A stretch of DNA of 64,000 nucleotides from Solirubrobacter pauli (GTDB lineage: Bacteria > Actinomycetota > Thermoleophilia > Solirubrobacterales > Solirubrobacteraceae): the NCBI RefSeq assembly GCF_003633755.1, contig NZ_RBIL01000001.1:543426-607425 (forward strand), written 5' to 3'. Every line of letters begins with the position of its first letter. Positions within the stretch are counted from its first letter, which is position 1. Positions 1 to 64,000 of this stretch are shown in pieces. Made by a program: the position numbers and the translations under genes. The notes beneath the pieces were generated by a model. That model searched no databases, had not been told where the DNA came from, and worked only from the letters and a program-made list of their open reading frames with translations.

Positions 1-1
1 C

Positions 2-1060
2 GCCCGCCTCGCGTGGTCGACGTTCGGCAGCGTGCAGTCGGACCCGTACCGCTGGGGCCGCGCGACGCTGCCGGGCTACACGCCGCCGGCGGACCGCCCG
101 ACCGCCTACCGGACGCCGAACGTCTCGCATCCGAACCTCGACGGCGCGGCCTCGCCGCAGACGATCGCGCAGTCGGCGCGCAACGGCGTGCCGATCTCCG
201 GCCGTGAGCCCGCACCCGAGGCGCGGGGGCTGAAGATCAACGGGGCGACGGTCAGCGGCACCACGGTGAACCTCAACGTCACCGCGGGCGCGGCGGGCAC
301 GGCACGGCTGTACCTGTACGACGTCAACCCGATCGACGGCAACAAGAGCTACACGCGCGTGTGGAACACGAGCTGCAACCCGGCCACGAACCCCGCGCCG
401 GACTACGGGCTCTCCGCGTGCGGTGCCGCCGACGGCACGACGCCGCCGTGGGCGCCGGACATGATGGGCGCGATCAAGGCGTCGCGGACGGTCGCGGTGA
501 CCGCCGGCACGCAGACGATCACGCTCACCGGCGCCACCGCCGCGCAGCTCTCCAGCGGCGCCTCGCTGCTCGTCTCGTTCGTGAACGCGTCCAACGAGGT
601 GCAGGCGTTCGACGTGCCGATCAAGGCCACGTCGGGCGACGGCACCGTCGGCGGCACCGTGCCGGCCACGCTGTCGCTCGCGCTCGACGGGCCGGTGACG
701 TTCGGCGCGTTCACGCCGGGCCTGCCGAAGACCTACCTCGCCGGCACCAAGGCGACCGTGACCTCCACGGCCGGCGACGCGCTCCTGAGCGTGTCGGACA
801 CGGGCCCGAACCCGGGCTACCTCGTCAATGGCGCGTTCAAGCTCGCCGAGCCGCTGCAGGCACGGGCGCGCAACGCGTCCAACACCGGCACGGCGTTCAA
901 CAACGTCGGCTCGTCGCTGAACCTGCTGATGTGGAACGGCCCGGTCTCCAACGACCGCGTCGACCTGGAGTTCTCGCAGCTCATCAAGGCCAACGACCCG
1001 CTCCGCACGGGCACGTACGCCAAGACGCTGACGTTCACCCTGTCGACGACTCAGCCGTAG
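2..1060 (+). CDS. C-terminal part of a large secreted protein with a WxL-like beta domain
   Basis: The frame is open from base 2, so the true start lies before the window. About 353 residues remain. The first part is rich in Pro and Gly. The rest has two Ser/Thr/Gly-rich beta-sandwich-like segments with no membrane segment. The last segment (about residues 215-353) has the form LSLALDGPVTFGAFTPG followed later by YAKTLTFTLSTTQP. I associate this ending with secreted actinobacterial proteins carrying WxL-like or choice-of-anchor domains. The catalytic or binding role of the missing N-terminus cannot be judged. The TAG stop is followed at once by a strong hairpin terminator, so this is the last gene of its transcript. 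Confidence 0.6.
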   Translation, partial: ARLAWSTFGSVQSDPYRWGRATLPGYTPPADRPTAYRTPNVSHPNLDGAASPQTIAQSARNGVPISGREPAPEARGLKINGATVSGTTVNLNVTAGAAGTARLYLYDVNPIDGNKSYTRVWNTSCNPATNPAPDYGLSACGAADGTTPPWAPDMMGAIKASRTVAVTAGTQTITLTGATAAQLSSGASLLVSFVNASNEVQAFDVPIKATSGDGTVGGTVPATLSLALDGPVTFGAFTPGLPKTYLAGTKATVTSTAGDALLSVSDTGPNPGYLVNGAFKLAEPLQARARNASNTGTAFNNVGSSLNLLMWNGPVSNDRVDLEFSQLIKANDPLRTGTYAKTLTFTLSTTQP

Positions 1061-1070
1061 TGATGTCTGG

Positions 1071-1102
1071 CCGGAAGGGCGGTCTCCACGCCGCCCTTCC
1101 GG
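1071..1102 (+). terminator. Perfect 12-bp hairpin terminator
   Basis: CCGGAAGGGCGG pairs perfectly with CCGCCCTTCCGG across an 8-nt loop, 10 nt after the stop of the secreted protein. There is no T-run. Hairpin-only terminators are common in high-GC actinobacteria. Confidence 0.75.
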
Positions 1103-1189
1103 TCCGGCGGCTGACGCCGAAAACCGCAAGACAGCGCCCAAACCGGGACTTTGTGACGAATGTCCTTAGGGGGACCCCATAGCGGTGGC

Positions 1190-1195
1190 TAGGAT
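1190..1195 (+). promoter_or_regulatory. Probable -10 element of the sdhCAB operon
   Basis: TAGGAT lies 12 nt before the sdhC ATG at 1208. Transcription would start about 5-6 nt before the ATG. There is no Shine-Dalgarno sequence in between. No convincing -35 was seen. A TTGTGA half-site at 1161 is noted but not claimed as a Rex site. Confidence 0.4.
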
Positions 1196-1207
1196 CGCTG
1201 TTCGTTC

Positions 1208-1884
1208 ATGAGCGCCGCAACGCGAATGCGGCCGTCGCTATGGAGCACGGCCGTCGGCAAGAAGTACGCGATGGCCATCAGCGGCCTGGTCCTGATGGGC
1301 TACGTGCTGCTGCACATGGTCGGCAACCTGAAGATCTACTTCGGGGCCTCCGCACTCAACGAGTACGCCGAGTGGCTGCGCGAGATCGGCGAGCCGGCAC
1401 TGCCACGCGAGTGGCTGCTGTGGGGCCTGCGGATCGTGCTGCTCGTGGCCGTCGTGGTCCATATCTACGCGGCGTACGCACTTACTCGTATGAACCAGCG
1501 CGCGCGGCCGGTGAAGTACGCCTCCAAGCGTGACTACGTCGCGGCGGACTTCGCGTCGCGGACGATGCGCTGGACCGGCATCATCGTCGTCCTCTTCGTC
1601 ATCTGGCACCTGCTGGACCTGACGTGGGGCACGACCAACCCCGACTTCGTGAGCGGCGACGTCTACCACAACGTCATCGCCTCGTTCGAGCGCATCCCGG
1701 TCGCGATCGCGTACGTGATCGCCAACCTGGCGCTCGGCGTGCACCTGTACCACGGCGCCTGGAGCCTGTTCCAGAGCATGGGCTGGTACGGCACCTGGCG
1801 CCGGACGTTCTCGATCGCCTTCGCGGCCGTGGTCGTCGCCGGCAACGTCTCCTTCCCGCTCGCCGTCATGTTCGGAGTGGTCAA

Positions 1885-1888
<4 letters not shown>
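1208..1888 (+). CDS. sdhC: Succinate dehydrogenase cytochrome b subunit (type B, di-heme)
   Basis: Membrane anchor of succinate:menaquinone oxidoreductase (complex II), 226 aa with about five hydrophobic segments, the size and layout of the Bacillus-type SdhC rather than separate SdhC and SdhD proteins. Histidines at about 36, 85, 134, 179 and 182 fall in membrane segments and include the expected four heme ligands. It is the first gene of sdhCAB and its TGA overlaps the TTG start of sdhA. In the cell it passes electrons from the SdhB iron-sulfur clusters to the quinone pool. The ATG start follows a -10 element closely and has no Shine-Dalgarno sequence. Confidence 0.95.
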
Positions 1889-3800
<1,912 letters not shown>

Positions 3801-3804
<4 letters not shown>

Positions 3805-4535
3805 ACGTGCACCTCAAGGTCTGGCGGCAGGCCGGCCCGGACGCCCCGGGCGACTTCGAGACCTACGACGTGGCCGACGTCACCGAGGAGATGTCCTTCC
3901 TCGAGCTGCTGGACGTGCTCAACGAGCAGCTCATCAGCGAGGGCCGCGACCCGGTCGCGTTCGACTCGGACTGCCGCGAGGGCATCTGCGGCTCGTGCGG
4001 GATCATGATCGACGGCCAAGCCCACGGCCCGCAGCGCGGCACCGCCACGTGCCAGCTGCACATGCGGACCTACTCGGACGGCGACACGATCGTCGTCGAG
4101 CCGTTCCGCAGCGCGGGTTTCCCCCTGGTGCGTGACCTGGTCGTGGACCGGTCGGCGTTCGACCGCATCATCGAGGCGGGCGGCTTCATCACGGTGCCGA
4201 CGGGCAGCGCGCCCGACGCGAACCTGACCCGCGTCCCCAAGGAAGATTCCGACCGCGCGATGGACGCGGCGCAGTGCATCGGCTGTGGTGCGTGCGTCGC
4301 CGCCTGCCCCAACGGGGCCGGCCAGCTCTTCACCGCAGCCAAGCTCGCACATCTGAACCTGCTCCCGCAAGGCCAACCGGAACGTCAGCGGCGTACGATC
4401 GGCATGGTGGAGGAGATGGAGAACTACTTCGGGTCGTGCACGAACCACCGAGAGTGCTCGGCGGCGTGCCCGAAGGAGATCTCGATCGACTTCATCGCCA
4501 TGCTGAACCGCGACTTCCGGAAGGCTCGACGGTGA
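3801..4535 (+). CDS. sdhB: Succinate dehydrogenase iron-sulfur subunit
   Basis: Electron-transfer subunit of complex II, 244 aa. The N-terminal plant-ferredoxin-like domain has [10 protein letters not shown] plus a later Cys for the [2Fe-2S] cluster (about residues 57-80). The C-terminal domain has [14 protein letters not shown] and a second group, [14 protein letters not shown], for the [4Fe-4S] and [3Fe-4S] clusters. The ATG at 3801 overlaps the sdhA TGA. The stop overlaps the GTG start of the next small gene, which is probably on the same transcript. Confidence 0.95.
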
Positions 4536-4870
4536 ATCACGCTCAGATCGATCGCTTGCTGTCCTCGGTTCCGGCCGCCACAGAGCAGCGCCATGTGCGG
4601 CGCGTCGAGGGATACGCCTACACGGCGCGCCGTGTGGAGGTGCGCATCGCGGACCTGCGATGCGAGCTCGAACGCGCGCTGCGCGCCGTAGACGACGCGG
4701 TGCCGCAGGGCCACGCCGACGACGCCGCCGACCAGGCGCTCGTGCTCGCCCAGCAGCTGGACTCGCTCGAGCGGATCCAGCCGCGGGTGGACTCGTGGCT
4801 GCGGGTGGCGATCGGCGCGGTGGCCGACGACCAGGGCACCGAGCCGTTCGGCGAAGGCCCGACGGCCTAG
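4532..4870 (+). CDS. Small helical protein coupled to sdhB, function unknown
   Basis: 112 aa, starting at GTG 4532 in a 4-nt overlap (GTGA) with the sdhB stop. That overlap is the main reason for the start choice and implies translational coupling. The sequence is rich in Ala, Arg, Glu and Leu, looks mostly alpha-helical and has no signal peptide or membrane segment. Heptad-like leucines at about residues 30-75 suggest a coiled coil. I recognise no family. Position suggests an accessory or unrelated passenger of the sdh operon, but that is inference only. Confidence 0.6.
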
Positions 4871-4917
4871 CCGCCTTCCTGGACGAAAAGCCCGCTGCGG
4901 CGCAGCGGATCGAGGTC

Positions 4918-4923
4918 TACCGT
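4918..4923 (+). promoter_or_regulatory. Leaderless -10 element for the small membrane protein pair
   Basis: TACCGT, then 8 nt, then the ATG at 4932. This matches the TANNNT-spacer-start pattern repeated across the window and there is no Shine-Dalgarno sequence. Confidence 0.55.
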
Positions 4924-4931
4924 GGCGCTGG

Positions 4932-5213
4932 ATGGAAAGCGCCCTGCTCGCCCTGGCCCTGCTCGCGCTCGGCGTGCTCAGCGTGGTGCCCCTGCGCCGC
5001 GCGCTGCGGACGGCGCCCGCGCCCGCGCAGCGGATCGCCCGCTTCGGGTTCGCGTGCCTCGCGCTCTCGGTCTCCCTCCCGTTCTTCGTCGCGCCCCGTG
5101 ACGCGCTGGACATCGCCGTGGTCGTGTTCGGGCTCTACGGGTTCGTCGCGCACGCCGTCTGCCTGGGCGTCGCGACCGTGATCGCCGTGGCCGCGCGCCG
5201 TGTGAGGTCGTAG
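4932..5213 (+). CDS. Small integral membrane protein, first of a paralogous pair
   Basis: 93 aa with three hydrophobic segments (about residues 3-20, 36-52 and 58-87). It contains FVAPRDALDIAVVVFGLYGF, which lines up with FVFPSDDVTVGMTMFALYGA in the next gene: an aromatic-x-x-Pro, an acidic pair, then LYG in the last helix. The two therefore look like diverged copies of one gene. No known family is recognised. The TAG stop overlaps the GTG start of the next gene by one base (TAGTG), so they are co-translated and the proteins may form a heteromer. Confidence 0.6.
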   Translation: MESALLALALLALGVLSVVPLRRALRTAPAPAQRIARFGFACLALSVSLPFFVAPRDALDIAVVVFGLYGFVAHAVCLGVATVIAVAARRVRS

Positions 5214-5503
5214 TGGAGCTCGTCGCCACCGCGCTGATCTTCCTGGTGCTGCTGGCGCTCGGCGGGCTGGTCGTGCTCCCGGCGCTGCCGCTGCTGCTGC
5301 GCTCGCGCGGGCGCTTCGGCCGGCTCGGCCGCACGATCGCGCTGTGCGGCGCGGCGTTCTTCCTCACCTGGTGCGTCGTCCCGGTGTTCGTCTTCCCGTC
5401 CGACGACGTCACGGTCGGGATGACGATGTTCGCGCTCTACGGCGCGATGATCGAGGCGGTGGTCGTCGCCGTCGCGGCGGTCTTCGCCTCCTACGGCGAC
5501 TGA
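5213..5503 (+). CDS. Small integral membrane protein, second of a paralogous pair
   Basis: 96 aa with three hydrophobic segments and a short Arg-rich cytoplasmic loop (about residues 31-40). The start is GTG 5213, which shares its first base with the TAG of the preceding paralogue. Sequence and topology match the upstream protein, especially the Pro/Asp-Asp/LYG block. The function is unknown. The next gene, an MFS transporter, begins 13 nt after the stop and may be on the same transcript. Confidence 0.6.
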   Translation: MELVATALIFLVLLALGGLVVLPALPLLLRSRGRFGRLGRTIALCGAAFFLTWCVVPVFVFPSDDVTVGMTMFALYGAMIEAVVVAVAAVFASYGD

Positions 5504-5516
5504 CCCGTCCGCCACC

Positions 5517-6830
5517 ATGGCTCGCGTGGAATCGCGAGCGGTCGTCCGGACGTACCTGACCCTGATGCTCGGGAACACGCTCGCGGCGTCGTTCATCTGG
5601 GGCATCAACACGATCTTCCTGCTCGACGCCGGGCTCTCGAACCTCGAGGCGTTCGCGGCCAACGCGCTGTTCTCGGCGGGGATGGTGCTGTTCGAGGTGC
5701 CGACCGGGATCGTCGCCGACGGCGTCGGGCGCCGGGCGTCCTACCTGCTCGGGACGATCACGCTGACGCTCTCCACCCTGCTCTACGTGTACCTGTGGGA
5801 GGTGCGCGCGCCGTTCTGGGCGTGGGCGCTCGCGTCGCTGTGGCTCGGGCTGGGGTTCACGTTCTTCTCCGGGGCGGTGGAGGCGTGGCTCGTGGACGCG
5901 CTGGACGCGACCGGCTACGAGGGCTCGCTGGAAGCCGTGTTCGGGCGCGGGCAGGTGGTCGGCGGGATCGCGATGCTCGGCGGCGCGGTGGCCGGCGGGT
6001 ATCTGGCCGCACGGGTGAGTCTCGGGTTCCCGTTCGTGGTTCGGTCGGCCGTGCTGGCGGTGATGTTCGTCGTTGCCTGGAAGCTGATGCACGACATCGG
6101 CTTCGAGAAGCCCGAGCGGCGCGACCGGCCGCTGACCGAGATCCGCCGCATCTGGACGTCCTCGATCGACCACGGCTGGCGCGTGCCGGCGGTCAAGTGG
6201 CTGATGGTGCAGGCGTTGTTCACCGGCGGCATCGGCATCTACGGCTTCTACGCGCTGCAGCCGTACCTGCTCGAGCTCTACGGGGACCCCGACGCGTACC
6301 AGGTGGCGGGCATCTCGGCCGCGATCGCGGCGGGCGCGCAGATCCTCGGCGGCTTCGCGGCGCCGCAGGTCCGGCGCGTGTTCAAGCGGCGCACGTCCGC
6401 GCTGGCCTTCGTCGCGGCCGCCGGCGCGGTGACGCTGGCGCTGATGGGCCTGCTGGAGCACTTCTGGGCGGTGATCGGGCTCACCGTGTCCTGGGGCCTG
6501 CTGTTCGCCGCGACGACGCCGATCCGCCAGGCCTACATTAACGGGCTGATCCCGTCCCGGCAGCGGGCGACGATCCTCTCGTTCGACTCGATGATGACGT
6601 CGGTGGGCGGCGTGTGGGCGCAGCCGGCGCTCGGCCGCGCGGCGGACGTGTGGGGCTACGCGCCGACGTACGTGATCAGCGCCGGCATCCAGCTGCTGGC
6701 GCTGCCGTTCATCGCGCTGTCGCGGCGCCAGAACGCGCCCGCGGACCTAATCACGGGCCCGCTTCCCGCCGAAGTACGAGCCGAGGTCGACGAGGAACGC
6801 CAACCCGACGATGAACCACTCGAACCCTAG
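5517..6830 (+). CDS. MFS transporter
   Basis: 437 aa with about 12 hydrophobic segments and the MFS loop 2-3 signature as GIVADGVGRRASYLLG (about residues 63-78). The C-terminal tail is charged (Glu/Asp-rich) and cytoplasmic. The substrate cannot be predicted. It most resembles drug/metabolite-type MFS proteins. The last 84 nt overlap the end of a minus-strand membrane protein gene, an unusually deep convergent overlap. The ATG at 5517 is the first in-frame start after the preceding gene. Confidence 0.85.
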   Translation: MARVESRAVVRTYLTLMLGNTLAASFIWGINTIFLLDAGLSNLEAFAANALFSAGMVLFEVPTGIVADGVGRRASYLLGTITLTLSTLLYVYLWEVRAPFWAWALASLWLGLGFTFFSGAVEAWLVDALDATGYEGSLEAVFGRGQVVGGIAMLGGAVAGGYLAARVSLGFPFVVRSAVLAVMFVVAWKLMHDIGFEKPERRDRPLTEIRRIWTSSIDHGWRVPAVKWLMVQALFTGGIGIYGFYALQPYLLELYGDPDAYQVAGISAAIAAGAQILGGFAAPQVRRVFKRRTSALAFVAAAGAVTLALMGLLEHFWAVIGLTVSWGLLFAATTPIRQAYINGLIPSRQRATILSFDSMMTSVGGVWAQPALGRAADVWGYAPTYVISAGIQLLALPFIALSRRQNAPADLITGPLPAEVRAEVDEERQPDDEPLEP

Positions 6831-7019
6831 GACCTCGCGCGTGCCGACGCTGTACATGACGACGTAGGCGAGCGTCGTCCAGGGCAGCAGGAAGAAGCCG
6901 AGGACGGGCACGACCCAGCCGTCGAACGCCCGGTCGATCCAGTTGCTGAAGAGCAGGACGAAGAACAGCGCGAGCCGCGGCGAGATCAACGCGAAGAGGG
7001 CGATCAGGCAGGGCATCAC
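6747..7019 (-). CDS. Small conserved membrane protein
   Basis: 90 aa with three hydrophobic segments. It begins MPCLIALFALISPR and has NWIDRAFDGWVVPVLGF and LPWTTLAYVVMY, a pattern I know from a widespread family of short uncharacterised membrane proteins. It ends in a basic tail (GGKRARD). The C-terminal 28 codons lie opposite the end of the MFS gene. Both proteins look intact, so the overlap appears genuine. Either of the first two Met codons could be the start. Confidence 0.7.
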   Translation of the reverse strand: MMPCLIALFALISPRLALFFVLLFSNWIDRAFDGWVVPVLGFFLLPWTTLAYVVMYSVGTREVLGFEWFIVGLAFLVDLGSYFGGKRARD

Positions 7020-7064
7020 CGTGCATGGTCACAGAAGTCGCGACATCCCGTACGTAGGGGTCAG

Positions 7065-7601
7065 ATGGCCACCACGGACGAGCAGCTCCTGAGAGGCGGG
7101 CCCGAGGCGTTCGGCGCGTTCTACGCACGGCACGAGCGGGCGGTGTTCCGCTTCTTCTACCGGCGCGTGCTCGACGCCGAGACCGCCGCGGACCTGAGTG
7201 CCGAGTGCTTCGCGGCTGCGTTGCTCGGCGCCGAGGGCTACCGCGGCGAGGGCGGAGCGCCGCCGGTCGCCTGGTTGTTCGGGATCGCCCGCAACGTGCT
7301 CCGGCGCAGCGCCGAGCAGCGCCGGGTGGAGTCGCGTGCGCGGGCCCGGCTCGGGATGCCGCCGCTCGTGCTCGAGGACGAGACGCTCGCGGCGCTGGAC
7401 CGGATCCACGCCGGGCAGCTGATGGAGCACGCGCTCTCGTACCTGCCGCCCGATCAGGCGGAGGCCGTCCGCGCCCGCATCGTCGACGAGCGCGAGTACG
7501 ACGACATCGCCCGCGAGCTGCGCACGTCCGAGGCGGTCGTGCGCAAGCGCGTCTCGCGCGGGCTCGGTGCGCTCCGGCGCCGTGTGGAGGACCGCGCATG
7601 A
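7065..7601 (+). CDS. RNA polymerase ECF-type sigma factor
   Basis: 178 aa. Region 2 spans about residues 14-80, with FYARHERAVFRFFYRRV and a divergent core helix. Region 4 spans about residues 120-175 and includes YLPPDQAEAVRARIVDEREYDDIARELRTSEAVVRKRVSRG-type helix-turn-helix features (shown only in part here as IARELRTSEAVVRKRVSRG). It redirects RNA polymerase to its own promoters. The stop overlaps the start of a membrane-anchored downstream partner (GCATGA), the usual arrangement of ECF sigma and anti-sigma pairs. Confidence 0.85.
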   Translation: MATTDEQLLRGGPEAFGAFYARHERAVFRFFYRRVLDAETAADLSAECFAAALLGAEGYRGEGGAPPVAWLFGIARNVLRRSAEQRRVESRARARLGMPPLVLEDETLAALDRIHAGQLMEHALSYLPPDQAEAVRARIVDEREYDDIARELRTSEAVVRKRVSRGLGALRRRVEDRA

Positions 7602-8671
7602 CCGACCTGCCCCAGCTCCAGACCCTGCTCGTCCACGCCGCGGTCAAGCGCCGCCGCCGCCGGCGTGTGCGGCGCGCCGCTGCGCCGGTGCTCGCGCTCG
7701 CCGTCCTGGTCGCGGCGATCCCGTGGGTCTTGCACGACGTCCGCGTCCCCGACCGCGAGGAGCCGGTCACCCCGAGCGTCGTGCCGAGCGTCGAGGAGGC
7801 CTTCGGGCCGTTCCAGGGGCCTGACACCGCGCCGCTGAATGACCGCCGAGCCGGTGACCGCGTACGACGGGTCGGCCGGCCCGCCCACCGCGCCCCCGTC
7901 ACGTACCTGCGGCTGCGCGGCGACCAGCTCTGCCTGATCGTCCGCATCCGGCCGTTGTGCGCTGTCGCCTCCGAGCTCGTCTCCGGTCACCGGATCCTGT
8001 TCGGCGTCGTCAACGGGCGCGGTTACGCCGTGCTGCCGAACGGCGTCCGGAGCGTGCGACGCGAGTGGACCGGCTTCGAGCCGGCGCCGTTCGCGGTCAC
8101 GAACAACCTCGTGGTGTTCTCGGCGCCGGTCGGAGGCGGGCGGCTGGACTGGGTCGCGCCCGACGGCACGCCCGCACACCTCGAGGTGCGTAACCCGAAG
8201 GATCCGCACTCGTTCTACCCGCGCCTGAACGAGCCGGCCACGGAGGCGGACCGATACGCCAACCTGCCGGGCGCCCGGCTGCTGGCCGGCGCCGAGGGCG
8301 TGCGCGCCTGGCTCGTCCCGCGCCGGCAGCGGATCTGCCTCGTGGTCGAGCTCACCGGCGGCAGCGGCGGGTCCGTCTGCCGGCGCCCCGACGAGGTCAG
8401 CACGCCGCTCGTGATCGCCACCCCGGCTGAGCCGCAGGTGGTGGTCGCCGCGTTCCCGAGCACGCTCGTCCCGCTCGAGGTCTCCCCCGCCACCGCCCGC
8501 AGCCGGGTCAGCGCCGACGGGATCCTGGTCCTTGACGGCACCGACCTGACCGCGTTGCGATGGCGGGACACGCAGACCGGATCGGACGTCCAGCTGCGGA
8601 CGCCGTTCGCCATCGACGGCTACGTGCTCAACGGCGAGGCCGGCCACCCGAGCCGGTACCCGGCGAAGTAG
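7598..8671 (+). CDS. Membrane-anchored protein coupled to the ECF sigma factor, possible anti-sigma or accessory factor
   Basis: 357 aa. A short cytoplasmic N-terminus with a poly-Arg stretch (about residues 17-26) precedes one membrane segment (about 27-46), so the rest would be extracytoplasmic. No zinc-binding anti-sigma HxxxCxxC motif is present, which weakens a simple ZAS assignment. The outside part has paired Cys-containing segments (DQLCLIVRIRPLCAVAS and QRICLVVELTGGSGG, the latter followed by VCRR) that look like two copies of one beta module. Residues about 85-105 are Arg-rich and read less naturally than the rest, so a local frameshift pair is possible. The role is inferred from the ATGA overlap with the sigma gene. 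Confidence 0.65.
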   Translation: MTDLPQLQTLLVHAAVKRRRRRRVRRAAAPVLALAVLVAAIPWVLHDVRVPDREEPVTPSVVPSVEEAFGPFQGPDTAPLNDRRAGDRVRRVGRPAHRAPVTYLRLRGDQLCLIVRIRPLCAVASELVSGHRILFGVVNGRGYAVLPNGVRSVRREWTGFEPAPFAVTNNLVVFSAPVGGGRLDWVAPDGTPAHLEVRNPKDPHSFYPRLNEPATEADRYANLPGARLLAGAEGVRAWLVPRRQRICLVVELTGGSGGSVCRRPDEVSTPLVIATPAEPQVVVAAFPSTLVPLEVSPATARSRVSADGILVLDGTDLTALRWRDTQTGSDVQLRTPFAIDGYVLNGEAGHPSRYPAK

Positions 8672-8672
8672 C

Positions 8673-8801
8673 TCAGCGCTTCGGCAGCGCGAGCGCGGCG
8701 CGAACGCGCGGCTGATCGCTGACGGAGGCCGCGCGAACGGGCCCGGTGAGCAGCGCGCCTTCGTGGACGAGCGCGCGGATGGCGAGGGTGCGAGGCGACA
8801 T
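8673..8801 (-). CDS. Predicted 42-aa small protein
   Basis: A short frame starting at ATG 8801 and running 42 codons to TGA. It is preceded by AAAGGA (8809-8814 on the minus strand) at a good Shine-Dalgarno distance, which is rare in this window and is the main support. The product is basic and helical (ending VRAALALPKR) with no membrane segment. It converges with the end of the sigma-partner gene, 1 nt away. The family is unknown and it could be non-coding. Confidence 0.4.
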   Translation of the reverse strand: MSPRTLAIRALVHEGALLTGPVRAASVSDQPRVRAALALPKR

Positions 8802-8814
8802 GGTGGGGTCCTTT

Positions 8815-9066
8815 GGTGGGGAGGTCGCTGGGTACGACGCCGCGCGCACGTCCGGTATTCCGAAGAACGCGAGCCGCGCCACCCCGCCATCTGCGCCGCA
8901 CCGCCTCCCGCGCCACTCCGCCGCCTGCGCCGCCCGCGCTGCACCGCCACCCACGCGGCCCGCGCCGCACCGCCGTCCGCGCTACCCACGCCGCACCGTG
9001 CCGCCACTCCGCCACTCCGAGCGCGTCCCGGGAATGCCCAGCGGCGTGGCGTCGTCTTGTCTGGCG
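8815..9066. other. Gene-less stretch with low-complexity C-rich repeats
   Basis: Between the 42-aa gene and the glycosyltransferase lies about 250 bp. From about 8873 to 9025 it consists of irregular short repeats of the type CGCCGCACCGCC and CCACTCCGCC on the plus strand. Several frames stay open through it, as expected from base bias alone. I see no hairpin terminator or clear promoter here. Confidence 0.5.
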
Positions 9067-10131
9067 ATGCGCATCCTCTTCGCGAGCACGCCCGGGGCCG
9101 GGCACGTCGGGCCGTTGCTGCCGTTCGCGCGGGCGGCCCGGGCGGCGGGGCACGAGGTGTTGTTGGCGGCGGCGGGGCCGGCCGCGCAGCGCACCGGGCT
9201 GCCCGTCCTCACGCTGCCGGAAGCGCCCGGCCGCGCGCGGGCGTGGGCGCCGGTGTTCACGGCCGACGCGCCCGGCGTCGTCCACGTGGTGCAGGAGCTG
9301 TTCATCGGGCTCGACGCAGCGGCGGCGCTGCCCGGGATGCTCGCCGCGGTCGAGGCGTTCGCGCCTGACGTGATCGTGCGCGAGACCTGCGAGTTCGCCT
9401 CGGCCGTCGCCGCTGAGCGCTTCGGTGTGCCGGTCGTGCAGGTCGGCGTGCACCTGGACACCGCGACCGACACGTCGGAGGCGCTGCTCGCGGTGGCCGA
9501 GCCGGCGGTGCGGTCGCTCGGGCTCCGCGATCCGGCTCGCCTGCTCGAGTCCCCGGTGCTGACGTTGGTCCCGCCGTCGCTGAGCGCGCCTTCGCCGCGG
9601 CTGCGCCACTTCCGGACCGCGGTCCCGCCGCCGCGCGAGCGCGATCTGGTCTACGTGTCGCTCGGCTCCGAGACGCCCCGGACGCCGCACTTCCCTCGCC
9701 TCTACCGCGCTGTCATCGACGCGTTGAGCACCGTCGACCTGGAGGTGCTCGTCGCGCTCGGCCGCGATCCTGACGACCTCGGCCCCGTCCCGGCGAACGT
9801 CCGCGTCGCGCGCTGGGTCGACCAAGCCACGACCCTGTCCCGGGCGGCGGTCGCGGTCGGCCACGGCGGTTCGGGCACGACCCTCGGCGCGCTCGCCGCC
9901 GGCGTGCCGCTTGCGCTGCTGCCCCTGTTCGTCGACGGCCCGGACAACGCGCGCCGCGTGGCCGCCGCGGGCGCGGGACTCGTCGTGCCCGACGTCGCCG
10001 AGCTCGCGAACGCGATGCGTCGATTGCTTGAGGACCCGCGCCCGCGGGCCGCGGCCGACGCGATCGCCCGGGAGATCGCCGCGCTGCCACCGGCCTCGGC
10101 CTGGTGGATCGGCTCGCCGGCCGCCGCATAG
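9067..10131 (+). CDS. Glycosyltransferase of the GT1/UGT type (MurG-like fold)
   Basis: 354 aa. The N-terminus MRILFASTPGAGHVGPLLPF is the acceptor-domain start typical of macrolide/flavonoid-type glycosyltransferases. The C-terminal donor domain has VGHGGSGTTLGALAAGVPLALLP (in two parts: VGHGGSGTTLGAL and GVPLALLPLFVDG), the nucleotide-sugar-binding block, at about residues 268-300. It would transfer a sugar from a UDP- or dTDP-sugar to a small acceptor. The ATG at 9067 is chosen because the family motif begins there. The frame is open further upstream only through low-complexity sequence. No biosynthetic cluster surrounds it. Confidence 0.8.
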   Translation: MRILFASTPGAGHVGPLLPFARAARAAGHEVLLAAAGPAAQRTGLPVLTLPEAPGRARAWAPVFTADAPGVVHVVQELFIGLDAAAALPGMLAAVEAFAPDVIVRETCEFASAVAAERFGVPVVQVGVHLDTATDTSEALLAVAEPAVRSLGLRDPARLLESPVLTLVPPSLSAPSPRLRHFRTAVPPPRERDLVYVSLGSETPRTPHFPRLYRAVIDALSTVDLEVLVALGRDPDDLGPVPANVRVARWVDQATTLSRAAVAVGHGGSGTTLGALAAGVPLALLPLFVDGPDNARRVAAAGAGLVVPDVAELANAMRRLLEDPRPRAAADAIAREIAALPPASAWWIGSPAAA

Positions 10132-10137
10132 GCCGCG

Positions 10138-10159
10138 CCCTGCCGCGGCCGCCGCAGGG
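10138..10159 (+). terminator. Hairpin after the glycosyltransferase gene
   Basis: CCCTGC and GCAGGG pair around a GC-rich 10-nt centre that itself contains the palindrome CGGCCG, 7 nt after the stop. It lies between two convergent genes. Confidence 0.45.
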
Positions 10160-10249
10160 GCGCAGGCCTGACGCCCGGGCCCTGCCGCGCCTCGCGGCCG
10201 TCGCCGCCCCAGCCAACCGCCGGCGCCTCGCCGACCGCCGCCGCGCGGT

Positions 10250-11161
10250 CTACTTCGCGTAGCCCGCGGCGCGGCCCGCTTCGGCGATGCGCTCGGCCAT
10301 CTTGCGGTTCGCCTCGTCGATCATCTCGCCCTCGAAGGTGGCGGCACCGTGGCCGGCGTCGTGGGCGTCGCGGTAGGCGGCGAGCATCGCCTCCGCGCGC
10401 TCCCACTGCTCGCGCTCAGGGCTGAAGACCTCGTTGACGATCGCGATCTGGCCCGGGTGGATGGTCCACTTGCCGTCCATGCCGAGGGCACGGGCGAGTC
10501 GGGCGCGCTCGCGCAGGCCGTCGTCGTCGCCGACGCGGCCGTACGGGCCGTCGATCGCCTGGATGCCCGCGGCCCGGGCGGCGACGACGAGCCGCGAGTA
10601 GACGTAGTTGAGGTGGTCGCCCGGGTAGCCGGCCGGCGCGGCGCCGATCGTCGTGATCGGGATGCCGATCGAGGCGCTGTAGTCCCCCGGGCCGAAGATC
10701 AGCGTCTCCATGCGCGGTGAAGCGAGCGCGATCGCTTCGCAGGCGACCAGGCCGGTCGCGTCCTCGATCTGCGCCTCGATGCCGATCCGGCCGACCTCGA
10801 ACCCGCTCGCGAGCTCGATCTGCGTGAGCAGCTTGTCGGTCATCTCGACGTCGCCGGGCGTGCGGACCTTCGGCACCATCACCGCGTCCAGGCGGTCCCC
10901 GGCCGCCTCGACGACCGCGATCAGGTCCTTGTAGTAGTGCGGCGTGTCCGTCCCGTTGACGCGCACCACGACCGTCGTGTCGCCGAAGTCGGTCGATCGC
11001 AGCGCCGCGATCACGCGCTCCCGCGCGCTGTCCTTCTCGTTTGGCGCAACGGCATCCTCCAGGTCCAGGAAGATCTCGTCGGCGTCGAGGCCGGTGGCTT
11101 TGGCGATGAAGCGCTCGTTCGAGCCCGGTACGGCGTGGCACGTGCGGCGTGATCGGGACAT
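10250..11161 (-). CDS. CoA ester lyase of the HpcH/HpaI aldolase (CitE-like) family
   Basis: 303 aa TIM-barrel lyase. It starts RRTCHAVPGSNERFIAKA, the CitE/malyl-CoA lyase N-terminus. It carries DEIFLDLEDAVAPNEKD (catalytic acidic cluster, about residues 27-43), VVVRVNGTDTPHYYKD, GIEAQIEDATGL with the metal-binding Glu, and GPGDYSASIG. Family members cleave malyl-CoA, citramalyl-CoA or similar beta-hydroxyacyl-CoA esters. The exact substrate is not determinable here. It diverges from mutM with only 26 bp between the start codons. Confidence 0.85.
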   Translation of the reverse strand: MSRSRRTCHAVPGSNERFIAKATGLDADEIFLDLEDAVAPNEKDSARERVIAALRSTDFGDTTVVVRVNGTDTPHYYKDLIAVVEAAGDRLDAVMVPKVRTPGDVEMTDKLLTQIELASGFEVGRIGIEAQIEDATGLVACEAIALASPRMETLIFGPGDYSASIGIPITTIGAAPAGYPGDHLNYVYSRLVVAARAAGIQAIDGPYGRVGDDDGLRERARLARALGMDGKWTIHPGQIAIVNEVFSPEREQWERAEAMLAAYRDAHDAGHGAATFEGEMIDEANRKMAERIAEAGRAAGYAK

Positions 11162-11170
11162 GAAGCGCGG

Positions 11171-11176
11171 ATCGTA
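11171..11176 (-). promoter_or_regulatory. Leaderless -10 element of the CitE-like lyase gene
   Basis: On the minus strand TACGAT is followed by 9 nt and the ATG at 11161. It shares its TA with the plus-strand -10 of mutM (11175-11176). Confidence 0.55.
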
Positions 11177-11180
11177 GTGT
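11175..11180 (+). promoter_or_regulatory. Leaderless -10 element of mutM
   Basis: TAGTGT is followed by 7 nt and the mutM ATG at 11188. Together with the minus-strand element it forms ATCGTAGTGT, a back-to-back bidirectional -10. Confidence 0.6.
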
Positions 11181-11187
11181 CAGAGCC

Positions 11188-11931
11188 ATGCCGGAACTGC
11201 CAGAGGCGGAGCGCGCGCGAGCGCAGATCGAGAAGGTCCTGGGACGCGAGATCGTCTTCGTCGACGACCGCGACACGTACGTGTGCCGGCCGCACGCGCC
11301 CGGCGAGATCGCCGAGGCCCTCGTGGGCCGAACGCTGACCACGGCGAACCGCCGCGGCAAGTTCCTGTGGGCCGAGACCGACGGCGGCCCTGACCTCGGC
11401 CTGCACCTCGGGATGGCCGGCCGGATCGCGATCGACGAGGCGCCGCACGAGCCGTGGGACCGGTTCGCGCTCGAATTTGCCGACGGCAGCCGGCTCGCCC
11501 TGCGCGACAAGCGCCGGCTCGGGCGTGCGCTGATCGAACCCGACTTCGACCACGTGGGGCCGGACGCCGCGCTCGTCTCCCGGGACGTGTTCCGCGAGCG
11601 GATCGGACGCGGGACGATGCCGTTGAAGGCACGGCTGCTCGACCAGAAGTCGATCTCCGGGGTCGGCAACCTGCTGGCCGACCAGACGCTATGGCAGGCC
11701 AAGCTCAACCCGCGGCGTCCCTCCGGGGAGCTCAGCACCGACGAGCTGGACCACCTGCGCCGCGTGCTCCGCGCCGCCACGCGTGACGCCATCCGCAAAG
11801 GCGGCGTGCACACGGGCGAGTTCATCTCCCACCGCAAACGCGGCGCGGCCTGCCCGCGCTGCGGGACGACCCTGGAGCGCGCCACCGTCGGCGGCCGTAC
11901 GACATTTTGGTGCCCCAGCTGTCAACCATGA
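11188..11931 (+). CDS. mutM: Formamidopyrimidine-DNA glycosylase (Fpg/MutM family)
   Basis: Base-excision repair enzyme, 247 aa. MPELPEAE gives the catalytic N-terminal Pro2 and Glu3 after Met removal. NRRGKFLW contains the conserved Lys of the N-terminal domain. LLDQKSISGVGNLLADQTLW is the helix-two-turn-helix. The C-terminal zinc finger has CPRCG and WCPSCQP. It is a little shorter than classical MutM (about 270-290 aa), with a shortened N-terminal domain, and could be a Nei2/Fpg2-like paralogue with a different lesion preference. It removes oxidised bases and nicks the resulting AP site. Confidence 0.88.
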   Translation: MPELPEAERARAQIEKVLGREIVFVDDRDTYVCRPHAPGEIAEALVGRTLTTANRRGKFLWAETDGGPDLGLHLGMAGRIAIDEAPHEPWDRFALEFADGSRLALRDKRRLGRALIEPDFDHVGPDAALVSRDVFRERIGRGTMPLKARLLDQKSISGVGNLLADQTLWQAKLNPRRPSGELSTDELDHLRRVLRAATRDAIRKGGVHTGEFISHRKRGAACPRCGTTLERATVGGRTTFWCPSCQP

Positions 11932-11956
11932 GCCGGACGCGCCGATCACCCGGTCG

Positions 11957-13117
11957 ATGAACAATGAGCGTTGGGTAGGCGTCGGCCAATCGGCCGATCC
12001 GGATTCGGCGACGGCCGGAGCATCCGCCCGTGCCGCCGCGCTGGCCGGCCGGGATGACGCTCGCCTGCTCATCGTCTTCGCCTCCCCGACCCACGACCTG
12101 CCCGCGATGCTGCGAGGGATCGCGCCCGGAGCCGTGCCGCTCGTCGGCTGCTCGACGGCGGGCGAGATCACCCCGGCCGGCCCGACCGAGCACGGCGTCG
12201 TCGTGCTCGCGCTCGGCGGCCCGGGCTTCGCCGTGTGCACCCGCGCCGCGCGCGGCGCCTCGGAGCGATTGCGCGCCGCGGGTGCTGAGGTCGCGCGGTG
12301 CGCGGAGACGGTCGAGCCGCGTCCGTACCAAGCCCTGCTCCTGCTGAGTGACGGGCAGGTCAGCGACCAGCAGGCGATCGTGCGTGGCGCCTATGACATC
12401 GTCGGCTCCACCGTGCCGTTGGTCGGTGGGTGCGCGGGCAGCGACTCGCCCGAGCACCCGACATCCCAGTTCCACGGCGAGGAAGTGCTGCAGGACGCGG
12501 TCGTCGCCGTCGCCCTGGGCTCCGACGCGCCGCTCGGCATCGGTGTCCAGCACGGCTGGCGCCGGATCGGCGAGCCGGTCCTGGTCACGCGCAGCGAAGG
12601 CCGCCGGGTCCACGAGATCGACGACCGGCCGGCGCTGGACGTCTACCTGGAGCGGCTCGACGCGCCCGCCGCGGCGCGACAGGACCCGGTCGCCTTCGCG
12701 CAGTTCGCCGCCCATCACCCACTCGGGCTCGGACGGCGGAGCGGCGAGGATCACATGCGCTTCGTCTCGAGCGCGGACTTCCAGGACCGGTCGCTCTACT
12801 GCGCCGCGAACGTGCCGCCGGGCGGGATCGCGTTCTTCATGGAGGGCGATGCCGCGTCCGTGCTGGGCGCAGCCGACACCGCGAGCGCGAACGCGCTGGA
12901 CGGCCTCGGCGGCGCGCCCGCGCTCGGGTTGCTGGCGTTCGACTGCATCGCTCGCCGCCACTTCCTCGGGGAGGAGGGCGTCGTGGACGAGGTCGCGCGC
13001 ATCGGCGCGGCCGGCGGCGCACCGGTCGCCGGCTTCTACACCTACGGCGAGATCGCCCGCACGCGTGGGATCAGTGGCTTCCACAATCAGACGCTCGTGG
13101 TGATGGCGCTGGCATGA
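11957..13117 (+). CDS. FIST-domain sensory protein
   Basis: 386 aa with a FIST N domain (about residues 30-220, with VPLVGCSTAGEITPAGPTEH and VPLVGGCAGSD) and a FIST C domain (about 225-365, ending in the typical GFYTYGEIARTRGISGFHNQT, quoted here in part as GFYTYGEIART). FIST proteins are believed to bind small ligands such as amino acids and feed signalling proteins. This one is cytoplasmic. The stop overlaps the start of a GAF-GGDEF-EAL protein (ATGA), so the sensor and the cyclic-di-GMP enzyme are almost certainly made together and probably interact. Confidence 0.85.
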   Translation: MNNERWVGVGQSADPDSATAGASARAAALAGRDDARLLIVFASPTHDLPAMLRGIAPGAVPLVGCSTAGEITPAGPTEHGVVVLALGGPGFAVCTRAARGASERLRAAGAEVARCAETVEPRPYQALLLLSDGQVSDQQAIVRGAYDIVGSTVPLVGGCAGSDSPEHPTSQFHGEEVLQDAVVAVALGSDAPLGIGVQHGWRRIGEPVLVTRSEGRRVHEIDDRPALDVYLERLDAPAAARQDPVAFAQFAAHHPLGLGRRSGEDHMRFVSSADFQDRSLYCAANVPPGGIAFFMEGDAASVLGAADTASANALDGLGGAPALGLLAFDCIARRHFLGEEGVVDEVARIGAAGGAPVAGFYTYGEIARTRGISGFHNQTLVVMALA

Positions 13118-15174
13118 CGTCGGTTCCCTTCAACTGGGCGGCCTACCAGCTCACCGAGTACCTGACGCTGCTGGGCGGCTGCGAGGCGGTCGAGGACGCG
13201 CTGCGCGTGGGCGTCGAGCGCGCCACCGATGCGTTCGAGGCCGAGCACGGCGTGGTGGTGCGTGACGGCGCGGTCGTCGCGAGCGTCGGCTTCGCCGCCG
13301 GGCGAACGCCGGGCGCCGAGTGGACCGACGGTGAGGACGTGCTGTGCGTGCCGCTCGACGACGGCGCGCTGGCGGTGTGTCGCCAGCACGAGCCGTTCTC
13401 GGTCGAGGAGTCGGCGCTGCTGCGCGGGATGGCGCGGGCGTTGGCGCAGTCCGTGCGCACGTTGGAGCTCGTCCACTCGCTGCGCAGCCGGCAGGCCTTG
13501 CTCGAGCGGCTCGCGGACATCCAGCGGTCGATCGTCGACCGGACGGACCTCGCCGCGCTGCTCGAGGCGATCGTCGTCGGCGCGCGCGAGCTCGTCGGCG
13601 GGGACCTCGTGACGTTGCGGCTCCTGGAGGACGACGAGCTGCGGCTCGTCGCCGTCGCGGGCGCGGACGAGGCGATGCGGACCCGGCTCGAGCAGCGGGT
13701 CGTCGGGCAGCTGCCGGACGACTTCGGCGTGATCACGGACCTGCAGCACCCGTTCCTGGCCGCGCACGACCTCCACGTGGTGATGACCGCGCCCGTGGTG
13801 CGCAACGGCGATCCGTGCGGACTGCTGGCCGTCGCCTCCCACACGCGCGGGATGTATGGCGACGAGGAGCGCGAGGCGATGATCGCCTTCGCGGAGCACG
13901 CGAGCCTCGCGCTGACCGACGCCCGCAACCACGCCGACGCCGTCCACCGCGCGCTGCACGACCCGCTCACCAACCTCCCGAACCGCTCGCTCTTCGTGGA
14001 CCGCCTCCGCCAGGCCGAGCAGCGCGCGGCGCGCGCGGGCACCGCCGTCGGCGTGCTCTTCCTCGACCTCGACGGCTTCAAGACGATCAACGACTCCCTC
14101 GGCCACGGCCGCGGCGACGAGCTGCTGATCGCGGTCGCCCAGCGGCTGCACGGCGCGCTCCGCGCGGGTGACACGGCGGCGCGGCTGGGCGGCGACGAGT
14201 TCGCCGTGCTCGTCGACGGCCTCCTGGACGAGCGCGAGGCACTGGGCGTCGCGCAGCGGATGCTCGACGCGCTGCGCCCGCCGGTCCCGCTCGCCGGGCA
14301 GCGGGTGACGGTGCGGGCGAGCATCGGCGTGGCCACCGCCACCGGCCCGGGCGGCGACCTCCTCCGCGACGCGGACCTCGCGATGTACCAGGCAAAGGCC
14401 CAGGGCCGTGATCGCGTCGTCTCCTTCGACGGCGAGATGCACGCCGCGATGGTCGCGAGCGTCGCGCTGGAGCACGAGCTGCGCCAAGCGCTGGAGGACG
14501 GCGGGCTCTCGCTGGCGTTCCAGCCGATCGTCGACCTCGACACGGGCCGCCTGCGCGCCGCCGAGGCGCTGTGCCGCTGGACCGTGCCGCCGTGCGAGTT
14601 CATCCCGCTCGCCGAGGAGACGGGCCTGATCGTACCCCTGGGCGCCTGGGTGCTCGAAGAGGCGTGTCGCACGGCCGCCGGGTGGCCCGACCACGTGCTC
14701 GTCAGCGTGAACGTGTCCGGCGTGCAGCTGCGCTCCGCGGAGTTCGTCGCGACCGTGGCCGGCGCGCTCGAGCGCTCGGGCCTCGCCGCCGAGCGGCTGT
14801 TCCTGGAGGTCACCGAGACCGTCCTGATGGACGACCTCGAGCGCACCGCCGCGCTGCTCCGCGAGCTCAAGTTCCTCGGCGTCCGCATCGCGATCGACGA
14901 CTTCGGCACCGGCCACTCGTCGCTGCAGTACCTCCAGCAGCTCCCGCTCGACGTCTTGAAGATTCCGAAGCCGTTCGTCGACACCCTCCACGAAGGCGGA
15001 CAGCTCGCCCGGGCGATCCTCGACCTCGGCCGCTCCTTCGGGCTGGCCGTCGTCGCCGAAGGCATCGAGACCGAGGCCCAGCGCGACGCCCTCCGCGCCC
15101 TCGGCTGCACCAAGGGGCAGGGCTTCCTGTTCGCGCGCCCGATGAGCGCCGACGCGCTGCTCGCCACCGTCTGA
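13114..15174 (+). CDS. GAF-GGDEF-EAL cyclic-di-GMP enzyme
   Basis: 686 aa. The N-terminal region to about 130 is unassigned, GAF lies at about 135-270, GGDEF at about 285-440 and EAL at about 450-685. The cyclase site is intact (RLGGDEFAVL) and RAGD lies exactly five residues before it as a product-inhibition I-site. The EAL side keeps AEALCRW, NVSGVQL, EVTET, IDDFGTGHSSL, the Lys of DVLKIPK and EGIET, so phosphodiesterase activity is likely. The usual KID is KIP. It makes and/or degrades c-di-GMP and is coupled to the FIST gene upstream. There is no membrane segment. Confidence 0.92.
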   Translation: MTSVPFNWAAYQLTEYLTLLGGCEAVEDALRVGVERATDAFEAEHGVVVRDGAVVASVGFAAGRTPGAEWTDGEDVLCVPLDDGALAVCRQHEPFSVEESALLRGMARALAQSVRTLELVHSLRSRQALLERLADIQRSIVDRTDLAALLEAIVVGARELVGGDLVTLRLLEDDELRLVAVAGADEAMRTRLEQRVVGQLPDDFGVITDLQHPFLAAHDLHVVMTAPVVRNGDPCGLLAVASHTRGMYGDEEREAMIAFAEHASLALTDARNHADAVHRALHDPLTNLPNRSLFVDRLRQAEQRAARAGTAVGVLFLDLDGFKTINDSLGHGRGDELLIAVAQRLHGALRAGDTAARLGGDEFAVLVDGLLDEREALGVAQRMLDALRPPVPLAGQRVTVRASIGVATATGPGGDLLRDADLAMYQAKAQGRDRVVSFDGEMHAAMVASVALEHELRQALEDGGLSLAFQPIVDLDTGRLRAAEALCRWTVPPCEFIPLAEETGLIVPLGAWVLEEACRTAAGWPDHVLVSVNVSGVQLRSAEFVATVAGALERSGLAAERLFLEVTETVLMDDLERTAALLRELKFLGVRIAIDDFGTGHSSLQYLQQLPLDVLKIPKPFVDTLHEGGQLARAILDLGRSFGLAVVAEGIETEAQRDALRALGCTKGQGFLFARPMSADALLATV

Positions 15175-15209
15175 GCGCCCACCCCGCGCCACGACGGTGC
15201 GCATGCCGG

Positions 15210-15215
15210 TACCGT
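15210..15215 (+). promoter_or_regulatory. Leaderless -10 element of the cupredoxin gene
   Basis: TACCGT, 7 nt, then ATG 15223. It supports that ATG over the in-frame GTG at 15214, which would lie inside the promoter. Confidence 0.55.
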
Positions 15216-15222
15216 GCCCGGT

Positions 15223-15627
15223 ATGCCGTTCGTCCCGCATCGTCGCGTCCTGGCCGGCGCGCTGGCCATCGCCCTCGTCCCCGCCGGTGCCGCCCTCGCC
15301 GGCGGCTCGACCAAAGTCGCCATGGACGAGTTCACCCTCAAGGCGAGCCCGAAGTCCGTCACCGCCGGCAAGGTGACGTTCTCCGTCAAGAACAGTGGGT
15401 CCGACCGGCACGAGCTCGTCGTCCTCAAGACCTCGACGGCCGCCTCCAAGCTTCGGGTGAGCGGCGGCCGCGCGAGCGAGAAGGGCCGCGTGGGCGCGGC
15501 GAAGAACATCGCCGCCGGCACGTCCAAGGCGCTGACGCTGACGCTCAAGAAGGGGCACTACGTGCTCATCTGCAACATCCCTGGCCACTACGCCGGTGGC
15601 ATGCGCTCCGACTTCACGGTGAAGTAG
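15223..15627 (+). CDS. Secreted cupredoxin-like copper protein
   Basis: 134 aa with a signal peptide (basic start PHRRV, hydrophobic core, cleavage near ALAGG at about residue 27). The mature beta-sandwich keeps all four type 1 copper ligands: His in DRHELVV, and Cys, His and Met in CNIPGHYAGGM. It resembles small plastocyanin-like proteins and probably carries electrons or binds copper outside the membrane. The ATG at 15223 is preferred because of the -10 element 7 nt before it. The methyltransferase downstream starts 3 nt after the stop. Confidence 0.8.
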   Translation: MPFVPHRRVLAGALAIALVPAGAALAGGSTKVAMDEFTLKASPKSVTAGKVTFSVKNSGSDRHELVVLKTSTAASKLRVSGGRASEKGRVGAAKNIAAGTSKALTLTLKKGHYVLICNIPGHYAGGMRSDFTVK

Positions 15628-15630
15628 CCG

Positions 15631-16365
15631 GTGGAGCGGCCGGACCACTTCGCGGGCGAGGTCGCGCAGCGCTACGACGAGACGTCGGCCGCGATGTTCG
15701 CCCCGGCCGCCGTCGACCCGGTCGTGGACGTGCTCGCCGAGCTCGCGGGCGACGGGCGCGCGCTCGAGCTGGCGATCGGCACCGGCCGGATCGGGCTGCC
15801 ACTGGCCGCTCGCGGCGTCGACGTCGCGGGCATCGAGCTCTCCGCCGACATGGTCGAGCAGCTGCGCGCGAAGGACGGCGGCGACGCCCTCGACGTGACC
15901 CTCGGCTCGTTCACCGACACCCGCGTCGACGGCGACTTCGCCCTCGTGTACCTCGTGTTCAACACGATCGGCAACGTGACCACGCAGGCCGAGCAGGTCG
16001 CCACCTTCCGCAACGCCGCCGCCCACCTCGTGCCCGGCGGCCACTTCGTGATCGAGGTCGGCGTGCCCGAGCTCCGCCGCCTTCCGCCCGGCCAGAACAC
16101 CCTCGTCTTCGAGGCCCGCGAAGGCAAGTGGGGCATCGATGAGTACGACCTCGTCGAGCAGCGCCTCGTCTCGCACCACTTCGAGGACCGCGACGACGGA
16201 CGCGTCCAGCGCACCTCGATGCCGTTCCGCTACGCCTTCCCGGCCGAGTACGACCTCATGGCCGAGCTCGCCGGCCTGCGCCTCCGCCACCGCTGGCACG
16301 ACTGGGACCGCTCGCCGTTCACCGGCGAGAGCACCAGCCACGTGTCCATCTGGCAGAAGCCGTAG
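15631..16365 (+). CDS. Class I SAM-dependent methyltransferase
   Basis: 244 aa with a Rossmann-type SAM fold. Motif I is ALELAIGTGRIGLPLAARG (about residues 45-63), motif II has the acidic GIELSADMVEQL, and the region YLVFNTIGNVTTQ follows. The ending HRWHDWDRSPFTGES is typical of a family of small-molecule methyltransferases often annotated only as class I. The substrate is unknown. The start is GTG 15631, 3 nt after the cupredoxin stop, so the two are probably co-transcribed. Confidence 0.82.
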   Translation: MERPDHFAGEVAQRYDETSAAMFAPAAVDPVVDVLAELAGDGRALELAIGTGRIGLPLAARGVDVAGIELSADMVEQLRAKDGGDALDVTLGSFTDTRVDGDFALVYLVFNTIGNVTTQAEQVATFRNAAAHLVPGGHFVIEVGVPELRRLPPGQNTLVFEAREGKWGIDEYDLVEQRLVSHHFEDRDDGRVQRTSMPFRYAFPAEYDLMAELAGLRLRHRWHDWDRSPFTGESTSHVSIWQKP

Positions 16366-16382
16366 CACCCGTCCGACCCTCA

Positions 16383-16400
16383 TGCGAACATATGTTCGCA
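16383..16400 (+). promoter_or_regulatory. Perfect LexA (SOS) box
   Basis: TGCGAACATATGTTCGCA is an 18-bp perfect palindrome containing GAAC-N4-GTTC, the Gram-positive/actinobacterial LexA box. It ends directly before the ATG at 16401 and contains a -10-like TATGTT, so LexA bound here would block transcription of the gene at 16401. Confidence 0.75.
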
Positions 16401-16739
16401 ATGACAGCGGACGGATCAGCTCACACCCGCCTTCGCCGGGCCATCCAGGCCGGCAATCTCGCGATCATCCACACCACGGCCGCCGAGCTCGGCCACATCA
16501 GCCTGCGCGACGCCCTCGGCATCCTCCTCGTCATCGAACGCGAGGCCGAAGAGCGCTTCGACGCGGCCGCCGTCCGCTGGGCGGGCCGCCTCGCCCTCGA
16601 GACGCCGGACCTCGAGCTGGCCGAGCTGGCCGGGGCCCTCGAATCGCTCGAGGCGCTGCCCGACGAGCACGCCCAACGAGTCCTCGTCGGATTGGCCGAC
16701 CGTGCGCGTCCGCTGGCGGGACGAGGTGGGCGCCGGTAG
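16401..16739 (+). CDS. Small alpha-helical protein under a LexA box, function unknown
   Basis: 112 aa from ATG 16401 (an in-frame ATG at 16392 lies inside the LexA palindrome and is less likely). It is predicted all-helical, with THTRLRRAIQAG-type and HISLRDALGILLVIEREAEERF-type amphipathic helices (first as AHTRLRRAIQAG, second as SLRDALGILLVIE) and an Arg-rich tail. It has no membrane segment, nuclease motif or DNA-binding motif I can name. I think similar hypothetical proteins occur in related Solirubrobacterales. The perfect SOS box just before the start implies induction by DNA damage. It stands alone, followed by a repeat-rich gene-less stretch. Confidence 0.6.
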   Translation: MTADGSAHTRLRRAIQAGNLAIIHTTAAELGHISLRDALGILLVIEREAEERFDAAAVRWAGRLALETPDLELAELAGALESLEALPDEHAQRVLVGLADRARPLAGRGGRR

Positions 16740-16760
16740 AGGCGAGCCCACCGACGCGTG

Positions 16761-16930
16761 CTGCGACGGGCGCCGCGCCCCGCGAAGTGTTCGCCGCGAC
16801 GGGGGGGGCGCCGTGCCGCGCGAATGGCTCGCGCCGACGGGCGCCGCGCCCCGCGAGTGGTCGCTGCGACGGGCGCCGCGCCCGGCGAAGTGTTCGCTGC
16901 GACGGGCGCCGCGGCAGCCGCGCCCGGCGG
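16761..16930 (+). repeat. Tandem array of five degenerate ~33-bp units
   Basis: Units begin near 16762, 16795, 16833, 16865 and 16898 (spacings 33, 38, 32, 33). Each has CGACGGGCGCCGCG near its start. Units 1 and 4 end in the inverted repeat GCGAAGTGTTCGC, units 2 and 3 in variants of it. The fifth unit is truncated and runs into GCC-rich sequence. A 33-bp period equals 11 codons, but no frame looks like a protein. Confidence 0.7.
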
Positions 16931-17100
16931 CGGCGAGGCTTTGTCGCTGGGCCGCCGCGCCGTTCAGCCACCGCGCCGTCGGACCGCTCTGCCGTCGGGC
17001 CGCCGTGCCCACTTCGCCACCTGCCAGCGCCGTGGGGTTCAGCGCACGACGCGTTGGCGTGCGCGGCCGCGTCAGGGGGAGCACACCGTCGGGCGTCGCG

Positions 17101-17159
17101 TCAAGAACCCGTGCGCGGACGGCGCCGGCGCTGCGCGGCGGCCGCCACGGGTTTCTTGA
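17101..17159. repeat. Inverted repeat with long GC-rich stem
   Basis: TCAAGAACCCGTG (17101-17113) pairs with CACGGGTTTCTTGA (17146-17159) with one bulged base. The sequence between is itself GC-rich and self-complementary. The ends resemble terminal inverted repeats but no transposase is present. Confidence 0.55.
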
Positions 17160-17173
17160 CCCGCCGCGGCCGG

Positions 17174-17233
17174 CGCGCTCTGGGCTGGTCAGGCCGGCTG
17201 GGGCCGGCGAGCCCCCGCGCGGGCCAGAGCGCG
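17174..17233. repeat. Inverted repeat, 10-bp arms
   Basis: CGCGCTCTGG (17174-17183) and CCAGAGCGCG (17224-17233) are perfect complements around a 40-nt centre that contains a further small hairpin (GCCGGC-loop-GCCGGC type). Confidence 0.5.
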
Positions 17234-17340
17234 CGCCACGCGAACGTCCAGTTATCCGCGCCAGAGCCGAACAAGCGGACGCTCGCGCGGCACGCCGCGC
17301 GCGAACGATCACGTTCCCACCCCACACGTGGAAAAGTGAA

Positions 17341-17368
17341 CGCTCGCGCAACACCAGACACGCGAGCG
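17341..17368. repeat. Inverted repeat, 8-bp arms
   Basis: CGCTCGCG (17341-17348) pairs with CGCGAGCG (17361-17368) across a 12-nt loop. It may be a terminator or part of a structured RNA. Confidence 0.45.
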
Positions 17369-17574
17369 CTTAGTCAGGCCAGAGCTGACAAACCCGGCAG
17401 TCGCGTGGCCAACCCGGCTCACAAGGACACGCGCGCGGCCCGCGCCCGGGCGCGATCCGGCGCAGCCGCTCACCCGCACAAGAGCGCGCCGGCCGCCGCG
17501 CGCCACCCGCGCTGAGCGCGACGGCGCCGGGACAAGACGCGCAGCCACGTCTCGCGCCTTCCATACTTGGATGC

Positions 17575-20112
17575 ATGACCGCCGGTGGCCTCGTCGAGGC
17601 CCTTCCTCGCGACAATGATCCCGACGCCCTGTACGAGGCGTTCATGGCGTGGAGCGAGGAGCAGGGGCTGCAGCTCTATCCGCACCAGGAAGAGGCGGCG
17701 ATCGAGCTGTTCAGCGGCAACAACGTCGTGCTCGCCACGCCGACGGGCAGCGGGAAGTCGATGGTTGCGATCGCCGCGCACTTCGCGGCGATGGCGGCGG
17801 ACGAGGTCACGTACTACACGGCGCCGATCAAGGCGCTGGTGTCCGAGAAGTTCTTCGCGCTGTGCGCGATCTTCGGGGCGGAGAACGTGGGCATGCTCAC
17901 GGGCGACGCGTCCGTCAACTCCCGCGCCCCGATCATCTGCTGCACGGCCGAGGTGCTGGCGAACATCGCGCTGCGTGAGGGGGCGGACGCGGACATCGGC
18001 CAGGTCGTGATGGACGAGTTCCACTTCTACGCCGAGCCGCAGCGGGGCTGGGCGTGGCAGGTGCCGCTGCTCACGCTCCCCCAGGCGCAGTTCCTTCTGA
18101 TGAGCGCCACGCTCGGCGACGTCACCGACCTGAGAGAGGACCTGACCGCCCGCACCGGGCGGGAGACCGCGCTCGTCGACACGGCCGAGCGCCCGGTGCC
18201 GCTGCACTTCACGTGGAGCCTGGAGCCGCTGCACGAGCTCATCGAGGACCTCGTGAAGGCCGACCAGGCGCCCGTCTACGTCGTCCACTTCACCCAGGCG
18301 AGCGCCCTCGAGCGGGCGCAATCGCTGCTCTCCGCGAAGCTCTGCACACGGGAGGAACGCGACCGGATCGCCGAGGCCATCGGCGCGTTCCGCTTCACCG
18401 CCGGCTTCGGCAAGACGCTCTCTCGCCTCGTCCGGGCCGGCATCGGCGTCCACCACGCCGGCATGCTGCCCCGCTATCGCCGCCTGGTCGAGCAGCTCGC
18501 CCAGACCGGGCTCCTCAAGGTGGTCGCCGGCACCGACACGCTGGGCGTCGGCATCAACGTCCCGATCCGCACGGTCGTGTTCACCGGCCTCGCGAAGTTC
18601 GACGGCACCAACCACCGCATCCTCAAGGCCCGCGAGTTCCACCAGATCGCCGGGCGGGCGGGACGCGCGGGCTTCGACACGTCCGGCTACGTGGTCGTCC
18701 AGGCCCCCGAGCACACGATCGAGAACGCGCGACGGCTCGCCAAGGCGGGCGACGACCCCGTCAAGAAGAAGCGCGTCCAGAAGGTCAAGGCCCCCGAGGG
18801 CGCCGTCAGCTGGACGGAGGAGACGTTCGAGCGCCTGCGCAACGCCACGCCCGAGTCGCTCGTGTCGCGCATGCGCGTCAACCACGCCGTGATCCTCAAC
18901 GTGATCAACCAGCGCGGCGACTCCGACGAGGTCCTGCGCACCCTCCTCGAGGACAGCCACGAGGACGAGCGGGGCAAGACGCGGCTGCTCAACCAGGCCG
19001 AGTCCCTCAAGGAGGAGCTGCTCGCGTCGGGCGTGCTCGAACGCCTCGACCCGCCGGACGAGGACGGCCGCACGCTCGAGCTCGCGCCCGCCCTGCAGCA
19101 GGACTTCGCGCTCAACCAGCCGCTCGCGAGCTTCGCCCTCGTCGCCTTCGACCTCCTCGACACCGAGTCTGAGACGTTCACCTTCGACGTCCTCAGCGTG
19201 GTCGAGGCGATCCTCGACGACCCGTTCCCGGTGCTCATGGCGCAGTCGAAGCTGGCCCGCGGCGAGGCCATCCAGGCGATGAAGGCCGAGGGCATCGAGT
19301 ACGAAGAGCGGATGGAGCTGCTGGAGGAGGTCAGCTACCCGAAGCCGCTCGAGGAAGGGCTCAAGCACGCGCTCGGCCAGTACCGCGAGACGCACCCGTG
19401 GGTGTCCGAGGACGACCTCTCCCCCAAGTCGGTCGTGCGCGACATGTACGAGAACGGCCAGACGTTCTCCGAGTTCGTCGCCCACTACGGCGTCCAGCGG
19501 TCCGAGGGTGCGGTCCTGCGCTACCTCAGCGACACCTACCGCGCGCTGCGCCAGACCGTGCCCGAGCGCCACAAGACCGACGAGCTCGACGACATCGTCG
19601 AGTGGCTCGGCGAGATGATCCGCCAGACCGACTCCTCGCTGCTCGACGAGTGGGAGGCGCTGACCGACCCGGAGGCCGTGCAGCGCGCCGCCGAGGCGGT
19701 CGCCGCGGGCGAGGAGCTCGCCCCGGTGCGCCCGATCTCCGCCAACGTGCGCGCGTTCCGCGTGATGGTCCGCAACGCGATGTTCCAGAAGGTGCAGCTC
19801 GCGAGCCGCGACGACTTCGGCCGCCTCGCGGCGCTCGAGGGCGGCGAGCGCCCGACGATGCGCGCGCACCTGTGGGAAGCGGCGCTCGGCAAGTACTGGG
19901 ACGAGCACGAGGCGCTCGACGCGGGGCCGGAGGCGCGCAGCCCCGAGCTGTTCGTCGTCGACACGGCCAACCCGCGCCTCTGGTCCGTGCGCCAGATCAT
20001 CAACGACCCCGACGGCAACCACGACTGGGCGATCGTCGCCGAGGTCGACCTCGACGCCTCCGACGTCGCCGGCGAGCCGGTCATCCGCACGCAGTCGTTC
20101 GCATGCGGATAG
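17575..20112 (+). CDS. SKI2-like DEAD/DEAH-box RNA helicase with DUF3516-type C-terminus
   Basis: 845 aa. ATPTGSGKS (about residues 54-62) is the Walker A motif, VMDEFHFYAE (about 142-151) the DEAD-box variant and MSATLGD motif III. Motif VI is HQIAGRAGRAG in the second RecA-like domain. The long C-terminal part (about 430-845) matches the actinobacterial helicase extension known as DUF3516. It would unwind RNA or DNA using ATP, with a role in RNA turnover possible but unproven. Its last 10 nt overlap the start of a Vgb-like gene, suggesting coupling. Confidence 0.88.
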   Translation: MTAGGLVEALPRDNDPDALYEAFMAWSEEQGLQLYPHQEEAAIELFSGNNVVLATPTGSGKSMVAIAAHFAAMAADEVTYYTAPIKALVSEKFFALCAIFGAENVGMLTGDASVNSRAPIICCTAEVLANIALREGADADIGQVVMDEFHFYAEPQRGWAWQVPLLTLPQAQFLLMSATLGDVTDLREDLTARTGRETALVDTAERPVPLHFTWSLEPLHELIEDLVKADQAPVYVVHFTQASALERAQSLLSAKLCTREERDRIAEAIGAFRFTAGFGKTLSRLVRAGIGVHHAGMLPRYRRLVEQLAQTGLLKVVAGTDTLGVGINVPIRTVVFTGLAKFDGTNHRILKAREFHQIAGRAGRAGFDTSGYVVVQAPEHTIENARRLAKAGDDPVKKKRVQKVKAPEGAVSWTEETFERLRNATPESLVSRMRVNHAVILNVINQRGDSDEVLRTLLEDSHEDERGKTRLLNQAESLKEELLASGVLERLDPPDEDGRTLELAPALQQDFALNQPLASFALVAFDLLDTESETFTFDVLSVVEAILDDPFPVLMAQSKLARGEAIQAMKAEGIEYEERMELLEEVSYPKPLEEGLKHALGQYRETHPWVSEDDLSPKSVVRDMYENGQTFSEFVAHYGVQRSEGAVLRYLSDTYRALRQTVPERHKTDELDDIVEWLGEMIRQTDSSLLDEWEALTDPEAVQRAAEAVAAGEELAPVRPISANVRAFRVMVRNAMFQKVQLASRDDFGRLAALEGGERPTMRAHLWEAALGKYWDEHEALDAGPEARSPELFVVDTANPRLWSVRQIINDPDGNHDWAIVAEVDLDASDVAGEPVIRTQSFACG

Positions 20113-20894
20113 CGCTGGACGGCGGGCCATACGCGGTCGCGGCCGCACCCGACGGCGCGCTGTGGGTGACGCTCGCGGACGCGGGCGAGATCGCGCGCGT
20201 GACCATGGACGGCGACGTCACCCGGCACCGCGCCGGCAAGAAGCCGATGCAGATCACCCCGCACGGGTGGTTCACGTTCGCGGGCGGGGTCGGCCGGATC
20301 ACGCCCGACGGGCTCGTCACGACCACCAAGGTCGGCGGCAACCCCTACGGCATCGTCGAAGGCCCGGACGGCGCCGTCTGGTTCACCGCCGAGAACACGG
20401 TCGGGCGCTTCAACGGGAAGTTCCAGTGGTACGCCGCGCCGTCGACGCCCGCGATGATCGCCAACGGCCCCGACGGCGCGCTGTGGTTCACGCTCAACGC
20501 GACCAGCGCGGTCGGCCGGATCACCACCGACGGCACCCTGACCGTGCGCGAGCTGCCGACGCCGCAGGCCGGCCCGGTCGGCATCTGCGGCACCCACGAC
20601 GCGGTGTGGTTCACCGAGATCCTCGCGAACCAGCTCGGCCGCGTCGGCGTCGACGACGTCGTGCAGGAGCTCCCGCTCGCCGAGAACGCCAAGCCGCACG
20701 CCGTCATCCCCGCCCAGGCCGACGGCGTCTGGGTGAGCCTGTGGGGCGCGCACGCGGTCGCCCACATCGCTGACGACGGCGAGTACGCGGAGATCCCGCT
20801 CGAGCACGGCGCCGAGCCGCACGGCATGGCCGTCGGCGGGGATGGCGCCCTCTGGGTCGCGTGCGAGGCCGGCTACCTCGAGCGCATCGGCTAG
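20103..20894 (+). CDS. Virginiamycin B lyase-like beta-propeller protein
   Basis: 263 aa built from about six repeats of the form PDGAxWFT-x(n)-GRIT, for example GPDGAVWFTAENTVGRF, GPDGALWFTLNATSAVGRIT and HDAVWFTEI. This is the Vgb/streptogramin-lyase propeller fold. Streptogramin lyase activity cannot be inferred, since many such proteins have other roles. No signal peptide is seen, so it is probably cytoplasmic. The ATG at 20103 lies inside the helicase 3' end. The TAG stop at 20892 also forms the -10 of the next gene. Confidence 0.75.
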   Translation: MRIALDGGPYAVAAAPDGALWVTLADAGEIARVTMDGDVTRHRAGKKPMQITPHGWFTFAGGVGRITPDGLVTTTKVGGNPYGIVEGPDGAVWFTAENTVGRFNGKFQWYAAPSTPAMIANGPDGALWFTLNATSAVGRITTDGTLTVRELPTPQAGPVGICGTHDAVWFTEILANQLGRVGVDDVVQELPLAENAKPHAVIPAQADGVWVSLWGAHAVAHIADDGEYAEIPLEHGAEPHGMAVGGDGALWVACEAGYLERIG

Positions 20895-20897
20895 CGT
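20892..20897 (+). promoter_or_regulatory. Leaderless -10 element overlapping a stop codon
   Basis: TAGCGT begins with the TAG stop of the propeller gene and is followed by 6 nt and the GTG start of the methyltransferase at 20904. One TAG appears to serve as stop codon and as the TA of a -10. Confidence 0.5.
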
Positions 20898-20903
20898 GCG
20901 CAT

Positions 20904-21659
20904 GTGGGCTTCTTCACCACGGCCGCGGGCGACTACGACCGGCACATCGGTCGGTACGGCCGAGCGCTCGCGCGCGAGCTGATCGCGGCGGCCGAGGTCC
21001 AGCCCGGTGCCCGCGTGCTCGACGTCGGCTGCGGCCCGGGCGCGCTGACCGCGGCGCTGCTCGCCCACGGCGCGACCGTGGCGGCGATCGACCCGTCCGA
21101 GCCGTTCGCGACCGCCTGCGCGAAGCGCCACCCGGCCGCCGACGTGCGCGTCGGCGCGGCCGAGTCGCTGCCCTTCGCCGACTCGGCCTTCGACGCCACG
21201 CTCGCCCAGCTCGTCGTGAACTTCATGGCGGACGCCCAGGCGGGCGTATGCGAGATGATCCGCGTGACCAGGCCGGGCGGCGTGGTCGCCGCCGCGGTGT
21301 GGGACTACGCGGACGGCATGACGATCCTGCGCGCGTTCTGGGACGCGGCGAAGACGATCGACCCGGACGCGGCCGACGAGAGCCAGATGCGCTACTGCAC
21401 GCCCGACGCGCTGGCGGACCTGTGGGCGGACCTCGCCGACGTGCACGTGCGCGAGGCGAACGTGCGCGCGGACTACGAGAGTTTCGAGGATCTGTGGGCG
21501 CCGCTCGAGTCCGGCGTGGCGCCGTCGGGCGCGTTCACCGTCAACCTCGCCTCGGAGCCGCGCGCCGCGCTCAAGCGCGAGCTGCGCACCCGGCTCGCCG
21601 TGGGCGACGAGCCGTTCGCGCTCACCGCCCGCGCCTGGGTGGTGACCGGGCGAACCTAA
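20904..21659 (+). CDS. Class I SAM-dependent methyltransferase (UbiE/Methyltransf_11-like)
   Basis: 251 aa. Motif I is VLDVGCGPGALTAALLAHG (about residues 41-59), motif II has AIDPSEPFATAC, the post-I motif has AESLPFADSAFDATLAQ and motif III has VTRPGGVVAAAVWDYADG. This is a standard small-molecule methyltransferase of unknown substrate. The start is GTG 20904, directly after a leaderless-type -10. The stop lies inside a bidirectional hairpin terminator shared with the convergent minus-strand gene. Confidence 0.85.
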   Translation: MGFFTTAAGDYDRHIGRYGRALARELIAAAEVQPGARVLDVGCGPGALTAALLAHGATVAAIDPSEPFATACAKRHPAADVRVGAAESLPFADSAFDATLAQLVVNFMADAQAGVCEMIRVTRPGGVVAAAVWDYADGMTILRAFWDAAKTIDPDAADESQMRYCTPDALADLWADLADVHVREANVRADYESFEDLWAPLESGVAPSGAFTVNLASEPRAALKRELRTRLAVGDEPFALTARAWVVTGRT

Positions 21660-21679
21660 AGGCCCTGGGCCTTTAGGTT
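21653..21679. terminator. Bidirectional terminator spanning both stop codons
   Basis: AACCTAAAGGCCC (21653-21665) and GGGCCTTTAGGTT (21667-21679) are perfect 13-nt complements around a single base. The stem includes the plus-strand TAA (21657-21659) and the minus-strand TAA (21673-21675), so one hairpin ends both convergent transcripts. Confidence 0.75.
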
Positions 21680-22506
21680 GTGCAGCGGCGCAGGTCGGCC
21701 TTGGACTTGCCCACCGCCGGGCCGGTCGTGTCGAGGTGCTGGCCCGTGCGGCCGTTGTGGATCTCGACCGTGCAGCTGCTCGACGGCAGGCGGGCGGCGA
21801 AGACCCGCACGACGTCGTAGCCACGTAGGCGCACCGCCGGAACCGTGACCCGCCCGGTGCCGACCAGCCGCACCCGGCGCACCCGCGGCGAGACCATGCC
21901 GAAGACGAACACCGCCCCGCCGATCCGCTCCCAGCGCGGGTTCGTGCGACAGCTCTCCTCGGCTTCCCCGCGGTACCGAAGTCGCAGGCACGGCGTGCGC
22001 TTGTCCTCCGGCGCGACCGGGAACCCGGGCGGGAGCAGTACGGTCAGCGTGGCACCGCCGAAGCGCCGCGCGGTCACGGCTTTCGAGCCCGCCGGCGTGC
22101 GCCGCGGCGGGAAGCTGGTCGCGATCACCAGCGCCCGCCAGCGCTCCGGCGACACCGGCTGGACCGACTCGGCGACCGCCCGGAGCTGCTCGTCGCGCGG
22201 CTTGCCGTCCAGCGCGACCGTCAGCTCGCGGTCACCCTCGACCCAGCGCAGCGAGCGGCCGTAGACGTCGCCGTCGCTGGACAGCTCCTCGAAGTCGGCG
22301 GGCAGGCCGTGCACGGTCGTGTCCGGGACGACCGGCTCGCCGCTCGGCGCCGTCACCTCCAGCGTGAGCGGCGCGTCGTTCGGATCCTGCGGCTTGTCCC
22401 AGTAGGAGCTGACCTGGCGCCCGTTCGACTCGGTCGCCTGCTGCAGCGTCCAGCCCGCCGGTGGGGCCGTGATCACGAACCCGGCGATCAGCGCTTCGAG
22501 GAGCAT
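21673..22506 (-). CDS. Uncharacterised protein with hydrophobic N-terminus
   Basis: 277 aa from ATG 22506, chosen because it starts 10 nt after the upstream stop. A longer form from 22557 would overlap that gene by 41 nt. It begins with a short hydrophobic stretch (LLEALIAGFVITAP), is otherwise soluble, and has Trp/Arg-rich beta-type segments and several Cys near the C-terminus (SSSCTVEIHNG, LRRCTT). I recognise no family. It follows the FUSC and GNAT genes on the same strand and is probably the last gene of that operon. Confidence 0.55.
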   Translation of the reverse strand: MLLEALIAGFVITAPPAGWTLQQATESNGRQVSSYWDKPQDPNDAPLTLEVTAPSGEPVVPDTTVHGLPADFEELSSDGDVYGRSLRWVEGDRELTVALDGKPRDEQLRAVAESVQPVSPERWRALVIATSFPPRRTPAGSKAVTARRFGGATLTVLLPPGFPVAPEDKRTPCLRLRYRGEAEESCRTNPRWERIGGAVFVFGMVSPRVRRVRLVGTGRVTVPAVRLRGYDVVRVFAARLPSSSCTVEIHNGRTGQHLDTTGPAVGKSKADLRRCTT

Positions 22507-22516
22507 GCGAGCGCTC

Positions 22517-23629
22517 TTACCCGCTCGCGGCGCGCACCGCGCCCGTCGCCTCCTCATAGGTGAGCCCGATCCCGGTCAGCAGGTCGGTCGCCGTCGACCG
22601 GATCTGGCCGACGATCACCGACACGGACAGGTTCGTCGTGCCCTCCAGCACGCGGGTCGCGGTCGCGGCGGCGCGCAGCGCGGGCTCGCGGACCGCGTCG
22701 AAGCCCTCGCCGGCCTCGAGCGCCGTGGCCAGCGCCTGGACCGCGCGACCGAGGTCGTCGAGCGCCTCGGCCACGTCCGGCGGCACGTTCTCGTCGAGCG
22801 CCAGCGCCCGCATCGCCCCGCGGGCGAGCACCCGCACGTTGCGCACCGCCAGGTCGATCCGCGCCGCCGCCTCCGCGTAGAACTCGACCGTCCCCCGCGC
22901 GCGCCGCCGCGCGGGCGAGATGCGGGTGGTCGAGCGCCCCTCCTGCGCGGCGGCGAAGAAGCGCTCGCCGAACTCGTCGATCCCGCGGGCCCGGACCAGG
23001 CTGTCCTCGGCCGCCTCCGGATCCCGCGCGCGCAACGCGGCCGCGATGTCGCGCAGCGTCGCCGCCAGCTCCTCCAGCACCGGCTGGGCCGCGCCGCGCA
23101 GGATCCGCACGGGGTCGGACGGCAGGAGGACGGCAGCCACGCCGAGCGCCACGAGCCCGCCGGTCAGCGCGTCCAGCGTGCGCGCGAAGGAGAAGCCGTC
23201 CGTCGGCGGCGTGATGGTGAACACGAGCGCGGCGGAGATCGCGACCTGGTTGACGAACAGCTGGCTCTTGCCGAAGAACAGCCCCAGTCCCATCGAGATG
23301 AACACGGCGAGCGCGAGCTGCGGCACGCCCTCGCCGATCTGGAACGCGAGCAGGTCGGCGACCGCCACGCCGATCGTGACCGCGAACACCAGCTCCATCG
23401 CCCGGCGGCCACGCTCGTGGTAGCTCTGCCCGAGCGCGATGATCGCCGAGACGGGCGCGAAGAACGGGGCTGCGTGCCCCCACAGCCACTTGGCCACGGC
23501 CCATGAGATCGCGACGGCGACCGCCGCCTGGACCATCACCCGCCAACCGGACTTGACCCGGTGCCAGCGCGTCGTCATCGACACGCGCGAGCGCTCGCCC
23601 ATCTCCTCGAACAGGCCGTCCGGGATCAC
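22517..23629 (-). CDS. FUSC-family (aromatic acid exporter-like) membrane protein
   Basis: 370 aa. After a short basic N-terminus come four to six closely spaced hydrophobic segments (about residues 30-165), including HAAPFFAPVSAIIALGQ and ERGRRAMELVFAVTIGVAVAD (the latter quoted as RRAMELVFAVTIGV), typical of FUSC/ArAE proteins. A long helical cytoplasmic domain follows (about 175-370). FUSC proteins export aromatic acids or related compounds, sometimes with partner subunits. The substrate here is unknown. The start is GTG 23629, overlapping the stop of the upstream acetyltransferase (GTGA). Confidence 0.8.
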   Translation of the reverse strand: MIPDGLFEEMGERSRVSMTTRWHRVKSGWRVMVQAAVAVAISWAVAKWLWGHAAPFFAPVSAIIALGQSYHERGRRAMELVFAVTIGVAVADLLAFQIGEGVPQLALAVFISMGLGLFFGKSQLFVNQVAISAALVFTITPPTDGFSFARTLDALTGGLVALGVAAVLLPSDPVRILRGAAQPVLEELAATLRDIAAALRARDPEAAEDSLVRARGIDEFGERFFAAAQEGRSTTRISPARRRARGTVEFYAEAAARIDLAVRNVRVLARGAMRALALDENVPPDVAEALDDLGRAVQALATALEAGEGFDAVREPALRAAATATRVLEGTTNLSVSVIVGQIRSTATDLLTGIGLTYEEATGAVRAASG

Positions 23630-24189
23630 AGCGGCCGCGTGCCGTCAGGGAAGGCCTGCACGTGGCCGGGTAGGGCACGCCGGTATTCGACGAGGTCCAG
23701 GCCGAGCAGAGGCTCCGCGAACGCGCGGCCCTCGACGGCCCAACCCTCGCGCTCGTAGAACGCCCGCGCCCGGGCCGCGCCGTGCGGCGTGTACAGCCGG
23801 ATCGACGTGCTCCCGCGCCGCGCCGCCTCGTCCAGCCCGAGGCGGTGCAGGCGCGCCGCCAGGCCCGTCCCCCACCAGCGGGGACGGACGAACAGCATCC
23901 ACAGGTGCGCCCGGCCGGGGATCGTCACGTGCGGACGGTCGCGCTCCGTGGCGAGGGTGATGCCGACGTGGCCCGCCTGCTCGCCGTCGGGGTCGAGCGC
24001 CATCGCGCACCAGGTCGTCCGTGCACGAAGCCGTTCACGGATCGCGCGGATCTCCAGCGTCCGCGGCGGCGGCTCCCAGCCGTCCGGCGCCCATTCGCGG
24101 TAGGACTCGAAGCCGAGCCGCGTGGTGGAGGCCAGGGCGATCGCGTCGTCAGGCACCGCGATCCGGATGTCCAGTTCCGGCAGGGTCAA
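23626..24189 (-). CDS. GNAT-family N-acetyltransferase
   Basis: 187 aa. It has the acetyl-CoA-binding block MLFVRPRWWGTGLAARLHRLGL (residues about 96-117, key Arg/Gly pattern RPRWWGTGLA) and the C-terminal RARAFYEREGW. The start is TTG 24189, since no in-frame ATG precedes the fold and DIRIAVPDDA is the usual first strand. It would transfer acetyl from acetyl-CoA to an unknown amine. Its stop overlaps the FUSC gene start. Confidence 0.82.
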   Translation of the reverse strand: MTLPELDIRIAVPDDAIALASTTRLGFESYREWAPDGWEPPPRTLEIRAIRERLRARTTWCAMALDPDGEQAGHVGITLATERDRPHVTIPGRAHLWMLFVRPRWWGTGLAARLHRLGLDEAARRGSTSIRLYTPHGAARARAFYEREGWAVEGRAFAEPLLGLDLVEYRRALPGHVQAFPDGTRPL

Positions 24190-24266
24190 AGCTGAAGCTC
24201 AAGTGGAGGGTTAGATGCTCCCCCATTCGGGTCTGAACCCTACCCCGTCGGCTCAAGCGGGCCTCC

Positions 24267-24284
24267 CCGGATGCCGACATCCGG
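24267..24284 (+). promoter_or_regulatory. Hairpin in the ribosome-binding region of the cell-wall hydrolase
   Basis: CCGGATG pairs with CATCCGG across the 4-nt loop CCGA, ending 6 nt before the GTG start at 24291. It occupies the place where a Shine-Dalgarno sequence would be. A second imperfect stem, GGGTTAGA with TCTGAACCC, lies at about 24208-24240. Confidence 0.45.
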
Positions 24285-24290
24285 ATCAAC

Positions 24291-26768
24291 GTGACCCGTC
24301 GAATCGTCTCCACCGCTCTCGTGAGCGCCGTGTCCATCGCGGCCTTGCTCGGCATACCCGCGAACGCGGATGATCCAACGCCGACGGCTACGGCGTCGGC
24401 GGTGCCGACCATGGTGGAGACCGTCGTCGAGCCCGATCCGACCCCCGCGCCCACGCAGGCGCCGACCGAGGTCCCCGCCGAGGAGCAGCAGGCGACGCCG
24501 GCGCCGACCGAGGCGGCCACCGAGACCCCCGCGCCCACCGAGGCCCCGACGGAGACCCCCGCGGCCGAGACGCCCGCGCCCACGGCGACGGAGACCGCCG
24601 CCGCCCCGACGTCCACCGCGACCGAGACCGGCACGGCGACCGCCACCGCCACCGCCACCGCGACGGAGGCCCCGCGCAAGAAGCGCACCAAGGGCGACGC
24701 CAACCGCTCGGACACGAAGAAGGGTCAGGCCCGCGAGTGCGAGGCCGGCACGGCGTCCACCTCGACCTCAGCTTCAGGGTGCGTGAAGGCCGACGACCAC
24801 GTCGACCACGAGCACCCCTCCCCCGCTCCGCAGGCTCCGGTGCTGACGAACACCAACGGCTCGCCGGCCCCGACGAACCCGAGCTACGCGCTCGCCACGC
24901 CCGGCCCCGCGAAGATCGGCGTGCCGAACTTCTTCATCGACAAGTTCCGGATCCCTCCCTTCCTCCTCCCGATCTACCAGGCCGCGGGCATGGAGTACGG
25001 CGTGCGCTGGGAGATCCTCGCCGGCATCAACGAGATCGAGACCGACTACGGCCGCAACCTGAACGTCTCCAGCGCCGGCGCGCTGGGCTGGATGCAGTTC
25101 ATGCCCGCGACCTGGAAGGCCTACGGCGTCGACGCTAACCGCGACGGCGTCCGGGACCCGTTCAACCCGGTCGACGCGATCTTCGCCGCCGCGCGCTACC
25201 TGAAGGCCGCGGGCGCCGAGACGGACATCCGCAAGGCCGTCTTCGCCTACAACCACGCCGACTGGTACGTCGACAGCGTGCTGATGCGCGCCCAGATCAT
25301 CGGCGGCATCCCGGGTGACCTCGTCGGCTCGCTCACGGGCCTCACCCAGGGCCGCTTCCCGGTCCGCGCCAAGGCGACCTACGCCGGCGCCCTCAAGGCG
25401 GCCGACAGCAAAGTCAAGGGCGGCAACGCCGCGGTCACCGTCGAGTCCGACGAGACCCGCCGCAACATCGAGATCTTCGCCAAGGCCGGCTCGCCCGTGA
25501 TCGCCGTCAACGACGGCAAGGTCCTCAAGCTGGGCACGAGCAAGCGCCTCGGCCAGTACGTGATCGTGCAGGACGTCTACGGCAACACGTACACGTACGG
25601 GCACCTGAAGTCGATCGCCGCCACGTACCCGTCGCCGAAGAAGCGCACGGCCAAGCCGGACAAGACCCCCAAGCGCCGTGGCCTCGCGTCGTCCGCCAAG
25701 ACCGAGCACGAGTCCACCGCCGACGCCAAGGCCCCGGCCGCCGAGCCGACCGAGCCGGAGGCCGACGCGACCGCCGCCGCGCCCGTCGCCAAGGTGCGCC
25801 TGTTCGCGAACCCGACCCGCAAGAACGCGCGCAAGAGCGGCGGCGACGTGCAGGTCTCCAGCGAGGGCGGCGAGGAGGTCGTCTCCGACACGGCCCCGCT
25901 CGGCCTCAACCCCAAGGACTTCGTCGCCAAGCCGCTCGTGAAGGGCGCTCGCGTCCTCGGCGGCACGACGCTCGGCCGGATCGGCCAGGTCGACGCGAAG
26001 GCGCCGCACCTCCTGTTCGAGATCCGCCCGGCCGGCCGCGGCGCGCCGCGCATCGACCCGAAGCCGATCCTCGACGGCTGGAAGCTGCTCGAGTCGACCG
26101 AGGTCTACCGCGCCAAGGGCAAGAACGCGCTCTTCGGCAAGGACGCGGGCGAGATGTCGATCGGCGAGATCATGCTCATGAGCAAGGAGAACCTCGCCCG
26201 CCGGGTGCTCGCGGACAACCGCATCGAGGTCTACGGCTGCGGCTCGAGCGACATCCGGTCCGGCGCGATCGACCGCCGCGTGCTCGCCACGCTGCTCTAC
26301 CTCGCCAACTCCGGCCTGAAGCCGACGGTCTCCTCCCTCAAGTGCGGCCACGGCTACATGACCGCCTCCGGCAACGTCTCCGAGCACAGCACGGGCACGG
26401 CCGTCGACATCGCCGCCATCAACGGCATCACGATCACGCCCGCCACCCAGGGCAAGGGCTCGATCACCGACCTCACGATCCAGCGCCTGCTGAACCTGCA
26501 GGGCACGATGAAGCCGCACCAGATCATCTCCCTGATGACCTTCAAGGGCGCCGACAACACGCTCGCGATGGGTGATCACGCCGACCACATCCACATCGGT
26601 TGGCGCCCGCTCTACGGCGAGAACAAGGCCGCGGCCAAGCAGATCGACGCGATCCTCAAGCCCAAGCAGTGGATCAAGCTGATCGACCGCCTGGGCGAGA
26701 TCGACAACCCGACCGTCGCTGAGCAACCGTCGAAGTACGCGGTGAAGGTCAAGCGCGCGAGCCACTGA
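24291..26768 (+). CDS. Secreted multidomain peptidoglycan hydrolase (SLT + degenerate M23 + M15-like)
   Basis: 825 aa. The signal peptide is about 1-26, cleaved near PANADD. A Thr/Pro/Ala/Glu-rich linker spans about 27-130. A lytic transglycosylase domain at about 205-345 has INEIETDYGRN with the catalytic Glu and GALGWMQFMPATW. An M23-like domain at about 370-600 is degenerate: it keeps YVIVQDVYGNTYTYGHL and APHLLFEIRP, but HLHFE-type zinc ligands are lost and a 130-residue insert splits it. A C-terminal M15-like domain at about 640-790 has SEHSTGTAVDIAAI and DHADHIHIGW with the expected His/Asp/His zinc ligands. It likely cuts both glycan and peptide. The start is GTG 24291. Confidence 0.85.
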   Translation: MTRRIVSTALVSAVSIAALLGIPANADDPTPTATASAVPTMVETVVEPDPTPAPTQAPTEVPAEEQQATPAPTEAATETPAPTEAPTETPAAETPAPTATETAAAPTSTATETGTATATATATATEAPRKKRTKGDANRSDTKKGQARECEAGTASTSTSASGCVKADDHVDHEHPSPAPQAPVLTNTNGSPAPTNPSYALATPGPAKIGVPNFFIDKFRIPPFLLPIYQAAGMEYGVRWEILAGINEIETDYGRNLNVSSAGALGWMQFMPATWKAYGVDANRDGVRDPFNPVDAIFAAARYLKAAGAETDIRKAVFAYNHADWYVDSVLMRAQIIGGIPGDLVGSLTGLTQGRFPVRAKATYAGALKAADSKVKGGNAAVTVESDETRRNIEIFAKAGSPVIAVNDGKVLKLGTSKRLGQYVIVQDVYGNTYTYGHLKSIAATYPSPKKRTAKPDKTPKRRGLASSAKTEHESTADAKAPAAEPTEPEADATAAAPVAKVRLFANPTRKNARKSGGDVQVSSEGGEEVVSDTAPLGLNPKDFVAKPLVKGARVLGGTTLGRIGQVDAKAPHLLFEIRPAGRGAPRIDPKPILDGWKLLESTEVYRAKGKNALFGKDAGEMSIGEIMLMSKENLARRVLADNRIEVYGCGSSDIRSGAIDRRVLATLLYLANSGLKPTVSSLKCGHGYMTASGNVSEHSTGTAVDIAAINGITITPATQGKGSITDLTIQRLLNLQGTMKPHQIISLMTFKGADNTLAMGDHADHIHIGWRPLYGENKAAAKQIDAILKPKQWIKLIDRLGEIDNPTVAEQPSKYAVKVKRASH

Positions 26769-26780
26769 CGTACGGGGGGT

Positions 26781-26802
26781 CCGGGGGGCGGCAGCCCCCC
26801 GG
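26781..26802 (+). terminator. Strong GC hairpin terminator
   Basis: CCGGGGGGC and GCCCCCCGG pair perfectly across the loop GGCA, 12 nt after the hydrolase stop. The next gene's -10 begins 2 nt later. Confidence 0.75.
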
Positions 26803-26803
26803 T

Positions 26804-26809
26804 TAGTAT
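26804..26809 (+). promoter_or_regulatory. Leaderless -10 element of the SCP2-like gene
   Basis: TAGTAT, 7 nt, ATG 26817, with no Shine-Dalgarno sequence. It directly abuts the upstream terminator. Confidence 0.6.
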
Positions 26810-26816
26810 TCCGGTC

Positions 26817-27203
26817 ATGTCGACCGCGGATACGAAGGCGCTGATCGCGCAGGTCATCACCGGCTTCCAGCAGGAGGTGCCGGCGCTGCAGAAGCTCAAG
26901 CTGGTCTTCGAGCTCGAGCTACGCGGTCGCGGCGACATCCAGCTGTTCCGCGTCGAGGTGCCGGGCCCGAAGATCACCCGCGACATCGCGTCGGACGCGA
27001 AGGTCCGGCTGTCCGTCCCGCGCGCCGAGTTCAACGAGCTGGCGAAGGACAACACGATCCGCCACTGGCGCGAGCAGTTCCAGGTGGGCCACGTCACGGC
27101 GAGCGGTCCGCCCGAGATCCTCAAGCTGATCGCCAACGTGGTGCTCAAGCAGGACGAGCGCACCCGCACGCGCCGCCTGAGCGCGCGCAACAGCGCGGCC
27201 TAG
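26817..27203 (+). CDS. Small SCP2-like (sterol-carrier fold) protein
   Basis: 128 aa, cytoplasmic, single domain. KLVFELELRGRGDIQLFRVEV, seen as two beta strands (quoted as KLVFELELRGRGDIQLF), then ASDAKVRLSVPRAEFNELA and GHVTASGPPEILKLIANVV match the SCP2 layout of a five-stranded sheet with helices and a lipid-binding cavity. A basic tail (RTRTRRLSARN) ends the protein. It may bind a hydrophobic ligand. The assignment is by pattern and moderate in certainty. It appears to be a single-gene transcript, with the GS-like operon starting 27 nt later. Confidence 0.55.
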   Translation: MSTADTKALIAQVITGFQQEVPALQKLKLVFELELRGRGDIQLFRVEVPGPKITRDIASDAKVRLSVPRAEFNELAKDNTIRHWREQFQVGHVTASGPPEILKLIANVVLKQDERTRTRRLSARNSAA

Positions 27204-27213
27204 ACGCACGCTG

Positions 27214-27219
27214 TAGCGT
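27214..27219 (+). promoter_or_regulatory. Probable -10 of the amine-utilisation operon
   Basis: TAGCGT lies 11 nt before the ATG at 27231, which would give a leader of about 5 nt and no Shine-Dalgarno sequence. Confidence 0.4.
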
Positions 27220-27230
27220 TCCGAGCCGGC

Positions 27231-28535
27231 ATGTCGTCGGCTCTCTCGCTCGAGCAGCTGCGCACGGCGGTCTCCGAGGGCCGCGTCGACACCGTGCTGC
27301 TCGCGCTCACGGACATGCAGGGCCGCCTGCAGGGCAAGCGGCTGGACGCGCGCCACTTCCTCGAGGAGGTCGTCGCGCACGGCGCCGAGGCGTGCAACTA
27401 CCTGCTCGCGGTCGACGTCGAGATGAACACGGTCGACGGCTACGCGATGAGCTCGTGGGAGCGCGGCTACGGCGACTTCGAGATGGTGCCGGACCTCGGG
27501 ACGCTGCGGCCCGTGCCGTGGCACGAGAAGACGGCGCTGTGCCTGGCCGACCTGCGCTGGGCGGACGGCGCGCCGGTGGTCGCCTCCCCGCGCCAGATCC
27601 TGCGCGCGCAGATCGACCGGCTGGCCGAGCGCGGGCTGGAGGCGTTCGCCGGCACCGAGCTCGAGTTCATCGTCTTCAAGGACAGCTACGAGGAGGCGTA
27701 CGAGCGCGGCTACCGGGGGCTGCGGCCGGCCAACCAGTACAACGTCGACTACTCGCTGCTCGGCACCGCTCGCGTGGAGCCGCTGATCGGTCGCATCCGC
27801 CGTGACATGACCGCCGCCGGCCTCGTCGTCGAGGACTCCAAGGGCGAGTGCAACGACGGCCAGCACGAGATCAACTTCCGCTACGGGCCGGTGCTGCAGA
27901 CGGCCGACGAGCACTCGATCTACAAGAACGGCGCCAAGGAGATCGCGGCGCTCGAGGGCTGCGCCATCACCTACATGGCGAAGTTCAACGAGCGCGAGGG
28001 CTCCTCGTGCCACATCCACCTGAGCGTCCCGGCGCTGGACGACGCCGCGTTCGAGCGCTTCATCGCCGGCCAGCTCGCCTGCCTGCGCGAGCTGACGCTG
28101 CTGTACGCGCCCAACGTGAACTCCTACAAGCGGTTCGCGTCCGGCTCGTTCGCGCCGACCGCGGTGGCGTGGGGCCGGGACAACCGCACCTGCGCCGTGC
28201 GCGTGCTGCACGGCCGGTTCGAGCTGCGGCTGCCGGGAGCGGACGTGAACCCCTACCTGGCGTTGAGCGCGATGATCGCGGCCGGCCTGCACGGGCTGGA
28301 CGCGGAGCTGGAGCTCGAGCCGCCGGTGGAGGGCAACGCCTACGTCGCCGACAAGGAGCACGTGCCGACGACGCTGCGGGCCGCGCGTGAGCGCTTCGCC
28401 GCCAGCACGGTCGCCCGCGATGCGTTCGGCGAGGACGTCGTCGCCCACTACGTCAACAACGCCGACGTCGAGCTCGCCGCCTTCGAGGCCGCGGTCACCG
28501 ACTGGGAGCGCGTGAGGGGGTTCGAACGGCTGTGA
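27231..28535 (+). CDS. Glutamine synthetase-like gamma-glutamyl ligase (GlnA3/GlnA4/PuuA type)
   Basis: 434 aa. The N-terminal beta-grasp domain has DMQGRLQGKRLDARHF. The catalytic domain has GTELEFIVF (metal-binding Glu), CNDGQHEINFRYG, SSCHIHLSV with its His, and a C-terminal VNSYKRFASGSFAPTAVAWG followed by NRTCAVRV. It lacks the adenylylation-loop context of true GlnA and sits beside a permease and a gamma-glutamyl hydrolase. That context suggests it glutamylates a polyamine or ethanolamine rather than ammonia. The four genes are chained by ATGA/GTGA overlaps. Confidence 0.85.
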   Translation: MSSALSLEQLRTAVSEGRVDTVLLALTDMQGRLQGKRLDARHFLEEVVAHGAEACNYLLAVDVEMNTVDGYAMSSWERGYGDFEMVPDLGTLRPVPWHEKTALCLADLRWADGAPVVASPRQILRAQIDRLAERGLEAFAGTELEFIVFKDSYEEAYERGYRGLRPANQYNVDYSLLGTARVEPLIGRIRRDMTAAGLVVEDSKGECNDGQHEINFRYGPVLQTADEHSIYKNGAKEIAALEGCAITYMAKFNEREGSSCHIHLSVPALDDAAFERFIAGQLACLRELTLLYAPNVNSYKRFASGSFAPTAVAWGRDNRTCAVRVLHGRFELRLPGADVNPYLALSAMIAAGLHGLDAELELEPPVEGNAYVADKEHVPTTLRAARERFAASTVARDAFGEDVVAHYVNNADVELAAFEAAVTDWERVRGFERL

Positions 28536-30082
28536 CCACCGCTCAGAGCGACGACGAACGCCGGCTCGCCGAGCTCGGCTACAGGCAGGACCTGCAGCGC
28601 GCCTGGAGCGGGTTCTCGAACTTCGCGATCTCGTTCACGATCATCTCCGTCCTCGCGGGCTGCTTCACCACGTACGGGCAGGCGTGGAACAACGGCGGCC
28701 CGATCGCGATCTCGTGGGGCTGGCCGATCATCTGCGGGCTGATCCTGCTCGTCGCGTTCTCGATGAGCGAGCTGGTGAGCAAGTACCCGACCGCCGGCGG
28801 CATCTACTACTGGGCGTCGACCATGGGCGGGCCGCGGTGGGGCTGGTTCACCGGCTGGTTCAACCTGATCGGCCTGGTGGGCGTGGTGGCGTCGGTGGAC
28901 TACGGCTGCGCCACGTTCCTGAACGCGACCTTCACGCTGTTCGGCGTGAACCTCGGGTTCATGGACTGGAGCGACGGCACCGGCGTGCTGGGCGAGACGT
29001 TCTTCCTGTTCGCGGTGATCCTGACCGTGCACGCGCTGATCAACATCTACTCCTCGCCGCTCGTCGCCCTGATGAACAACATCAGCGTGTTCTGGCACGT
29101 GGTCGGCGTGGCCGCGATCATCCTCATCCTCGCGTTCGTCCCCGACACGCACCAGAGCGTGGACTTCGTGTTCACCGAGACGATCAACAACTCGGGGTTC
29201 GGGGCCGGCATGTTCTGGTGGTACGTGCTGCCGCTCGGCTTCCTGCTGACGATGTACACGCAGACGGGCTACGACGCCTCCGCGCACATCTCCGAGGAGA
29301 CGCACGGCGCCGCCGAGGCCGCGGCCAAGGGCGTGTGGCGCAGCGTGTTCTGGAGCGGCGTCGGCGGTTGGCTGGTGCTGCTGGCGATCACGTTCGCGGC
29401 CGCCGACGTGGACGCGGTCAACGCGGGGCTCGGCTCGTCCCTGGCCGTGTTCAGCAGCGCGCTGCCGGACGGCTGGGAGAAGATGGTCGTGGTGATCGCG
29501 ACGATCGGCCAGCTCTTCTGCGGCATGGCCTGCGTCACCTCGTGCTCGCGGATGATGTACGCGTTCTCGCGTGACCGCGCGGTGCCCGGCTGGCAGCTGT
29601 GGACGCGGCTCAACCATCACCGCGTGCCCGCGTTCGCCGTGATCGCGTCGTGCGTGGCGGCGCTGGTGATGACGTTGCCGGCGCTGGAAGGCGACGAGGC
29701 GGGCGCGCCCTACGCGTTCTTCGCCGTCGTCTCGATCTGCGTGATCGGGCTCTACATCGCGTACGTGATGCCGGTGTACCTGCGCTGGCGGATGGGTGAC
29801 GCGTTCGAGCCGGGGCCGTGGACGCTCGGCCGCAAGTACAAGTGGGTCAACCCGCTCGCGATCGTGTGGGTGATCATCTGCGTGATCATCTTCTGCCTGC
29901 CGTTCACGCCCGCCGCCGTGCCGTGGCGTGACGAGTTCGACCTCAGGTACCTGAACTACGCGCCGGTCACGGTCGGCGCGGTGCTGCTGATCGTCGGCCT
30001 GTGGTGGGCGCTGAAGGCCAAGCACACGTTCAAGGGGCCGGTCCGCACGGTGGAGTTCGACGAGGGCGCCGGCATTCAGTGA
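28532..30082 (+). CDS. APC-family amino acid/polyamine permease
   Basis: 516 aa with about 12 hydrophobic segments. FSNFAISFTIISVLAGCFTT (TM1) and PTAGGIYYWASTMGGPRWGW mark the amino acid-polyamine-organocation family, close to GABA/choline-type transporters. The start is GTG 28532, overlapping the TGA of the GS-like gene. It probably imports the amine substrate that the neighbouring ligase glutamylates. The C-terminal 30 residues are cytoplasmic and charged. Confidence 0.88.
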   Translation: MTTAQSDDERRLAELGYRQDLQRAWSGFSNFAISFTIISVLAGCFTTYGQAWNNGGPIAISWGWPIICGLILLVAFSMSELVSKYPTAGGIYYWASTMGGPRWGWFTGWFNLIGLVGVVASVDYGCATFLNATFTLFGVNLGFMDWSDGTGVLGETFFLFAVILTVHALINIYSSPLVALMNNISVFWHVVGVAAIILILAFVPDTHQSVDFVFTETINNSGFGAGMFWWYVLPLGFLLTMYTQTGYDASAHISEETHGAAEAAAKGVWRSVFWSGVGGWLVLLAITFAAADVDAVNAGLGSSLAVFSSALPDGWEKMVVVIATIGQLFCGMACVTSCSRMMYAFSRDRAVPGWQLWTRLNHHRVPAFAVIASCVAALVMTLPALEGDEAGAPYAFFAVVSICVIGLYIAYVMPVYLRWRMGDAFEPGPWTLGRKYKWVNPLAIVWVIICVIIFCLPFTPAAVPWRDEFDLRYLNYAPVTVGAVLLIVGLWWALKAKHTFKGPVRTVEFDEGAGIQ

Positions 30083-30732
30083 GGCGCCCGGTGATCGGCG
30101 TGTGCGCGGCCGTCGAGCGCGCGCGGTGGAGCGTGTGGGACGACGAGGCGGTGCTGCTGCCGCGCTCGTACGTGACCGCGGTGCAGGCCGCGGGCGGGTT
30201 GGCGATCCTGCTGCCGCCGGATGAGCACCCGGACGGGGTCCTCGACCTCGTCGACGGCCTGATCCTCGCCGGTGGCGCCGACTACGGCGAGCGGCCCGAC
30301 CGTGACGCGTTCGAGATCGCGCTCGGGCTGGAGGCGATGGAGCGCGACCTCCCGCTGCTGGGCGTGTGCCGCGGCATGCAGCTGATGAACCTCGCCCGCG
30401 GCGGGACGTTGATCGAGCACCTGCCGGACGTGCTCGGCCACGAGGACCACCGCGCCGTGCCGGGCGCGTTCGGCGACCACTACGTGCGCCTGGAGCCGGG
30501 CTCGCTGGCGGCGGACGCGGTCGGAGCGGTGTCACATCCGACGAAATCGCACCATCATCAAGGCGTGGACGCGATCGGGGAGGGCTTGCACGTGACGGGT
30601 TGGGCGACGGTGGACGACCTCGTGGAGGCGATCGAAGATCCGACGCGGCGCTTCGCGCTCGGCGTGCAATGGCACCCGGAGGCGGGCGGTGCGGAGGAGA
30701 TCGCCGCGCTCGTCGAGGCGGCGCGCGCATGA
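30079..30732 (+). CDS. Class I glutamine amidotransferase-like gamma-glutamyl hydrolase (PuuD type)
   Basis: 217 aa. The catalytic Cys lies in LLGVCRGMQLMNLARGG, and the His and Glu in GVQWHPEA. LDLVDGLILAGGADYGE is the oxyanion-side glycine loop. PuuD-type enzymes release glutamate from gamma-glutamyl-GABA at the end of the glutamylated-amine pathway. The start is GTG 30079, overlapping the permease stop. The end overlaps the SDR start. Confidence 0.85.
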   Translation: MRRPVIGVCAAVERARWSVWDDEAVLLPRSYVTAVQAAGGLAILLPPDEHPDGVLDLVDGLILAGGADYGERPDRDAFEIALGLEAMERDLPLLGVCRGMQLMNLARGGTLIEHLPDVLGHEDHRAVPGAFGDHYVRLEPGSLAADAVGAVSHPTKSHHHQGVDAIGEGLHVTGWATVDDLVEAIEDPTRRFALGVQWHPEAGGAEEIAALVEAARA

Positions 30733-31472
30733 GGCTGCGGGACAAGGTCTGCGTCATCACGGGCGCGGCGGGCGGCATCGGCGCGGCGTCGGCGGAGCTC
30801 TTCCGCGCGCAGGGCGCGACGGTCATCGGCGTGGACCTGGGCGACGACTTCGACGGCGTCGACCTCGCGCTCGCCGCGGACGTCGCCGATGAGGCCGCGG
30901 TCATCGAGGTGATGCGCCGCGCCCGCGAGGAGTACGGCCGCATCGACGTCCTCTTCAACAACGCCGGCATCTCCCCCGACGACGACGTGTCCGTCCTGGA
31001 CACGACGCTGGAGGCCTGGCAGCGCGTGCAGGACGTCAACCTGCGCAGCGTCTTCCTCTGCTGCAAGCACGGCATCCCCCACCTGCTGGACACGGGCGGC
31101 GGCTCGGTCATCAACACGGCGTCGTTCGTCGCCGTGATGGGCGCGGCCACGTCCCAGATCTCCTACACGGCCTCCAAGGGCGCGGTGCTGGCGCTGTCGC
31201 GTGAGCTGGGCGTGGAGTTCGCCCGCCGCGGCGTGCGCGTGAACGCGCTCTGCCCCGGCCCGGTCGACACCCCGCTGCTGCGCGAGCTCTACGCGAGCGA
31301 CCCGGCGAAGGCCGCGCGCCGCCTCATCCACCTCCCGATGGGCCGCTTCGCGGACGCGCGCGAGATCGCGCAGGCCGCGGTGTTCCTGGCCTCGGACGAG
31401 TCGTCCTACATCACGGCGTCGACGTTCATGGTCGACGGCGGCCTGTCGGGCGCCTACGTCACCCCCGAATGA
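30729..31472 (+). CDS. Short-chain dehydrogenase/reductase of the amine operon
   Basis: 247 aa classical SDR. The cofactor loop is TGAAGGIG (residues about 11-18), the structural motif is NNAG in FNNAGISPDDD, and the catalytic Ser and YxxxK are in SFVAVMGAATSQISYTASK (quoted as SQISYTASK). An Asp after the second strand (GVDLGDDFDG) suggests NAD+ preference. It may oxidise the aldehyde or alcohol intermediate of amine breakdown. It starts in ATGA with the hydrolase gene. Its last 14 nt overlap the convergent kinase gene. Confidence 0.85.
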   Translation: MRLRDKVCVITGAAGGIGAASAELFRAQGATVIGVDLGDDFDGVDLALAADVADEAAVIEVMRRAREEYGRIDVLFNNAGISPDDDVSVLDTTLEAWQRVQDVNLRSVFLCCKHGIPHLLDTGGGSVINTASFVAVMGAATSQISYTASKGAVLALSRELGVEFARRGVRVNALCPGPVDTPLLRELYASDPAKAARRLIHLPMGRFADAREIAQAAVFLASDESSYITASTFMVDGGLSGAYVTPE

Positions 31473-32307
31473 CCTGCTCGACCGTGCGCTCGGCGAGCGC
31501 GGTGAACCCCGGGTTCGACGTCCGGTAGTACGGGATGATCAGCGCCGCCTGGTGGAGCGCGTAGCCGCGGGCGCGCTCCCAGGTGCCGTCGTCGGCGCCG
31601 ACCTGCTTGCGGAACAGCCTCCGGCCGAGTGGGCTGAAGACGGCCCAGGCCGGCACGAGGTCCTGCGCCGGGTCGCCGACGCCGACGCTGCCCCAGTCGA
31701 TGACGGCCTCCAAGGCCCCGTGGCGCGTGAGCAGGTTGGGTGCCAGCAGGTCGTTGTGCGCCCAGCCGGGCACGCCGTCCCAGGCGGGCGCCTCCAACGC
31801 GCGTTCCCAGGCGGCGACGGCCGTGTCGGACTCCAACGCCGCGCGGGTGACGGCGTCGAGCTCGGCGAGCGGCGCCCGTCCTCCGCGGGGCGCGTCCGCG
31901 GGCACCGGGAGGGCGTGCAGCGCGGCCACGAACCGCCCGAGCGTCTCCGCCTCCGGCCGCTCGTCCCAGACCTGGCTCGCGTCGAACGGCTCTCCCTCCA
32001 GCCAGCGGAAGATCGCCCACGGCAGCGGGAACTCGGCGGTGGGCTCGCCGAGGAAGGCGGGCTCGGGCTGACGCAACGGCAGCTGCGGCGCCAGCCTCGG
32101 GAGCCACTCGACCTCCCGTCGCAGCGCGTCCGCCCACGCGGGCAGGCGCGGCAGGCGCGCGCAGTGCTGCTCGCCGACGCGGTAGATGCCGTTGACGGTG
32201 CCGGTCGACCGGACCTCGCGCACCGGCTCGCGCCGCAGCGCCGGGTACTGCGTGGCGACCAGGCGCTCGACCAGCGCACGGTCGATCGGAAGCTCTCCCA
32301 CGTGCAT
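31459..32307 (-). CDS. Aminoglycoside phosphotransferase-family (APH) kinase
   Basis: 282 aa protein-kinase-like fold. The catalytic loop is WAHNDLLAPNLL (His-x-Asp-x4-Asn) and the metal-binding Asp is in VIDWGSVGVGDPAQDL. The N-terminal lobe has STGTVNGIYRVG. Family members phosphorylate aminoglycosides, homoserine, choline or other small alcohols. Resistance activity cannot be assumed. ATG 32307 diverges from the secreted EEP gene with 24 bp between the starts. The 3' end overlaps the SDR gene by 14 nt. Confidence 0.8.
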   Translation of the reverse strand: MHVGELPIDRALVERLVATQYPALRREPVREVRSTGTVNGIYRVGEQHCARLPRLPAWADALRREVEWLPRLAPQLPLRQPEPAFLGEPTAEFPLPWAIFRWLEGEPFDASQVWDERPEAETLGRFVAALHALPVPADAPRGGRAPLAELDAVTRAALESDTAVAAWERALEAPAWDGVPGWAHNDLLAPNLLTRHGALEAVIDWGSVGVGDPAQDLVPAWAVFSPLGRRLFRKQVGADDGTWERARGYALHQAALIIPYYRTSNPGFTALAERTVEQVIRG

Positions 32308-32314
32308 CCCGGTA

Positions 32315-32320
32315 CAGATA
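32315..32320 (-). promoter_or_regulatory. Candidate -10 of the APH kinase gene
   Basis: On the minus strand TATCTG is followed by 7 nt and ATG 32307. The last position is G instead of T. It shares TA with the plus-strand -10 of the EEP gene. Confidence 0.4.
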
Positions 32321-32324
32321 CAGT
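32319..32324 (+). promoter_or_regulatory. Leaderless -10 of the secreted EEP gene
   Basis: TACAGT, 7 nt, GTG 32332. The back-to-back sequence is CAGATACAGT. Confidence 0.55.
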
Positions 32325-32331
32325 CCGGCTC

Positions 32332-33426
32332 GTGAAGACGTCCAGGGTCCTCGCGGCGCTTGCGGCCGCGTTCATGGTCGCCGCTCCGGCAGCCGGCGCG
32401 CAGGAGATCACCGTCATGACGCGCAACGTGTTCCTCGGCGCGGACTTGAACCCGGCGATCAACGCGCCGGGCATCGGCGAGGCGATCAACGGCGCCGGCA
32501 CCGTGTGGAACGAGCTGCAGGCGACCAAGTTCCCGGAGCGTGCCGTCCCGCTCGCGCGCGAGATCAAGGCGTCCGGCGCCGATCTCGTGGGGCTGCAGGA
32601 GGTCGCGCTCTGGCACTCCCAGCAGCCGTCCGACGGCGGCGCGCCGCCGATCAGCCCGATCGCCGGTGCGCAGCCCGCGAGCACGGTCGCGTTCGACTTC
32701 CTCGCGCTGTTGCAGGCGCAGCTCGGCTCGAGCTACAAGGTGGTCGTCGTCCAGAAGGAGTTCCAGGCCGAGCTGCCGGTCAACGCCGACGGCAACACCG
32801 CGACCGGCGCGGGCCCGCTCGCCGGCTTCGGCGCGGACCTCGACGCGCGGCTGACGATGCGTGACGTCATCCTCGTCCGCCGCGGCTCGAAGGTGAAGCT
32901 CGGCAAGACCCGCAAGGGACACTTCAAGACGCGCTACGAGCCGAGCGTCGGCGGCCTGAAGATCCCGGTCGACCGCGGCTGGGTGTCGGTCGAAGCGCGG
33001 CTCGGCAAGCGCTCGTTCCGCTTCGTCAACACGCACCTGGAGGCGTTCGGGGACCCGAAGATCCGCGCGGCGCAGGCCAAGGAGCTGCTCGCCGGCCCGC
33101 TGAAGACCAAGGCGCAGGTGATCCTGGTCGGCGACCTCAACTCGGGCATCGGCCGCCACAACCAGCCGGAGAAGCCCGGTGACGACCTCGCGTTCAAGGC
33201 GCTGAAGGGCTTCAAGGACAACGGCGCGCGGCAGAGCTGCTGCTACTCGTCGCTGACCGACCCGGCGGCGAAGCTCGACCACACCGTCGATCACGTGCTC
33301 ACCAAGCCGGGGTTGAAGACGGTGCGCGCCCGGGTGACCGGCAACGATCCGGCGGCGCGGACGCCGTCCGGCCTGTGGCCGTCCGACCATGGCGGCGTGA
33401 TCAGCCGGTTGCGCCTGCGCGGTTGA
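32332..33426 (+). CDS. Secreted endonuclease/exonuclease/phosphatase (EEP) family hydrolase
   Basis: 364 aa. A signal peptide (about 1-25, ending AAGAQE) precedes the EEP fold: TRNVFLGADLN (Asn), GLQEVALW (metal Glu), VNTHLEAF (His), VGDLNSG (Asp/Asn), DHTVDHVLT (Asp) and WPSDHGGV (terminal Asp/His). These are the complete active-site residues of the DNase I/sphingomyelinase group. It may act on lipid head groups, nucleic acid or phosphate esters outside the cell. The start is GTG 32332 just after a leaderless -10. Confidence 0.82.
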   Translation: MKTSRVLAALAAAFMVAAPAAGAQEITVMTRNVFLGADLNPAINAPGIGEAINGAGTVWNELQATKFPERAVPLAREIKASGADLVGLQEVALWHSQQPSDGGAPPISPIAGAQPASTVAFDFLALLQAQLGSSYKVVVVQKEFQAELPVNADGNTATGAGPLAGFGADLDARLTMRDVILVRRGSKVKLGKTRKGHFKTRYEPSVGGLKIPVDRGWVSVEARLGKRSFRFVNTHLEAFGDPKIRAAQAKELLAGPLKTKAQVILVGDLNSGIGRHNQPEKPGDDLAFKALKGFKDNGARQSCCYSSLTDPAAKLDHTVDHVLTKPGLKTVRARVTGNDPAARTPSGLWPSDHGGVISRLRLRG

Positions 33427-33432
33427 GCCCGC

Positions 33433-33438
33433 TACCTT
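33433..33438 (+). promoter_or_regulatory. Leaderless -10 of the ankyrin gene
   Basis: TACCTT, 8 nt, GTG 33447, with no Shine-Dalgarno sequence. Confidence 0.5.
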
Positions 33439-33446
33439 CAGGCGTC

Positions 33447-34646
33447 GTGAGCTTGTTCGAGGCGGCCAAGGCCGGGGATTCCGGTGCGGTCCAAGCACTT
33501 CTGCGTGACGGCGCCGACGTCAACGCGCGTGAAAGCGGCGACAACACGTGCGCACTGCACTGGGCAGCGGCCGGCGGCCACCTGGAGGTCGTCCGGCTGC
33601 TGGTCGACGCCGGCGGCGACGTCGCCGGCAACGGCGACGACCACGCGCTGGGCGTGATCGGCTGGGCGACGTGCTGGGAGTCGCCCCGGCCGGACGTCGC
33701 CGAGTTCCTGGTCAGCCGCGGCGCGCGCCACCACATCTTCTCCGCGCTGGCCCTGGGGCTCGCCGACGAGGTCCGCGCGATCGTCGCCGCCGACCCGGGC
33801 GCGCTCAACCAGCGGATGAGCCGCAACGAGGATCACCGACTGCCGCTGCAGTTCGTGGTCGCGCGCGGCCAGGCGGACATGGTCGAGCTGCTGGTGTCGC
33901 TCGGCGCCGACCCGCTCGGCGTCGACGGCTTCGGGCACTTCGCCGCCACGTACGCGAGCGTCGCGGGCGTCGACGACGCGGTCATGCGGGCGATCGCGGC
34001 GCTCAGCCAGGCCGAGATCGCCAGCGCCGAGCGGGGGCAGCGACCGGCGCGCGGCTACGAGGTCGACCTGCTGGCCGCCCTCGCGCTCGGCGACGTCGAC
34101 ACCGCCGCCCGGTTCAGCAGCGTCGTCGGCCCCGGCGTGCTGCACCTGATGGCCAAGCGCGGCGACGCGGACGCGGTCCGCTGGCTGCTCGGCCGCGGCG
34201 CGAACCCCGACGCGCTGTGGACGCACTTCGGCGTGGACGTCACCGCGCTGCACCTCGCGGTCATGGGCGGCCACGAGGAGGTCGCGCACGTGTTGCTCGC
34301 GGCGGGCGCCGACCCGACGATCCGCGACAGCGTCCACAACCAGGACGCCCTCGGCTGGGCCCGCCACTTCGAGCAGACGGCGCTCGTCCCGCTCTTCGAG
34401 CCCGATCGCGAGGACGGCGTGAGCGTCGTCCTCGAGTTCGAGGAGCGCGACGCGCACCTGAAGGAGATCATCGAGGCCTTCGACGACGGCTGGGTCGTCG
34501 GCATCTCCAGCACCTCCGGCCTCGTCCGGCTGGACCTCGCGACCCCCGGTACCACCACCTGGGGCGCCGCGGTCACCCTCGTGGAAGGCCGGCTGGAGCG
34601 CCTGCCGTTCGACTGGCGCTCCCACGTGGCCTGCCGCCGGCCCTAG
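33447..34646 (+). CDS. Ankyrin-repeat protein
   Basis: 399 aa. The N-terminal half has clear ankyrin repeats such as GADVNARESGDNTCALHWAA then GGHLEVVRLLVDAGGDV, with more at about residues 140-180. A second block at about 230-310 has GRGANPDALWTHFGVDVTALHLAV then GGHEEVAHVLLAAGADP. The last 90 residues are a separate beta-rich domain. It probably mediates protein-protein contacts in the cytoplasm. The start is GTG 33447. The TAG stop shares CTAG with the stop of the convergent VOC gene. Confidence 0.82.
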   Translation: MSLFEAAKAGDSGAVQALLRDGADVNARESGDNTCALHWAAAGGHLEVVRLLVDAGGDVAGNGDDHALGVIGWATCWESPRPDVAEFLVSRGARHHIFSALALGLADEVRAIVAADPGALNQRMSRNEDHRLPLQFVVARGQADMVELLVSLGADPLGVDGFGHFAATYASVAGVDDAVMRAIAALSQAEIASAERGQRPARGYEVDLLAALALGDVDTAARFSSVVGPGVLHLMAKRGDADAVRWLLGRGANPDALWTHFGVDVTALHLAVMGGHEEVAHVLLAAGADPTIRDSVHNQDALGWARHFEQTALVPLFEPDREDGVSVVLEFEERDAHLKEIIEAFDDGWVVGISSTSGLVRLDLATPGTTTWGAAVTLVEGRLERLPFDWRSHVACRRP

Positions 34647-35017
34647 GCGCTGCGGTCGGGGATCTCCTGGACGGCCCAGGCGTTGCCGTCCGGGTCCGAG
34701 AAGTAGAGGAAGCGCCCCCACGGCTGATCGTCGATCTCGCTGATCGGCGCGCCGCGGCCGACGAGCTCCGCGCGCGCCGCCTCGATGTCCTTGACCACGA
34801 GCTGCAGGCCCTTGACCGAGCCGGGCTCGGAGTCGAGCAGCCCCTGGCCGATGGCGATCGAGCACCCCGAGCCGGGAGGGGTCAGCTGCACGAAGCGCAG
34901 GTTCTCGTTGACCTGATGATCGTGGTCGGCGTTGAAGCCGATCTGATCGACATAGAACGCCTTCGCGCGATCGACGTCGGAGACGGGCACGGCCACCAGC
35001 TCGAGCTTGAAGTCCAT
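34643..35017 (-). CDS. VOC (glyoxalase/bleomycin resistance) superfamily protein
   Basis: 124 aa single VOC module. It begins KLELVAVPVSDVDRAKAFYV, has IDDQPWGRFLYFSDPDGNAW near the end, and contains metal-site candidates His and Glu in the beta-alpha-beta-beta-beta units. The substrate is unknown. ATG 35017 follows a leaderless -10 whose TAG is the stop codon of the upstream gene. The stop is interlocked with the ankyrin gene stop in CTAG. Confidence 0.8.
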   Translation of the reverse strand: MDFKLELVAVPVSDVDRAKAFYVDQIGFNADHDHQVNENLRFVQLTPPGSGCSIAIGQGLLDSEPGSVKGLQLVVKDIEAARAELVGRGAPISEIDDQPWGRFLYFSDPDGNAWAVQEIPDRSA

Positions 35018-35024
35018 GGCCGGA

Positions 35025-35030
35025 AGGCTA
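35025..35030 (-). promoter_or_regulatory. Leaderless -10 overlapping the stop codon of the upstream gene
   Basis: On the minus strand TAGCCT is followed by 7 nt and ATG 35017. Its TAG is the stop of the AbiEi/DUF559 gene. Confidence 0.5.
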
Positions 35031-35921
35031 CGGGCGATTGCGGTCAGCTTCTGGCCTCAACTTGGCCAGCGCCAACTCGTAGGTCCGCGCCCGCACGACG
35101 GTCCACCCGGCGGCGATCAGCTCGTCGTCGCGCACACGATCGGTGACGCGGTTCGGAGGCCGCCGGTGGTTGGGTCCGTCGATCTCGACGATGAGCTTGC
35201 GGTCGGGCCAGTGGAAGTCGACCTCGATGCCCTTCGCCTTCCGGTTCGTGAGTGGCGGGGGGAAGCCGAGTGCCGTGAGCGCGCGGCGGAACGCGACCTC
35301 GCCGCGGCTGCGCGTGCCGGCGCTGCCGTCCAGCCAGTCCTCGATCGCCTGCTCGAGAACCCTCACGTTGTGGTGTCCGTTGGCGCGCTGGATCGCTTGC
35401 CGCAGCGCGGGCACGTCGAGGAGGTGCAAGTACGCGGCCTCGTGGATGAGCGCGGTCAGCTCCTCGGCGATCAGCGAGTCACTGAGGTCGATGAGGAGGC
35501 GCGGGACGGTGAGGCACGGGATACCTCTGAAGGTGGTGACGTCCCGTGGGTCGAGCGCTCTCGCCTCGCGCAGGTTGACGCCCGGTATCGGTCGGTGCCG
35601 TCGCGGGACAAGGATCTCGGGCTCGTTCGGCGCCCATTTCTGGAGCCCGTAATGCGCGGCCAGGCACTCGCCGCGGAGCACAGCGCCATCCCCACCGGCG
35701 AACACAGCGGCCAGCCAACGACCCTCACGAGAAAGAGCGGTGTGCCCGACCGCGTAGACACCTGGATACAGCCGGTGAAGGTCGGAGCGCCGCGAGATCG
35801 CGCTCTCCGAAATGCCGAGCCCACGAAGCTGCGCGTATCGGACGATCCCGTACTGCGAACTCGCAAGGCGGGCGAGGGGTGTCGAACCTGACTTGCGGTG
35901 AGCGGGAGCGTCGTGCGGCAC
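35028..35921 (-). CDS. AbiEi-type winged-helix plus DUF559 (Vsr-like nuclease fold) protein
   Basis: 297 aa. The N-terminal part (about 10-70, SSQYGIVRYAQLRGLGISES then LHRLYPGVYAVGH) matches the AbiEi antitoxin-like winged helix seen in many actinobacterial proteins. The C-terminal part (about 205-290) has GIEVDFHWPDRKLIVEIDG, then RVRDDELIAAGWTVVRA: the Asp and Glu-x-Asp of the PD-(D/E)xK/Vsr fold of DUF559. It may be a DNA-binding nuclease-like protein tied to defence or repair, but no toxin partner is adjacent. The stretch is visibly less GC-rich in third codon positions than its neighbours, hinting at transfer. The start is GTG 35921. Confidence 0.72.
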   Translation of the reverse strand: MPHDAPAHRKSGSTPLARLASSQYGIVRYAQLRGLGISESAISRRSDLHRLYPGVYAVGHTALSREGRWLAAVFAGGDGAVLRGECLAAHYGLQKWAPNEPEILVPRRHRPIPGVNLREARALDPRDVTTFRGIPCLTVPRLLIDLSDSLIAEELTALIHEAAYLHLLDVPALRQAIQRANGHHNVRVLEQAIEDWLDGSAGTRSRGEVAFRRALTALGFPPPLTNRKAKGIEVDFHWPDRKLIVEIDGPNHRRPPNRVTDRVRDDELIAAGWTVVRARTYELALAKLRPEADRNRP

Positions 35922-35971
35922 CCCCTTACGGTCTCAAGGAGTGCAGCTACGCATCTACACGCGTTTGCGAA

Positions 35972-37753
35972 TTAACCGTCAACAAGTTCGGACTGCTCGA
36001 GCCACGACGCCTCGAGCGCTTCGCGCTCGGAGGCGTTCTCGGCCAGCTCGGATTGCAGTTCGCGAAGGCGGTTGAAGTCTGTGGCCGCCGTCGCCATGGC
36101 CGCGTGGAGCTCCGCTTCGCGCGCCTCGTTCTTCTCCAGCGCGCGCTCGAGGCGCGCGACCTCCTTGCGCGCCGCCCGGATGACGGCTTGGTTCGGGGTC
36201 GCCTTGGTCTCCCGCGCGACGGGCGCCGGCTCGGGCGCGCGCAGGGACAGGTACTGGTCGATGCCGCCCGGGAGGTGCGTCACTCCGCCGTCGCCCAGGA
36301 GCGCGTAGACGTTGTCGCAGACGCGCTCGACGAAGTAGCGGTCGTGGGAGACGACGATCAGCGTGCCGGGCCAGCCGTCCAGCAGGTCCTCGAGCGCGGT
36401 GAGGGTGTCGATGTCGAGGTCGTTGGTCGGCTCGTCGAGCAGCAACACGTTCGGCTCGGCCATCAGGAGCCGCATCAGCTGCAGGCGACGGCGCTCGCCG
36501 CCCGACAGGTCCTTCACCAGCGTCCGCTGGCGCTCGCCGCGGAAGCCGAAGCGGTCGAGCAGGGAGCCGGCGGTCAGCTCGCTGCCGTCGCCCAGGCGCG
36601 CGACGCCGCGCACCTCCTCGACGGCCTCCAGGACGCGCAGGTGACCCGGGATCTCCACCGTGTCCTGCGACAGGTGCGCGAGCCGCACGGTGGTGCCGTG
36701 CTCGACCTCGCCCGCATCCGGCTCGAGCTCCTTCGCCAGCACCTTCGTCAGCGACGACTTGCCGGAGCCGTTGACGCCCACCAACCCGATCCGGTCGCCC
36801 GGGCCGATGTGCCAGTCGACGCCGCGCAGCAGGACCTTCGCGCCGAACGCCAGCCCGACGCCCTCGGCCTCGATGACCTTGCCACCCAGCCGCGAGGACG
36901 CGAACTTCAGGAGCTCCGCGCGGTCGCGAGCCTCGGGCTCGTCGGCGATCAGCGCGTTCGCCGCCTCGATGCGGAACTTCGGCTTGGCGGTGCGCGCCGG
37001 CGGCCCGCGGCGCAGCCAGGCGAGCTCCTTGCGGATCAGCATCTGGCGGCGCTCCTCACGCGCGGCGGCCTGGCGCTCGCGCTCAGCGCGGGCCAGCACG
37101 TAGGCCGCGTAGCCACCCTCGTACTGGTGCACGTCTCCGTCGCTGACCTCCCAGGTGTGCGTGCACACGGCGTCGAGGAACCAGCGATCGTGGGTGACGA
37201 CCAGCATCGAGCCGCGCCGTGCGGCCAGGTGCCGCGCCAGCCAGTCCACGCCCTCGACGTCCAGGTGGTTCGTGGGCTCGTCGAGCAGCAGCAGCTCGGG
37301 GTGGCCGAGCAGCGTCTGCGCCAGCGCGATCCGCCGCCGCTCGCCGCCGCTCAACGGCTCGATCAGCGTGTCCAGCCCACGCGGGAAGCGCGACATCGAC
37401 ACGCCGCCCAGCAGCCCGTCGAGCACCGACCGGTAGCGGGCGTCAGCCGCCCACTCGTGGTCGGCCATGCCGCCGACGAGCTCGTCGCGCACGGTCTTGG
37501 AGCCGTCGAGCGAGTCGCCTTGCCCGAGCATCGACAGCGCGAGCCCGCCGACCCGCGTCACCGCGCCTTCGTCCGGCTCCTCCACACCCCCGATGAGCCG
37601 CAGCAGGGTCGACTTGCCGTCGCCGTTGCGTCCCACGATCCCGACGCGATCGCCGGCGGCCACGCCGAGCGTCACGCCGCTGAGGACGGTCCGCGCGGCG
37701 AAGCCCTTCGCCACGTCTTTGAGGTTCACGAGATTGCGCGCAGGCGCTGACAT
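35972..37753 (-). CDS. ABC-F family ATPase (Uup-like)
   Basis: 593 aa soluble protein with two ABC domains and no membrane part. The first Walker A is GIVGRNGDGKSTLL (about 38-51), signature LSGGERRRIALAQ and Walker B LLLLDEPTNHLD. The second is GLVGVNGSGKSSLTK, LSGGERRRLQLMR and VLLLDEPTNDLD. A C-terminal charged coiled coil (about 535-593) resembles Uup rather than EttA. ABC-F proteins bind the ribosomal E site, and some protect ribosomes from antibiotics. It diverges from helD with only 25 bp between the starts. Confidence 0.88.
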   Translation of the reverse strand: MSAPARNLVNLKDVAKGFAARTVLSGVTLGVAAGDRVGIVGRNGDGKSTLLRLIGGVEEPDEGAVTRVGGLALSMLGQGDSLDGSKTVRDELVGGMADHEWAADARYRSVLDGLLGGVSMSRFPRGLDTLIEPLSGGERRRIALAQTLLGHPELLLLDEPTNHLDVEGVDWLARHLAARRGSMLVVTHDRWFLDAVCTHTWEVSDGDVHQYEGGYAAYVLARAERERQAAAREERRQMLIRKELAWLRRGPPARTAKPKFRIEAANALIADEPEARDRAELLKFASSRLGGKVIEAEGVGLAFGAKVLLRGVDWHIGPGDRIGLVGVNGSGKSSLTKVLAKELEPDAGEVEHGTTVRLAHLSQDTVEIPGHLRVLEAVEEVRGVARLGDGSELTAGSLLDRFGFRGERQRTLVKDLSGGERRRLQLMRLLMAEPNVLLLDEPTNDLDIDTLTALEDLLDGWPGTLIVVSHDRYFVERVCDNVYALLGDGGVTHLPGGIDQYLSLRAPEPAPVARETKATPNQAVIRAARKEVARLERALEKNEAREAELHAAMATAATDFNRLRELQSELAENASEREALEASWLEQSELVDG

Positions 37754-37761
37754 CGGTCATC

Positions 37762-37767
37762 AGCCTA
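37762..37767 (-). promoter_or_regulatory. Leaderless -10 of the ABC-F gene
   Basis: On the minus strand TAGGCT, 8 nt, ATG 37753. It shares the TA at 37766-37767 with the helD -10. Confidence 0.55.
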
Positions 37768-37771
37768 CGAT
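37766..37771 (+). promoter_or_regulatory. Leaderless -10 of helD
   Basis: TACGAT, 7 nt, ATG 37779. With the minus element it forms AGCCTACGAT, an ANNNTANNNT bidirectional -10. Confidence 0.6.
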
Positions 37772-37778
37772 CAACGGC

Positions 37779-39743
37779 ATGGAGGAGCTGGAGGCCGAGC
37801 AACGGCACCTGGATGAGACGGCCGCCGCGTACGACCGCGCGTTCGCCGCGCTGACCGAATACCGCGACCGCGCGGTGAGCGACGACGAGTACGCCAACGA
37901 GGCGCTGGAGGCCATGCGCCGCGAGCGCATCCGCGTCTACACGGAGGCCAGCGGGCCGCTCTACTTCGGCCGCATCGACCGCACGGACGACTCGACGCTG
38001 TACATCGGCCGCCACGCGGTGCACAGCCCGTCCAACGACCTGCTGAGCATCAACTGGCGCGCCCCCGCGGCCGAGCCGTTCTACACCGCTACTGAGCAGG
38101 ACCCGCACGGCGTGCGCCGACGACGCCGCCTCGACATCGAGGAGCGCACGGTCCTCGGCTTCGTCGACGAGCCGCTCGACACGAGCTTCGAGGACCACCT
38201 GACCGACGCGATCGTCGAGGACATCAGCCGGCAGCGCGTCGGTGAGATGCGCCAGATCATCTCGACGATCACGCCCGACCAGTACGAGCTGATCGCCAGG
38301 CAGACCGACGGCGCCCTCGTCATCCAGGGCGGCCCCGGCACGGGCAAGACCGCCGTCGGCCTGCACCGCGCCGCGTGGCTGCTCTACACCAACCCCCAGC
38401 TCGGCCGCGAGGGCGTGCTGGTGGTCGGCCCGAACGAGACGTTCATCCGCTACATCGAGCAGGTGCTGCCGGCGCTCGGCGAGGGCGGCGTCGAGCAGCG
38501 GGCGATCGGCGCGCTCGTCACCAAGCCGCACGGCGAGACCGACGAGGCACGCGAGCTGGCGACGCTCAAGGGCAGCGCCCGGATCGCGACCGTGCTCGAG
38601 CGCCTGCTGTGGGACCGGCTGCACTTCGAGGACATCTCGGTGCCCGTGTCCCGCCGCGTCACCGCCACGGTGACCGCCGACGAGCAGCGCGAGCTGGTCG
38701 CCGCCGTCCGCGAGCGCGCGTTCTCGTACGCCACCGCCCGCGAGCGCTTCCGCGAACGCCTCGCCGGCACGTTCGCCTCCCGCGTGCTCACCAGCGACTC
38801 GCTCGCCAGCCCCGACGACGCGATCAAGACGATCCGCAAGGCCAAGGAGTACACGCGCGCGGTCACCAAGGCGTGGCCGAAGGAGACGCCCGAGGGCCTC
38901 GTCAAGAAGCTGTTCACGAACCGCGAGCGCCTCGAGCGCGTGGCGGCCGACCTCCTCACCCCGGACGAGATCACGCGCCTGATCAAGGCCAAGGCCGCGA
39001 CGGACAAGCACGCCATGACGCCGACCGACGTCGCGCTGCTCGACGAGGCGCACTGGCTGATCGACCCGGGCTTCCGCCGCTTCGGGCACGTGGTCGTCGA
39101 CGAGGCGCAGAACCTCACGCCGATGGAGCTGCGGATGGTGGTCAGACGCGCGCGCTCGCAGTCGCTGACCATCCTCGGCGACCTCGCCCAGCGCACCGCT
39201 GACGCCGGCGTGTCGTCGTGGGAGCGCGTGCTCAACGAGGCCGGCGTGAGCACCTACGACGTGTCCGAGCTGGAGATCAGCTACCGCGTCCCGAACGAGT
39301 TCCTGACGATCGCGGGGACGCTGCTGCCGCCGGGCGCGCCCGCGCCGCGGGGTGTCCGCGAGGCCCCGTTCCCGGCGCGCGCGATCCACACCGAGACGCT
39401 CGGCGAGGCCACGGCGCGGGAGGCCTCACGCCTGGCCGAGACCGTCAAGGGCAGCGTCGGCATCGTCGCGCCGCTCGAGCACATGTCCACGGTGCGGGCG
39501 GCGTTGGACACCTACGCCGACGCCACGCACGCGGCCCTCGGCGCGGGCATCAACCTGCTCGACCTGCACGTCGCGAAGGGCCTCGAGTTCGACGCGATCG
39601 TCGTCGTCGAGCCGGAGGCGATCCTGCGCGAGCGCCCCGACGGCGGCGTCGGCGGCCTCTACACCGCGCTCACCCGCGCGACCCGCGCCATGTCGGTGGT
39701 GCACTCCGAGCCGCTGCCGGAGCCGCTGGCCGAGGCCTTCTAG
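37779..39743 (+). CDS. helD: HelD-like UvrD-superfamily ATPase (RNA polymerase recycling factor)
   Basis: 654 aa. An N-terminal coiled-coil arm (about 1-55, EELEAEQRHLDETAAAYDRA) is the part that enters the RNA polymerase channel in HelD. It is followed by FGRID and IGRH elements typical of the family. Walker A is GGPGTGKTAV (about 184-193), motif II VVDEAQNLTPMELRM, then ISYRVPNEF and VAKGLEFDAIVVVEP. HelD dissociates stalled RNA polymerase from DNA and can protect it from rifampicin in some actinobacteria. The TAG stop shares CTAG with the convergent TetR gene. Confidence 0.85.
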   Translation: MEELEAEQRHLDETAAAYDRAFAALTEYRDRAVSDDEYANEALEAMRRERIRVYTEASGPLYFGRIDRTDDSTLYIGRHAVHSPSNDLLSINWRAPAAEPFYTATEQDPHGVRRRRRLDIEERTVLGFVDEPLDTSFEDHLTDAIVEDISRQRVGEMRQIISTITPDQYELIARQTDGALVIQGGPGTGKTAVGLHRAAWLLYTNPQLGREGVLVVGPNETFIRYIEQVLPALGEGGVEQRAIGALVTKPHGETDEARELATLKGSARIATVLERLLWDRLHFEDISVPVSRRVTATVTADEQRELVAAVRERAFSYATARERFRERLAGTFASRVLTSDSLASPDDAIKTIRKAKEYTRAVTKAWPKETPEGLVKKLFTNRERLERVAADLLTPDEITRLIKAKAATDKHAMTPTDVALLDEAHWLIDPGFRRFGHVVVDEAQNLTPMELRMVVRRARSQSLTILGDLAQRTADAGVSSWERVLNEAGVSTYDVSELEISYRVPNEFLTIAGTLLPPGAPAPRGVREAPFPARAIHTETLGEATAREASRLAETVKGSVGIVAPLEHMSTVRAALDTYADATHAALGAGINLLDLHVAKGLEFDAIVVVEPEAILRERPDGGVGGLYTALTRATRAMSVVHSEPLPEPLAEAF

Positions 39744-40231
39744 GCCGTCCAGATGCCCGCCGGCGGCCCGGACTGCGCCCGCGATGGGAGCAACCGGGCC
39801 AGGCGGGCCACCGACGGCCCGCCGTGCAGCGCCGCGTAGGCGCCGCCGAGCAGCACCGCCGCGACCTCCTCGTCGCCGACCGCCGACGTCAGGGCGAGCG
39901 AGATGCGGCGCAGTGAGCGCTCCACCCGTTCGGAGGCGCCGACGCGCGCGGTGACCAGCAGGAGCCGCGCGCCAGGATCGAGCTCGACGTACTCGTCCAG
40001 CGCCGCCGCGATCTGGCCGACACCGCCCTCGAAGCGCTCGATCAGGCGCTCCACCTCGGCTTCGACGGCCAGCGCGAACAGCTCGTCCTTGTCGCCCCCG
40101 CGCGCGTAGAGCGTCGGACGGGCGACGCCGGCCGCCGCGACCACGCGGTCGATCGACGTGCCGTGCAGGCCGCCGTCGGCGAACGCCGCGGCCAGCGCGG
40201 CCGTGTTGATCTGCGCTCGTGCCCGGGCCAT
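39740..40231 (-). CDS. TetR-family transcriptional regulator
   Basis: 163 aa. The N-terminal helix-turn-helix is at about residues 8-50: GTSIDRVVAAAGVARPTLYA then GGDKDELFALAVEAEVERL. The C-terminal ligand domain is short. ATG 40231 is chosen over the in-frame TTG 40240 because a near-perfect -10 (TAGAAT) lies 8 nt before it. It is divergent from narK, 113 bp away, and a palindrome lies between them, so it may control the nitrate operon. Confidence 0.82.
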   Translation of the reverse strand: MARARAQINTAALAAAFADGGLHGTSIDRVVAAAGVARPTLYARGGDKDELFALAVEAEVERLIERFEGGVGQIAAALDEYVELDPGARLLLVTARVGASERVERSLRRISLALTSAVGDEEVAAVLLGGAYAALHGGPSVARLARLLPSRAQSGPPAGIWTA

Positions 40232-40239
40232 CAGCGTCA

Positions 40240-40245
40240 ATTCTA
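40240..40245 (-). promoter_or_regulatory. Leaderless -10 of the TetR gene
   Basis: On the minus strand TAGAAT, 8 nt, ATG 40231. It overlaps a partly symmetric sequence (about 40243-40261) that could be an autoregulatory operator. Confidence 0.5.
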
Positions 40246-40293
40246 ATCAGGCAGTTCAGATTCGCCCAGGCGTCGTCCGATCACGACCACATG

Positions 40294-40310
40294 TCCGACC
40301 GGCGGTCGGA
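40294..40310. promoter_or_regulatory. Palindromic operator candidate upstream of narK
   Basis: TCCGACCG-G-CGGTCGGA is a perfect 8-1-8 palindrome placed 23 bp before the narK -10, roughly the -40 region. It is a candidate site for the neighbouring TetR protein or a nitrogen regulator, or simply a hairpin. Confidence 0.45.
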
Positions 40311-40332
40311 TGGACCCGCTCAGCCCTCGCCA

Positions 40333-40338
40333 TACGGT
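40333..40338 (+). promoter_or_regulatory. Leaderless -10 of the nitrate assimilation operon
   Basis: TACGGT, 6 nt, ATG 40345, with no Shine-Dalgarno sequence. Confidence 0.5.
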
Positions 40339-40344
40339 CCAGCC

Positions 40345-41529
40345 ATGCACCTGAGGGAACTCCGAACCGCCGGTCACGCCCCCTCGCTGGCCGCCGCGCT
40401 CATGCACTTCGACGTCAGCTTCATGGCCTGGGTGCTGCTCGGCGCCCTGGGGGCCTACATCGGCGAGGACCTCGGCCTGTCGACTGCAGCCAAGGGCCTG
40501 ATGGTCGCCGTGCCGTTGCTGTCCGCGGCGGCCTTCCGGATCGTGCTCGGCCTGCTCGGCGACCGCTACGGACCGCGTCGCGTCGGCCTGATCTCGATGG
40601 CCTTCGTGGTGATCGCGCTCGTCTGCGGCTGGCAGCTGGCGAGCTCGTACGGCGCGCTGCTCGGCGTCGGCGTCCTGCTGGGCGTCGCGGGCGCGAGCTT
40701 CGCGATCGCGCTGCCGCTCGCGGGCCGCCACTACCCGCCCGAGCGCCAGGGGCTGGCGATGGGCATCGCGGGCGCCGGCAACTCCGGCACGGTGCTCACC
40801 ACGCTGTTCGCCCCGCGCCTGGCCGAGGCGTACGGCTGGCACGCGGTGTTCGGCCTCGCGCTGATCCCGGTCACGCTCGTGTGGATCGCGTTCGCGCTGC
40901 TCGCCAAGGAGCCGCCGGCGCCCGCCACGCCGGTGCGCCCCCGCGACCTGCGCAACATCCTGCGCGAGAAGGACGCCTGGCGGCTGTGCGGCCTGTACGC
41001 CGTCACGTTCGGCACGTTCGTCGGCCTGGCGAGCTTCCTGCCGATCTTCTTCCGCGACCAGTACGGGATCTCCAAGGTCGACGCGGCCACGCTCGTCGCG
41101 GTCGGCGCCGCGCTCGGGTCGCTCCTGCGCCCGCTCGGCGGCTATCTCGCCGACCGCGCCGGCGGCACGACCGTCCTCACCGGCGTCTACGCGGTCGGCG
41201 CGGCGCTCCTGCTCTTCACCTCGGCGCTCCCCGAGCTGGCCGCCACCGCCACGGCGTTCATCCTGGCCATGGGCACATTCGGCGTCGGCAACGGCGCGGT
41301 CTTCCAGCTCGTCGGCGTGCGCTACCGCGAGCGGATCGGCGTCCTCACCGGCCTGGTCGGCGCCGCCGGTGGGCTCGGCGGGTTCTTCCTGCCGACGATC
41401 CTCGGCGTCGTCAAAGACGCGTTCGGCTCGTTCGGGCCGGGCCTCGGGGCGATCGCGGTCGCGGCGGCGATCGCGCTGATCACCACGATGCGGCCGAGCA
41501 CGGTCGCGTTGGCTGGAGCCCGGGCATGA
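40345..41529 (+). CDS. narK: Nitrate/nitrite MFS transporter (NarK family)
   Basis: 394 aa with about 12 hydrophobic segments. GLLGDRYGPRRVGLIS is the MFS loop motif. MGIAGAGNSGTVLTTLFAPR matches the nitrate-signature Gly-rich helix of NarK/NasA transporters, and a related Gly-rich helix occurs at AMGTFGVGNGAVFQLVG. It is the first gene of narK-nirB-nirD-nasA and imports nitrate for assimilation, possibly also exporting nitrite. The stop overlaps nirB in ATGA. Confidence 0.87.
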   Translation: MHLRELRTAGHAPSLAAALMHFDVSFMAWVLLGALGAYIGEDLGLSTAAKGLMVAVPLLSAAAFRIVLGLLGDRYGPRRVGLISMAFVVIALVCGWQLASSYGALLGVGVLLGVAGASFAIALPLAGRHYPPERQGLAMGIAGAGNSGTVLTTLFAPRLAEAYGWHAVFGLALIPVTLVWIAFALLAKEPPAPATPVRPRDLRNILREKDAWRLCGLYAVTFGTFVGLASFLPIFFRDQYGISKVDAATLVAVGAALGSLLRPLGGYLADRAGGTTVLTGVYAVGAALLLFTSALPELAATATAFILAMGTFGVGNGAVFQLVGVRYRERIGVLTGLVGAAGGLGGFFLPTILGVVKDAFGSFGPGLGAIAVAAAIALITTMRPSTVALAGARA

Positions 41530-43835
41530 AGGTCCTCGTGATCGGCGGCGGGATCGCCGGCCAGGCCGTGGTCGAGGCGATCCGGGAGCGCAACCGCGAC
41601 ATCGAGCTCACGCTCGCGTGCGCCGAGCCGCGCCTCCCCTACGACCGCGTCGCGCTCTCCACGCTGCTGGTCAACGGCGCGGAGCCCGACACGCTCACGC
41701 TGCGCCCCGCGAGCTGGTTCGAGGACCACGGCGTCGAGGTGCTGCTGAACACGCGCATCGACGAGCTCGCCGGCTACGACCGCTACGTCGTCTGCACCGG
41801 CAGCGACGCGCTCGTCCCGCCGATCCCCGGCGCCGAGCACGCCCACGTCTTCCGCTCCCCCGAGGACTGTGCCGCGCTGGCGGCCGCCAAGGGCCGGGCC
41901 GTGGTCATCGGCGGCGGGCTGCTCGGCCTGGAGGCCGCGTACGGGCTCGCCTCGCTCGGCTGCGAGACGACCGTCGTCCACCTGGTCGACCGGCTGATGG
42001 AGCGCCAGCTCGACGAAGGCGCGGCGAAGCTGCTGACCCCGGCCATGGAGGCGCTGGACGTCGAGGTCCTGCTGGAGGCGAACACGCAGGAGATCACGCC
42101 TGAGGGCGTCCGCCTCGCAGACCGGTTCCTGCCGGCCGACACCGTCGTCATCTCGGTCGGCATCCGGCCGCAGGTGGACCTGGCGCGCGCCGTCGGGCTG
42201 ACCGTGGAGCGCGGGATCGTCGTGGACGACGCCATGGTGACCTCCGACCCACGCGTGCTCGCCGTCGGCGAGTGCGCGCAGCACCGCGGCGTCGTCCACG
42301 GCATCGTCGCGCCGATCCACGAGCAGGCGAAGGTGGCCGCGGACACGATCTGCGGCGTCGCGTCGGCCTACACCGGCTCGATCCCCACCGCGAAGCTCAA
42401 GGTCATGGGCGTGGACCTCGTGACCGCGGGCGCGCCCGACGGCGCGCGCGCCGTGGTCGTCGCCGACGACGCCACGTACCGCAAGCTGGTCGTCGACGGC
42501 GAGGGCCGCACGATCGGCACGATCCTCCTCGGCGACACGCGCGGCGCCGAGCTGCTGATGGACGCGGTCCGGACCGGTCGCGAGGCGAACGACCCCCTCG
42601 CTCTGCTCGCCGAAGCCAGCCAGGCGACCGCGGCCGACCTCCCCGACAGCGCCCGCGTGTGCAACTGCCACGGCGTCTGCAAGGGCGAGATCGTCGAGGC
42701 CATCCGCGCGGGCGGGCTCGGCTCCACGCTGGAGGTCGTCAACGTCACCCGGGCCGGCGCGGGCTGCGGCTCGTGCAAGCCGATGGTGTCCGAGCTGCTC
42801 GCCAACGAGCGCGGCGGCGCGGCCGAGGAGGCGACGTTCCTGTGCCCGTGCCGGCGCCAGACGCGCGAGGAGCTGGCCGCGGTGGTGCGCGAGCGCGAGC
42901 TGGACTCCGTGTCCGAGCTGAGCGCCGCGTGCGGTGCCGGCCGTGACTGCGGCGCCTGCAAGCCCGGGCTCTCCTACCTCGTGAGCGAGATCCGCGGCAA
43001 CCGCCACCGCGAGGAGCGCCACGCGCGCTACATCAACGACCGCGTCCACGCGAACATCCAGAACGACGGCACGTTCTCGGTCGTGCCGCGCATCCGCGGC
43101 GGCGTCACCAGCGCCGACGAGCTGCGCCGGATCGCCGACGTCGCCGACAAGTACGAGGTGCCGCTGATCAAGATCACCGGCGGCCAGCGGATCGACCTGC
43201 TCGGCGTCAAGAAGGAGCAGCTCCCGGCGATCTGGGAGGAGCTCGACATGCCGTCCGGGCACGCCTACGCGAAGGCGGTGCGGACGGTCAAGACGTGCGT
43301 CGGCACGGACTTCTGCCGCTTCGGGCTGGGCAACGCGATGGGCGTCGGGATCGAGCTCGAGCGCGCGATGGAAGGGCTCTACACGCCGCACAAGGTCAAG
43401 GGCGCCGTGACCGGCTGCCCGCGCAACTGCGCCGAGGCGTACGTGAAGGACATCGGGCTCGTGGCCGTCGAGGGCGGCTGGGAGATCTACGTCGGCGGCG
43501 CCGCGGGCGCGACCGTCCGCAAGGGCGACCTGCTCGCCACGGTCGACACGTCCGACGAGGCGATCCGCCTGAGCCTGGCCTTCCTGCAGCACTACCGCGA
43601 GTCAGCGGAGTACCTGGAACGCACCTACGCGTACATCGAGCGCGTCGGGATCGAGCCGGTGCGCGAGGCGGTCATGGCCGACCTCGACGGCCTGATCGAG
43701 CGCTACCGGATCGCCAAGGCCGCGGCCGACCCCGATCCGTGGCGCGAGCGCCACACCCCCGTCCACCCCAAGCAGTTCGCCGAGCTGGACAGCGAGCCCG
43801 AGCTCGTCGGTCCGCCCGCGGAGGGAGCCCGATGA
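41526..43835 (+). CDS. nirB: Assimilatory nitrite reductase large subunit
   Basis: 769 aa. An N-terminal FAD/NAD(P)H-reductase domain (about 1-370) has VLVIGGGIAGQAVVEAI and AVVIGGGLLGLEAAYGL. Two BFD-like [2Fe-2S] modules follow: CNCHGVCKGE with GCGSCKP (about 377-425) and CPCRRQ with CGACKP (about 440-487). The C-terminal siroheme-[4Fe-4S] domain has TCVGTDFCRFGL and TGCPRNCAEAY. It reduces nitrite to ammonium with six electrons from NAD(P)H. It overlaps narK and nirD in ATGA-type junctions. Confidence 0.93.
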   Translation: MKVLVIGGGIAGQAVVEAIRERNRDIELTLACAEPRLPYDRVALSTLLVNGAEPDTLTLRPASWFEDHGVEVLLNTRIDELAGYDRYVVCTGSDALVPPIPGAEHAHVFRSPEDCAALAAAKGRAVVIGGGLLGLEAAYGLASLGCETTVVHLVDRLMERQLDEGAAKLLTPAMEALDVEVLLEANTQEITPEGVRLADRFLPADTVVISVGIRPQVDLARAVGLTVERGIVVDDAMVTSDPRVLAVGECAQHRGVVHGIVAPIHEQAKVAADTICGVASAYTGSIPTAKLKVMGVDLVTAGAPDGARAVVVADDATYRKLVVDGEGRTIGTILLGDTRGAELLMDAVRTGREANDPLALLAEASQATAADLPDSARVCNCHGVCKGEIVEAIRAGGLGSTLEVVNVTRAGAGCGSCKPMVSELLANERGGAAEEATFLCPCRRQTREELAAVVRERELDSVSELSAACGAGRDCGACKPGLSYLVSEIRGNRHREERHARYINDRVHANIQNDGTFSVVPRIRGGVTSADELRRIADVADKYEVPLIKITGGQRIDLLGVKKEQLPAIWEELDMPSGHAYAKAVRTVKTCVGTDFCRFGLGNAMGVGIELERAMEGLYTPHKVKGAVTGCPRNCAEAYVKDIGLVAVEGGWEIYVGGAAGATVRKGDLLATVDTSDEAIRLSLAFLQHYRESAEYLERTYAYIERVGIEPVREAVMADLDGLIERYRIAKAAADPDPWRERHTPVHPKQFAELDSEPELVGPPAEGAR

Positions 43836-44152
43836 CCGCGATCGCCGACCCCACCTGGACCCTCGTCGGGCGCGTCGAGGACGTGCCGATGCTCGAGGGC
43901 CGCACGACCGCGGTCGACGGCCGCCGGATCGCGATCTTCCGGCTGCCGGACGGGCTGGCCGCGATCGACGCGCACTGCCCGCACGCGGCCGGCCCGCTGG
44001 CCGACGGCATCGTCGCCGACTCGTGCGTGACGTGCCCGCTGCACGGCCGGCGCTTCGACCTGACGACCGGGCTCGCGCTCAACGGCGACGAGGCGGTCGC
44101 CGTGCACGAGATCCGCGAGGAGGACGGAGCGCTCTGGGTGCGGCTCGCGTGA
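43832..44152 (+). CDS. nirD: Nitrite reductase small subunit (Rieske-type)
   Basis: 106 aa with one Rieske fold. The ligand pairs are CPH in IDAHCPHAAGPL and CPLHGRRFDL, intact for a [2Fe-2S] cluster or the structural equivalent in NirD. It partners NirB. ATG 43832 overlaps the nirB stop, and its TGA overlaps the GTG of the nitrate reductase gene. Confidence 0.9.
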   Translation: MTAIADPTWTLVGRVEDVPMLEGRTTAVDGRRIAIFRLPDGLAAIDAHCPHAAGPLADGIVADSCVTCPLHGRRFDLTTGLALNGDEAVAVHEIREEDGALWVRLA

Positions 44153-47100
44153 AGACGACGTGCCCGTACTGCGGGGTCGGCTGCGGCCTGGTGGCCGACG
44201 TCCGCGACGGGCGGCTCGTCTCCGTGCGCGGGGACACCGAGCACCCGGTCAACCGCGGCGCGACCTGCCGCAAGCCGACCCGGCTGCCCGAGGCCGTGCA
44301 CGCGCCCGACCGCGCGACGACGCCGCTGCGGCGCGCGTCGCTCGACGACCGCTGGCGGCCGGCCTCGTGGCGCTCGGTGGTCAACGACCTCGCGAAGCGC
44401 CTGCAGGGCGTGCGTCCCGACGAGATCGCGTTCTACATCTCCGGCCAGCTGCTGACCGAGGACTACTACGCGGTCAACAAGCTCGCCAAGGGCTTCCTGG
44501 GCACGAACAACCTCGACTCGAACTCGCGTCTGTGCATGTCCAGCGCGGTCGCCGGCTACACGGGCGCGTTGGGCTCGGACGGGCCGCCACCGTCGTACGC
44601 GGACGTCGAGGAGGCCGAGGTGCTGTTCCTGCTCGGCTCCAACGCGGCGTCCTGCCATCCGATCGTCTGGAACCGGATCCGCAGCCAGGGCGCGTTCCTG
44701 ATCGTCGCCGATCCGCGCCGCACGCCGACCGCCGAGCACGCCGGGCTGCACCTCCCGGTCCGCCCGGGCACGGACCTGCCGCTGCTCAACGCGATGCTGC
44801 ACGTGCTCGAGCGCGACGGGCTGCTCGACCGGCGCTTCCTCGACCGCCACACGCGCGGCGCCGACGACGCGCTGACCGTCGCCGCCGACTGGTCCCCGTC
44901 GCGCGCGGCCGAGGTGTGCGGCGTGCCCGCCGAGGACATCGTCGAGGCCGCGCGGCGGTTCGGCTCCTCCAAGCGGGCGATGGCGCTGTGGTCGATGGGC
45001 GCGAACCAGTCGACCGTCGGCACGCTCAAGAACCGCGCGCTGATCAACCTCTGCCTGGCGACCGGGAACATCGCACGGCCCGGCGCCGGCCCGCTGTCGC
45101 TGACCGGCCAGCCGAACGCGATGGGCGGGCGTGAGACGGGCGGGCTGTCCACGCTGCTGCCGGGGTACCGGAGCGTGAGCAACGCCGAGGACCGCGCGTG
45201 GATGGGGCGCTTCTGGGACTCCCCCGGGATCGCGCCCGAGCCGGGGATCGCGGCCACCGAGCTGGTCGAGGCGCTCGAGGAGGACCGGATCAAGGTCCTG
45301 TGGGTCGTCGCCACCAACCCGGTCGTCTCCCAGCCGGACGCCGGGCGCTTCACGGCGGCGCTCCGGCGCGCCGAGCTCGTGGTCTGCCAGGACGCGTACT
45401 TCCCGACCGAGACGGGCGCGCTCGCGCACATGATCCTGCCCGCCGCGCAGTGGCCGGAGAAGGACGGGACGATGACCAACTCCGAGCGCCGCGTGTCGCT
45501 CGTGCGGCGTGCGCTCGACCCGCCCGGCGAAGCGCTGCCGGACTGGGAGATCTTCACCCGCGTCGGGCGCGCGCTCGGCCACCCGACCGCGTTCCCGTGG
45601 CGCACCGCCGCGGCCGTGCACGCCGAGTACGTGCAGACGACCGAGGGCCGCGTGTGCGACCAGACCGGCATCTCGCACAGCCGCCTGCGCCGCGAGGGGC
45701 CGATCCAGTGGCCGTGCCCGTCCCCGGACCATCCGGGGACCGAGCGGCTGTACGCGTCCCGCCGCTTCCCGACCCCCGATGGCCGCGCGCGGCTCGCCCC
45801 CACGCCCCACACCGAGCCCGCCGATGCGGTGACGCCCGACTTCCCGCTGGTGCTGACCACGGGCCGCGTCGCGCAGCAGTGGCACACGATGACCCGCACG
45901 GGCAAGTCCAAGGCGCTGCTCGACGCCGAGCCGCACCCGTTCGTCGAAGTCCACCCGGCCGACGCGGAGGGCCTGCCGGAGAAGGTGCGCGTGCGCTCCC
46001 GCCGCGGGTCGGCGGTGCTGCGGCTGCGGGTGAGCGAGAACGTGCCGCGCGGGGTCGTGTTCGCGCCGTTCCACTGGGGCGCGCTTCATCTCGCCGCCGG
46101 CGAGGGCGCGCTCAACAACGTGACCTCGCGGGCGATCGACCCCGTGTCCAAGCAGCCGGAGCTGAAGGCGTGCGCGGTACGGCTGGAGCCGGTCGCGGCC
46201 GAGGTGCTGCCGGCGCGCGGCGGGCGCCACGTGGTGATCGTCGGGGCGGGGATGGCCGGCAACGCGGTCGCGGAGACCGTGCTCGCGCACGAGCCGGGCC
46301 GGCGCGTGACGCTGATCGGCCGCGAGGACGACGCGCCCTACAACCGCGTGCTGCTCTCGCAGGCGCTGGCCGGCGACATCGACGACGCGCGCCTGGCGCT
46401 GCACCAGGCCGACGGCACGACGTTGCGCCTGGGCGCGGGCGTGCGCGGGATCGACCTGCGCGCCCGTACCGTCGAGCTCGCCGACGGCGGCGTCGTCGCG
46501 TACGACGACCTCGTCCTCGCCACGGGCTCCGCGCCATGGCTGCCGCCGATCCCCGGTCTCGACCGCCCCGGCGTGTTCGCGTTCCGGTCGCTCGCCGACA
46601 TGCGCGCGATCCGCGAGGCGGCCGGCAGTGCTCGCCGCGCCGTGGTCGTGGGCGGCGGCCTGCTCGGCCTGGAGGCCGCGCGGGGGCTGCGCGAGCAGGG
46701 CGTCGACGTGACCGTCGTGCACCTCGCGGACCGCCTGATGGAGCTCCAGCTCGACCCGCTCGCGGCGCGGCTGCTCGAACGCCGGATCCGCGCGCTCGGC
46801 ATCGACGTCCTCTGCGGCCGGCGCACCGAGGCCGTCGTCGACGGGCGCGCCACCGCCCGCGCGGCGCGCGCCGACGACGCAGCGACCGTCCCGGCCGCCG
46901 GTGCCGCTCCGGCCCACCTGGTGACGCTCGACGACGGCACGGCGCTGCCCGCCGACCTGGTCGTGTTCGCCACCGGCATCCGGCCGGAGGTGTCGCTCGC
47001 GCGCGACGCCGGCCTGGAGGTCGGGCGCGGCGTGCTGGTCGACGACAACCTGCGCACGAGCGCGCCGGGCGTGTGGGCGGTCGGCGAGTGCGCCGAGCAC

Positions 47101-47628
47101 CGCGGCGTCGTCTACGGGCTGTGGGCACCGGTGCTCGAGCAGGCCCGCGCGGCCGGCGCCGCGATCGCCGGCCGACCCAACGCGTTCCACGGCGCGGTGC
47201 CCGCGACGACGCTGAAGGTGGCCGGCATCGACCTCTTCTGCGCGGGCGCCGCCGCCGAGCCGGACCCGCTCGCGGAGGAGGTCATCGCGCTCGACTCACG
47301 GCGCGAGCGATACCGCAAGCTGGTGTTGCGCGACGGTGCGCTGGCGGGCGCGACGCTGCTCGGCGACGTCGCCGACGCGCGGGCGCTGCGCGGCCTGATC
47401 GCGAGCGGCGAGGCGGTGCCCGAGGCGCTGCTGGAGTCGGGCCCGCCGACCGGCGACGCGCCCGCCGACCACCTCGTCTGCTCCTGCCAGACCGTGTCCC
47501 GCAGCGAGATCGTGGCGGCCATACGCGACCGGAAGCTGACCACGGTCGCGGCGGTGTCCGAGCACACCGGCGCAGCCACGGGCTGCGGCGGTTGCCGCCC
47601 CGACGTGGAGGCGCTCCTCAAGGCGTAG
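44149..47628 (+). CDS. nasA: Assimilatory nitrate reductase fused to an FAD reductase and BFD [2Fe-2S] module
   Basis: 1159 aa. An N-terminal molybdopterin oxidoreductase (about 1-685) starts TTCPYCGVGCGL with a later RGATCRKP for the [4Fe-4S] cluster and contains SNSRLCMSSAVAGY and GANQSTVGTLKNRALIN. A NirB-like FAD/NAD(P)H domain follows at about 690-1095 (HVVIVGAGMAGNAVAETVL, AVVVGGGLLGLEAARGL). A C-terminal BFD-like module has CSCQTVSRSEI and GCGGCRPDVE. Usually the reductase (NasB-type) is a separate chain. Here one polypeptide could take electrons from NAD(P)H to molybdenum and reduce nitrate to nitrite. The GTG 44149 start overlaps nirD. It is the last gene of the coupled block. Confidence 0.9.
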   Translation: MKTTCPYCGVGCGLVADVRDGRLVSVRGDTEHPVNRGATCRKPTRLPEAVHAPDRATTPLRRASLDDRWRPASWRSVVNDLAKRLQGVRPDEIAFYISGQLLTEDYYAVNKLAKGFLGTNNLDSNSRLCMSSAVAGYTGALGSDGPPPSYADVEEAEVLFLLGSNAASCHPIVWNRIRSQGAFLIVADPRRTPTAEHAGLHLPVRPGTDLPLLNAMLHVLERDGLLDRRFLDRHTRGADDALTVAADWSPSRAAEVCGVPAEDIVEAARRFGSSKRAMALWSMGANQSTVGTLKNRALINLCLATGNIARPGAGPLSLTGQPNAMGGRETGGLSTLLPGYRSVSNAEDRAWMGRFWDSPGIAPEPGIAATELVEALEEDRIKVLWVVATNPVVSQPDAGRFTAALRRAELVVCQDAYFPTETGALAHMILPAAQWPEKDGTMTNSERRVSLVRRALDPPGEALPDWEIFTRVGRALGHPTAFPWRTAAAVHAEYVQTTEGRVCDQTGISHSRLRREGPIQWPCPSPDHPGTERLYASRRFPTPDGRARLAPTPHTEPADAVTPDFPLVLTTGRVAQQWHTMTRTGKSKALLDAEPHPFVEVHPADAEGLPEKVRVRSRRGSAVLRLRVSENVPRGVVFAPFHWGALHLAAGEGALNNVTSRAIDPVSKQPELKACAVRLEPVAAEVLPARGGRHVVIVGAGMAGNAVAETVLAHEPGRRVTLIGREDDAPYNRVLLSQALAGDIDDARLALHQADGTTLRLGAGVRGIDLRARTVELADGGVVAYDDLVLATGSAPWLPPIPGLDRPGVFAFRSLADMRAIREAAGSARRAVVVGGGLLGLEAARGLREQGVDVTVVHLADRLMELQLDPLAARLLERRIRALGIDVLCGRRTEAVVDGRATARAARADDAATVPAAGAAPAHLVTLDDGTALPADLVVFATGIRPEVSLARDAGLEVGRGVLVDDNLRTSAPGVWAVGECAEHRGVVYGLWAPVLEQARAAGAAIAGRPNAFHGAVPATTLKVAGIDLFCAGAAAEPDPLAEEVIALDSRRERYRKLVLRDGALAGATLLGDVADARALRGLIASGEAVPEALLESGPPTGDAPADHLVCSCQTVSRSEIVAAIRDRKLTTVAAVSEHTGAATGCGGCRPDVEALLKA

Positions 47629-47631
47629 TCT
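47626..47631 (+). promoter_or_regulatory. Possible -10 of the cyclase gene, overlapping the nasA stop
   Basis: TAGTCT starts with the nasA TAG and would give a leader of about 28 nt that includes the GAAGGGGG Shine-Dalgarno before ATG 47666. Confidence 0.35.
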
Positions 47632-47665
47632 TCCGCGCTTCCGGGTCACATCCGAAGGGGGAACC

Positions 47666-48601
47666 ATGAGAGGGAACCGGGTTGCCAGCGCTGTCGCCGT
47701 GGCGGCATTCGCCCTGGGCGCGGGGTCCGCGCCGGCCGTGGCGCAGGACGAGCCGTCCGACCTGTGGCAGGCCTACACCGAGGTCCTGAGCAAGTCGCGC
47801 TACATCGACCTCACCCACACGCTGACGCCGTTCCAGCCCGTGTGGAAGGGCTTCGGCCCATCGTCGTTCAAGCCCACCGTCAACCCGTTGACGGGCCAGC
47901 CGTACACCTTCGCCAGCGATGGCTTCGAGGCGACGCAGTACACGCTCTCCACCGACCAGTTCGGCACCCAGCTCGACCCGCCCGCGCACTGGGCGCCCGA
48001 GTACCCGGCGATCGACGAGCTGCCGGCCACGTTCGCGGTCCGCCCGCTGGTCGTCATCTCGATCGTGCCGCAGGTCAAGAAGAAGGGCGACTACCACCTG
48101 CAGGTGTCCGACATCACCGCCTGGGAGAAGGAGCACGGCCGCATCCCCGAGGGCTCGGTCGTGATGGTCCGCAGCGACTGGTCGAAGAAGTGGACGACCG
48201 ACCCGGTCAAGGCCAAGGCGCTCGCCGCCGACCCGGTCTTCCCGGGCGTGTCCTTGAAGGCGATCAAGTTCCTGCACCAGAAGCGCCACATCCTCTTCCA
48301 CGGCCACGAGCCGCTGGACACCGACACCACGCCCACGCTCGAGGGCGAGGCCTGGCTGATGCACAACGGCTACACCCAGGCCGAGGGCGTCAACAACCTC
48401 TCCGCCGTGCCCGAGACCGGCTGCCTCGTCAACATCGGTTACCCGAAGTTCGGCGGTGGCGTGGGCGGCTACGCCCGCTACATCGCGATCTGCCCGCCGG
48501 ACACCAAGGGCGGCGCGAAGATCTCCCGCGCGGACGCACCGCTCAAGAAGCGGTCCAAGGAGCTGCACTGGGACGAGGCGCGCGGGATGCGCGTCCGCTA
48601 A
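47666..48601 (+). CDS. Secreted cyclase-family (kynurenine formamidase-like) protein
   Basis: 311 aa. A signal peptide (about 1-27, cleaved near AVAQDE) is followed by the cyclase fold with YIDLTHTLTPFQPVW and the metal-site segment DQFGTQLDPPAHW. The usual form is HxGTHxDxPxH. Here both leading His positions are Gln while Asp and the last His remain, so metal binding may differ or be lost. HGHEPLDTDTT and GVNNLSAVPETGCLVNIGYP follow. A clear Shine-Dalgarno (GAAGGGGG) precedes the ATG. The substrate is unknown. Confidence 0.75.
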   Translation: MRGNRVASAVAVAAFALGAGSAPAVAQDEPSDLWQAYTEVLSKSRYIDLTHTLTPFQPVWKGFGPSSFKPTVNPLTGQPYTFASDGFEATQYTLSTDQFGTQLDPPAHWAPEYPAIDELPATFAVRPLVVISIVPQVKKKGDYHLQVSDITAWEKEHGRIPEGSVVMVRSDWSKKWTTDPVKAKALAADPVFPGVSLKAIKFLHQKRHILFHGHEPLDTDTTPTLEGEAWLMHNGYTQAEGVNNLSAVPETGCLVNIGYPKFGGGVGGYARYIAICPPDTKGGAKISRADAPLKKRSKELHWDEARGMRVR

Positions 48602-48665
48602 CGTCGGCCGCATCGTCCGCTCCGCGCACGACAGCTGAACACCGTCACGGCCACGTGATCAGACC

Positions 48666-48692
48666 GGCGGGCTGCTCCAGCAGCGGCCCGCC
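48666..48692 (+). terminator. Hairpin terminator after the cyclase gene
   Basis: GGCGGGC-TGCT and AGCA-GCCCGCC pair with a small asymmetric bulge around CC. It lies 64 nt after the stop. Confidence 0.6.
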
Positions 48693-48725
48693 CGTCCCTG
48701 CCGTTTCGCATTCAGCCTTTCAAGC

Positions 48726-48731
48726 AAGGAG
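48726..48731 (+). promoter_or_regulatory. Strong Shine-Dalgarno fixing a TTG start
   Basis: AAGGAG is followed by 6 nt and TTG 48738. This consensus site is unusual for the window and decides the TTG start. Confidence 0.7.
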
Positions 48732-48737
48732 CATTCT

Positions 48738-49469
48738 TTGAGTCATCGCACCACGTACCCGCCGGGCGTCCCGTGCTGGGTCGAGACATCGCAACCGGAC
48801 CCGGAGGCGGCCGCCGCGTACTACGGCGCGCTGATGGGTTGGGAGGTGGACGCCGGCATCGCGCGCCTCGACGGGCGGCGGGTGGCCGGCATCCGCCAGG
48901 CGCCGCCCGGGTCGCCGGCCGCGTTCTGGGGCACGTTCGTGCGCGTCGAGTCGCTCGAGGTGACGCTGACCGTCGTCGGCCAGGAAGGCGGCAGCGTGCT
49001 CGTCGGCCCGACCGACGGCGTGGCCGTCGTCGCCGATCCCACCGGCGTGCCGTTCGGGCTCTCCGACCGGCACGCGGCCGAGGTCGTCAGCGCGCCCGGC
49101 AGCTGGGCGATGAGCGCGCTGCACTCGCCCGACCCGGCCGCGGCGGAGGCGTTCTACGCGCTGTTCGGCTGGGAGGCCGAGCCGCTGCCCGGAACGCCGC
49201 TGACGCTGTTCCGGCTTCCGGGCCACGAGGGCGGCGAGCCCGGACAGGCGCTCCCGCGTGACGTCGTCGCGGTCATGACGGCCACCGAGGGCGGCGTGCC
49301 GCCGCACTGGGCGGTCAACTTCCGCGCCGACGACGTGGACGCGCTCGCGGCCCGGGCCACCGAGCTCGGCGGCGCGCTGATCATGCCGCCGACCGACGCG
49401 CCCGGGTTCCGCAACGCCGTGATCGCCGACCCGCAGGGCGGCGTGATCGCGGTCAGCCAGCCGGTCTAG
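48738..49469 (+). CDS. Two-module VOC family protein (glyoxalase-like)
   Basis: 243 aa with two tandem VOC halves. The first begins PPGVPCWVETSQPDPEAAAAYY-like (quoted as GVPCWVETSQPDPEAA), the second GSWAMSALHSPDPAAAEAFY. Each ends in a DP-G element (VVADPTGVPFGL; VIADPQGGVIAV). The pattern is close to actinobacterial proteins of the Cfp30B type, probably single-chain dimers of the fold. The function is unknown. The start is TTG 48738 with a strong Shine-Dalgarno. The TAG stop shares CTAG with the convergent radical SAM gene. Confidence 0.82.
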   Translation: MSHRTTYPPGVPCWVETSQPDPEAAAAYYGALMGWEVDAGIARLDGRRVAGIRQAPPGSPAAFWGTFVRVESLEVTLTVVGQEGGSVLVGPTDGVAVVADPTGVPFGLSDRHAAEVVSAPGSWAMSALHSPDPAAAEAFYALFGWEAEPLPGTPLTLFRLPGHEGGEPGQALPRDVVAVMTATEGGVPPHWAVNFRADDVDALAARATELGGALIMPPTDAPGFRNAVIADPQGGVIAVSQPV

Positions 49470-50473
49470 AAGACGCCGCGGTACTCCGAGCAGCCGGCGC
49501 ACACGTCCGGCGGCTCGGAGCCCGCGAGCGCACGGCGGAAGCGCCGGTAGCGGTCGTTGTGCCAGATCTCCGGGAAGGCCGCGGAGCCGAGGTCGCCGAG
49601 CGTCGCGCGGTCGGAGCCCATGACCATGCAGCACGGCTGGACGTGGCCGCGGTGGGTGACGTACGCGCCCTCCCACGGCCAGGAGCAGCCGCCGCCCGCC
49701 GGCTCCTCCAGCAGCGGCAGGCGGAGCTTGAGGCCGAGCGCACGCGCCCGCGCCGCGGCCGCGGTGAACACCTCGCGGGCGTGCTCCGCCGTCGCCTCGT
49801 CGGCGAACAGCGCCTCGTCCTCGGCGTAGCGGCGGATCGCCTCGTAGGCGCCCGCCGGGTCGGTGTCCGAGAACACGTGCGAGAGGTTCTGCACCCACAC
49901 CTCGTCGACGCCGATGTCGGCGGCCAGCTCGACCAGCGCCACCAGCTCGCGCACGTTGCGGCGCATGGCGACGAACACGAGCACCGTCCGCGGCCGGCGC
50001 TGCGCCCCGCGCGCCGCGATCAGCCCGCGCAGGTTGTCGACGACGCGCTCGAACTGCCCCGGCCGCCGCTCCAGCCCGGTGCCGTGCCGCACGTCCTCGT
50101 AGGTGGCGGCGGTCGCGCCGTCGAGGGACACGTGGACGTGCCCGGTGCCGGCGGCGACCAGCGCCCGCGCCACGCCGCTGCGCAGCAGCACGCCGTTGGT
50201 GTTGAAGCCGACGTGCACGTCACGCGCCGCCGCGAAGCGGATCATGTCGAGCAGGTGCGGCGAGAGCAGCGGCTCGCCCAGCCCCTGCAGCGTGAGCCGG
50301 CGCAGCGTCGGCACCGACTCGACCAGCGCGAGGAAGTCCTCGTACGCCAGCGCGCCCTCGCGTCTGCCGACCGAGGGCGCGTAACGGACGAGGCACATCC
50401 GGCAGCGCAGGTTGCACGCGCCGCTGACCTCGACTTGGAGATGCTCAGGGAGGGGCGGCGCCTCCATCGCCAT
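49466..50473 (-). CDS. Radical SAM protein with SPASM-like C-terminus
   Basis: 335 aa. CNLRCRMC (Cys20, 24, 27) is the radical SAM [4Fe-4S] motif. QGLGEPLLSPH and FNTNGVLL match conserved TIM-barrel elements, and SLDGATAATYEDVRHG is typical of SPASM-type enzymes. C-terminal Cys residues (GGGCSWPWEG, QPCCM, VCAGCSEYRGVF) would bind auxiliary clusters. Such enzymes modify peptides, tRNA or cofactors. No precursor peptide is seen nearby. The stop is interlocked with the VOC gene in CTAG. Confidence 0.85.
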   Translation of the reverse strand: MAMEAPPLPEHLQVEVSGACNLRCRMCLVRYAPSVGRREGALAYEDFLALVESVPTLRRLTLQGLGEPLLSPHLLDMIRFAAARDVHVGFNTNGVLLRSGVARALVAAGTGHVHVSLDGATAATYEDVRHGTGLERRPGQFERVVDNLRGLIAARGAQRRPRTVLVFVAMRRNVRELVALVELAADIGVDEVWVQNLSHVFSDTDPAGAYEAIRRYAEDEALFADEATAEHAREVFTAAAARARALGLKLRLPLLEEPAGGGCSWPWEGAYVTHRGHVQPCCMVMGSDRATLGDLGSAAFPEIWHNDRYRRFRRALAGSEPPDVCAGCSEYRGVF

Positions 50474-50503
50474 GCGCCGCCCCTACCCACAGCCCGTGCG
50501 CGT

Positions 50504-51718
50504 CTACCAGAGCGTCGCGCCGTACTTCGGGCCGTAGTAGGCCATCGAGTCGACGACCGGGAAGGCCCAGGAGACGTTCTGCTCGCCGAACTTGGAGAGG
50601 CAGCGGCGGATGCCGTCGCCGTCGCGGCGCAGGCGGGCGCCGCTGGTCACGCCCTCGGCGCGGAACCTGCCGCCGATGTAGGAGAGGACCGACCCGCCGG
50701 AGTCGCCGGGCTCGACGCACGCGCTGTGACGCGTCATGTCGAAGATCGTCTCACCGGTGCTGTAGGTGACGTCCTCGTTCTTGGCGGTGATGAAGCCGCA
50801 GGTGAACTTGGTCTTGATGCCGGCCTTGCAGACGATCGTGCCGACGGGCGAGTCGGTCATGCCCGAGAAGCTGTGGAAGGCGCCGTTGGACGGGTTGGAG
50901 TCGAACCACGGGCCCTGGATCCAGTAGCCGGTGTTCTGGTTGCGGACGAGCGCGTCGTCATAGCTCGGGAACCAGCTCTCGAGCGTGGTGCCGAAGAAGA
51001 CGCCGCCCTGGCCCGTGACCCAGTCGCCCTTGCTCAGGCAGTGGCCGGCGGTCAGCAGGAACTTGGCTCCAGTGGACGGGTTGCGGAGGTTGAAGCCGGC
51101 CGAGCAGTTGTTGCCGTTGTAGCCGTCGCCGCCGTCGAGGAAGTTCACGGTCGGCTCGGGCAGCTCGTCGATCGTCTCGACGGACACGAGGTCGCCGTAC
51201 TTGGCGATCGCCTCGCGCGCGGCGCCGGCCTGCTCCTTGGTCGCGGTGATCTTCACGGTGTTGCTGATCGGGTCGATCGACAGCGCCGCGAACTGGCTCT
51301 GGGACTTGATGACCTCACGCTTCTCGGGGGACGTGTCCGGCCCACCCAGCGCGTTCAGCGCCAGGCCGAGCTGCTTGAGGTTGTTCTGCACGAGCCGGGG
51401 CGTCGCGCCGGCGCCCTTGACCGTCTCGAGCAGGCTGCGGTCGGTGAGGTTGACGATCAGTTGGCCGCTCTTGGCGTCGAAGTACGTGCCCGCGATCTGG
51501 TCGCCGAGCTCCTTCTGCAGCCGCTCGTCGATCGCGATCGCGCGGGCCTGCTGCTCGGCGGTGAGCTTGACCTGCTCCGGTGAGAGGCCGAGGTCCCGCG
51601 AGATGGCCGCCGTCATGTCGGCGACCTCGGACCGCTTCTCCTGCGCCAGCGCCGGGGTGGCGCTCAGCGCGAGGGTCGAGACGACGATCGTGGACATCAA
51701 GGTCCGGTTGAGGCGCAT
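50504..51718 (-). CDS. Secreted S1-family serine protease (alpha-lytic/streptogrisin-like) with propeptide
   Basis: 404 aa from ATG 51718, preceded by GGAG on the minus strand. The signal peptide is about 1-26 (ATPALAQE) and the propeptide about 27-180. The mature protease begins near GGDGYNGNNCSAGFNL. The triad is His in LLTAGHCLS, Asp in YDDALVRN and Ser in EPGDSGGSVL. Paired Cys residues fit the disulfides of the family. It is probably an extracellular scavenging protease. The next gene upstream ends 83 nt away. Confidence 0.88.
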   Translation of the reverse strand: MRLNRTLMSTIVVSTLALSATPALAQEKRSEVADMTAAISRDLGLSPEQVKLTAEQQARAIAIDERLQKELGDQIAGTYFDAKSGQLIVNLTDRSLLETVKGAGATPRLVQNNLKQLGLALNALGGPDTSPEKREVIKSQSQFAALSIDPISNTVKITATKEQAGAAREAIAKYGDLVSVETIDELPEPTVNFLDGGDGYNGNNCSAGFNLRNPSTGAKFLLTAGHCLSKGDWVTGQGGVFFGTTLESWFPSYDDALVRNQNTGYWIQGPWFDSNPSNGAFHSFSGMTDSPVGTIVCKAGIKTKFTCGFITAKNEDVTYSTGETIFDMTRHSACVEPGDSGGSVLSYIGGRFRAEGVTSGARLRRDGDGIRRCLSKFGEQNVSWAFPVVDSMAYYGPKYGATLW

Positions 51719-51801
51719 GGCCGGGTGCTCCAATCGGTGGGGAGGATGTGCCGACACAGAGCCACCCACCCGGCCCCTGATACACGCCCGCCGAGAAGTT
51801 T

Positions 51802-52620
51802 CTAGGAGGCGAACTGCTGGGTGCCGATCACGCCCAGCAGCGCGAGCTTCTCCGCGTCCTCGGTGCCCGGCGTGGCGGTGAAGACGACGAGCAGCTCGGT
51901 CTGGTTCTCGGCGGTGAGGATCTGGCAGTCGAGCTCGATCAGGCCGACCTGCGGGTGCGCGAGCCGCTTGCGCGTGCTGTTCGGCAGCTTGACCTCGTGC
52001 TCGGCCCAGACGCGCGCGAACTCGGCGCTCTCACGCAGCAACCCGTCCACGAACGCGCGCGCCTCCTCGTCGCGCCCGTAGGCGACCCGAAGCCCCGCGG
52101 CGTACCGGTGCGAATGCAGGTCCCAGTCCGCTTCGGGCCACAGCGCGCGCTCCGCCGGGTCCCCCATGAACCAGCGCCGGAACACGCTCTGGTCGCCGAC
52201 GTGCACGCCCATCAGCGCCTCGCCCATCGCGTTCTGCGCGAGCGTGTGGCCCAGGTCGTCGACGATCTGCGCGGGCGTGTCCAGCCGGTCCAGCACGCGC
52301 AGCAGCGCGGGCGTGACGTGGTCGCTGCGCCGCCCGCGCGGCGGTGGGACGTGGCCCGCGAGCTGGAGCAGGTGGTCGCGCTCGTCCAGGGTCAGCCGCA
52401 GCGCGCGGGCGATCGACGCGACCATCGCCTCCGACGGGCGCGAGCCGCGCCGCTGCTCCAGGCGCGTGTAGAAGTCGGTCGACATGTGCGCGAGTGCAGC
52501 GACGTCCTCCCGCCGCAGCCCGCTGGTCCGCCGGCGTGGCCCGGCGCGCAGCCCGACGTCCTCGGGCTGGAGCGCCGCGCGGCGGCGGCGGAGGAAGTCG
52601 GCGAGCGCGTCACGGTCCAT
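51802..52620 (-). CDS. XRE-family regulator with MmyB-like ligand-binding domain
   Basis: 272 aa. The N-terminal helix-turn-helix (about 30-80) is TSGLRREDVAALAHMSTDFY then TRLEQRRGSRPSEAMVASIA. The C-terminal domain (about 100-270) matches the MmyB-like PAS-type module, with RWFMGDPAERALWPEADWD and VKLPNSTRKRLAHPQVG. ATG 52620 is divergent from an SDR gene. A perfect 9-3-9 palindrome lies in the 103-bp gap and is the obvious operator. Confidence 0.87.
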   Translation of the reverse strand: MDRDALADFLRRRRAALQPEDVGLRAGPRRRTSGLRREDVAALAHMSTDFYTRLEQRRGSRPSEAMVASIARALRLTLDERDHLLQLAGHVPPPRGRRSDHVTPALLRVLDRLDTPAQIVDDLGHTLAQNAMGEALMGVHVGDQSVFRRWFMGDPAERALWPEADWDLHSHRYAAGLRVAYGRDEEARAFVDGLLRESAEFARVWAEHEVKLPNSTRKRLAHPQVGLIELDCQILTAENQTELLVVFTATPGTEDAEKLALLGVIGTQQFAS

Positions 52621-52653
52621 CCCGGCACATGATCGCGCGAGCGACCGGCGCAA

Positions 52654-52674
52654 CCAGGGACAGCTTGTCCCTGG
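52654..52674. promoter_or_regulatory. Operator palindrome between the XRE regulator and SDR genes
   Basis: CCAGGGACA-GCT-TGTCCCTGG is a perfect inverted repeat between divergent starts (52620 minus, 52724 plus). It is the likely site of the regulator. Confidence 0.65.
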
Positions 52675-52723
52675 CTGAAGCGGTCTCTGGTCGCGCGCGT
52701 CCCGCCGGCGCAGCATGCGGTCC

Positions 52724-53467
52724 ATGACCAAGCTCGCCCTCATCACCGGAGCCAACCGCGGCATCGGCCGCAGCGCCGCCCTGCACCTCGCCCGCGACGG
52801 CGTCGACGTCATCGCCACCTACCGCTCGCACCCCGAGGAGGCGGCGTCGCTCGTCGCCGAGGTCGAAGCGCTCGGCCGGCGCGCGGTCGCGCTGGAGCTC
52901 GACGTGGCGCGCCCCGCCGGTTTCGCCGACGCCGTGCGCGACGTCCTCCCCCACTTCGAGCGCGACACCGTCGACTTCCTCGTCAACAACGGCGGCTTCT
53001 CGCGCGGCGGGATGATCGCCGACGTCACCGAGGAGGACATCGACGCGCTCGTCGACGTCCACTTCAAGGGCGTGATCCTGCTCACCCAGCAGCTGCTGCC
53101 GCTGCTCGCCGACGGCGGGTCGATCGTCAACCTGTCGAGCGGGCTCGCCCGCTTCACCTCGCCGCAGCGCGCGGTCTACGGCGCCGTCAAGGGCGCCGTC
53201 GAGGTGCTCACCCGCTATCTGGCGGCCGAGCTCGGGCCGCGCGGGATCACGGCGAACGTGATCGCGCCCGGTCCGGTGGCCACCGACTTCTCAGACGGCG
53301 TCATCCGCGACACGCCCGCGTTCCAGGAGCACCTGAAGGCGCTCACGCCGCTCGGGCGGATCGCGGTCGCCGACGACATCGGCGCCGCGATCGCGAACCT
53401 GCTGCGGCCCGGCAACGGCTGGATCACCGGGCAGCGGATCGAGGTCTCAGGCGGGATCCACGTCTAG
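52724..53467 (+). CDS. Short-chain dehydrogenase/reductase, target of the divergent XRE regulator
   Basis: 247 aa classical SDR: ALITGANRGIGRSAALHLA (cofactor loop), NNGGFSRGG in place of the usual NNAG, and YGAVKGAVEVL giving the catalytic Tyr and Lys. The C-terminus IEVSGGIHV is typical. An Arg/Ser after the second strand (ATYRSHPEEA) suggests NADP(H). ATG 52724 is used. An in-frame ATG at 52715 would add three residues. The stop is interlocked with the convergent monooxygenase gene in CTAG. Confidence 0.85.
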   Translation: MTKLALITGANRGIGRSAALHLARDGVDVIATYRSHPEEAASLVAEVEALGRRAVALELDVARPAGFADAVRDVLPHFERDTVDFLVNNGGFSRGGMIADVTEEDIDALVDVHFKGVILLTQQLLPLLADGGSIVNLSSGLARFTSPQRAVYGAVKGAVEVLTRYLAAELGPRGITANVIAPGPVATDFSDGVIRDTPAFQEHLKALTPLGRIAVADDIGAAIANLLRPGNGWITGQRIEVSGGIHV

Positions 53468-53808
53468 CCGGCCGAGCCGGCGTGGGCGGCGAGCGAGCCC
53501 TTGCGCGTCTCGCCGCCCGGCACCGCCTCGTAGACGGTGATGTCGCCGCTGTCGCCGAACAGCTCCTGCGCGCGCTCGAGGACCGAGGCGACGTGGGGCG
53601 TCTTCAGGTGCGCGTCCAGGGCCTCGCGGGACTCCCAGCGCTCGATGAACGTGAGGCGCGAGGGGTCGTCGACGCCCTGGTGCAGTGAGTAGAGGATGCA
53701 GCCGTCCTCGGCGTGCGTGGGGGCGACGAGGGCCTTGAAGGCCTCCAGCCCTTCCGCCTCCTTACCGGGCTCTGCCTTGAACGAACCGACGACCACGACT
53801 TCGGACAT
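53464..53808 (-). CDS. Antibiotic biosynthesis monooxygenase (ABM)-fold protein
   Basis: 114 aa, ferredoxin-like alpha/beta fold. EVVVVGSFKAEPGKEAEGLE, CILYSLHQGVDDPSRLTFIE and RWESREALDAHLKTPHV are the three characteristic segments. Members are quinol monooxygenases or heme-degrading enzymes, and the role here is open. A consensus Shine-Dalgarno GGAGGAG (53817-53823, minus strand) fixes ATG 53808. It is divergent from a VOC gene. Confidence 0.85.
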   Translation of the reverse strand: MSEVVVVGSFKAEPGKEAEGLEAFKALVAPTHAEDGCILYSLHQGVDDPSRLTFIERWESREALDAHLKTPHVASVLERAQELFGDSGDITVYEAVPGGETRKGSLAAHAGSAG

Positions 53809-53865
53809 GCGATGCTCTCCTCCGGCGGATGGAGCGCCGATCGTACCGGTAGAAGAGGAGTGCCG

Positions 53866-55738
<1,873 letters not shown>

Positions 55739-56161
55739 TCACAACAGCCGCGCCAGCAGCCTCGTGAGCTGCTGGCGCTCTGCCTCGCTGAGCGGGGCGA
55801 GGAGCGCGCGCTGCGCACCGTCGATCGCCTCGTCCATGCGGGCGAGCGCTTCGCCTCCGGCGGGCGTGATCGTCACCACGTTGCGCCGGCGGTCCTGCTC
55901 GTCGCGCGTGCGGGCGAGGTAGCCGCGCTGCTCGAGCTCGGCCGCCACCGCGGCCATGTCGCTGCGGTCGATCGCGAGCCGGCGGCCCAGCTCGGCCTGG
56001 CTGAGCGGGCCGTCGTCCTCGAGCGCGACGAGCACGCGGAAGTGGTACTTGCGCACGCCCTCGGTGCCGAGTGCCTCGTTGACGAGCCGGTCGCCGTTCA
56101 GCGCCGCCTGGCTGAGCTGCCAGGACGGCAGGTGCTGCAGTCGCTTGGGGGTGTCCTTCAC
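55739..56161 (-). CDS. MarR-family transcriptional regulator
   Basis: 140 aa. The winged helix is at about residues 45-105: GPLSQAELGRRLAIDRSDMA, AVAAELEQRGYLARTRDEQD and RRRNVVTITPAGGEAL, all classical MarR. No ATG is available. GTG 56161 gives the normal family length. It is divergent from an NTF2-like gene with 36 bp between the starts, and that gap is full of TTGGT/ACCAA half-sites, so it probably represses both genes. Confidence 0.85.
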   Translation of the reverse strand: MKDTPKRLQHLPSWQLSQAALNGDRLVNEALGTEGVRKYHFRVLVALEDDGPLSQAELGRRLAIDRSDMAAVAAELEQRGYLARTRDEQDRRRNVVTITPAGGEALARMDEAIDGAQRALLAPLSEAERQQLTRLLARLL

Positions 56162-56171
56162 TTGATCGTTG

Positions 56172-56177
56172 GTTATA
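56172..56177 (-). promoter_or_regulatory. Candidate -10 of the MarR gene
   Basis: On the minus strand TATAAC lies 10 nt before GTG 56161, inside the operator. Confidence 0.4.
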
Positions 56178-56184
56178 CCAATGG

Positions 56185-56190
56185 TAGGTT
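56185..56190 (+). promoter_or_regulatory. Leaderless -10 of the NTF2-like gene
   Basis: TAGGTT, 7 nt, ATG 56198, between operator half-sites. Confidence 0.55.
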
Positions 56191-56197
56191 CGTTGGC

Positions 56198-56584
56198 ATG
56201 ACCAACGATCGCGTGGCTGTCGCCACCCTCATCGCCCGGCTGTACGAGCTGCTGGACGAGCAGCGCTTCGACGAGCTCGACAGCGTCTACGCCGACGACG
56301 CCGTGCTCCGGTTCCCCAACGGCGAGCTGCGCGGGCTCACCGAGGTGACGGCGAAGGCCCGAGCGCGCGCCGAGCAGTACCCGCGCATGCAGCACCTGAA
56401 CACCGACCTGCGCGTGGAGGTCGACGGCGACCGCGCGCACGGCCGCTCGAACCACCTCGCCATCCACTTCGAGGCCTCCGGGAAGCGCTACGACGCCGGT
56501 CTGGTGCACCATTTCGAGGCGGCGCGCACCGCGGTCGGCTGGCGGCTGGTGCGCGTGACCGGTGACCTCGTCTGGAGCACATGA
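56198..56584 (+). CDS. NTF2/SnoaL-like small protein
   Basis: 128 aa alpha+beta cone fold: IARLYELLDEQRFDELDSVY, AVLRFPNGELRGLTEV and a curved sheet ending VGWRLVRVTGDLVW. Members are isomerases, hydrolases or ligand-binding proteins acting on small hydrophobic compounds. ATG 56198 follows a leaderless -10. The stop is directly followed by the ATG of a YciI-like gene with no spacer, so they form a two-gene operon under MarR. Confidence 0.8.
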   Translation: MTNDRVAVATLIARLYELLDEQRFDELDSVYADDAVLRFPNGELRGLTEVTAKARARAEQYPRMQHLNTDLRVEVDGDRAHGRSNHLAIHFEASGKRYDAGLVHHFEAARTAVGWRLVRVTGDLVWST

Positions 56585-56866
56585 ATGTTCGTCCTGCTGT
56601 TGACCTACACCAAGCCCGTCGACGAAGTGGACGCGCTGATGCGCGACCACATGCGCTGGCTCGACGAGGGCTACCGCGACGGCCACTTCGTCGTCTCGGG
56701 CCGGCGCGTGCCGCGGACCGGCGGCGTGATCATCGCCCGCGGCGACGACCGCGAGGCGGTCGAGGCGCTCGCGGCCGCCGACCCGTTCGTGACGGGCGGT
56801 GTGGCGACGGTGGAGGTGATCCAGTTCAACGCGTCCCAGACCGCGCAGGGTCTCGAAGCGCTGTGA
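56585..56866 (+). CDS. YciI-like protein
   Basis: 93 aa: MFVLLLTYTKPVDEVDALMR, HMRWLDEGYRDGHFVVSGRR with the family His, and ADPFVTGGVATVEVIQFN with the conserved Asp. YCII-related proteins are dehydrochlorinase-like or of unknown role. The ATG directly abuts the TGA of the NTF2-like gene (TGAATG). Confidence 0.85.
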   Translation: MFVLLLTYTKPVDEVDALMRDHMRWLDEGYRDGHFVVSGRRVPRTGGVIIARGDDREAVEALAAADPFVTGGVATVEVIQFNASQTAQGLEAL

Positions 56867-56943
56867 GGAGCGAGTCGCGGGGGCGCCGCCAGTGGCGACG
56901 CCCCCGACGGCGAAAGAGGACCGTCGAGGCGACCGTACCGATC

Positions 56944-56974
56944 AGCCGAGGCTGATCGAAATAGCCTTTCGGCT
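56944..56974. terminator. Terminator between the YciI and LuxR genes
   Basis: AGCCGAGGCT and AGCCTTTCGGCT pair with a two-base bulge around a 9-nt loop, with the minus gene stop inside the right arm. Confidence 0.55.
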
Positions 56975-59594
56975 AGGCCGCGAGCTCGGCGGCCAGCTCC
57001 GCGCGGGTGTTGACGCCGAGCTTGCGGTAGCCGGCGGCGAGGTGCGTCTCGACCGTCTTGATCGAGAGGAACAGCTCCTGCGCGATCGCGCGGTTGCCCT
57101 TGCCGACCGCCGCGAGCTCGCAGATCTGCCGCTGGCGCGGGGTCAGTGCCTCGGCCCCTTCGAGCGCCGCCTGGCGCGGACGCAGCCCGGTGGCGACGAG
57201 CTCACGGCGCGCGCGCTGGGCCAGGGGCACGGCCCCAGCCGCGTCGGCGTCGGCCAGCGCGGGCCGCAGCGCATCGCGGGCCTCGACGCGCGAGCCGAGG
57301 TACGCCAGCGCCGCGCCCAGCTCGAGCCGCAGCCGGACGGCTTCGAGGCCGTGCCCGGCGAACATCAGCCCGCGCTCGCAGATCGTGGCGCGCAGCGCCG
57401 GGTCGGGCTCGGCGACGGCCCGTGCGTGCAGCGCCGCGGCGATCGGCAACGCGGCTCCGAAGCGCTCCGCGGCCGCGAGCGCGGCGTCCGCGACCGCGGC
57501 GGCCTCCGCGCGCCGACCGAGGTGCGCGAGCGCGAGCGCCGCGACCGGCCCGCCCGAGACGTCGTCCAGCACCTGCTCGAAGGCGCCCTCGGCGAGCGCG
57601 AGCCGAGCCCGCGCCTCGCGCAGCGCCGGCGTCTCCACCGGGCCGTCCATCAGCGAGTGGATGCCGTCGAAGCCCCGGACCGCCGCCTGCGCGTCCTCGA
57701 ACGCGCCACGCTCGGCGAGCGCGCTGACGAGCACGGCGAGTGCGTCCCCGCAGAACGGGTCCGGATACGCGAGCGCGCGCCGCGCACCGTCCTCGGCGTC
57801 GGCGAGCCGGCCCTGCCGCAGCGCGAGCTCGGCGCCCAGGGCCGCCGCGGCCGCACGCGTCCGGGCGCTGCCGGCCGCGTCGACGAGCGCCTGCACCGCC
57901 GCCTCCGCCCGCTCGTGCCCGGCCACGACGAGCACCCGCGCGGCGAGCTCGTACGCGCGCTGCCGGTCCGCGTGCGCGAGCAGTCGCGGCTCTTCCAGCG
58001 CAGAGACCGCCAGCGCGACCGCGCGGGGATCGCCATCCGCGAGGGCGAGGTGCGCGCGGTGGGCGAGCACGACCGCGTGGTCGCCGGACGAGACCCGCGC
58101 AGCGGCGTGGGCGCCACGCGCCGCGTGAGCGCCGTCGCCGTGCGGCGCACCGTCGCCGCGCGCCGCCACATCGTCGGCGTGCGCCAGCGCGGCGACTCGC
58201 CGCGCGTGGGTGCCGGAGTCGCCCACGTAGGCGTCGAGCGACGTGACGTCCTCGTCCAGCGGCACGCCGAGGCCGGCCAGGCGGGACACGACGTCGGGCG
58301 TGCGGACGGCCTCGTCGGCGGCCGCGTGGAGCCAGGTGTAGGCCTCGGGCAGGGCGGCGTCGAAGGCGGCGACGCCCAGCGCGGCGAGCAGGGCCGGGCG
58401 GTCGTCGGTCGGGGCGCCCTCGTCGACGGCACGCCGGAGGTAGGTGGCGGCCTCCTCGCCGCGGGTCGCTTCCGCGGCCGCGACGAGCCACGCGGTGACC
58501 TCCGGGTTGGCGGACGGGCCGACGTCCAGCAGGTGCCCGGCGACCGCTCGCGCTTCGGCGCCCGCGCCGATCAACGCACGGGCGGCGGCGCGGTGCAGGC
58601 GCTCGCGCTCGCCGCAGCTCAGCTCGGCGACGATCGCGCCGGCGATGACGGGGTGGGTGAAGTGGTCGCAGTCCGCGGTCAGCAGGCCCGCGTCGACGAG
58701 CAGGTCGCGCGCCGCCCCGACCTCACCGACGGACACGCCGGCGACCTCGGCCAGCACGTGCCGGGAGGCGTCCTCGCCGACCACGGCCAGCGCCTCGATC
58801 ACGGCGCGCTCGCGAGCGGCCAGCTCGGCGAGCCGGCGCCGCACGCGCGCCCGCGTCGAGGCGGAGATCTCGCCCGGAGCGGTCAGCGCCAGCTCGCTCA
58901 CGAGCCACGGGACGCCGCCGGCGGCGCGCTGGACGTCGCGGCAGACGGTGCCGGGCGTCTCGGGCGCGACGCGCCGGATCAGCTCGGCCGCCCCGCGCGC
59001 CGACAGCGGCCGCGGCTGCAGCACGGTCGCCGCGCGCACGCCGCTCAGCAGCGACAGCAGGTCCGAGGACGTGCGCGTGCCGACGAACAGCGCGAGCGGC
59101 AGGTCCTCGATCCGCCGCGCCAGGTAGGCGAGCACGCCGAGCGACATGCGGTCGGCCCACTGGGCGTCGTCGACGACCAGGGCGAGCGGTGCGTCGGCGG
59201 CCAGCGCCGAGCAGAACCACAGCGTGCTGTGCGCGATCGTCAGCAGCGAGGAGTCCCCGCGCGGCGAGACGCCGTCGCGCAGCAGCTCGCCGGCGGCGCA
59301 GGCGGCGCCGTCCACCAGGTCGGGGTGCTCGCGCGCCGGCGCCTCGAGCAGCGCGCGGACGACGCCGAACGGCAGCCGCTGCTCGAGCGGGCTCGGCGTC
59401 GCGCGCCGGACGGTCCAGCCGTCGGCGCCCGCGAGCGCCGCGGCCTGCTCGAGCAGGGCGGTCTTGCCGAGCCCCGCGGCGGCCTCGATGACGACGACGC
59501 CGCGGCCCGCCCGGACGACGGTCTGCAGGGTCTCGAGCTCCGGGTCCCGCTCGATCAGGGGAGAGAGGACGGTGGTGGATCGCAGCCGGCTCAT
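56973..59594 (-). CDS. Large ATP-binding LuxR-family regulator (LAL/MalT-like)
   Basis: 873 aa. An N-terminal AAA/STAND ATPase (about 12-280) has Walker A IEAAAGLGKTALL (about 36-48) and Walker B ALVVDDAQWAD. A long helical TPR-like region (about 300-800) is followed by a LuxR helix-turn-helix at the C-terminus: LTPRQRQICELAAVGKGNRA, IAQELFLSIKTVETHLAAGY and RKLGVNTRAEL. Such proteins activate transcription after ligand and ATP binding. Targets are unknown and no operon partner is adjacent. Confidence 0.9.
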   Translation of the reverse strand: MSRLRSTTVLSPLIERDPELETLQTVVRAGRGVVVIEAAAGLGKTALLEQAAALAGADGWTVRRATPSPLEQRLPFGVVRALLEAPAREHPDLVDGAACAAGELLRDGVSPRGDSSLLTIAHSTLWFCSALAADAPLALVVDDAQWADRMSLGVLAYLARRIEDLPLALFVGTRTSSDLLSLLSGVRAATVLQPRPLSARGAAELIRRVAPETPGTVCRDVQRAAGGVPWLVSELALTAPGEISASTRARVRRRLAELAARERAVIEALAVVGEDASRHVLAEVAGVSVGEVGAARDLLVDAGLLTADCDHFTHPVIAGAIVAELSCGERERLHRAAARALIGAGAEARAVAGHLLDVGPSANPEVTAWLVAAAEATRGEEAATYLRRAVDEGAPTDDRPALLAALGVAAFDAALPEAYTWLHAAADEAVRTPDVVSRLAGLGVPLDEDVTSLDAYVGDSGTHARRVAALAHADDVAARGDGAPHGDGAHAARGAHAAARVSSGDHAVVLAHRAHLALADGDPRAVALAVSALEEPRLLAHADRQRAYELAARVLVVAGHERAEAAVQALVDAAGSARTRAAAAALGAELALRQGRLADAEDGARRALAYPDPFCGDALAVLVSALAERGAFEDAQAAVRGFDGIHSLMDGPVETPALREARARLALAEGAFEQVLDDVSGGPVAALALAHLGRRAEAAAVADAALAAAERFGAALPIAAALHARAVAEPDPALRATICERGLMFAGHGLEAVRLRLELGAALAYLGSRVEARDALRPALADADAAGAVPLAQRARRELVATGLRPRQAALEGAEALTPRQRQICELAAVGKGNRAIAQELFLSIKTVETHLAAGYRKLGVNTRAELAAELAA

Positions 59595-59664
59595 GATCGC
59601 CGGCTGACGGTCTCAATCCATCAGGGGGCGGTCAAGTGGGGCTGCCCGCACCCTTGGGGTTGGC

Positions 59665-61452
59665 TCACCTCACCCGCATCCGCAGCGTGACCGTGCTCGA
59701 GCGGTTGCCCGCCGGGTCGACGGCGACGAGCTCGACGGTGTAGCGCCCGCGCGGGAGCCGCTTGCGCACCTTGAGCGAGCGGCCCTCGCCGCTGACCCGC
59801 GTCTTCACGCGCTTCCCGCGCTTGACGGTCGCCGTGACCTTCGCGCGCTCGGACAGGCGGAAGTTCACCGTCCGCCCGACGATCCACGCGCGGGTGATCC
59901 GCGGCGCGACCGTGTCGGGCGCTCTCCCGCCACCGCCGCCGGCGGTGCCGCCACCCGTCGTCCCGCCACCGCCGCTCGGCACCACCACCGGCGGGCGGAA
60001 GAACTCGGCGCCGACCGTCACCGGTCCGTCCACGCGCACCGCGCACTCGGACCCGGCGCACGGCGTCCCGAACCAGCTCGTGAGCAACGCACCCGCCTCC
60101 GGGACGGCGCGCAGCCGCACCGTCGAGCCGACGTCGAACCGCGCGGTGCAGGTCCCCGGGCAGCTCAGCCCCGGCGGGTCCGACGTCACGCGCCCCGGCC
60201 CGGTGACGTTCAGGCTGACCAGGTGCGGGTCGCCGAGCAGCCGGAAGACGATGCCGTCGCCACCGGAGGAGCCGACGCCGACGATGTTCCCGTCCGGCTG
60301 CAGCACACCGCCGTTCATCACCTCCTGGAACGCGCTGCCGTAGCCGATCGCGCCGTCACCCTCGAACGTCGTGTCCATGGCGCCCTGCTCGGTCAAGCGG
60401 TAGAACGCGGCGTCGCCGCCCGGGCCCGCCGTGGTCGCGCCCACGAGCACGAGCTTGCCGTCGGGCTGGGGCAGCACGCTCCGGATCGTCTCGTCCGCGG
60501 CGCTGTCGACGAAGCGCACGCCGGTGTCGTTGAAGGACAGGTCGGGCGCGCCGCTCGGGAGCAGCTGCCAGACGATGCCGTTGAAGCCCGCGGTCGTGCG
60601 GCCCGCGACGACGATCTTGCCGCTGGGCAGCGCCACGACCGTCGTCCCGAACTCGCTCGCGCCGACGTCCAGCCGGAACCGGCCCTCACCGCGGAAGGCC
60701 GTGTCGAAGCCCAGCACCGGGTCCAGCCGCGCGACGAACGCGTCCGTGGACACCGACGTGTTGCCCGCGACCAGGATCCGCCCGTCCGGCTGAACCGCGA
60801 CCGAGGCCGCGAGCTCGTTCGAGTCGACCGCGAAGCCGAACTGGAACCGGCCGGCGGCGTTGAACGTGCCGTCGGGTGAGCCGTCGTGCCCGTGGCGGCG
60901 CCACACGACCGCGTCGGTCGCGCCGGGGCCGGTCTCCCCGGCCGCGACGAGCTTGCCGTCCGGGGCGAGCGCGAGCGAGTGCACGAGCTCGGTCGCGGTC
61001 GGCGCCGTGAGCCCGACGACGCCGCCGGCGCCGAAGCTGGGGTCCGGCTTGCCGGACGCGTCGAAGCGATAGAGCCGCGCCTGCCCGGCCGCGGCGCCGC
61101 CGACCGTGATCCTGCCGCCCGGCTGGAGCACCACGGCGCGCAGCCGGTCCGTGCCGGCCGGGTCGTCGATGGCGACCACGCCCTGGTCGCCGAAGCCGCG
61201 GTCGATCGAGCCGTCCGCGTTGAGCCGGTAGATGCGCCCGGTGGCCTCGAGGTGCTCGGCGACGAGCACGAGCTTGCCGTCGGGCTGGAGCGCCACCGCG
61301 CGCACGCGGTCCTGGGGCAGCCGGACCTGGCCGCCGGTGCCGAAGTTGGGGTCGAGGTCAGCGGTCGCGGCGGACGCGGCCGCCGGCACCGCCAGCGCGC
61401 ACACCACGAGAAGGGGGAGGAGTCGAAGCATCCCGGCACTGAAGCCGCGCAC
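59665..61452 (-). CDS. Secreted delta-60 repeat beta-propeller with C-terminal Ig-like domain
   Basis: 595 aa, with a possible shorter start at ATG 61431. The signal peptide ends near ASAATADLDP. About seven to eight repeats of the delta-60 type follow (LQPDGKLVLVAE, LDPNFGTGGQV, LAPDGKLVAAGE, VQPDGRILVAGN, LQPDGNIVGVG), each with PDGK-I/L-V and a D-FG element. After them come a Cys-containing InlB-like repeat (DPPGLSCPGTCTARFDVGS), a Gly-rich linker (about 490-515) and a C-terminal Ig-like domain. It is extracellular and of unknown ligand. No terminator was found. Confidence 0.8.
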   Translation of the reverse strand: MRGFSAGMLRLLPLLVVCALAVPAAASAATADLDPNFGTGGQVRLPQDRVRAVALQPDGKLVLVAEHLEATGRIYRLNADGSIDRGFGDQGVVAIDDPAGTDRLRAVVLQPGGRITVGGAAAGQARLYRFDASGKPDPSFGAGGVVGLTAPTATELVHSLALAPDGKLVAAGETGPGATDAVVWRRHGHDGSPDGTFNAAGRFQFGFAVDSNELAASVAVQPDGRILVAGNTSVSTDAFVARLDPVLGFDTAFRGEGRFRLDVGASEFGTTVVALPSGKIVVAGRTTAGFNGIVWQLLPSGAPDLSFNDTGVRFVDSAADETIRSVLPQPDGKLVLVGATTAGPGGDAAFYRLTEQGAMDTTFEGDGAIGYGSAFQEVMNGGVLQPDGNIVGVGSSGGDGIVFRLLGDPHLVSLNVTGPGRVTSDPPGLSCPGTCTARFDVGSTVRLRAVPEAGALLTSWFGTPCAGSECAVRVDGPVTVGAEFFRPPVVVPSGGGGTTGGGTAGGGGGRAPDTVAPRITRAWIVGRTVNFRLSERAKVTATVKRGKRVKTRVSGEGRSLKVRKRLPRGRYTVELVAVDPAGNRSSTVTLRMRVR

Positions 61453-61610
61453 CGGCGCCCCGGCAATCCGTGCGCCGCCCTGGACTTAGCCGCTCAGGGT
61501 CCCCGAGAGCGCTAACTCCAGGGTCGCTCCCTGATTGTCGCGGTGCGGGCGCAGCCGGACAATCCGCGCCTCCTCCCCACCATCCCTGATTCCGGAGAAC
61601 CACCATTCCC

Positions 61611-62057
61611 ATGAAGCGCCATCTCGTACTGGCCGCGCTCGCCACCGCGTGCGTCGCGATCGGCTGCGGCTCGACCGCCGAGAAGAACGACTACGTCAAG
61701 AGCGTCAACGAGGCGCAGGCCGCGCTCACCAAGTCGCTGAGCACGGTCAACCCCGGCGGCGAGCCGGAGCAGATCGCCGCGGACCTCGACGCGGGCGGCA
61801 AGGTCATCGACTCGACCGTGGCCGACCTGAAGGAGATCACCCCGCCCGACGACGCCGAGCACGCGCATGGCCGCCTGATCAAGGGCCTCACCCAGATCGC
61901 GGACACGTTCCGCGAGGGCGCCGACGCCGCGCGCGACAAGGACCCGCAGAAGATGGTCAAAGTGCTCGGCGGCATCCAGACGTCGGCCGGCGTGAAGGAG
62001 CTCGAGGCCGCGCAGCAGGAACTGATGGCGAGCGGCTACAAGTTCGAGGAGAGCTGA
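61611..62057 (+). CDS. Small lipoprotein
   Basis: 148 aa. The lipoprotein signal is HLVLAALATACVAIGCGS, with lipobox AIGC and Cys at about residue 19. The mature part is helical and charged (NDYVKSVNEAQAALTKSL, then AEHAHGRLIKGLTQIADTF) and looks like a short helical bundle. I recognise no family. It would be anchored to the outer face of the membrane. The next gene is a regulator with its own promoter. Confidence 0.72.
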   Translation: MKRHLVLAALATACVAIGCGSTAEKNDYVKSVNEAQAALTKSLSTVNPGGEPEQIAADLDAGGKVIDSTVADLKEITPPDDAEHAHGRLIKGLTQIADTFREGADAARDKDPQKMVKVLGGIQTSAGVKELEAAQQELMASGYKFEES

Positions 62058-62125
62058 TCGCAAGGGCTGCGGCGACCTTGACGAGATGTTGACAAACCGC
62101 ATGGCGTTCCTTGAGGAACCGGTCA

Positions 62126-62131
62126 TACGTT
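62126..62131 (+). promoter_or_regulatory. Probable -10 of the ArsR-like regulator gene
   Basis: TACGTT lies 11 nt before ATG 62143. GTTCC-TTGA-GGAAC (62106-62119) just upstream is a small palindrome that could be an operator. Confidence 0.4.
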
Positions 62132-62142
62132 GGAAGTCGACC

Positions 62143-62721
62143 ATGCCCAGCACTTCGTCACAGAACGGCCGGCCCGCGGGGGAAACCTCCGAGGCCCGCA
62201 TCGCCAAAGCCCTCGCGCATCCGCTCCGCGCGCAGATCCTCCAGCGTCTCGGCGAGCGTGTCTCCAGCCCTGGAGACCTCGCCGAGGAGCTGGGCGCGCC
62301 GCTCGGCGTCGTGAGCTACCACGTCCGCATGCTGCGCGACTACAACTGCGTCGAGCTCGTCCGCACGGAGCCCGTGCGCGGCGCGCTGCAGCACTTCTAC
62401 AAGGCGACCGCGCGTCCCACCCTCGAGGACGCCACGTGGCGCACGCTGCCCTCGCAGCTGCGCGGCGAGCTCTCGAACGGGACGCTCACGGCGCTCGTGG
62501 ACGACCTCGCGGCCGCGGCTGACGCCGACAAGCTCACCGACCCCGAGGTGGTGCTCACCCGCACCCCCGTCGAGCTCGACGAGAAGGCGTGGAAGAAGCT
62601 GAACAAGCTCCTCGCCAAGACGCACGAGCAGGCGCTGGCCATCGCGGCCGAGAGCGCCGAGCGTGGCACCGACGGCGTGTTCCAGACGGAGCTCGCGCTG
62701 CTGCACTTCAAGCGCGCGTAG
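62143..62721 (+). CDS. ArsR-like winged-helix regulator
   Basis: 192 aa. The winged helix is at about residues 18-85: ARIAKALAHPLRAQILQRLG, VSSPGDLAEELGAPLGVVSY and HVRMLRDYNCVELVRTEPVR. A C-terminal helical domain (about 100-190) follows. ATG 62143 is chosen because upstream in-frame Met codons lie in the promoter. It probably binds the palindrome before its gene. A hairpin follows the stop. Confidence 0.82.
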   Translation: MPSTSSQNGRPAGETSEARIAKALAHPLRAQILQRLGERVSSPGDLAEELGAPLGVVSYHVRMLRDYNCVELVRTEPVRGALQHFYKATARPTLEDATWRTLPSQLRGELSNGTLTALVDDLAAAADADKLTDPEVVLTRTPVELDEKAWKKLNKLLAKTHEQALAIAAESAERGTDGVFQTELALLHFKRA

Positions 62722-62738
62722 ACGCATCACGACCCGGG

Positions 62739-62761
62739 CGCGGGCGATGAGCTCGCCCGCG
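62739..62761 (+). terminator. Hairpin after the ArsR-like gene
   Basis: CGCGGGCG and CGCCCGCG pair perfectly across a 7-nt loop, 17 nt after the stop. Confidence 0.65.
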
Positions 62762-62781
62762 TCCGGCAGTCAAAGCTCCAC

Positions 62782-63327
62782 ATGGACACCTTCGGAGCCA
62801 AGACCGACCCGGCGATCCTGCTGATGCACGGCGCCGGGGACACGCGGCACGCGTGGGACGACGCGTTCTGCATGCAGCTCGCCGCCGCCGGGCGCCACGT
62901 CGCCCGCTACGACCTGGCCGACGGCCCGGACCTCGACGCGCTCGTCCGCCAGGCGCTGGACCGCCTCGACGAGCTCGGCCGCGCGCACCTCGTCGGCCTC
63001 TCCCTGGGCGGGATGGTCGCCCAGAAGCTGGCGATCGCGCACCCGGAGCGGGTCGCGTCGCTCACGCTGATGTCCACGACGGCCGGCGGCGAGCGCCCCG
63101 ACGACTGGTTCGGCGATCCCTGGCGACCGCATCTCGGCGAGATCACGGCGCCGACGCTCGTGATCCACGGCGCCGACGACACGATGTTCCCGCTCCCCCA
63201 CGCGCACACACTCGCCCATGAGATCGACGGCGCGCACCTGCTGGTGCTGCCCGAGACCGGTCACGAGCACCCGCCGCGCCGGCACTGGGACACGGTGGTC
63301 GCGGCGATCGTGGCGCACACCGCGTAG
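62782..63327 (+). CDS. Small alpha/beta hydrolase
   Basis: 181 aa. LLMHGAGDTRHAW gives the oxyanion HG motif, VGLSLGGMVAQ the nucleophile Ser, VIHGADDTMFP the acid and ETGHEHPP the His. The protein is about 80 residues shorter than usual because the cap domain is nearly absent, leaving a minimal core. The substrate is unknown. The metallophosphoesterase gene begins directly after the stop. Confidence 0.82.
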   Translation: MDTFGAKTDPAILLMHGAGDTRHAWDDAFCMQLAAAGRHVARYDLADGPDLDALVRQALDRLDELGRAHLVGLSLGGMVAQKLAIAHPERVASLTLMSTTAGGERPDDWFGDPWRPHLGEITAPTLVIHGADDTMFPLPHAHTLAHEIDGAHLLVLPETGHEHPPRRHWDTVVAAIVAHTA

Positions 63328-64000
63328 ATGCGGATCGCGGTCTTCGCCGACGCGCACGGCCACGCCGAGGCGCTCGACGCGGTGCTCGCCGCGGCCGACG
63401 ACGCGGAGGTGGACGCGCTGTGGTCGCTCGGGGACATGATCGGCGGCGGTCCGGACCCGGCGCACGTGGTGCGCGCCACCCGCGCGCGCTGCGCGGTGGC
63501 GCTGCTCGGCAACCACGACTACGCGGCGACCGGCTCCGTCGAGCCGTCGCGGCTGGGCGACGCCACGCGCTCCCTCGAGCTCGCGCGCGAGCAGCTCGGC
63601 GAGGACGACCTGGCGTGGATGCGCGGCCGCCGGCCGGCCGCACGCCGCGAGGGCGTGCAGTGCTGGCACGGCGGTCCGCGCAACCCGGTGTGGGAGTTCG
63701 TCACGCCGTCGAACGCGGCCGCCTGCCTGGACGCGCAGCGCTCCGACCTCGGCCTGGTCGGCCACACGCACCTCGCCGCCGCGTTCACGCCGGGCCGCCG
63801 GCGCGTGCGGATCGCCGTGGACGAGCCGCTCGACCTCGGCCACGGCAAGTGGCTGCTGAACCCGGGTGCGGTCGGCGCGCCCGTGCCGCCGCGCACCGGC
63901 TGGTTCGGCGCGCTCGACGCCGAGGCGGCCGCGGGCGCGTTCTGGCTCGAGCTCGACCTGGAGGCGCGGACCGCGACGTGGCGGCGCGCGCCGTACGACC
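63328..64000 (+). CDS. Metallophosphoesterase (YfcE/MJ0936-like), cut by the window end
   Basis: 224 complete codons are visible and the frame is still open at base 64000. The dimetal motifs are all present: FADAHGH (Asp-x-His), SLGDMIGGGP (Asp), LLGNHDYAA (Asn-His-Asp), CWHGGP (His) and VGHTH (His-x-His). It likely hydrolyses phosphodiesters or phosphomonoesters in the cytoplasm. The ATG directly abuts the TAG of the hydrolase gene (TAGATG), so the two are co-translated. Confidence 0.85.
   Translation, partial: MRIAVFADAHGHAEALDAVLAAADDAEVDALWSLGDMIGGGPDPAHVVRATRARCAVALLGNHDYAATGSVEPSRLGDATRSLELAREQLGEDDLAWMRGRRPAARREGVQCWHGGPRNPVWEFVTPSNAAACLDAQRSDLGLVGHTHLAAAFTPGRRRVRIAVDEPLDLGHGKWLLNPGAVGAPVPPRTGWFGALDAEAAAGAFWLELDLEARTATWRRAPYD

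What the first reader, a model, noticed from the sequence alone, without database searches (positions are those of the whole stretch)
16383..16739. Unknown small protein directly behind a perfect 18-bp LexA box
TGCGAACATATGTTCGCA ends exactly at the ATG of a 112-aa helical protein with no recognised domain and contains a -10-like TATGTT. This is the only GAAC-N4-GTTC I saw in 64 kb. Placement predicts tight LexA repression and damage induction. SOS-induced small proteins are often division inhibitors, mutasome parts or toxins, so this is a candidate new SOS effector.
Basis: partly seen in the sequence, partly recalled or inferred. Interest (0 to 1): 0.66.

Follow-up and report, generated by a model that had tools for sequence, protein, structure and literature searches.

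The report
Likely DNA-damage-induced small protein family
A small helical protein of unknown function in soil actinobacteria sits directly behind a near-perfect LexA (SOS) control box, and most of the relatives examined in its order keep the same box at their start, so it is very probably a new DNA-damage-induced protein family, perhaps a helper of error-prone repair.

Summary
TGCGAACATATGTTCGCA (16383-16400) abuts the ATG (16401) of a 112-aa ORF without a Pfam, NCBIfam, PHROGs, PADLOC or PDB match. Alone the box is no better than chance (0.55 expected per 64 kb). Comparison decides. The Solirubrobacter-like genome has 14 CGAACN4GTTCG sites, among them before lexA, uvrA, dinB, dnaB, an AlkB-like gene and all three family copies found. 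Of 83 non-identical homologue loci, 76 have a perfect box upstream, 62 of them within -1 to +4 nt of the start codon; the same loci hold 2 other boxes in 279 kb. Weaker-scoring members mostly keep it (14 of 20 in the order; 11 of 20 outside it, allowing one mismatch), but 9 of 20 outside the order lack it although LexA is present. dnaE2 of a relative uses the same design. Neighbours hint at DNA repair: in two related genomes the gene precedes an imuB-like Y-family gene and dnaE2 behind one box; elsewhere it lies near ligD or dinB. Best reading: a LexA-repressed, soluble accessory of SOS repair or mutagenesis. Regulation is strongly supported by comparison, untested by experiment; the molecular function is inferred.

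The parts
16383..16400 (.). 18-bp perfect palindromic LexA (SOS) box TGCGAACATATGTTCGCA; core CGAACATATGTTCG at 16385-16398
   Evidence: perfect box upstream in 76 of 83 non-identical homologue loci
16401..16739 (+). gene of a 112-aa soluble helical protein, member of a family found so far only in the class of the window's genome
   Evidence: ORF, dN/dS about 0.09 against S. deserti, profile matches in 102 of 232 genomes of the order
16392..16400 (+). alternative in-frame ATG inside the box (115-aa form); probably not used
   Evidence: relatives start at the codon equivalent to 16401
16373..16377 (+). CCGAC, the window's version of a weakly conserved YNGNC element (TTGAC in 17 of 76 relatives) that starts 12 nt before the box core; role unknown

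Best explanation
The gene belongs to the SOS regulon. In undamaged cells a LexA dimer sits on the palindrome that covers the promoter/start-codon junction and blocks transcription. After DNA damage RecA-stimulated LexA self-cleavage frees the box and a small, soluble, all-helical protein is made. Most likely the protein is an accessory of SOS repair synthesis and end joining: an adaptor that works with the error-prone machinery (ImuB-like Y-family protein, DnaE2, DinB) or with LigD-type repair, rather than an enzyme. Shown here by comparison: box, conservation of box and protein, shared box with lexA, uvrA and dinB, operon-like layout with imuB-like and dnaE2 genes in two genomes. Inferred: actual LexA binding, induction, and the accessory role.
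For: Box at all 3 copies found in the genome, among 14 sites in 7.1 Mb against 4 for the reversed pattern. Perfect box in 76 of 83 non-identical loci (the window gene and its two paralogues included), 62 within -1 to +4 nt of the start codon, 10 at 6-19 nt, 4 further away; 2 other boxes in 278,796 bp of 82 of these loci. Weaker-scoring members: 14 of 20 in-order loci perfect, 11 of 20 out-of-order loci with up to one mismatch. The narrower pattern CGAACATRYGTTCG gave 25 forward matches in 9 class genomes, the reversed control 0. The same design, box touching the start, occurs at dnaE2 (and, with a TTG start read by eye, at the imuB-like gene) of a family-free relative and at dinB and the Rv2578c-type radical SAM gene of this genome. 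In G167 the only perfect box of an 11.5-kb contig lies before family gene, imuB-like gene (2-nt gap), an 80-aa ORF and dnaE2 in one direction; G168 has the same family gene/imuB-like/dnaE2 order. ligD lies within 1.2 kb in 13 loci of two genera in two different layouts, dinB within 0.8 kb in three loci.
Against: In 9 of 20 loci from outside the order no box was found (in one, L170, the start could not be placed), although LexA was found in all 9 class genomes tested and the narrower box in 8 of 9. The 10-base pattern alone is not selective: in three family-free relatives it gave 19, 14 and 13 sites against 9, 16 and 3 for the control. The imuB-like operon is one event in two genomes of one genus. 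The ligD, dinB and operon contexts were noticed after the fact and no neighbour-wide statistic was made. 12 of 102 family genomes have no hit to the imuB-like query (lists compared by eye), so that partner is not obligatory. 130 of 232 genomes of the order gave no match. The window gene itself lies between a methyltransferase and a DUF3516 helicase gene. No structure match to a known accessory factor.
Confidence: 0.5

Rival explanations
1. SOS checkpoint protein: the induced protein binds a division or replication protein and delays the cell cycle, in the manner of the cytosolic SulA of E. coli.
For: Small, directly behind a LexA box, usually without a constant partner gene. Among the genes behind the 14 box sites I recognised no division inhibitor by eye, and a SulA (PF03846) search of the genome found none. 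The Streptomyces LexA paper says clear homologues of the known inhibitors are lacking there too (passages of PMC9380542).
Against: No Pfam match to SulA. No transmembrane segment in the window protein, unlike the membrane inhibitors of this kind recalled from other bacteria. The neighbours recognised are repair genes. No match in 130 of 232 genomes of the order.
Confidence: 0.2
2. Modulator of RecA or LexA (works like DinI or RecX): it tunes the length or strength of the SOS response.
For: Small soluble protein under a strong box. A published analysis proposes RecA as partner of inactive Y-family/DnaE2 complexes (PMC12926913, section 20 read), which could also explain the layout with imuB-like and dnaE2 genes.
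Against: No DinI or RecX match in Pfam or NCBIfam for the window protein, none in Pfam for 35 members. Calculated pI of members varies from 5.4 to 10.5 (5th to 95th percentile), so no conserved acidic, DNA-like surface. A recA neighbourhood was not searched for.
Confidence: 0.14
3. Cargo gene of mobile elements (toxin, addiction or defence protein) that borrows LexA control, as prophages and plasmids do.
For: One to five matches per positive genome. In the own genome both paralogues lie within 10 kb of recombinase or integrase genes. One member lies on a contig classed as viral (L116). Own paralogue A looks broken.
Against: The window copy sits in a gene context shared with S. deserti and S. 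taibaiensis (not with S. soli). No match in 50,697 phage records (window protein) or 72,556 plasmid records (one other member). No PADLOC match of the window protein. No constant partner gene as in toxin-antitoxin pairs.
Confidence: 0.11
4. The palindrome is bound by a regulator other than LexA.
For: The family box is more uniform and longer (TGCGAACATRYGTTCGYA) than the boxes at uvrA or lexA of this genome.
Against: The same core stands before lexA itself, uvrA and dinB here and before lexA and dnaE2 in a relative.
Confidence: 0.03

Closest known systems
imuA / imuA' in the imuA-imuB-dnaE2 SOS mutasome cassette (mycobacteria, proteobacteria)
   Same: In G167 and G168 the family gene stands directly before an imuB-like Y-family gene and dnaE2 behind one LexA box, the slot taken by imuA in other bacteria (position recalled)
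   Different: ImuA is described as a RecA homologue (PMC12926913, passages); this family is about 110 aa, predicted helical, with no RecA match; no imuB-like gene was found beside the other copies scanned
SOS operon of a small hypothetical protein and DNA polymerase IV on S. venezuelae plasmid pSVJI1 (pvnz_37140-37135, PMC9380542)
   Same: LexA-controlled small protein followed by a DNA polymerase IV gene; the paper's table lists the box at -14 and 15-fold induction by mitomycin C (passages)
   Different: The 83-aa ORF behind the only match of that box in the 149,923 bases I held of the 158,122-base record is not of this family by eye, and the family profile found nothing better than E 0.69 there
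SOS-induced division inhibitors (SulA; membrane types such as YneA, SidA, DivS, recalled)
   Same: Small proteins under LexA control
   Different: No SulA match; no membrane segment in the window protein

Membership tests
LexA (SOS) regulon, CGAAC-N4-GTTCG type | Palindromic box at the promoter or start | tested here: met
LexA (SOS) regulon, CGAAC-N4-GTTCG type | Genome has lexA with the same box before it and at core repair genes | tested here: met
   lexA, uvrA, dinB
LexA (SOS) regulon, CGAAC-N4-GTTCG type | Box conserved upstream of homologues | tested here: met
   76 of 83 non-identical loci perfect; 9 of 20 loci outside the order without it
LexA (SOS) regulon, CGAAC-N4-GTTCG type | LexA binding and damage induction | not testable with these tools
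   needs DNA binding and expression assays
ImuA (mutasome) | RecA-like sequence | tested here: not met
   no RecA match in Pfam for 35 members
ImuA (mutasome) | Gene next to imuB-dnaE2 | tested here: inconclusive
   true for G167 and G168 only
SulA | SulA domain (PF03846) | tested here: not met
   no match of the protein or of 35 members; none in the genome
Membrane SOS division inhibitors (YneA, SidA, DivS type) | Transmembrane segment | tested here: not met
   window protein best 19-residue hydropathy 1.36; 1 of 87 members above 1.6
HEAT-repeat proteins | Pfam HEAT match and internal repeat | tested here: inconclusive
   3 of 35 members hit HEAT_2, best E 4.8e-4; no internal repeat by profile comparison
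RecX / DinI | Sequence match to the family | tested here: not met
   none in Pfam or NCBIfam for the window protein, none in Pfam for 35 members

The most novel reading that the evidence does not exclude
A class-wide, previously undescribed family of SOS effectors that serves as a non-RecA-like third part of the ImuB-like/DnaE2 mutasome (in the imuA slot) and more generally as an SOS adaptor of repair enzymes including LigD, with its operator fused to the start codon in most members.
Probability: 0.25. Interest if true: 0.8.

Novelty: new variant of a known kind. Interest (0 to 1): 0.62.

Why it matters
SOS regulons are little mapped in this lineage as far as my four searches show: Solirubrobacter, Thermoleophilia, Gaiellales or Solirubrobacterales with LexA or SOS terms gave 1, 0, 2 and 3 papers, none with the terms in title or abstract. 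A family whose LexA box is kept together with the protein gives a ready test set for DNA-damage biology in soil bacteria. If the mutasome link holds, it adds an unrecognised part to error-prone repair, the pathway behind damage-induced mutation.

Tried and rejected
Single-window statistics of the box: not significant on their own, so dropped as proof. Structure: a five-sequence alignment gave a modest model (pLDDT 67); Foldseek found nothing at E <= 0.001 and the VIA list (best Z 5.7, assorted helical proteins) gave no guide. Three-repeat solenoid idea: no internal repeat by hhalign. Viral and plasmid spread: the A2 scan of viral contigs found no relative; a box-plus-start pattern gave 27 stretches of which only L116 holds a member; a motif scan gave 77 loci with no member at inclusion level; phages and plasmids none. 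Constant operon partner: none; 14 of 78 loci fell in one cluster that includes ligD. Promoter: TATGTT is too near the start, and TTGAC 12 nt before the box core in 17 of 76 does not give a normal start site either; unresolved. S. venezuelae pvnz_37140 as a homologue: rejected.

Dropped rows: L048 (weak Pseudomonas hit) was left out; L080, L098 and L102 gave no tblastn hit and were re-examined by profile; L081 had no usable start and counts as box-less; 7 loci identical to others (L016, L045, L018, L046, L019, L047, L051) were dropped before the 76-of-83 count, which still includes the window gene and its two paralogues. In the second set one 1-mismatch box 172 nt from the start (L189) was not counted.

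Full report
Observation. The 18-bp palindrome at 16383-16400 and the ORF 16401-16739 are as described. One GAACN4GTTC in 64 kb is what chance gives (0.55 expected; 45 of 100 shuffles have one or more), so the case rests on comparison.

Own genome. The window lies in a 7.1-Mb genome whose nearest named relatives at this gene are Solirubrobacter deserti (92% identity), S. taibaiensis (86%) and S. soli (76%). CGAACN4GTTCG occurs 14 times, the reversed control 4 times. In three family-free relatives the same loose pattern gave 19, 14 and 13 sites against 9, 16 and 3 for the control, so the pattern alone is not selective; position and conservation matter. The genes behind the 14 sites: lexA, uvrA, dnaB (another gene diverges from the dnaB site), dinB and an Rv2578c-type radical SAM gene, an AlkB-like 2OG-Fe(II) oxygenase and an HTH protein, a 79-aa ORF without a match, an unclear ORF (L002), two sites inside ORFs (L007, L014), and three members of this family: the window gene and two paralogues found independently by protein search. 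One paralogue (L073) has its conserved N-terminus and its body in different frames and may be broken.

Homologues. A protein search found matches in 101 of 232 genomes of the order at E <= 0.01. A 35-member profile found 102 of 232 at E <= 1e-5, in 28 of 54 genera; 112 of 399 in a sample of the class, 33 of them outside the order; and 4 of 396 in a sample of the phylum, all 4 from the order. These searches score a limited number of candidates per genome, so misses are possible. Of 93 homologue loci scanned, 90 gave a tblastn hit: 83 have a perfect box within 250 nt upstream of the projected start, 3 a one-mismatch box and 4 none. Without 7 identical copies, 76 of 83 are perfect; 62 of these lie -1 to +4 nt from the called start codon, 10 at 6-19 nt and 4 at 39-100 nt, where in L073 and perhaps L022 the called start is in doubt. 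82 of these loci hold only 2 other boxes in 278,796 bp. Over all 89 loci with a called start the commonest distances are -1 (28 loci, box overlaps the start codon) and +1 (24). A second set of 43 loci: of 20 weaker-scoring in-order loci 14 are perfect; of 20 loci outside the order 6 are perfect, 5 have one mismatch and 9 have none; of the 3 loci missed, 2 are perfect and 1 has one mismatch. Several box-less loci show a TAGAGT/TAGACT-like hexamer upstream (by eye). Nine class genomes, 6 of them with box-less members, were tested: LexA in 9 of 9, the narrower box CGAACATRYGTTCG in 8 of 9 with no control matches. So in most of these genomes the regulator and its box exist while this gene lacks it.

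Design. A box at the start codon is a habit of this lineage: dnaE2 and (TTG start read by eye) the imuB-like gene in the family-free genome G134, dinB and the radical SAM gene here. Where the box lies 13-19 nt upstream of the start, some members show a TANNNT hexamer between box and start (by eye). For the majority the start site of transcription is unexplained.

Protein. 112 aa, soluble, conserved core LxDAL ... RYxRAAxRWxxRxxxE. Purifying selection: dN/dS about 0.09 against S. deserti and 0.25 against S. soli. No family match for the window protein; for 35 members only weak hits such as HEAT_2 in 3. Model: six helices, pLDDT 67, no informative fold match.

Neighbours. G167: a single perfect box on an 11.5-kb contig, then family gene, imuB-like gene (ATG 2 nt after the stop), an 80-aa ORF and dnaE2, all in one direction; G168 has family gene, imuB-like gene and the start of dnaE2 at the contig end in the same order. 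The imuB-like protein of G167 matches the IMS domain weakly; its G134 relative hits polymerase IV models of NCBIfam far below their cut-offs and by eye lacks the usual first catalytic aspartate. ligD (LigD_Prim-Pol in L061) lies upstream in tandem in 6 loci of one genus and downstream in the opposite direction in 7 loci of another (gaps 6 to 1,137 bp); a ligase-domain gene lies 1.1 kb from own paralogue A. dinB lies 0.5-0.7 kb from three loci. These contexts come from a few genera and were found after the fact. 90 of 102 family genomes and 100 of 130 others have an imuB-like match at E <= 1e-20 (lists compared by eye; the query may also catch DinB), so there is no strict dependence. Both own paralogues lie within 10 kb of recombinase or integrase genes, so some copies look mobile. 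Published work describes several DnaE2 systems without ImuA, with RecA as supposed partner (PMC12926913, section 20 read), so a lineage-specific small partner is plausible but unproven.

Literature. Searches for Solirubrobacter+LexA+SOS, LexA box+Thermoleophilia, Gaiellales+LexA and Solirubrobacterales+SOS response returned 1, 0, 2 and 3 papers, none about this family as far as titles, abstract beginnings and the passages read in one of them (PMC4148983) show.

Verdict. SOS membership: strongly supported by comparison (about 0.95). Accessory of SOS repair or mutagenesis: best guess, about 0.5.

Noticed in passing
16760-16913: Tandem repeat of a 33-bp unit, 4.5 copies, just behind the gene; two copies contain the short palindrome GCGAAGTGTTCGC (by eye).
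   Followed up: no
17100-17160: Inverted repeat GTCAAGAACCCGTG / CACGGGTTTCTTGAC in the gap before the DUF3516 helicase gene (by eye).
   Followed up: no
15631-16365: Methyltransferase with a below-cut-off match to daptide-type RiPP methyltransferases (E 2.7e-18).
   Followed up: no
L011 2-1504: Rv2578c-family radical SAM gene with an intein N-terminal region, whose GTG start overlaps a LexA box.
   Followed up: partly
L010 1501-2205 (own genome); L281, L283, L286 in related genomes: LexA boxes touching the start codon of an HTH gene, a DUF222-HNH gene (L281) and two genes that look nuclease-like by eye, as if selfish nucleases were also put under SOS control.
   Followed up: partly
L005, L289: Perfect LexA box between dnaB (replicative helicase) and a divergent gene, kept in two genomes of the genus.
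   Followed up: partly
L073 about 1813-2250: Own paralogue A: perfect box, but N-terminus and body are in different frames, so possibly a pseudogene or a sequencing error.
   Followed up: partly
upstream of the box in 76 relatives: TTGAC at exactly -12 from the box core in 17 of 76 loci (G at -10 in 76%); it gives no sensible transcription start with the observed start codons.
   Followed up: partly
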